From a virus: a stretch of DNA of 23,253 bases. Made by a program: the position numbers and the translations under genes. Within the stretch, counting starts at the first letter, position 1, and every line of letters starts with the position of its first letter. Below are positions 1 through 23,253 of the stretch, one piece after another. Location of the stretch: positions 1 to 23,253 of the IMG/VR virus record IMGVR_UViG_3300034374_005332, one strand, 5' to 3'. The notes under the pieces were generated by a model. That model ran no database searches and was not told where the DNA came from. It saw only the letters and a list, made by a program, of their open reading frames with translations.

Positions 1-272
1 ACAACAATGTTTTTTTTGTTTCTTTCATATAGTTTTTTATGTTCCTCAGTAAGCTCTGTTTTCCAGCTATCTTTTATCTCAACACCAGTTTCTCTAAACC
101 ATTCCAATAATTGCTGTTCAGTACCTATTAAACGAATATCTCTGCCAATACTATCAAAGTCAGCTATATAACCCCCATTAACACCTTTATCATAACTCCA
201 AGCCTTTGTAGGCAAAAGAGATGGCTTTAACCACCAATCTTTTGCAACCAATTTATTTTCTTGATTATTCAT
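1..272 (-). CDS. Hypothetical protein, 3' end beyond window (partial)
   Basis: An open frame starts at ATG 272 and stays open for 90 codons to the left edge, so the C-terminus is missing. The protein begins MNNQENKLVAKDWW and is rich in Trp, Lys and Glu; no signal peptide or membrane helix is visible. I do not recognise the family. The start overlaps the stop of the upstream coiled-coil gene in the form ATGAATAA (8 nt), the same junction seen at four other places in this window, which supports both the start and translational coupling. By position it belongs to the replication-side operon. The frame is convincing; the function is unknown. Confidence 0.7.
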   Translation of the reverse strand, partial: MNNQENKLVAKDWWLKPSLLPTKAWSYDKGVNGGYIADFDSIGRDIRLIGTEQQLLEWFRETGVEIKDSWKTELTEEHKKLYERNKKNIV

Positions 273-510
273 TTTCTTGTGGTATTTCAGACAGTTCTCC
301 ATTGTCTATGTTAATACTTACTTTGCCATAAGTCTTTTCAAGTTCTTTTTGCATATCATCAAAATCTTTTTCAATCTCATTCATTTGATGCAATATCTTA
401 TGTTTTTGATTCTCAAGTTTACCCAGCTCCATGTGTACTTGATTTAATTTGCTTACATTTTCTTGTAATGCTTTTAATTCATCTTCTGTTAAATTAGTTG
501 GTTTTGCCAT
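265..510 (-). CDS. Small coiled-coil protein, unknown function
   Basis: This 81-residue protein is almost entirely helical and charged. Residues about 8 to 65 show heptad-like spacing of Leu, Met and Ile among Lys, Glu and Gln, as expected for a coiled coil that dimerises or binds a partner. There are no Cys residues and no membrane segment. The start ATG 510 follows the leader AATAATTAAATAAATAAAA, nearly identical to that of the tail-associated gene at 6505, so this gene may be translated efficiently on its own. It is followed by an 8-nt overlap with the next gene. I do not recognise a family; small coiled-coil proteins are common in phage early regions. Confidence 0.75.
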   Translation of the reverse strand: MAKPTNLTEDELKALQENVSKLNQVHMELGKLENQKHKILHQMNEIEKDFDDMQKELEKTYGKVSINIDNGELSEIPQENE

Positions 511-536
511 TTTTATTTATTTAATTATTATTTTTA

Positions 537-719
537 TTAGTTTTCTTTATTTTCATTTTTTGTTATAGAATTTATTATAAAATCATTTGTTTCATGCCAT
601 TCTATATCACATTCATTGCTACAAAATATTTCTGTATTATTAATATATGCATAGCAATTTATGCATTCATCATCTTCTAATTCAATTATTTTTTTTGGAA
701 ATAATTCTATTATTTTCAT
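537..719 (-). CDS. Small zinc-binding (FCS/MYM-like) protein
   Basis: This 60-residue acidic protein has a CxxC pair at about residues 19 to 22 (CINC) and a second pair in FCSNEC at about 32 to 37, followed by Trp and His. The pattern CxxC...FCSxxC resembles short treble-clef or FCS-type zinc knuckles, so a structural zinc site is likely. The start ATG 719 overlaps the stop of the upstream gene as TAATG. Such small zinc proteins are frequent in phage replication regions, but no specific role can be read from this one. The zinc site is inferred from Cys spacing alone. Confidence 0.7.
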   Translation of the reverse strand: MKIIELFPKKIIELEDDECINCYAYINNTEIFCSNECDIEWHETNDFIINSITKNENKEN

Positions 720-1066
720 TATTTCAATAATTTAGTTTCTTGTCTGTAATTTAATCTTTTGTCTTTTTGTTGTTCTGGAATGTCCTCATTGTTCCAAATT
801 ATAGCCCTCCAGATTTTAATCCATTTATAATAGGTTTTTGCATTTATACTAAAATCATCTGTATTTCTTACTCCATTCCAAAAGGCTTGTTGTATGTCTA
901 TCCACAATAAGTTTTTAAACGATTTCTTTAAATCATAAGCTAAACTCTGAGCCATTAATACTTTAGTTTTAGCATCAACATTGTGCTGTCCAAGATCAAG
1001 ATATGTTTTAGATAATAACTCAACACACATCTTAGTTAATTCTGATTCACTTATTTTTTTTATCAT
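719..1066 (-). CDS. Helical phage protein of the replication region, unknown function
   Basis: This 115-residue protein is predicted all-helical and basic. It has a central segment with DIQQAFWNGV followed by a TYYKW motif around residues 58 to 83, a pattern I associate with short proteins encoded beside phage replication initiators, but I cannot name a family. There is no membrane segment and no zinc motif. The ATG at 1066 lies inside the end of the upstream initiator gene, a 20-nt overlap in another frame over an A-rich run, so the two are probably translated together. A role with the initiator, for example in helicase recruitment, is only a guess from position. Confidence 0.7.
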   Translation of the reverse strand: MIKKISESELTKMCVELLSKTYLDLGQHNVDAKTKVLMAQSLAYDLKKSFKNLLWIDIQQAFWNGVRNTDDFSINAKTYYKWIKIWRAIIWNNEDIPEQQKDKRLNYRQETKLLK

Positions 1067-1715
1067 TTTCTTGTATTTGTTTTAGTATTTGCATTGCCTC
1101 ATTGTGAGATTGTAAATGCTTATCAACTTTACTTATTCCAACGCTATTTAAAGCCCATTTAGATTCGTTTTTAGCCCATGTTTTAAGCCTTCTTGATGTT
1201 GACCATGTTTTCATTGTATCTTTTTTTAAAACACCTTTTTTTGTTGGCTCACTCCAATATTCAAAAAAATCATTAAGCATCTCTTTTGAGTAATTATCAA
1301 AAGCCATAACCTCATCAAAAAATTTAATTTTACTGTTATCTTTATTAGATTGATTATTTATTATATTATTACTTACTTGTGTTTGATTATCCGATGTCGG
1401 AAAAACCGATTTCCGAAAATCGCACTTCGGTGATTCAAAAACAGTATAATCAACTCCCAAAAACATTCCATCTTCTCTAATTTGCTCTCTTTCAACATAT
1501 CCACATTTTATAAGCTCATTCATTGTTGTTCTAATAGATGCTTTGCCTTCTTTTAAAATGGCTTCTAATCCACTAATAGATAATTTCCAAGAATCACTAA
1601 AACTTAACAGCATAGCCAATAAGCCTTTTGCCTTTAAAGATAATCTTCTATCCTTAAAAATACGATTACAAATAGTTGTGTAATCTTTGCTTTTTATAAC
1701 TCTAACTATGTCCAT
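1047..1715 (-). CDS. Winged-helix replication initiator-like protein
   Basis: This 222-residue protein has an N-terminal winged-helix domain at about 1 to 95: a basic first strand, RLSLKAKGLLAMLLSF, a recognition-helix region with KASIRTTMNELIKCGYV, and a wing. An Asn/Ser-rich linker follows at about 100 to 130, then a C-terminal domain at about 135 to 190 with the EYWSEPTKKG...TWSTSRRLKTWAKN pattern seen in many phage replication proteins and DnaD-like replisome organisers. It most likely binds the phage origin and helps load the helicase. The start ATG shares one base with the upstream stop (TAATG). The domain order follows known phage initiators; the origin itself was not found. Confidence 0.8.
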   Translation of the reverse strand: MDIVRVIKSKDYTTICNRIFKDRRLSLKAKGLLAMLLSFSDSWKLSISGLEAILKEGKASIRTTMNELIKCGYVEREQIREDGMFLGVDYTVFESPKCDFRKSVFPTSDNQTQVSNNIINNQSNKDNSKIKFFDEVMAFDNYSKEMLNDFFEYWSEPTKKGVLKKDTMKTWSTSRRLKTWAKNESKWALNSVGISKVDKHLQSHNEAMQILKQIQENDKKNK

Positions 1716-2086
1716 TATTCAAATAAACTTAATTGACCAGATCCACCCCACAAAACTGTCTGCCTTTCAATACTATTTAAAACCTCAACTTGGCTTTTTA
1801 TTCTTTGTTTAAGGCTAATAATATAATCATCTATTTCACCAAGATTTTCAGCCACAAAATAACCTTTGCTTGTGCTGCATAATCCAGGCAATTGATTTGT
1901 TATTCTTATGTGATTAATTAACTTTCTTAATCTTGGACCAACAATGTTTAATGACTTACAAATAACTGTTGAGGTTACAGCCTTGTTTCTTCCTATTTTT
2001 GGGCTTAATCCCTTAATTAACTTTTCTACTAAATCACATTCATAATTTGTCAATTCATATGTGTATTCCTCAAATCCTTTAATCAT
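1715..2086 (-). CDS. Winged-helix protein with C-terminal sliding-clamp motif QLSLF
   Basis: This 123-residue protein has a winged-helix-like body (about 10 to 85): KAVTSTVICKSLNI, then a recognition helix with GPRLRKLINHIR, then a beta-wing turn STSKGYFVA. A helix follows at about 85 to 110, and the chain ends in QLSLFE with residues 118 to 122 reading QLSLF. QL[SD]LF is the consensus pentapeptide by which bacterial proteins dock on the beta sliding clamp. A Gly-rich spacer (WGGSG) makes the tail accessible. It is encoded between a DnaA-like protein and a winged-helix initiator. I infer a DNA-binding replication accessory protein that recruits, or competes for, the host clamp. The start overlaps the upstream stop by 8 nt (ATGATTAA). 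Confidence 0.8.
   Translation of the reverse strand: MIKGFEEYTYELTNYECDLVEKLIKGLSPKIGRNKAVTSTVICKSLNIVGPRLRKLINHIRITNQLPGLCSTSKGYFVAENLGEIDDYIISLKQRIKSQVEVLNSIERQTVLWGGSGQLSLFE
1721..1735 (-). other. Sliding-clamp binding motif (QLSLF) coding segment
   Basis: The five codons encode QLSLF, a perfect match to the bacterial beta-clamp binding consensus QL[SD]LF, one residue before the C-terminus. Clamp-binding motifs are typically placed at exposed termini like this one. Confidence 0.6.
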
Positions 2087-2477
2087 TTTTTATAGTGTTT
2101 AAGCCATCATTAATTTCATTTAATAATCTATTTAACTCCTTTCTCTTTTCATAAAATCCAGCTCCATAAACATTGAATTTCTGCATTTCTAATAAAAACC
2201 TCTCAAAATCTTGTTTAACCTCAGCATAAGTTTCAACCTCAAATCCAAACTTATTTACATGATGAATTGATGTTGCATGATTTATGTTTTTAAAGTATTT
2301 TTTCATGCCATTATGTTTTATTTCCATGTAATTATATAAATAATAAATAAACATTCTCTTAGCTTTTATTGTGGAGCTGTATCTGTTTTTATTATTTAGT
2401 ATAAAATCTTTTTTAGCATTGTGAATATCACAACAAACATCTAAAGCATGACTTATAATTCTATCTCTTGTATTCAT
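2079..2477 (-). CDS. DnaA domain IV-like DNA-binding protein
   Basis: This 132-residue protein carries, at about residues 38 to 76, a pattern close to the C-terminal DNA-binding domain of DnaA: Arg41, a YYL helix, a second helix with NGMKKYFK, then NHATSIHHVNK at 66 to 76. That last stretch matches the DnaA signature RDHSTVxxA, whose loop and helix contact the DnaA box. The AAA+ ATPase domain of DnaA is absent. The C-terminal part is helical and charged. It probably binds phage or host origin-like sites. It is encoded with two winged-helix proteins, fitting a replication initiation module. The similarity is by motif only, so the specific function is inferred. Confidence 0.75.
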   Translation of the reverse strand: MNTRDRIISHALDVCCDIHNAKKDFILNNKNRYSSTIKAKRMFIYYLYNYMEIKHNGMKKYFKNINHATSIHHVNKFGFEVETYAEVKQDFERFLLEMQKFNVYGAGFYEKRKELNRLLNEINDGLNTIKND

Positions 2478-2478
2478 T

Positions 2479-2853
2479 TTACTGGTGATCTAATTCATCT
2501 TTTCCATGAGTATTAAACAAACCTATGGTTTTTATAATAACTCTTGCTAAAGCTCTTTTTTCAGCAATTTCAGCTAAAAAATAACTTCTGCAATTATTTA
2601 TTGATGCAGTTCCAAAAGTTTCTTCTTGCCTTTGCCATTCACCATCTTGATCTTTCAAATAAGATGTTGCTTTTAAAACAACATTTTCTAAAGAACAACA
2701 AATTGGCTCAAATTCTACTTGTATATTTCTATCTAATTTTATTTTCTCAACACCACTTCTTGTTATAATTGAAAATCCTCTTTTATCAGAATAAACATCT
2801 TCTTTTGTAAGATTGTAATCCTTATATATTTTTGTTAGTTCGTTTCTATTCAT
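2479..2853 (-). CDS. Phage protein with AEKRA motif, possible DNA-annealing/recombination protein
   Basis: The preferred start is ATG 2853, giving 124 residues; it overlaps the upstream stop as ATGA, while the longer frame to 2898 would run 49 nt into the neighbour. The C-terminal half has ETFGTASINNCRSYFLAEIAEKRALARVIIKTIGL within about residues 75 to 110 (shown here as key words: FGTAS, then AEIAEKRA, then IGL). A similar G-x-A...N...AEKRA..R...K..GL block occurs in phage proteins found near single-strand annealing and replication genes. The N-terminal part is a predicted alpha/beta region. The family is not certain, and an annealing role is a low-confidence inference from motif and context. 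Confidence 0.7.
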   Translation of the reverse strand: MNRNELTKIYKDYNLTKEDVYSDKRGFSIITRSGVEKIKLDRNIQVEFEPICCSLENVVLKATSYLKDQDGEWQRQEETFGTASINNCRSYFLAEIAEKRALARVIIKTIGLFNTHGKDELDHQ

Positions 2854-3068
2854 AATCTGTCTAATAAAGCTCCAAGCATTAATAATCCTACGGAGCAAAT
2901 TGATACTATTACAAAAGAGATAATATTGCCAATAATCTCTTGCTTTGTAAGTTTGTCATCTATTTTATAATTTACAATATCTTGTTTTTCAAAGAATTTA
3001 GCCATTTCTACTGTATTTAATAGATATTGTTTTTTATCTTTTTTGTGAGTTATAATGTGTTGTCTCAT
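2850..3068 (-). CDS. Small single-pass membrane protein
   Basis: This 72-residue protein has a charged N-terminal part (Lys, Asp, Gln rich) and one clear membrane helix near the C-terminus, residues about 47 to 68 (IISFVIVSICSVGLLMLGAL), ending in a short basic tail DRL. The topology suggests a cytoplasmic N-terminal domain anchored to the inner membrane. A second possible start at ATG 3005 would give 51 residues. Its stop overlaps the next start as ATGA. It lies at the head of the replication-side operon, so it could anchor a complex at the membrane or act on the host, but nothing specific can be read. Confidence 0.65.
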   Translation of the reverse strand: MRQHIITHKKDKKQYLLNTVEMAKFFEKQDIVNYKIDDKLTKQEIIGNIISFVIVSICSVGLLMLGALLDRL

Positions 3069-3192
3069 AATATATTGTGTTTTTTAAAAATGTTTCAAAG
3101 TTTACAAATTTTTTAAATTTATTTTTAAATTTTATGTAATCTCCCCACATTTGATTTTTTTGATTTTTTGTAATTAATTTACTTGCTTTCAT
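3034..3192 (-). CDS. Possible small basic protein (52 aa), doubtful
   Basis: An ATG at 3192 opens a frame for 52 residues, beginning MKASKLITKNQKNQMW and rich in Lys, Phe and Asn. It would start directly after the U-tract of the terminator at 3193 to 3226 and end 35 nt inside the next gene. The absence of a leader and the long overlap count against it; the reasonable amino acid composition and the lack of any other use for the stretch count for it. If it is not coding, the segment 3069 to 3192 is the leader of the downstream operon, where I see no convincing promoter. Confidence 0.3.
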   Translation of the reverse strand: MKASKLITKNQKNQMWGDYIKFKNKFKKFVNFETFLKNTIYYETTHYNSQKR

Positions 3193-3226
3193 AAAAAAAA
3201 TAAAGGAGGCTTTTAAACCTCCCTTA
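3193..3226 (-). terminator. Rho-independent terminator after the 90-aa gene
   Basis: In the minus-strand RNA, AAGGGAGG pairs with CCUCCUUU around the loop UUUAAAAG (8 pairs, one G-U), followed by a U-rich run. It begins within a few bases of the stop codon of the upstream gene and so ends that transcript. Confidence 0.8.
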
Positions 3227-3230
3227 TATA

Positions 3231-3503
3231 TTAATTATTAATGTAATCTACTGCTTGATTTATACCTTCTTCTGAGTATGGAAAAGAATCTGTTCCAACA
3301 GTAATTTGATATTTATATTTAGGATTTGAAATTTTTTCTAAATATATGTTTGTAGTATATTCCCATCCATTCCAGTTGCATTCTAAAGAAATTGTTTCTG
3401 ATACTAAAGAATTTAATATGTTACATTTCTTAAAATTTCCATTAAGTAAATTTTGAATTTTATTTGTTAGTTGATTATCTGATAAGTTTGAGATTGTTTT
3501 CAT
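3231..3503 (-). CDS. Orphan 90-residue protein between two terminators, unknown function
   Basis: This 90-residue protein starts at ATG 3503 (MKTISNLSDNQLTNKIQNLL). The first 30 residues look helical; the middle (ECNWNGWEYTTNIYLEKI) and the KYKYQITVG segment look like beta strands; the last 15 residues form another helix (EEGINQAVDYINN). Two Cys residues are present, with no zinc pattern and no membrane helix. It is not recognised. The gene stands alone, with a terminator upstream at 3631 to 3660, a terminator immediately downstream and a candidate promoter in between, so it is probably expressed separately from both the late block and the replication block. This arrangement is common for regulatory or host-takeover genes, but that role is inference. 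Confidence 0.75.
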   Translation of the reverse strand: MKTISNLSDNQLTNKIQNLLNGNFKKCNILNSLVSETISLECNWNGWEYTTNIYLEKISNPKYKYQITVGTDSFPYSEEGINQAVDYINN

Positions 3504-3570
3504 TGTTTTATAATTTAATTTTTAGTATTTGATTTATTTGTATTGCTAAATTACATAAACTTTTTAACAT

Positions 3571-3600
3571 AAAAGGTATAAATGTCAATAAATGTTGCAA
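3571..3600 (-). promoter_or_regulatory. Candidate Bacteroidetes-type promoter for the 90-aa gene
   Basis: On the minus strand TTG (3600 to 3598) is followed after 19 nt by TACCTTTT (3578 to 3571). The Bacteroidetes consensus is TTTG near -33 and TAnnTTTG near -7; the -7 box matches 7 of 8 positions. It lies about 70 nt before the ATG at 3503 and after a terminator, where a promoter is needed. A TTGACA is present nearby, but no good partner -10 box is seen for it. Confidence 0.35.
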
Positions 3601-3630
3601 TTATTTTATTTTACATGATATAAATACATA

Positions 3631-3660
3631 AAAAAAAGCCCTCAAATGAGAGCCTTTTTC
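3631..3660 (-). terminator. Terminator closing the late (structural/lysis) block
   Basis: The minus-strand RNA reads AAAAAGGCUCUC, loop AUUU, GAGGGCUUUUUUUU: a 12-pair stem with two G-U pairs and a terminal U-run. On the plus strand the two wobble positions become A-C mismatches, so the signal is directional toward the minus strand. It lies about 60 nt past the end of the metallophosphoesterase gene. Confidence 0.8.
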
Positions 3661-3719
3661 TAACAAATATCAAATACTATGTTACATATTATATACAAAA
3701 ACAGTACAAATATATAAAA

Positions 3720-4946
3720 TTATATTACAATTTTAAAAACTGTTTGTTTTTTTAGTGTTTTATCAAGGCTTTTAGCATTGTAAGATGACAGTTCTTTGTT
3801 TATAGGATAACCATTAAATCCTTTAGTATGTTGCAAATCAATTCTAATATCATGCCTTTCCTTGTCTTTCATTATATATATGTTCTGAGCTGCTCTGGAG
3901 CTTAATAATAAAGCATTTTCACTATAACTATTAGCTCCAACTAATGAACTTGATCTTGCAAATAAATCAGTTATTTTAGTTTCATGTAGATGGCCACACA
4001 TCATAAAATCAAGTATTATTCCATTTCTTGCATATTTACTCATTACCTTTGCAATCTTATCATTATTCATATTACCGAGTTGATGTCCATGTATTAGCAA
4101 AACATTATGTCCATTAACCTCAACAACAAGTTCTAAGCCTCCAGATGTAATAAAATTAATATCTGGCAACAACATTCTAAGTATTTCAAATATCGTAAAA
4201 TCATAATTATCTGTTGCAACCATATCAACCCACCCAAGCTCATAAGCTCTTGATTCATTTCCACTAACACAACCAACACTAATATTTGCAACACTATTCA
4301 AATCTAAAATAAAATGCTTTAACAGATGAACACCTAAAAATGTTGCTTTTGCTCTATTTGTTGACATTGCCAGTTTTTCATCTAATCTTCTATCTGAGTT
4401 TAGTAAATCACCAGTTATTGCAATAAATATCTCATTGACATTATAAAACTTGGCATATTCTTTTATATGATGTGCAAACTTCTGTAATCTCTTAGATGCA
4501 ACCTCAAAATCATATTTGTTATTTTTTAAATCAACCAGCTCATTGAAATGAGTATCAGCTATTTGTACTATTATGGCTTGTTTGCCTTTGCTTGTGTGCT
4601 GTTTTATTGTTGTTTTAAGGCTCTCTGCTTTAAGCAAATCAATCAATGACTTATTATACTCAACTAATGCGTTTTCAAGCCTTGAATGTTCTCTAAATGA
4701 TTTATTTTTTATTCTATTAAGATCAGCTTGTTTCTGGCTTCTCTTTTGTAATAAAATATTGTGTTGGATTATTTCTTTATCAGCAATTACATATTGAATA
4801 ATGTCTTTTATTCTATGCCTTAATGTATGCTTTTTTACTTTAAAATGATATTTATCAATAAGATGTTGAGCAATGGCTTGATAACCATTCCCATTCCAAA
4901 ATAAAGAAACTATTTCATCTTTATATTCTAAATATTTTGATTCCAT
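3720..4946 (-). CDS. Metallophosphoesterase with N-terminal HTH-like region
   Basis: The 408-residue protein shows all five calcineurin-type phosphoesterase motifs: D131-x-H133 (ADTHF), GD180 (GDLLNSD), GN230E, H286-x-H288 (IHGHQ) and GH319LH321E, which together bind two metal ions. Residues 1 to 55 resemble a helix-turn-helix (NGNGYQAIAQHLIDKY, then a basic second helix), and 60 to 115 is a charged, coiled-coil-like linker. The catalytic domain spans about 122 to 365. It could act as a nuclease or phosphodiesterase; the substrate cannot be read. It follows the endolysin directly (TAAATG junction) and is the last gene before the late terminator, an unusual place for a DNA-processing enzyme. 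Confidence 0.85.
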   Translation of the reverse strand: MESKYLEYKDEIVSLFWNGNGYQAIAQHLIDKYHFKVKKHTLRHRIKDIIQYVIADKEIIQHNILLQKRSQKQADLNRIKNKSFREHSRLENALVEYNKSLIDLLKAESLKTTIKQHTSKGKQAIIVQIADTHFNELVDLKNNKYDFEVASKRLQKFAHHIKEYAKFYNVNEIFIAITGDLLNSDRRLDEKLAMSTNRAKATFLGVHLLKHFILDLNSVANISVGCVSGNESRAYELGWVDMVATDNYDFTIFEILRMLLPDINFITSGGLELVVEVNGHNVLLIHGHQLGNMNNDKIAKVMSKYARNGIILDFMMCGHLHETKITDLFARSSSLVGANSYSENALLLSSRAAQNIYIMKDKERHDIRIDLQHTKGFNGYPINKELSSYNAKSLDKTLKKQTVFKIVI

Positions 4947-5309
4947 TTAATATGTCCAAATAACACCTTGTATTTTATCCTCATCAATATCAACATGAAT
5001 AAAATTATGTCCTATCCCAAACCTTGAAAATCCAGCCTCCATCAACGCACCTAATACAACAGCTCTTTCTCTGCTATTTTTTACAAGAATGTCAGCAGCT
5101 AATCCTTTTATATGTGAACTTGTTGGATTTTTAATTGATTCTGGATGATTCTCACACCTCCAGCCACTTGTTATAATAAAAGGTATATCAGATCCATCTT
5201 CGTTCTTAGAATGCTCTCTTGCAGCTGATAATATTCTTACAAATGTTCTGTTGATTTTATTCTTTCCACAACAATTACAAGCAAACTCTCTTAATCTAAA
5301 GTATTTCAT
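4947..5309 (-). CDS. Peptidase M15 family endolysin
   Basis: The 120-residue protein is a compact M15-type metallopeptidase. The zinc motif SxHxxGxAxD is present as SSHIKGLAAD, giving H66 and D73, and the third ligand H105 sits in FIHVD. A hydrophobic core TSGWRCENHP precedes the motif, as in other small phage M15_3 enzymes. These cut D-Ala or meso-DAP cross-link peptides in peptidoglycan. There is no signal peptide, so release needs the holin encoded two genes upstream. Clustered Cys at 11, 13 and 14 may be structural. The gene overlaps the upstream tiny gene by 14 nt and belongs to the lysis cassette. Confidence 0.88.
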   Translation of the reverse strand: MKYFRLREFACNCCGKNKINRTFVRILSAAREHSKNEDGSDIPFIITSGWRCENHPESIKNPTSSHIKGLAADILVKNSRERAVVLGALMEAGFSRFGIGHNFIHVDIDEDKIQGVIWTY

Positions 5310-5427
5310 ATAAATGATATATTTTACAACCCTTTACTTCTTTAACAAAAACCCTTTTATACTTGGTTTTTTCCTCAACCTTATTGTATTTAGGATTTAA
5401 ACTGTTTAATTTACGTTTCTTAGCCAT
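5296..5427 (-). CDS. Tiny basic protein (43 aa) in the lysis cassette
   Basis: ATG 5427 follows the upstream stop directly (TAA then ATG) and the frame runs 43 codons to TAG 5296, overlapping the endolysin start by 14 nt. The protein begins MAKKRKLNSLNPKYNK and is strongly basic at the N-terminus. No membrane segment is seen. Its exact fit between two genes supports coding; otherwise there would be a gap of over 100 nt in a densely packed block. Function unknown. Confidence 0.55.
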   Translation of the reverse strand: MAKKRKLNSLNPKYNKVEEKTKYKRVFVKEVKGCKIYHLYEIL

Positions 5428-5604
5428 TTAATTATATTTACCCATTTCACCCTTATGCTTTCTTTGATTGCCATATTTTTTTGTTCTTGTTTCAATACGT
5501 TTTGCATAAACATATTTTTTTTCAATTACTATTTTTTTACAAACAAGCCCACCAAATTGCATCTCTAATGAGTTTCTTGTTTCTGCATTATAGTATTTAG
5601 TCAT
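5428..5604 (-). CDS. Small basic protein (58 aa), unknown function
   Basis: The preferred start is ATG 5604 because it overlaps the holin stop by 8 nt (ATGACTAA), a junction type repeated in this window; a longer upstream extension in this frame would run deep into the holin gene. The 58-residue protein begins MTKYYNAETRNSLEMQFGG and is very basic, with many Lys, Arg and Tyr and one Cys. No membrane helix is visible. It lies between holin and endolysin and may have a role in lysis or bind nucleic acid, but this cannot be decided from sequence. Confidence 0.6.
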   Translation of the reverse strand: MTKYYNAETRNSLEMQFGGLVCKKIVIEKKYVYAKRIETRTKKYGNQRKHKGEMGKYN

Positions 5605-5992
5605 TTCTTTTATTCTTAATCTTTTCAAAACTCCGACCACCAAAATAAGCTGTATAAATAACAATTAAAAGTGTTTGGTAAACTGGAACAAACTCCTCTT
5701 GAATTTCAAATGTTCCTATATTGCCACTAAATAAAGATATTATTACAAACATAAAAGTTAAAAAAGCTAATGCAATTGGTCTAATGTTTTTTGTAAGTAA
5801 ACTTCCATTGTTATCACTTAACCACCTACTTGTAACTTGTTCTTGCATTGATTTCTCATAATCAAGCAACACTTCTTTTATTTCTTTTTTAGCTTGTAAT
5901 CTTTCTTGATCAGATGTTGTTAGTTTGTCAATTGTGTTTCCCACTTCTTTGACTAATTCACCAGAATTAAATAATTTATTAAAAAATCCCAT
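5597..5992 (-). CDS. Holin, GTA/3TM family
   Basis: The 131-residue protein has a soluble amphipathic N-terminal part (1 to 60) with a coiled segment rich in Lys and Glu, then RPIALAFLTFMFVIISLF as a membrane helix at about 72 to 89 and a second helix VYQTLLIVIYTAYFGG at about 103 to 119, with a basic tail KIKNKRND. The motif NIRPIALAFLTF and the final YFGGRSFEK are typical of the phage and gene-transfer-agent holin family of 3TMs. It forms inner-membrane lesions that let the M15 endolysin reach the cell wall. The start overlaps the preceding stop as TAATG. Confidence 0.82.
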   Translation of the reverse strand: MGFFNKLFNSGELVKEVGNTIDKLTTSDQERLQAKKEIKEVLLDYEKSMQEQVTSRWLSDNNGSLLTKNIRPIALAFLTFMFVIISLFSGNIGTFEIQEEFVPVYQTLLIVIYTAYFGGRSFEKIKNKRND

Positions 5993-6156
5993 TATTTCTT
6001 TTTAAAGTTCCAATAGTAAAGTTTATACATTGAAATACTTATTGCTAAAACTAATGAAAAAAAAGTTAATATTTCATTACACTCACTTAAACTAATACCA
6101 ATTGCAGATGCGTTTGGTATTACAATTTCTAAGGTATCTTTTAAATCACTATTCAT
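5992..6156 (-). CDS. Small one-helix membrane protein beside the holin (54 aa)
   Basis: ATG 6156 overlaps the upstream stop by 8 nt (ATGAATAG) and the frame ends at TAA 5992, sharing one base region with the holin ATG (TAATG). The protein begins MNSDLKDTLEIVIPN, has one membrane helix at about residues 28 to 44 (EILTFFSLVLAISISMY) and ends with aromatic residues and a Lys-rich tail. The coupling on both sides makes it very likely to be real. It may be an accessory holin or a holin regulator; this is inferred from size, topology and position only. Confidence 0.7.
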   Translation of the reverse strand: MNSDLKDTLEIVIPNASAIGISLSECNEILTFFSLVLAISISMYKLYYWNFKKK

Positions 6157-6505
6157 TGGTCCAAGGTAATGGCAAAGTTTCCTCAGTTGGATTCTTTTGC
6201 AGTTCTATATTTGTAGCTAATTGTTCATCCATTTCAGCTGGAGATGGCTGAGTCATTTCATTTAACCAAACCTCAACATCAGCTTCTGTTAAATTTTCGT
6301 AAAGCACAAAATCATTTGGATTTGGTGATGTCAAAGGCATAGCACCATAAACATCAGCATAATAATAATCAGCTTGACCTTTAGTTCCTTCAGATGCTGC
6401 TCTTCGCCAATGCACCATATTAACTACATTTTGCAGTTCTTGTCCCTCAACAGTTTCTTGTATTACACAATCCATTGAAGATATTATCCATTTATAAGTT
6501 ATCAT
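6149..6505 (-). CDS. Small tail-associated phage protein (DUF7936-like)
   Basis: The 118-residue protein starts MITYKWIISSMDC and contains a VHWRRAAS segment, an YYADVYG motif and SPNPNDFVLYENLTEADVEVWL. This set (TYxW..........V..VHWR......Y.A..YG......P....F..Y..LTE..V..WL) is a conserved small protein of marine phages that I recall as DUF7936; it is usually placed next to tail-fibre genes. The last 35 residues are Pro and Glu rich and probably flexible. It lies directly after the giant tail protein. The start at 6505 follows the A-rich leader AATAATTAAATAAATAAATAAAA. Its role is unknown, perhaps tail-tip or fibre assembly. Confidence 0.75.
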   Translation of the reverse strand: MITYKWIISSMDCVIQETVEGQELQNVVNMVHWRRAASEGTKGQADYYYADVYGAMPLTSPNPNDFVLYENLTEADVEVWLNEMTQPSPAEMDEQLATNIELQKNPTEETLPLPWTNE

Positions 6506-6523
6506 TTTTATTTATTTATTTAA

Positions 6524-9500
6524 TTATTCATAAGAGGCAATTGTTCTTGTAACAACTGTTCCTCCTACATTTATTTTTACTTTTATTGCTCCATCAGCTG
6601 AATCCATATATATTGATGATTTACCAGATGCTGGATCACTTGGAGTTGATATTGCATTTAAAGTTAAAACATCTTCTAACTCTAATACACTTTGCACTCT
6701 TTGTTTTCCTACAATATCTAATTTATAAACAGCTCCAGCTGTACCTCCTATTGAAACGTTTCCACTAAAGTTTGCACTTGTTCCAGTCAATTCTCCAGTA
6801 AAAATAACTTTACCATTATTAGTATCAAAAGTATGTCTAACAGTTGTGCTTGAATTTCTAAAATAAATTTTTGAATCATTATTGTTAGCTGTATTACCAG
6901 GAGTTTGCAATAAAATACCTTCTGAATTACTTGAAAATAAAGTATTAGTTGAGCTGTTTCCTTGAATCCAACTGCTCAATTTTATTTTACCTTCTACTTG
7001 TAGCTTCTCCCCATTATCAGTTGTTGTTCCAATTAGTACGTTTCCACTAAATGTTGCAGAATTATCACCATAATCTAATATTAGTGTTGGTGATGTATCT
7101 ATAACTCCACCACCACCAAATTGCCATTGATCACCTTGAACGTTAATTTGTGCAATAGATGCTCCAACTTGACTTCTGCCCCATAAAACAGCTTCTCTGT
7201 TAGTGTTTGATGTAGTACCTCCATTTACCATTATATATCCATCATGGATATTTAATTTACCACCATAATCAGTTGTTGTTCCAATTAGTACGTTTCTATT
7301 ATTTTTAATAGTCATTGCATTAGTTGCGCCAATGTTAAAATGCTGGTTTTTAGCATAAATTGTTATATCTTCATAACTACTGTTTGATCTGTTGTATGAT
7401 TGAATATAAGGATTATCATTAGTTCCCCCAACTGGATTCATTTCTAAACCCTTTTGACTATTTGACACAACTATTTTAGCACTCGGACTTGTAGTTCCAA
7501 TTCCTACGTTTCCATTACCTTTCATTCTTACTTTCTCTGAATTACCAGCAAAGAATATAATGTCATCAGAACTTGATGTTCCAGTTCTTAGAACAATATC
7601 ATCTAAAGCATATAAGTCAATTTGTCTACCTAATAAAACAGTAGTATTTGTAGACGTTCCATTTGCTGGAGATGTTGTCGCTCTATAAAGTTTGTTTTCA
7701 GAATCACTTTTTAAAGTAATAGTTCCATCAACATCTAAAGTTGAAACTGGGCTTGATGAACTGCCTATCATTATGCTATTAGTTGTTGTATTACCATTAT
7801 CTGTAACTTCTTGAAGAGTATCGGCAGAGCCAACTTGAGCATCAACATAACTTTTACTTGCAGCATCAGTTGAGGCAACTGGAGTTGCTGGTATTGTTAC
7901 TTGATCAGCAAATTTAGCATTACCATTAACAACAAGTTTTTCCCCACTATCAGTTGTTGTTCCAATAAGTAGATTTCCAGAAGATGTCAACCTCATTTTT
8001 TCTGAATTATTTGTTCCAAATCTAACATCAAAATTATCTTCTTGCCATAAACCAGAAACACCTCCAGTATTTAAATAAATATATTTATTAGCACCTTCTA
8101 AATAAATATCACCATTAAAAGTAGCTCTACCACTAAAAGTTGCAGTTGTTCCAGTTAATGAGCCAGATAATGTTCCACCAGTTAATGGTAAATAAGGACC
8201 ACCAGGCAAAGCACTTGAATCAGCTTCTACAACATCACCAGAACTTGTTACTGCTAAAAAATAAGTTTCTGTTCCAGTAAATGTTCCAGAGCCATAAGAT
8301 GGTAAACTTAATTGACCAACTTTTGCAGCAGGATAACCATAAATTGTTAATCTTTCTTCTGCTCCAGCAGAAATAAAAAAATTAGCTCCATAAGTTGCTA
8401 AATTATATTCATTGTTTAAATCTTTTACAGATAAACTTGCTCCATTGCTACCAGAATTTATTATTTGTAAATTTTTACCCCAACCTTGAGCATTAGTTAA
8501 AACTGTTCCACCTACTAAAAGATTTCCCCCATCAGTTATTCTTGCAACCTCTGTACTTGCAAAGTTTTTAAACTTAATTGGATTAGCTGCTACTGCTGGT
8601 TTAAAAGCATCTGCATGACTATCACCAGTTATTAAGGCATCACCAACAACATGGAGCTTTTCGCTTGGACTTGTAGTTCCAATTCCTACGTTTCCAGTAG
8701 TAGAAATGTTTAAGTTATTAACATGTAAGTCGCTTTGAGAACCCATAGATAAATAACTGTCTTTAGAGTGAATATAATTTAATGTATCATCATCTTCTAT
8801 TAAAATAGATGCTTTATCATCTGTACTTGTAAATTGAGCAACAAAGTTTTCTGCACCAGAATTAACTGTTAAATACCTATTAGGACTTGATGTTCCAATT
8901 CCTAATTTTCCACCAGATGTCAAGCGCATTTTTTCAGCAACAGAAATAGTAAATCTAATATCTGATCCGTTAATTAATAAAGGACTTGATGCACTAAACG
9001 CATCATTGTATGAAGAAATTCTTGCTAAATTACTACTTGAATTAAAACCAATATTTTGATCTGTTCCTACATTTATTTGTAGTTTTGAATTTGGACTGGA
9101 AGAACTACCAATCATTATGCTGTTTGTAGTTGTGTTTCCATTATCCGTTACTTGCTGCAATGTTTCATCATGACCAGCTTGACCATCTACATATGCTTTA
9201 ATGCTTTCACTTGTAGCTAAACTATTTACACTTGCAGTTGCAAAGGTATCATCATCAATATATGAGCTAATTGCTACACTTCCAGAATCAATACTTGTTG
9301 CTGTTATATCAAAGCCACCAACAGTTCCTTTTGTTTTGTTTTGATATTGTTCTGATAAATCATCTTGGTTAATAAGTAAATAAGAGCCATTATCAATATC
9401 TTCATATAATGGAGTTGATGAAACACTAATTGTTGTATCGCCAGAGCCTTGATTTGATGTAACTGTTAATGGCAAAATTGTATCATCATTACTGTTTATT

Positions 9501-12343
9501 AAATTAAAAGTATCACCAGTTTTAAAAACAGCTGAGCCAATAGCTTCAATTGGAACAGAACTTAATGATTTTTGGTCTTTTAAAGTTATGTAAGTAATAT
9601 TACCAGTAAATGTTGTTCCAGCTTGGAACTTAATTAAACTTGAGCCTTCACAATCTAAATAAATTGAGTAATCACCAGAAGATGTTATTGATTGACTTGT
9701 TCCACTTGTTCCAGCTTTTACTAATAATGTCCCAGCTGTAACCTCAACTTGAAAATTTACTTGATATGTTAATCCTTGAGTTAATACTGATTGTGTTAAT
9801 TCACTTGTTGAGCCAGTTGCAGCAAACTTTGCTTTCTTTGCTGTTGTATCAATACTCCAGCCAGTTCCTAATGACCAACCAACAGCTGTATTAAAATTAC
9901 CATTTACAGCGACATTAGAGCCAGTTGCTGGAATAGTTGTTCTTATATATGCTAATGGACTGTTTTGGGATAATGCTTGTGCCATTGGACTTGGAGACAT
10001 TCCACTTGATGCTGGTGAGCCACTTTGTGAGCCTCCCATACTTCCCATTCCATTGGATTGTGTTGTTGTTGTTGGGACATCTCTTATAATTTGGTAACCC
10101 TCATAATCCCATTCATCTAATAAAGTATAAAAAGAGCCTCTTCTAAAGAAATATTCTGGATCAGTTCCATCTCTTGTTTCTCTTAATTTACCAATTGGAT
10201 TAACATATCTTGGTCTTATCACACCACCTTGGTCTTCATTTTTATTAGCAACACCAACAGCTAATCTCATTGAAGGGGATATAATTATTTTAGTTTGTCC
10301 ACTAAAAAATTCATCAATTAACATTGCAGTAAATGTCTTTGTGCCAGTTAAAATCCCTCTTCCCCATTCACCACTTGGCTCAGTATTTACATAAGTAGAG
10401 CCATTAAATACTTGTAAACTACTTGGAGCAAACTCTAAAGAATCACCCCACAATAATGTTCCAAAATTATATTGTTCTGAATTTTGTTTTGCTTGTGTGT
10501 TTGAATTTATAACATTAAAAGTTTCTCCATTAGATGCACTTTGAGCATTATTTAGTGTTTGTAATAATCCAATAAATGGTGATGTTGTTGCAAATCTAAT
10601 GTCTGGACTTACTGTTCCAGCATTAAAACCAGCTGGATTGCTTATTGAACTAATAGTAACTTGACCTTGTTGGTCCACTAATGTGTTTGACCAACTAACT
10701 GTTCCAGACATAACACCACTACCAGCTGGTAATTGAATTGCTGTTCCAGGATTTCTCATTCTTTGTGGACTACCATATCTACTAAAATTAAGATAAAATG
10801 AACCTGGATTTTGACTGCCAGTTCCATAATCATCAATATCTAAAAAGAAATTCCATGCTCCACTCATTGAGATAGCATTCCCATTTTCATCTACAAATGG
10901 AATTTGCTGTTCAAAACCAATATGTCCATAAACATTAGTTAATTTAGAACTTATAATGTATTTTGGTGCTCTATTTCCTAAGGGAGTCCAGTTTGCAGAA
11001 TCAACCCAAAAATAATTACCAGTTCCAGAATCATATTGTAAATAATAAGTTGTAATAACTCCAGTGTTTGGATCTTCTTGTGCTGCATAAAAATTAAACT
11101 TAATAGCACACCACCACCCATTAGTGTGACCATTTGGAAAATTTGGAGCATTAGACAAATCCCATGTCCAATCTAATGGAATAGATAAAAATAAAAAATC
11201 AGCAGCTGAAGGGCTGTTTATTGTGCCTTGAAAAACCTCTTGTGTTGTTGCTGTTCCACCAAATGGAAATCCACCATAATAACTTTTAGATGAAAAACTT
11301 AAAAAATCAGCATTTACTTGTTTTATAAGAGGCAAATAATCATATTTTGTTCCAGATAGTTTACTTATTTTATCATTTTGTATTGTTTGTTCATATCTTG
11401 TGTAATATGTACTACCTAAATGGTTTTGGCTTCCTTGATAAGCACCAGTATTAGAATACAATCTTGAATTATTATTTACTGGAGTTGATATTGTTCCAGA
11501 TTCATTTGTAATATATTCTGGTATTTGAACAATCCAAAACTCATGCTTCCAATAAGTTATTCTTGCACCCCAATGTCTTAATAGTTCTTTTAAAACATTA
11601 TAACAATTATCTGGGTAAAAAACTCCTTGGTCATCTTTTCTATGGAACATGGAAACAGCACACTTTGTTTTATGTAATGGATCAGAGCTTTGACCAGTTG
11701 CATTCATTTCTCCATTATACCAGTTAACAGATGTTGTAAATCCATAGTTTTGTGATGCTCCTTGATTAGTTAATGCAGCACCACTTTTTGCAAGTATTTC
11801 TCTAATCCAATAAATATAAGTTGCTGGACCAAAATACATATTTTCTTGAGCATAATTTCCCTGAACTCTTTCCTCAAATGGAGGAGTTCCACCAGTTACA
11901 CCTAAATCAACAAAATCAATGTCTTTCAATAATGATAAGCCATCAACAAATTTTAAATGCTCTTCATAAGGAAAATATTTATCAACTCCAGAGCCAATAT
12001 CCATAACCAAAAAACCACTCCATAATGGAGCAACTGCTGAATGACCAGATTGTGTACTTCTATAAATATGCACATAAACTTGCCTTTCTTGATAATTGTT
12101 TCTTAAATCATCAATAAATAAAGAATCTAAATAATTCTCAACTAAATATGGTATTTTACATGATGAACTTATTATTGGTGAAAACCTATCTTCTTGATCA
12201 GTTTCATATTCAATAACAGGACCTCCAGCACCCATTACTAATTCAAGAGCAGAGCCAGTATAATCTTCAAGAAAAATCTCTAAATAATAATCTAAATTGT
12301 TGTTACTCTTATATGATGAAAAATACTTTTTTCCAAATGCCAT
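6524..12343 (-). CDS. Giant tail tip / tail fibre protein with C-terminal repeats
   Basis: The 1939-residue protein follows the tape measure gene, the usual place for tail-tip and receptor-binding proteins. The first ~700 residues are rich in Trp, Tyr and Gly (for example LWSGFLVMDIGSG) and resemble the tail-tip proteins of Bacteroidetes siphophages. A Ser/Gly/Pro/Met-rich linker lies at about 755 to 795 (GSMGGSQSGSPASSG). Residues about 815 to 930 look like a jelly-roll carbohydrate-binding domain (NGNFNTAVGWSLGTGW). From about 1060 to the end it has some ten copies of a fibre motif of the type GNVGIGTTSPxEKLxVxG, partly repeated at DNA level, and it ends VVTRTIASYE. No S74-type autoproteolytic chaperone domain is seen. 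It probably forms the trimeric receptor-binding fibre. Confidence 0.85.
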   Translation of the reverse strand: MAFGKKYFSSYKSNNNLDYYLEIFLEDYTGSALELVMGAGGPVIEYETDQEDRFSPIISSSCKIPYLVENYLDSLFIDDLRNNYQERQVYVHIYRSTQSGHSAVAPLWSGFLVMDIGSGVDKYFPYEEHLKFVDGLSLLKDIDFVDLGVTGGTPPFEERVQGNYAQENMYFGPATYIYWIREILAKSGAALTNQGASQNYGFTTSVNWYNGEMNATGQSSDPLHKTKCAVSMFHRKDDQGVFYPDNCYNVLKELLRHWGARITYWKHEFWIVQIPEYITNESGTISTPVNNNSRLYSNTGAYQGSQNHLGSTYYTRYEQTIQNDKISKLSGTKYDYLPLIKQVNADFLSFSSKSYYGGFPFGGTATTQEVFQGTINSPSAADFLFLSIPLDWTWDLSNAPNFPNGHTNGWWCAIKFNFYAAQEDPNTGVITTYYLQYDSGTGNYFWVDSANWTPLGNRAPKYIISSKLTNVYGHIGFEQQIPFVDENGNAISMSGAWNFFLDIDDYGTGSQNPGSFYLNFSRYGSPQRMRNPGTAIQLPAGSGVMSGTVSWSNTLVDQQGQVTISSISNPAGFNAGTVSPDIRFATTSPFIGLLQTLNNAQSASNGETFNVINSNTQAKQNSEQYNFGTLLWGDSLEFAPSSLQVFNGSTYVNTEPSGEWGRGILTGTKTFTAMLIDEFFSGQTKIIISPSMRLAVGVANKNEDQGGVIRPRYVNPIGKLRETRDGTDPEYFFRRGSFYTLLDEWDYEGYQIIRDVPTTTTQSNGMGSMGGSQSGSPASSGMSPSPMAQALSQNSPLAYIRTTIPATGSNVAVNGNFNTAVGWSLGTGWSIDTTAKKAKFAATGSTSELTQSVLTQGLTYQVNFQVEVTAGTLLVKAGTSGTSQSITSSGDYSIYLDCEGSSLIKFQAGTTFTGNITYITLKDQKSLSSVPIEAIGSAVFKTGDTFNLINSNDDTILPLTVTSNQGSGDTTISVSSTPLYEDIDNGSYLLINQDDLSEQYQNKTKGTVGGFDITATSIDSGSVAISSYIDDDTFATASVNSLATSESIKAYVDGQAGHDETLQQVTDNGNTTTNSIMIGSSSSPNSKLQINVGTDQNIGFNSSSNLARISSYNDAFSASSPLLINGSDIRFTISVAEKMRLTSGGKLGIGTSSPNRYLTVNSGAENFVAQFTSTDDKASILIEDDDTLNYIHSKDSYLSMGSQSDLHVNNLNISTTGNVGIGTTSPSEKLHVVGDALITGDSHADAFKPAVAANPIKFKNFASTEVARITDGGNLLVGGTVLTNAQGWGKNLQIINSGSNGASLSVKDLNNEYNLATYGANFFISAGAEERLTIYGYPAAKVGQLSLPSYGSGTFTGTETYFLAVTSSGDVVEADSSALPGGPYLPLTGGTLSGSLTGTTATFSGRATFNGDIYLEGANKYIYLNTGGVSGLWQEDNFDVRFGTNNSEKMRLTSSGNLLIGTTTDSGEKLVVNGNAKFADQVTIPATPVASTDAASKSYVDAQVGSADTLQEVTDNGNTTTNSIMIGSSSSPVSTLDVDGTITLKSDSENKLYRATTSPANGTSTNTTVLLGRQIDLYALDDIVLRTGTSSSDDIIFFAGNSEKVRMKGNGNVGIGTTSPSAKIVVSNSQKGLEMNPVGGTNDNPYIQSYNRSNSSYEDITIYAKNQHFNIGATNAMTIKNNRNVLIGTTTDYGGKLNIHDGYIMVNGGTTSNTNREAVLWGRSQVGASIAQINVQGDQWQFGGGGVIDTSPTLILDYGDNSATFSGNVLIGTTTDNGEKLQVEGKIKLSSWIQGNSSTNTLFSSNSEGILLQTPGNTANNNDSKIYFRNSSTTVRHTFDTNNGKVIFTGELTGTSANFSGNVSIGGTAGAVYKLDIVGKQRVQSVLELEDVLTLNAISTPSDPASGKSSIYMDSADGAIKVKINVGGTVVTRTIASYE
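7016..7044 (-). repeat. Direct repeat A, copy 1 (29 nt) within fibre gene
   Basis: The 29 bases are identical to those at 7268 to 7296. They encode part of the NVLIGTTTD fibre motif. Identity at third codon positions suggests recent duplication or gene conversion. Confidence 0.8.
7268..7296 (-). repeat. Direct repeat A, copy 2 (29 nt) within fibre gene
   Basis: Identical to 7016 to 7044, in the same frame of the fibre repeat. A related but diverged copy lies near 7950. Confidence 0.8.
7485..7514 (-). repeat. Direct repeat B, copy 1 (30 nt) within fibre gene
   Basis: The 30 bases are identical to 8667 to 8696 and encode GNVGIGTTSP. Codon use is the same in both copies. Confidence 0.8.
8667..8696 (-). 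repeat. Direct repeat B, copy 2 (30 nt) within fibre gene
   Basis: Identical to 7485 to 7514, about 1.2 kb away in the same gene; a diverged copy lies near 8884. Confidence 0.8.
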
Positions 12344-12346
12344 AAA

Positions 12347-14161
12347 TTATACAGTTCTTAAACGATTAATTCCACCTCTTTGATTACTTATAAATATGTC
12401 GTTTCCACTTATTCTACCATAAACCTCAACTTGCTGAACACCACCAGCACCATTTATCATTCCTTTTAATTTATCTAATGGAGCAACTACTTCTGGATTA
12501 GATGCTGTTGTTCCAGCACCCTCACCAACTAAAGCCATTGTCGGACCAGTAACCAAACCCCCAGTTGCTAATCCTAAAACTTTTCCTTTTGCTAATTCAA
12601 ATGCAGCCTTAACAGTTGTTGCATCTCCTAATAATAATTTGATTGCCATTATAACTGCTAATTGAACTAATAGTTGTTTAATAGCTATTTTTAAGTTTTC
12701 AATAAAAGATTTAAAAAAACCTTCTGTGCTATAAGCTGCACTTGTTAAAGCACTTGTCATAATGTTTTCGAACATTCCCATAGCAGCATTAAACTCTTTT
12801 TGTTTTTTTGTTAATTCTGATATTGTTTCACCAACTTGGTTTAATGGTCCAATAAATTTCTCTGGATTAATAGCACTTAAAAAAGGAATACCTCCATTAT
12901 CACCTCTTCCATTTGCACCACCACCTCCACCACCTAATGAAAAAGGATTTGATAAAAAGCCCATTGCTTCTGCTAAATCTTTTGCTTGATTTTTTATAGC
13001 ATCTGCAAAACTTCCAAATTCATGTATATATTCTTTTGAATCTACTTTTAAATCTCTTATTTTATCAGATATTCCAAAAGCACCACCCATTCTGCCACCT
13101 AATAAATCAACAAAATCAGCAGCTGCTTCAACTAAAGCATTTCTCCACCAACTCCAATCAGATAATCTTTCTTTAAATGCTTCGTAATTTTCAAGTACAA
13201 ATATAAATCCAGCAACAATAGCTGTCAAGCCCATTACTATTATTCCACTTCTACTAAATAATCTTGCAAATACTTTGATTAAACTTCCACTTATTGACAA
13301 CAATGGTCCTAATGCAGCTGCTAACAATGTAATGTTTGCAATATTTGTTTTTAATATGGGATCCATATTTGTTAAAGATGCCACAAAACCTTTAGCCCAT
13401 TGTAATATTTTTTGAGCAACTGGCAACAACATTGTTCCAATTTCAACCCCTAAATCATTTAAATCTCCAGCTAATATTCTTGTTTGATTTGCAAAACCAC
13501 CAGATGTTCTTGCAAAATCACCAACAGCTTTTGAACTTTGCTTTAATGCTAATTGATAAGTTAATGTTGCTTTTTCTACTCTTGTTAATTCTTTAAATAC
13601 CTTTCCTTGATCTGTTGCAAATGATTTTAAATCAGCTTCTGTAATTGCAATTCCTAATGATTTTATAGATTCTCTTTCACCAAGCAAGGCTTTTGTTAAT
13701 GCTAATGATGCTCCTTCTGCTCCACCAGAAAAGTTTGTAAATGATGCTAAATCAACTGCTAATTCATTTACTTGTTTACTTAAATTAAGAGCCTCTCTTT
13801 CTGTAAATCCAAAACCAACTAATAAATCACCAGTATCACCAAGCATTTGTTTTGCTGCTTTACTTGATAACCCAAAAGAACTTTTAAAAACCCTTGCTGT
13901 TGCTTCTGCTTCTCTTTGAATACTACTAAAAACAGTTTTAAATTTAGCATCTGTTTCTTCAAAATCACTTGCCATTTTAACAGCAGCTGCTCCAAGGCCA
14001 ATAACTGGTATTGTGATGCTTCTTGTAAGTGTTTGCCCAGTTCTCTGCATAGATGCCCCAAACTTTCCAATGCTTCTTTGAGCCTTTTTCATTGCTTTGT
14101 CAAAGCCTCTTAAATCAGCTCCAAATGCAATAGTTAATAAACCAACACTCTTATTTGCCAT
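12347..14161 (-). CDS. Tape measure protein
   Basis: The protein is 604 residues from ATG 14161; a GTG at 14167 would add two residues. It starts MANKSVGLLTIAFGADLRGF, followed by KAMKKAQRSIGKFGASM, the typical opening of phage tape measure proteins that leads into the TP901 core region with LGLGAAAVKMASDFEE-like sequence (here IPVIGLGAAAVKMASDFEE). Hydrophobic segments occur at about residues 275 to 330 and near 490 to 515 (QLLVQLAVIMAIKLLL). A poly-Gly stretch is seen near residue 420. It sets tail length: at the usual ~0.15 nm per residue it predicts a tail somewhat under 100 nm. It overlaps the preceding chaperone frame by 11 nt. Confidence 0.9.
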   Translation of the reverse strand: MANKSVGLLTIAFGADLRGFDKAMKKAQRSIGKFGASMQRTGQTLTRSITIPVIGLGAAAVKMASDFEETDAKFKTVFSSIQREAEATARVFKSSFGLSSKAAKQMLGDTGDLLVGFGFTEREALNLSKQVNELAVDLASFTNFSGGAEGASLALTKALLGERESIKSLGIAITEADLKSFATDQGKVFKELTRVEKATLTYQLALKQSSKAVGDFARTSGGFANQTRILAGDLNDLGVEIGTMLLPVAQKILQWAKGFVASLTNMDPILKTNIANITLLAAALGPLLSISGSLIKVFARLFSRSGIIVMGLTAIVAGFIFVLENYEAFKERLSDWSWWRNALVEAAADFVDLLGGRMGGAFGISDKIRDLKVDSKEYIHEFGSFADAIKNQAKDLAEAMGFLSNPFSLGGGGGGANGRGDNGGIPFLSAINPEKFIGPLNQVGETISELTKKQKEFNAAMGMFENIMTSALTSAAYSTEGFFKSFIENLKIAIKQLLVQLAVIMAIKLLLGDATTVKAAFELAKGKVLGLATGGLVTGPTMALVGEGAGTTASNPEVVAPLDKLKGMINGAGGVQQVEVYGRISGNDIFISNQRGGINRLRTV

Positions 14162-14498
14162 GCTCACTCATTTTTTTAATATATTCAGCTTTTGCTTTCA
14201 ATTTCTCGTAATCTATTTTTTTATCCTTTTTATCCCACTCGAACTCAATCAAATCAGTTGGCTTTATTTTTTTTCCTTTTGCTATTTGAATATTTAGTAA
14301 CAAAGTAGTTTGCCATCTTGTTCTTTCCCACTTACTTCTTTCCCTTATATTCTCAAGCTCATAAAAGCCATCCAATTTATTCCAAAAATGTTTAGGCAAG
14401 TAATCATAAAACTCATTTACTCCCATGCCTAACTGTCCAAAAGCAATTCTCTCTAATTCTCGCCAAGAGAGTTTGTTTTTTACTTCTTGGCTTTCTGC
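14151..14498 (-). CDS. Tail assembly chaperone T domain, made by -1 frameshift (GT product)
   Basis: After the slip at 14498 to 14504 the new frame reads GCA GAA AGC... for 115 codons to the stop at 14151. It includes LSWRELERIAFGQLG and FWNKLDGFYE, matching the W..L...A...LG....FW.L pattern of phage tail chaperone C-terminal domains. With the 103 residues before the slip it gives a GT fusion of 218 residues. Independent translation from ATG 14426 would give only 91 residues and would drop the conserved SWRELERIAFGQLG part, so the frameshift is the better explanation. The domain binds the tape measure protein during tail tube assembly. The known analogue is lambda gpGT. Confidence 0.82.
   Translation of the reverse strand, partial: AESQEVKNKLSWRELERIAFGQLGMGVNEFYDYLPKHFWNKLDGFYELENIRERSKWERTRWQTTLLLNIQIAKGKKIKPTDLIEFEWDKKDKKIDYEKLKAKAEYIKKMSEHGK
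14462..14491 (-). promoter_or_regulatory. Frameshift-stimulating stem-loop
   Basis: In the minus-strand RNA GCCAAGA (14491 to 14485) pairs perfectly with UCUUGGC (14468 to 14462) around a 16-nt loop. It starts exactly 6 nt after the slippery heptamer, the spacing expected of a -1 frameshift stimulator, and spans the zero-frame stop codon. Confidence 0.75.
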
Positions 14499-14806
14499 TT
14501 TTTTTCAGTATTACCCCCCATTTGTTCAGCCAATATTTCCATAGCTTTTCCAATACTATCAAAATCACCATCTATCAAATCAGCCAAATCATCAACACTT
14601 AAATCACAATCTTGCTTTGCAGCTCTATGCCCATCCTCAATGCCACAATATATTAAAGTTAAAGCATCATCTAAAGTCATATCTACACCAAGTTTATCTA
14701 AGTCTTGTAGTGATGTATTTGTTTTAGATGAATATTTTCTCAAGGCATTAAAACCAAATTTAATTGGTAATTTTTCTTTATTTATTTCTATAAAAGTATA
14801 ATTCAT
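14480..14806 (-). CDS. Tail assembly chaperone (G protein)
   Basis: The 108-residue protein (MNYTFIEINKEKLPIKFGFNA at the start) has the N-terminal strand, the helix with ALRKYSSKT and the acidic helices (DDLADLIDGD) of phage tail assembly chaperones; the Ile/Leu-rich DALTLIYCGIEDG segment is also characteristic. It lies between tail tube and tape measure genes, the conserved position of lambda G/GT. Its 3' end carries the slippery sequence. It coats the tape measure protein during tail assembly and is absent from the virion. Its start region can pair with an upstream hairpin loop (14841 to 14852), so its translation may be controlled. Confidence 0.88.
   Translation of the reverse strand: MNYTFIEINKEKLPIKFGFNALRKYSSKTNTSLQDLDKLGVDMTLDDALTLIYCGIEDGHRAAKQDCDLSVDDLADLIDGDFDSIGKAMEILAEQMGGNTEKKQKAKK
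14498..14504 (-). promoter_or_regulatory. -1 ribosomal slippery heptamer A_AAA_AAG
   Basis: In the zero frame the codons are GAA AAA AAG, so the heptamer A AAA AAG is in the exact phase needed for tandem slippage. It is the same heptamer used by E. coli dnaX. The -1 frame has a TGA just before it and is then open for 115 codons. Confidence 0.85.
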
Positions 14807-14852
14807 TTTTGTTTAGTTTAGTAAGGATCAGAGCAATGGTACTAAACAAAAA
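14806..14852 (-). repeat. 12-nt inverted repeat covering the chaperone start region
   Basis: The bases 14806 to 14817 and 14841 to 14852 are perfect reverse complements over 12 nt. One arm is the leader just before and including the A of the ATG; the other is the loop side of the hairpin above. The two RNA folds exclude each other in part. Confidence 0.65.
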
Positions 14853-14870
14853 GTACCAAAGCTCCTTTCC
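14825..14870 (-). promoter_or_regulatory. Structured intergenic RNA hairpin upstream of the tail chaperone
   Basis: The inner stem GGUACU/AGUACC (14857 to 14852 with 14843 to 14838) plus one A-U pair is followed by a 2x2 internal loop, then GAGC/GCUC with a wobble pair, a small internal loop and GGA/UCC-type closing pairs. No U-run follows, so it is not a standard terminator. It lies between the tail tube gene (stop 14878) and the chaperone (start 14806). Its loop region 14841 to 14852 is exactly complementary to 14806 to 14817. Confidence 0.6.
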
Positions 14871-14877
14871 TAATTTT

Positions 14878-15306
14878 TTAATTTACTGTTTGAGTTAACG
14901 AACCAGTCCCCTCAATTGTAAGTGAATATGTTGCAGTATCTTCTGTACCACCAGTTATACTAACAGATGTAATATAACCATTTCCAGCATAACTTATATC
15001 ATTTGTTGATGTATCACCAAATATAAATGAGACTTGTTGTCTTGCATTTAAAACATTTGTTTCTAAAGTATCATCAACTCCATCTGTTAAAGCTACACCA
15101 GATTTATTTGTCCAAGCATAAGCCCCATCAATATCAACTGAGTAATCTCTTAATCCCTCTAAAATTTCTTTGTATCCATTACTCTCTTTGTTTGTGATTT
15201 CTCTCGGTGAATGATTAACATTCAGTGTACAGTTTTGAGCAAATGCAACAAGATTAGTTGTTCCAGTGCTGTAAACTTTTATTTCAGTTCCATTTAAAAT
15301 AGCCAT
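14878..15306 (-). CDS. Major tail tube protein (TP901-1-like)
   Basis: The 142-residue protein begins MAILNGTEIKVYSTGTTN and shows the beta-rich pattern of phage major tail proteins of the TP901-1 type: HSPREITNKES near residues 32 to 43, the YKEILEGLRDYSVDIDG motif (tail proteins have a typical WxExlpGxrdwsvs segment here), and a C-terminal SVSITGGTEDTATYSLTIEGTG that matches the conserved G..e....s..leG.G pattern. It polymerises into the tail tube. The leader is A-rich (AATATAAAAAAGAAAAAAA before ATG), consistent with high expression. A structured hairpin follows the gene. Confidence 0.88.
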   Translation of the reverse strand: MAILNGTEIKVYSTGTTNLVAFAQNCTLNVNHSPREITNKESNGYKEILEGLRDYSVDIDGAYAWTNKSGVALTDGVDDTLETNVLNARQQVSFIFGDTSTNDISYAGNGYITSVSITGGTEDTATYSLTIEGTGSLTQTVN

Positions 15307-15327
15307 TTTTTTTCTTTTTTATATTAA

Positions 15328-15498
15328 TTAATTATTTTCTTCGGCAACTTTTTGTTTTGCCTTTTTTTCTTTTTTTTCTTTTAAGTAACCATTCTCTTTT
15401 AAAAAAGCAATAGTTTCTTGATTTGTTATTTTTAATATGCTACCAGCTTTATTTACTTGACCAGCATACCTCCAATTTTTACTTAATTTTATTTTCAT
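15328..15498 (-). CDS. Small phage protein (56 aa) between tail terminator and tail tube genes
   Basis: ATG 15498 opens 56 codons to TAA 15328, filling the space between its neighbours. The first 40 residues read KNWRYAGQV...AGSILKITNQETIAFLKENGYL in key parts, close to the h..aG....pGd.l.v....A..L...G.a pattern of many small phage head-tail proteins with an SH3-like fold. The C-terminal 17 residues are almost all Lys, Glu and Ala (KEKKEKKAKQKVAEE). Given pattern and position it is likely a minor virion or assembly protein; the family name is not certain. Confidence 0.75.
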   Translation of the reverse strand: MKIKLSKNWRYAGQVNKAGSILKITNQETIAFLKENGYLKEKKEKKAKQKVAEENN

Positions 15499-15509
15499 AT
15501 TATTTTCTT

Positions 15510-15920
15510 TTAACTTGTCGGATTAATTTGTCTAATTTCAAAATCTAAAGCCTTTCTATAAATCCCAGCATCACCACTTGTATTATCAAAAATATCATTA
15601 TAGCCTTGAAATTGACTTGATTGTATTTTAATTGTAGCATATTCTGCATCAGGAATCCTATCCATTGCAATTCTTATTTTTTTTGCTAAATCAGATGCTT
15701 GAGAATAAGTTTCACTGTAACAAGAAATCATAACGTCATTTGTATCTAATGTTGATGGCCCATCTTTTGTATCATTTGGCTGAACTCCATTAACATCATA
15801 AATAATAAAAGGAAATTCAGTAGTTTGAGGAGCTACATTTGGAAATATTCTTGTATCAACCAAATTAACAACATCAGTATTATTTGACAAAATATTATAT
15901 ATCGCTTTTCCTATTTCCAT
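15510..15920 (-). CDS. Tail terminator / completion protein (DUF3168)
   Basis: The 136-residue protein starts MEIGKAIYNILSNNTDVVNLV, then TRIFPNVAPQTTEFPFIIYD. The pattern ...I...L.....V..lv..rIyp...pq....Pyivy is diagnostic for DUF3168, the tail terminator family of lambda gpU and HK97 gp11-like proteins. The later VMISCYSETYSQASDLAKKIR also fits. The protein caps the tail tube and joins it to the head. It follows the gp10-like gene with a TAAATG junction. Confidence 0.87.
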   Translation of the reverse strand: MEIGKAIYNILSNNTDVVNLVDTRIFPNVAPQTTEFPFIIYDVNGVQPNDTKDGPSTLDTNDVMISCYSETYSQASDLAKKIRIAMDRIPDAEYATIKIQSSQFQGYNDIFDNTSGDAGIYRKALDFEIRQINPTS

Positions 15921-16439
15921 TTAATATCCAAATTTACCATATTTCTGCAACTTTCTTTCATGACTTTTTATTGCTTTAGCCATAACAAACTCAGCATCAT
16001 TCATTGAGTTTTGTGTTACTTTTAAATAATTACTTTTCCAAGCTGGTTTTATAAATGGCTGGTCTTTTCCAAATCCTCTTCCTCCAAATTTAACTTCACC
16101 ACCATATTCAATCCATGCTCCATAATATCCACTCTTTCCCTTTTTATCACTAAATCTTCCTTTTGTTCGTGGACCAACAAAACCTCCTAAATATTTCCTG
16201 CTTGCTCTTGTTGTAAAATAACCAATACTTCTTTTTAATTGTTCAGTTCTTTTTACATCCTTTTGATTCTGTTGTCCAGTCAAATCATTAAGATTTGATT
16301 TTGCACCATCAATAAAAGGCTTACTATTTTTTCTCCAAAACTTTTGCCAAACAGAGTTTTTCTTAACTTGTTTAGGTAATTGCATAAACAAATCGTTTAA
16401 TTCTTTTGTTCCTAAAACTGTTATATTTGACTTAGCCAT
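15921..16439 (-). CDS. HK97 gp10-like tail/neck protein
   Basis: The 172-residue protein starts MAKSNITVLGTKELNDLFMQLP, the typical opening of HK97 gp10-like proteins (a 'G...l...l..lp..v'-pattern followed by 'A...v.....k...P'). The middle is very basic with RASRKYLGGFVGPRTKGRF, and AWIEYGG is the conserved YAYWVEYGT-type segment. This family completes the neck between connector and tail. The order connector, closure protein, gp10, DUF3168, tail tube is the standard siphovirus order. The start shares one base with the upstream stop. Confidence 0.85.
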   Translation of the reverse strand: MAKSNITVLGTKELNDLFMQLPKQVKKNSVWQKFWRKNSKPFIDGAKSNLNDLTGQQNQKDVKRTEQLKRSIGYFTTRASRKYLGGFVGPRTKGRFSDKKGKSGYYGAWIEYGGEVKFGGRGFGKDQPFIKPAWKSNYLKVTQNSMNDAEFVMAKAIKSHERKLQKYGKFGY

Positions 16440-16765
16440 TAATCTTTATTTTCACAAATTATTTCTAAAAATGCTTCTCTTCCATCAATTTGATTTATAA
16501 CCTTTGGAAAATATTCTTTACCATCATAATCAATTCTTGATTGTAAATTTAAACTTCCCATATCTAAATTTCTTATATAAACATGGAGCTTTGTCATCCC
16601 AGTTATTTTTTCACTTTGATCAGTTCCTTCACTTCCACCCTTCCATTCTATTGCAGCCCAAACTGTTCTAAATAGACTATATGTTCTTGTAGCCTCACCA
16701 TAATTATTAGTAGTTGTGCTTACAGAATAAATTCTTACTCTTCTATCAAGTTCCCCTATTGTCAT
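16439..16765 (-). CDS. Head closure / head-tail adaptor protein (SPP1 gp16-like)
   Basis: The 108-residue protein starts MTIGELDRRVRIYSVSTTTNNYGE. The 'ig.ldrRv.i......t.d.yG....' opening, a VWAAIEW strand and the late segment YDGKEYFPKVINQIDGREAFLEI in key parts are typical for the phage head-tail joining family (Phage_H_T_join). It plugs the connector after DNA packaging. The start overlaps the upstream stop as ATGA. Confidence 0.86.
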   Translation of the reverse strand: MTIGELDRRVRIYSVSTTTNNYGEATRTYSLFRTVWAAIEWKGGSEGTDQSEKITGMTKLHVYIRNLDMGSLNLQSRIDYDGKEYFPKVINQIDGREAFLEIICENKD

Positions 16766-17340
16766 CCTACTATCTGAACTTTATATGTATCAAGCAACCA
16801 TTTAACATTCATTGGTAATTCAGTTGCAATTCTACCTATTACAACACTATTTCTATTTTGATAAAAATTTCCTATTGTCAAAAGAATAGCTTGTTTAATT
16901 ATTTCTGGAACATCACTTGCAGCTGCTCCATAACCAACAGTGTATCTTGCAACAACAGCATCATTTCTTTTTGTTATACTTGGAAAACTTTGCCCATCAG
17001 CTAATTGTATCTGTGATGGCTCATAATTTAATAAAGCATCATATATTGTTGGATTTAATGTTTGCAAAGAATTATCATTGTCATAATATCTAACATTAAC
17101 AACAGAACTTACTTTGCTTTTAAATAAAGTTTGTAGTTGTGCAAAATCACTACAAGTTTGGTCAATAACAGTATCAATAAAAAATCTATTTGTGTACTCT
17201 TCACTTAATTGTGTTGCAGCTTTTATAATAGATTCAATATAAGTATCATCAGCAGTTGTATCAACTTTTAAATGAGATTTAGCCTCAGTTAAAGAAACTG
17301 GGTAAGTAGATGCTGGAGTTATTACTTGATATGTTTTCAT
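16762..17340 (-). CDS. Head-tail connector protein (gp6/phiE125 gp8-like)
   Basis: The 192-residue protein starts MKTYQVITPASTYPVSLTEA, followed by KSHLKVDTTADDTYIESIIKAA. The motif P.sl.eak.hLrvd...dD.yi..li.aA is the hallmark of phage gp6-like connectors. A middle AVVARYTVGYGAAASDVPEII and a helix with QAILLTIGNFYQNRN complete the family pattern. It forms the ring below the portal. The gene starts after the terminator hairpin that follows the capsid gene, so its expression depends on read-through or on its own start signal. Confidence 0.88.
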   Translation of the reverse strand: MKTYQVITPASTYPVSLTEAKSHLKVDTTADDTYIESIIKAATQLSEEYTNRFFIDTVIDQTCSDFAQLQTLFKSKVSSVVNVRYYDNDNSLQTLNPTIYDALLNYEPSQIQLADGQSFPSITKRNDAVVARYTVGYGAAASDVPEIIKQAILLTIGNFYQNRNSVVIGRIATELPMNVKWLLDTYKVQIVG

Positions 17341-17353
17341 ATTATTTAGTTAT

Positions 17354-17391
17354 AAAAAAAGGAGTGATGGTAATTCCACCACCCCTTTTTA
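17354..17391 (-). terminator. Hairpin terminator/attenuator after the capsid gene
   Basis: The minus-strand RNA reads AAAAAGGGGUGGUGG, loop AAUUA, CCAUCACUCCUUUUUUU: a 15-pair stem with two G-U pairs followed by U residues. On the plus strand those two become A-C mismatches, so the orientation is minus. It lies directly after the major capsid stop codon and within the late block. Confidence 0.82.
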
Positions 17392-17410
17392 TAAAATTAA
17401 TTATTATCTA

Positions 17411-18628
17411 CTATGCTTCCAAGTTTTTGTGGAATGTAGAAGATTGAACAGCACCAGCATCAACAAGAGATGTTAATACATAGCGAGGCTCACCAGTTCC
17501 AGCACCAGAGTAAATGTCATAAATCACATCTAATCCACCAAACTGTGCAATGTGTACTTTAGAGAAATCTCCAAATAAAGCAGCAGTTTTTGAAGCAGTT
17601 CCACCAGAGTTTAAGTTTGATGTAATAAATGAGAAATATCCATTTAATCTTTTATCAGCATTATCATATAATGCAGAAACACCAGTAACTTGAGCTAATG
17701 ATTTAATATCAGAATATGCAGCTGGATTTAGAATGTAAGCCATTCTTGATCCTTCTAAATTTACATCAGCAGCTAAAGTATCTGTTTCCATTTTCTCAAC
17801 GTTAGCAACTGAAATTATAGATGTTGCAGAAGATGTTGCATCATCAAATAAAGATAATGGAGCATTAGCAACATCACTATTTGCTAAGAATGCAGATTCC
17901 ATTGTCGCAGCAACTGATTGAGCCATGTTTCTTCTTAATGCAGCTTCAATTGATGCATTTTGAGTTACAGCCTCAGCAGATACGTTAACAATAGAAATAC
18001 ATTTTTTTGGACTTAAAGTCAAAGATGTTGCAGTTCCATTTGCAGCTGGAGCAGATCCACCAGTTTCTGCAACGAAACCAGAATTGATAGATGAAAATAC
18101 TGGGAATTTCATGTTGTTTACTCCAGAATAAAAATTAGCTCCAGCAGATGCCATTACTAAGTTTGCTTCTAATTGGTCTGTCCATGCCATTACTTGAGTT
18201 GCATTTCCAGCAGTTGTTCCAACAGCAGCTCTTGTTAATATGCTTGAAGGAATACCAATTCCCTTGTAAGATTGACCAGTATATCTTGACTCGTTTCTTG
18301 CTTCTTGGTCCATTTCTTTTACAAGCCCCTCGATTCTACCAGTTGCAGCTTGAGATAAAGCATCTTGAAAAGAATAATCTCTTATTTCTTTTTCTTCTTT
18401 TTTGCTTGTAACTCCAGAAATAACAGCAGCATTTCTTTTTATTGTTTCCATTTTTTCAGCTCTTTCTATTTTAGCATCTAAATTGTCAACTTCTGTTAAC
18501 AATCCATCCACTTGATTATTTTCCTCAGAAGATAAATCTCTTTCCTCAGTTGTAGCAACATCTTTAATGCTTTCCAACTGAGAAATAATATCAGATCTTT
18601 CCTCTTTTAATACGATTGATGTTTTCAT
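17411..18628 (-). CDS. Major capsid protein, HK97 fold
   Basis: The 405-residue protein has an N-terminal delta domain (about 1 to 75) that is coiled coil and rich in Glu, Lys and Leu (for example TEVDNLDAKIERAEKMETI), normally removed by the prohead protease. The rest matches the HK97 capsid family: IPSSILTRAAVGTT, NNMKFPVFSSINSGFVAETGG, KKCISIVNVSAEAVTQ, SRMAYILNPAAYSDI, and a C-terminal P-domain end with RYVLTSLVDAGAVQSSTF. The leader AAATTAAAATAATTAAAAA before ATG fits strong SD-less translation. The gene follows the protease and is followed by a terminator. Confidence 0.93.
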   Translation of the reverse strand: MKTSIVLKEERSDIISQLESIKDVATTEERDLSSEENNQVDGLLTEVDNLDAKIERAEKMETIKRNAAVISGVTSKKEEKEIRDYSFQDALSQAATGRIEGLVKEMDQEARNESRYTGQSYKGIGIPSSILTRAAVGTTAGNATQVMAWTDQLEANLVMASAGANFYSGVNNMKFPVFSSINSGFVAETGGSAPAANGTATSLTLSPKKCISIVNVSAEAVTQNASIEAALRRNMAQSVAATMESAFLANSDVANAPLSLFDDATSSATSIISVANVEKMETDTLAADVNLEGSRMAYILNPAAYSDIKSLAQVTGVSALYDNADKRLNGYFSFITSNLNSGGTASKTAALFGDFSKVHIAQFGGLDVIYDIYSGAGTGEPRYVLTSLVDAGAVQSSTFHKNLEA

Positions 18629-18645
18629 TTTTTAATTATTTTAAT

Positions 18646-19734
18646 TTATTTTCTCTTTTTTAATTCAATATTTAATGAGAAAAGAGAGCCTCTCACTAAA
18701 TTGTTTTCTTTTTCTTCAATTTTTTCTTCTTTAGTTTCCTCAACTAAACTTTCTTGATATTCTTTTAATCCTCTTTTAGCAACTACTAAATCACTTTCAG
18801 CCATGTTGTAAGCTGGATAAGTTACTGGTGAAACATCATAAAGCCTATCTATTTTTTTTATTGTTCTAATGTTGTTGCCTTCATCATCAGTTGACCATTC
18901 ATCTTCTGCAACAGTAAATGCAAAAGAGCTTTGTGTTATATCACCTCGCTTCATTGAGATAGCTAAATCTTTTCCATAAGATGTTTCTGGCATTTCAAAT
19001 TCATACTTTAATCCCCTTTCATCAGCTGATAATTTTAATGTTCCAGATGTGCTTCTTGCAAGAATAAGATTTGGATCATGATTAATTAAACTACGAACAT
19101 CAGAAGAGTTAATTAAATCTTCATTAAACACTCCTCTTTCTACAAACTCATAGAAACCACCAAGATTATTTGATCTTGAATCATAAACACTTGCATAGCC
19201 AACAACAACATCTTTTCCATCATCTGTTGAATCAACTCTTGTTTCTACGTTAAAAATTCTTTTTTCCATATTATTATTATTTATATTTCTTACTCCTTTT
19301 TCTTCCTCTTCAATTATTTCTTTTCTTTTTCTTTCACTCCATTTAATAGCTGCATCACCACCCCACAAAGCCCAAGCTATTCTTCCAGCACTTGGAAAAC
19401 CATCCTCATCTGGAGTAAATCCTTCACCTTGTTTATCTACTTCATGCCTTTTTAAATAGCTAAACATTTTTGTTACTCTATCTGGAGTTAATGAATTGTC
19501 AATTATCATATTGGCCGTCTTTAATCCCACATCTGTTCCACCTCTTCCAAATTCAGCCCTCCATTCTTTTCCTTTCTTTGCCTCAGCAACCATTCCTTCT
19601 GTTGGAGTTAAATCTATATCAGACAATGCTCTGTAATTACTATTATCATCTTCAGCTTGTTTTTTAGAATCATATTTACAAGCCCCAGTTTCACCCCACT
19701 TCCATTTGCCATTAGCACATTTAAGTGATGGCAT
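18646..19734 (-). CDS. Three-part head protein with C-terminal HK97 prohead protease
   Basis: The preferred start is ATG 19734 (362 residues, MPSLKCANGKWKWGETG); a TTG nine bases upstream is possible. Part 1 (1 to ~30) is a small CANGKWKWGETGACKY module. Part 2 (~45 to 135) has EFGRGGTDVG, KRHEVDKQGEGF and GRIAWALWGGD, a module often found in phage head-region proteins. Part 3 (~156 to 362) is the prohead protease: VGYASVYDSRSNN, EFVERGVF, catalytic His219 in LINHDPN and Ser269/270 in TQSSFAF. The protease cuts the scaffold from the capsid. The start overlaps the portal end by 14 nt. An in-frame ATG at 19269 lies exactly at the part 2/part 3 border. Confidence 0.88.
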   Translation of the reverse strand: MPSLKCANGKWKWGETGACKYDSKKQAEDDNSNYRALSDIDLTPTEGMVAEAKKGKEWRAEFGRGGTDVGLKTANMIIDNSLTPDRVTKMFSYLKRHEVDKQGEGFTPDEDGFPSAGRIAWALWGGDAAIKWSERKRKEIIEEEEKGVRNINNNNMEKRIFNVETRVDSTDDGKDVVVGYASVYDSRSNNLGGFYEFVERGVFNEDLINSSDVRSLINHDPNLILARSTSGTLKLSADERGLKYEFEMPETSYGKDLAISMKRGDITQSSFAFTVAEDEWSTDDEGNNIRTIKKIDRLYDVSPVTYPAYNMAESDLVVAKRGLKEYQESLVEETKEEKIEEKENNLVRGSLFSLNIELKKRK

Positions 19735-20905
19735 CCTCTCCAACTTTATCTATTGTTGTCATATTCATTTGCATAAAATGTTTATCACCACCCTCAATAG
19801 AATTCATATTTTCTTTTTGTCTTACTTCATTTATTGACATATAACCATTTGTGATTGCTGTTTTATATGCCTCAGTTCTTGACTTTACATCACCTCTTAA
19901 CAATCCATTTACATTAAACTCAATAAATGTTTTGCCTAATTCATTTGTTCTAAACAATTTAAGATTCATCTCTTGTTCAATTCTTGTAATATAAGGCATC
20001 AATGTATATGTTACAAACTCTTGAGATTGCATTTCAATATTATTAAAACTTGATTTACTTAAATCTTTAAGCATGTGAGGTGGCACATTAAATATTCTTG
20101 CAACCTCTTCAATGCTAAATTGTCTTGAACTTAAAAACTGAGCTTGTTCTGGACTAATAGAAATTGGCTTAAATGTTAATCCTTCCTCTAAAACAATTGT
20201 AGAATTACTGTTTTTTAATTTACCATAGTTATTATTAAAACTTGTTTTTAGTCTTTGCAATGCTGTATCACTTAAAGCTCTATCAGTTTGTAATATTGAA
20301 CTTGGCTTTGCTCCATTAGAAAAGAATGTTGAGCCAAACTCTTCTAAACTAACACCCCAGTTTAATGCCTTAGCGCATTGACTAATGGGACTGAGACCTG
20401 TCACACCATCGTCTGTGATTGTTTTTATATGCAGCACATCAGATGAATCTAAAACAGCTCCACCATCTATTTGATAAAACAACTCATTATTATTTACAAC
20501 AACAGTTACATTACTTGGATCTAAACATATTAATTGAACTGGTGTGCCAGAATTATTTCTTACAATTTGCACATAACTATTTCCCTCAGTACAAATACTT
20601 AGCATTATAAACTCAAAGAAAGTTATTTTATTTTGATAATAGTTGGGCTTAAATTTTACAAGATTATAAATTGGACTTTTAGAATCCTCTATTTTATCGC
20701 CATTAGCTTGTTTAGTATAAACAGAAATAGGTAATGATGAAACAGATTCAGCAAGTAATCTTATTGCACACCAAACAGCTGTAAGTGTTAAAGCTTTATC
20801 AGTATCAAAAACATTTGCATCTGGAAAAATTGTGTTAAGAGATAAATCTCTTTTTTGAGTTTTAGGAGGAATGAATACGTTTGTTATTCTTTCAAGTAAA
20901 GTCAA
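19721..20905 (-). CDS. Portal protein, HK97 family
   Basis: The 394-residue protein starts at TTG 20905 (no in-frame ATG lies near, and a TAA precedes it). It shows the phage portal pattern: ALTLTAVWCAIRLLAESVSSLP at ~40, YNLVKFKPNYYQNKITFFEF at ~84, then an IEEVARIFNVPPHMLKDLSK block and the FNNIEMQSQEFVTYTLMPYITRIEQEMN helix, with LRGDVKSRTEAYKTAITNGYMSINEVR near the C-terminus. Twelve copies form the DNA entry channel. A short inverted repeat precedes the start. The non-ATG start may keep the amount low relative to the capsid. Confidence 0.92.
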   Translation of the reverse strand: MTLLERITNVFIPPKTQKRDLSLNTIFPDANVFDTDKALTLTAVWCAIRLLAESVSSLPISVYTKQANGDKIEDSKSPIYNLVKFKPNYYQNKITFFEFIMLSICTEGNSYVQIVRNNSGTPVQLICLDPSNVTVVVNNNELFYQIDGGAVLDSSDVLHIKTITDDGVTGLSPISQCAKALNWGVSLEEFGSTFFSNGAKPSSILQTDRALSDTALQRLKTSFNNNYGKLKNSNSTIVLEEGLTFKPISISPEQAQFLSSRQFSIEEVARIFNVPPHMLKDLSKSSFNNIEMQSQEFVTYTLMPYITRIEQEMNLKLFRTNELGKTFIEFNVNGLLRGDVKSRTEAYKTAITNGYMSINEVRQKENMNSIEGGDKHFMQMNMTTIDKVGEDAIT

Positions 20906-20906
20906 T

Positions 20907-20925
20907 GTGAAATTTTTATTTTCAC
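20907..20925 (-). promoter_or_regulatory. Inverted repeat just before the portal start
   Basis: GTGAAA and TTTCAC form a perfect 6-bp inverted repeat around 7 bases, ending one base from the TTG start of the portal gene. It may fold near the ribosome entry site, though the stem is short and AT-rich. Confidence 0.35.
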
Positions 20926-20952
20926 AATAATACGATTATAAAAAGTTATAAA

Positions 20953-20981
20953 AAAATATATTTAGTTATACTTTTTAACAA
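20953..20981 (-). promoter_or_regulatory. Weak candidate promoter before the portal gene
   Basis: TTG (20981 to 20979) lies 18 nt before TATATTTT (20960 to 20953), near the Bacteroidetes TTTG...TAnnTTTG pattern. The intergenic space here is 79 nt, large for this block. AT-rich DNA makes chance matches likely. Confidence 0.2.
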
Positions 20982-20984
20982 TAT

Positions 20985-22529
20985 TTAAAGTGACAAAATT
21001 CCTCTTGTATCATAAACACTATCACCACTTTCAGTTGTAAGATGACAACCTAAAGCCATCACCAAAGCAACTACTGGATCAACTTTTTCTTTAGATTTAT
21101 TTTTAGCAATTTTAATATTACCAGCTGGATCTTCTTGCAAAGCCACATTACTCATACACCAATTCATGCAAGGATTATTATTGTGGATAATATTTTTAGC
21201 AAGTATTTCAGCCTCTAATGTTTTTGTTGGCATAGACATAGAAACAAATCCTTGTCCAAATGGATCAAGATTACATCCATCATTTCCTAAATCCACAATA
21301 AGCTGTGATGCTCCCCATCTATCGTAACACACACTTTGAATTCTATATTTTAAACTTAACTCATTTATCTTAGCTCTAATAAAACTATAATCAGCAACAT
21401 CACCACTTGTTGCATAAATATGTTTATCTCTTAACCAAGAAACATAATCAACACCATCTCTTTCACTTCTTTTCTTTGCATTTTCTTCTGGAATAAATAT
21501 ATAAGGAATAAAAATAAACTTGCCATCTACATTAAACAATAATACAAAAGCAGTTAAATCTCTTGTAGATGCTAAATCTAAACCACCCCAACATTCTTTT
21601 CCTTCTAATATTGAGTAATCAAAATCTTGATGACAAGCATCCCACTCTCCAGATGTTATCCAAGCACTATGTGAATCTGTCCATTGATTAAGCATTAACC
21701 TTCTGAATGTGTTTTGATATGATGGAACATCAACAGCTCTTTGGCTTTCTCTTTCCATATATTCTTTTCTTAAACTAATACCATAATTTGGATTTGCTTT
21801 TTTCCAAGTGGATTCCAAAGTTATATCATCATCATTTTCAGCTTCATATATTACAGTATAAAATGAATCATCTTTAATAGTTCCTTCATTTACTTTTTTA
21901 GCATAAGAATATATCTCATAACAAATAGATTGCTTATCATAACCAGCTGTTGTAATTGCAATTGTTAATGGCTGCCTTCTTGAGCCAGTTGATGTTGTTA
22001 ATGTATCCCACAAATCTCTGTTTGGCTGTGTGTGTAATTCATCAAATATTATACAGTTAGCATTAAAGCCATGCTTGGTTTTAGAATCAGAACTAATTGC
22101 TTGATAATAATTTCCTTTTGATTCATTGACAATTGAGTTTCTAAACACCTTGCCTCTTTCAGATAATTCTGGACTTTGCAAAATCATTCCTTTAGCAATC
22201 TCAAAAACTATTCCAGCTTGTTGTCTGTCACCAGCTGCACTATAAACTTCACTCCCTCTTTCCTCATCAGCAAATAACATATACAAACCAATGGCAGCAC
22301 ACAAAGTTGATTTACCATTCTTTCTTGGGACTTCAATAAAAACTGTTCTGTATTTTCTGAGATTTGTTTCTTTATTTTTCCAGCCAAATATATCACCTAC
22401 AATTTTGCTTTGCCACTTTTCTAATTTTAATGGTTTACCAGTTAACTCTCCTTTTGTATGTGTTACAAATGTTTCAATAAAACCAATAGCTTTATTTGCT
22501 GCCTTATCATCAAAGAAAAACTTAGTCAA
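20985..22529 (-). CDS. terL: Terminase large subunit
   Basis: The 514-residue protein starts at TTG 22529, overlapping the small subunit stop by 8 nt (TTGACTAA); the next in-frame Met is over 80 residues away, past essential motifs. The ATPase domain has the Walker A-like PRKNGKST at residues 68 to 75 and Walker B CIIFDELH at 159 to 166, followed by the coupling segment TTAG near 193. The nuclease domain has WGGLDLASTRDLTA (Asp318) and a late KVDPVVALVMAL (Asp near 493). It pumps and cuts DNA at the portal. Motifs and length match the phage terminase family found with P27-type small subunits. Confidence 0.95.
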   Translation of the reverse strand: MTKFFFDDKAANKAIGFIETFVTHTKGELTGKPLKLEKWQSKIVGDIFGWKNKETNLRKYRTVFIEVPRKNGKSTLCAAIGLYMLFADEERGSEVYSAAGDRQQAGIVFEIAKGMILQSPELSERGKVFRNSIVNESKGNYYQAISSDSKTKHGFNANCIIFDELHTQPNRDLWDTLTTSTGSRRQPLTIAITTAGYDKQSICYEIYSYAKKVNEGTIKDDSFYTVIYEAENDDDITLESTWKKANPNYGISLRKEYMERESQRAVDVPSYQNTFRRLMLNQWTDSHSAWITSGEWDACHQDFDYSILEGKECWGGLDLASTRDLTAFVLLFNVDGKFIFIPYIFIPEENAKKRSERDGVDYVSWLRDKHIYATSGDVADYSFIRAKINELSLKYRIQSVCYDRWGASQLIVDLGNDGCNLDPFGQGFVSMSMPTKTLEAEILAKNIIHNNNPCMNWCMSNVALQEDPAGNIKIAKNKSKEKVDPVVALVMALGCHLTTESGDSVYDTRGILSL

Positions 22530-22998
22530 AGTAATTATTTATTTGTGTGTTGTTTGTTGTTAATGGAGCTGATATGTTGGCCCTTGCAACTGGAGTTAAT
22601 CCAAATTGTGCTGCCAATTTTAAGGCATTATTTAAAGCATCATTTTTCATTTTAACAAATGGCTTTGCTTGGCTTCTAATTATATCACCATTAGTATTTT
22701 TAAAAATATCAACTCTTCCATTTTTTCTAAGTTCAGATTCGCATTCAATGTATAAGGCCATCTCATTGCAGTAGCTTTCAATCAATCTAAGATCAATGTG
22801 ATGCAGCATTTTTAAATTAAATAATTGTGATGTTACTTTGTACCATTCCTCAACTCCAATTGTAGATAGTAGTTCTGGAGCTTCTGGCAATTGACTAACC
22901 AAATCAACTTGCATTTCATTTTCAAGAACTCGACTCTTTTCCAATGTTCCTTGCATTTCTTTCATTGCAGTTGGTAATTTCTTTCTTCCTTTTCCCAT
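22522..22998 (-). CDS. terS: Terminase small subunit, P27 family
   Basis: The 158-residue protein starts MGKGRKKLPTAMKEMQGTLEK, the basic P27-type opening (..rp.kP...k.l.Gt.r..r). It continues with LPEAPELLSTIGVEEWYKV, then the helical core with HIDLRLIESYCNEMALY and a C-terminal PFVKMKNDALNNALKLAAQFGLTPVARA helix in key parts, matching the 'P....l......a...a..fGltPaaR' ending of this family. It recognises phage DNA and hands it to the large subunit. The start overlaps the upstream stop as TAATG. Confidence 0.9.
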   Translation of the reverse strand: MGKGRKKLPTAMKEMQGTLEKSRVLENEMQVDLVSQLPEAPELLSTIGVEEWYKVTSQLFNLKMLHHIDLRLIESYCNEMALYIECESELRKNGRVDIFKNTNGDIIRSQAKPFVKMKNDALNNALKLAAQFGLTPVARANISAPLTTNNTQINNYFD

Positions 22999-23189
22999 TA
23001 TTTTTTAGTCAATGTTGGCTCAGTTCTTATTAGTGTTGGAAAGCCACCAAATTCTTTTTCGACCTCAACCATGTATTTTCCACAATTGCATTTGGCCTCT
23101 CTTGTTCTGACTTTTGAATCAACAATTTCTAAAGTTGCTTTCTCAATTTTTTTTTCAATTTTACATTTTTTACAATAATATATAAACAT
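22998..23189 (-). CDS. Small zinc-ribbon-like protein upstream of terminase
   Basis: The 63-residue protein has two Cys pairs: CKKC at residues 6 to 9 and CNC at about 34 to 36 (KCNCGKYM), which fit a small zinc ribbon. The middle is charged and helical. It lies directly upstream of the small terminase gene and is coupled to it (TAATG). Small zinc proteins at this position are common in phages of this type, but no function is established here. The DNA to its right (23190 to 23253) holds no supported gene; it may contain the end of another frame. Confidence 0.75.
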   Translation of the reverse strand: MFIYYCKKCKIEKKIEKATLEIVDSKVRTREAKCNCGKYMVEVEKEFGGFPTLIRTEPTLTKK

Positions 23190-23253
23190 AATATTTGGTT
23201 TTAGTTTGAACTTAAACTGTTAATATACCTAAACATCCAATTTTACGTATGAT

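Follow-up and report, generated by a model that had tools for sequence, protein, structure and literature searches.

A conserved, probable −1 frameshift signal joining the predicted tail chaperone ORFs G and T in a probable Bacteroidota phage and its relatives

The window analysed here is a 23,253-nt stretch of viral DNA (IMG/VR record IMGVR_UViG_3300034374_005332, positions 1 to 23,253), whose minus strand carries a typical HK97-fold siphophage structural block in the order terminase, portal, protease, capsid, connectors, tail terminator, tail tube, G, T and tape measure. G and T are two overlapping ORFs flanked by the major tail and tape measure genes. The features of this region are as follows.

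14878..15306, minus strand: major tail (tube) protein, upstream of G (Phage_tail_2, E 1e-9; phrog_1407)
14480..14806, minus strand: ORF G, predicted tail assembly chaperone, zero-frame product of 108 aa (phrog_2115 tail protein, E 9e-6; phrog_183 tail chaperone, E 0.03; fold model)
14514..14519, minus strand: SD-like GGGGGG ending 9 nt 5' of the heptamer, putative upstream stimulator (anti-SD duplex, -10.6 kcal/mol)
14505..14507, minus strand: TGA closing the -1 frame directly 5' of the heptamer (sequence)
14498..14504, minus strand: slippery heptamer A_AAA_AAG in zero-frame phase (sequence; conservation in relatives)
14492..14497, minus strand: 6-nt spacer CAGAAA (exactly 6 nt in 106/106 sites)
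14485..14491, minus strand: 5' stem arm GCCAAGA, core GCCAAG (folding; conservation)
14480..14482, minus strand: zero-frame stop TAA of G, in the hairpin loop (sequence)
14462..14468, minus strand: 3' stem arm UCUUGGC, core CUUGGC, its last base overlapped by the Arg codon CGA (folding; conservation)
14154..14498, minus strand: T extension in the -1 frame, 115 aa, predicted to be made only as the C-terminal part of a 218-aa G-T fusion (phrog_16333, E 1e-27)
12347..14161, minus strand: tape measure protein, its start overlapping the end of T (phrog_1535, E 2.5e-28)

The virus is a tailed phage, probably of Bacteroidota bacteria. An earlier note, made from the sequence, had described it as Bacteroidetes-like, which agrees with relatives confined to Bacteroidota phages and genomes and with gene starts devoid of an SD: the element was sought at 20 gene starts in the window and found at none, the best duplex reaching -3.3 kcal/mol. 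The terminase is no guide to the host, as it shares ~44% identity with phages across many phyla.

The predicted structure of G (pLDDT 83) has a tail assembly chaperone fold. Its BFVD hits are models of phage tail assembly chaperones (E 8.5e-6, prob 1.00), and among solved chains compared with VIA-align the top match is the HK97 tail assembly chaperone gp13 (2ob9; Z 4.3, weak), followed by Bacillus YqbN (3klu; Z 3.8, weak). Foldseek gave no match for G in the PDB at E <= 0.001, so the likeness to HK97 gp13 depends on VIA-align, the second aligner, together with the predicted viral models. A tblastn search with G against a phage collection returned no match at E <= 0.1. T gave a poor model (pTM 0.45), and its profile found nothing significant among the sequences of solved structures. 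The conserved T-domain pattern put forward previously holds in part: T belongs to a solid family, phrog_16333, whereas its match to the Pfam family of lambda T, Phage_tail_T, is sub-threshold (E 0.056; 14.3 bits, where the cut-off is 25.9). The phrog_16333 profile starts at T residue 18, as expected if database entries begin at internal codons.

On the minus strand, the last codons of G read ACT GAA AAA AAG CAG AAA GCC AAG AAG TAA. The heptamer A_AAA_AAG at 14504-14498 is, as had been claimed, in the correct X_XXY_YYZ phase, the one that tandem -1 slippage requires. The TGA at 14507-14505 shuts the -1 frame, which opens at 14504 and meets no further stop until the TAA at 14153-14151; any shift must therefore fall within 14504-14480 (25 nt). 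Slippage at the heptamer is predicted to give a product reading ...TEKK|AESQEVKNKLSWRELERIAFGQLG... of 103 + 115 = 218 aa; when recomputed, the lengths of both predicted products (108 aa for G and 218 aa for G-T) were the same as those given before. In-frame A_AAA_AAG is not rare in itself, with four occurrences in 15 genes of this A-rich window. The others on the minus strand, at 18661 near the end of the protease gene, at 12332 at the start of a 1939-aa tail gene and at 4836 in an exonuclease gene, probably arose by chance in A-rich DNA. A second heptamer, A_AAA_AAC, lies at 14481-14475 on the minus strand, in phase in the -1 frame within the hairpin loop, and is not conserved in relatives. 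The heptamer alone is thus unremarkable, and what exceeds chance is the combination of elements together with their conservation.

Downstream of the heptamer lies a perfect stem of 7 bp with a 16-nt loop. It begins exactly 6 nt past the heptamer, as described previously, but it does not cover the stop codon of G, since 14482-14480 sits in the loop. The folding energy of the 37-nt element is -11.1 kcal/mol, compared with a mean of -2.9 for shuffled versions (z -4.3), and none of 200 shuffles was as good. No larger structure around the stem was detected in a 98-nt fold (z -0.6), which is expected to be blind to so small a hairpin.

Relatives were collected by IMG/VR scans using G, T and T-profile queries and were matched by protein patterns; a few early query patterns overlapped the signal region, and later ones lay wholly in the T protein, away from the signal. 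The close group comprises 456 locus records, many of them on the same contigs, which reduce to 106 distinct sites. As a MAFFT alignment misplaced the stems, pair counts were taken from an ungapped 43-nt set. T is at -1 relative to G in all 456 records. Neither a fused single frame nor T at +1 was found among them, G having been sought only in the two other frames and every record having one, at -1; homologues with an intact single frame or a broken heptamer, the kind that would speak against a programmed shift, were likewise absent. The heptamer, expected to be conserved amid variable flanks, is indeed kept at every distinct site, as A_AAA_AAG in 93 and as G_GGA_AAG, the heptamer of lambda, in the other 13. 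At 75 of the 106 sites a stop shuts the -1 frame no more than 3 nt from the heptamer.

The spacer of exactly 6 nt and a 6-bp stem are present at all 106 sites, with no exception. Stems are of the type GCCAAG/CTTGGC (96 sites), GCCAAC/GTTGGC (9) or GCCAAG/CTTGGT with a G-U pair (1), the change from the first to the second being compensatory; all stem cells (100%) are paired, which none of 500 shuffles equalled. Loop length is 18 nt (88 sites), 21 nt (17) or 24 nt (1). On a T tree, which was built from short proteins and has many weak branches, at least five changes of heptamer type are counted, with one of the stem pair and eleven of loop length; the sites include every one of the four heptamer-stem combinations. 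With one compensatory flip on the tree and four of the six pairs invariant, covariation alone is thin evidence, and site counts are not independent since the sites are phylogenetically related. One relative (L408, ~450-510) has a duplicated 5' stem arm (GGCCAAGAAGGCCAAGAAG), which allows two hairpin registers.

The stem and heptamer could also be by-products of protein constraint in overlapping coding sequence, any shift needing the heptamer only. The 5' arm does lie within doubly coding sequence, and the Trp codon of the 3' arm would be invariant anyway. However, the codon after this Trp, which the 3' arm overlaps, encodes R (44), Q (33), P (20), H (5), L (3) or C (1) across the 106 sites, and its first base is C in 105 of them, a residue varying over five amino acids while the base stays the same; the lone exception, TGT, still gives a G-U pair. 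Where the residue is Arg, the codon is CGN in 44/44 cases against 33/533 elsewhere in T ORFs, and in the genes of the window AGA/AGG make up 201 of 208 Arg codons. No Fisher p-value should be attached to this contrast, since the sites share ancestry. Judged by codon choice, protein constraint does not explain the CGN bias at this position. A Ser/Thr codon also varies in step with the 5' arm, the two changing jointly. We therefore regard the by-product explanation as very improbable, and a programmed shift as the better account of the hairpin.

A separate T protein, made by internal initiation or by reinitiation past the G stop, would agree with the practice of annotators of related phages, who call T as its own ORF, and with the close overlap of the G stop and the T frame. 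An independent start is nonetheless hard to place: at 105 of the 106 sites the T frame lacks any ATG, GTG or TTG upstream of the conserved Trp (a GTG was found at one site and an ATG at none), and the usual first ATG falls 13 codons past this Trp, within the conserved region. These observations leave independent initiation of T with only a few chances in a hundred, and favour expression of T by frameshifting from G.

T homologues are also found in more distant phages (Cellulophaga phage phi39:1 and Bacteroides phages) and in Bacteroidota genomes or MAGs (Tenacibaculum, Polaribacter, Crocinitomix, Alistipes and Prevotella). Wherever the G-T boundary is readable, T lies at -1 in these distant relatives, phi39:1 excepted. 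The slip site is G_GGA_AAG in Tenacibaculum, Polaribacter, Crocinitomix and locus L162. In the Bacteroides, Prevotella and Alistipes groups it is an A9 run holding an in-phase A_AAA_AAA, and no significant stem follows; the A9 loci of the Bacteroides-Prevotella set are L160, L159, L171, L172, L174, L178, L182 and L185. Most distant relatives have no stem. A Polaribacter MAG (L177, ~1000-1035) carries an unrelated 10-bp perfect stem (TAGATCAGAG/CTCTGATCTA) a few nt past G_GGA_AAG (z -4.3), which is an independent solution of the same design. The sole exception in frame is phi39:1 (L158, KC821626), where an A8 run lies at ~2943-2960 and T is in the +1/-2 frame relative to G; this reflects either a homopolymer sequencing error or another type of shift. 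Its G and T counterparts are annotated as plain hypothetical proteins, and their neighbours are marked as structural proteins detected by MS. That G and T carry no such mark is consistent with chaperones absent from virions. Our literature search found no papers on frameshifting in the tail genes of Bacteroides or Cellulophaga phages, which does not show that none exist.

The A runs bear on transcriptional slippage, in which RNA polymerase would add an A within the A7 run and yield a mixed mRNA pool for G and G-T. The window does have an A7 run, two of the 106 close sites have A8, and the distant Bacteroides-Prevotella relatives combine A9 runs with no detectable hairpin; polymerase slippage is possible at those A9 runs. 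Runs of A6 or shorter are too short for polymerase slippage, yet 26 of the 106 close sites have only A6, and the 13 with G_GGA_AAG have at most AAA. Slippage, moreover, has no need of the heptamer phase, the 6-nt spacer or the stem, and all three are conserved. As an explanation for the phage studied here it is accordingly highly unlikely, and ribosomal frameshifting accounts better for the conserved elements.

The signal described in the earlier note, consisting of heptamer, spacer and stem, stands, but the note overlooked the SD-like GGGGGG 9 nt upstream. Known SD stimulators of -1 shifts lie 9-14 nt upstream of the slip site (PMC5009743). Only 0.4% of coding windows pair with the anti-SD as strongly as this element (-10.6 kcal/mol), and 85 of the 106 relative sites reach -6.9 kcal/mol or lower, against a background of 3.6% of this phage's coding windows. 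Anti-SD pairing is best for 8-mers whose ends fall 6-10 nt 5' of the heptamer, with means of -5 to -7 kcal/mol; elsewhere in the last 60 nt of G the mean is -3.4 kcal/mol or weaker. Within the same G ORFs, matched control windows have a mean of -2.1 kcal/mol, against -8.4 at the SD-like site; synonymous shuffles of that site, however, average -7.4. A conserved Gly-Gly thus accounts for much of the signal, which falls short of proving selection at the RNA level. That the SD-like element contributes to the shift is plausible, though not established.

Ribosomes of Bacteroidia sequester their anti-SD (PMC9976891), and SD function in this lineage is doubtful. SD-dependent prfB sites are kept in Bacteroidia, with low efficiency in F. 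johnsoniae (PMC8710568; PMC12421855). One tentative and rather unlikely idea is that elongating ribosomes paused by the hairpin expose the anti-SD and use the SD-like element to set the ratio of G to G-T, even though these ribosomes ignore SD at initiation. An SD-like site in an otherwise SD-less genome offers a probe of whether Bacteroidia ribosomes can use an occluded anti-SD during elongation, a question that was raised for F. johnsoniae prfB and becomes testable here.

Taken together, the modelled chaperone fold of G, the gene order and the conserved signal favour the tail chaperone G/GT pair proposed earlier. By far the strongest explanation of the sequence is a programmed -1 ribosomal frameshift at A_AAA_AAG yielding both G and G-T, and we assign it a probability of about 0.93. 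Ribosomes on GAA AAA AAG would be held by the hairpin beginning 6 nt downstream, and the upstream GGGGGG may add to the hold by pairing with the 3' end of the 16S rRNA. Two lysyl-tRNAs would then re-pair on AAA AAA, and translation would run on in the T frame beyond the G stop. A single start would thereby serve two tail assembly chaperones, with most ribosomes making G (108 aa) and a minority making G-T (218 aa). We infer the occurrence of the shift, its efficiency and the roles of the two proteins, the latter from lambda and HK97 biology: on the lambda model, the tape measure protein would be the binding partner of the G part, and the T part would bring in the tail tube subunit.

In the records of related phages that were read, G and T are entered as a pair of hypothetical ORFs, and the fusion protein is thereby hidden. 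The present analysis documents G/GT frameshifting, as predicted from conserved signals, for a widespread group of uncultured, probably Bacteroidota phages. The relatives amount to a natural experiment, in which the heptamer swaps repeatedly while the 6-nt spacer and stem stay fixed, and distant members have A9 and no stem.

In lambda, gpG and gpGT are tail assembly chaperones (Levin 1993; Xu 2004, 2013, 2014, summarised in PMC5009743). The phage described here shares with lambda the gene order tube-G-T-tape measure and, as predicted, a -1 shift near the end of G with a short and a long chaperone from one start, and 13 of its 106 relatives have the lambda-type G_GGA_AAG. Unlike lambda, it has A_AAA_AAG and a conserved hairpin at +6, and its T matches the lambda T family only below threshold. 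HK97 gp13 (2ob9) and Bacillus YqbN (3klu), the best two solved matches of the G model, share only 6-9% identity with G, with Z in the weak range.

The slip sequence was rightly called dnaX-type, as A_AAA_AAG and a stable 3' stem-loop a few nt downstream are both present. The E. coli dnaX cassette likewise combines A_AAA_AAG, an SD-like element ~10 nt upstream and a simple 3' stem-loop, and A_AAA_AAG ranks among the most shift-prone heptamers in E. coli work (PMC5009743). The dnaX cassette serves another gene and purpose, however, and its shift leads to a shorter product, whereas here the product would be longer. F. johnsoniae prfB also has an internal SD-like element at its shift site in a lineage that rarely initiates by SD (PMC8710568; PMC12421855), but its shift is +1 rather than -1, in a host gene, and autoregulatory.

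Also close are Bacteroides phages F4, F2 and Bacuni_F1 and Cellulophaga phage phi39:1, which have a homologous T after a G counterpart in the same position (read in F4 and phi39:1). They differ in that F4 has an A9 run without a stem, that phi39:1 has its A8 run with T in the +1/-2 frame, and that G and T are annotated as two hypothetical ORFs. G/GT frameshifting has long been known from lambda, and the locus described here is probably a further instance, from phages that have received little study; its signal resembles that of dnaX, and the comparative record behind it is unusually clean.
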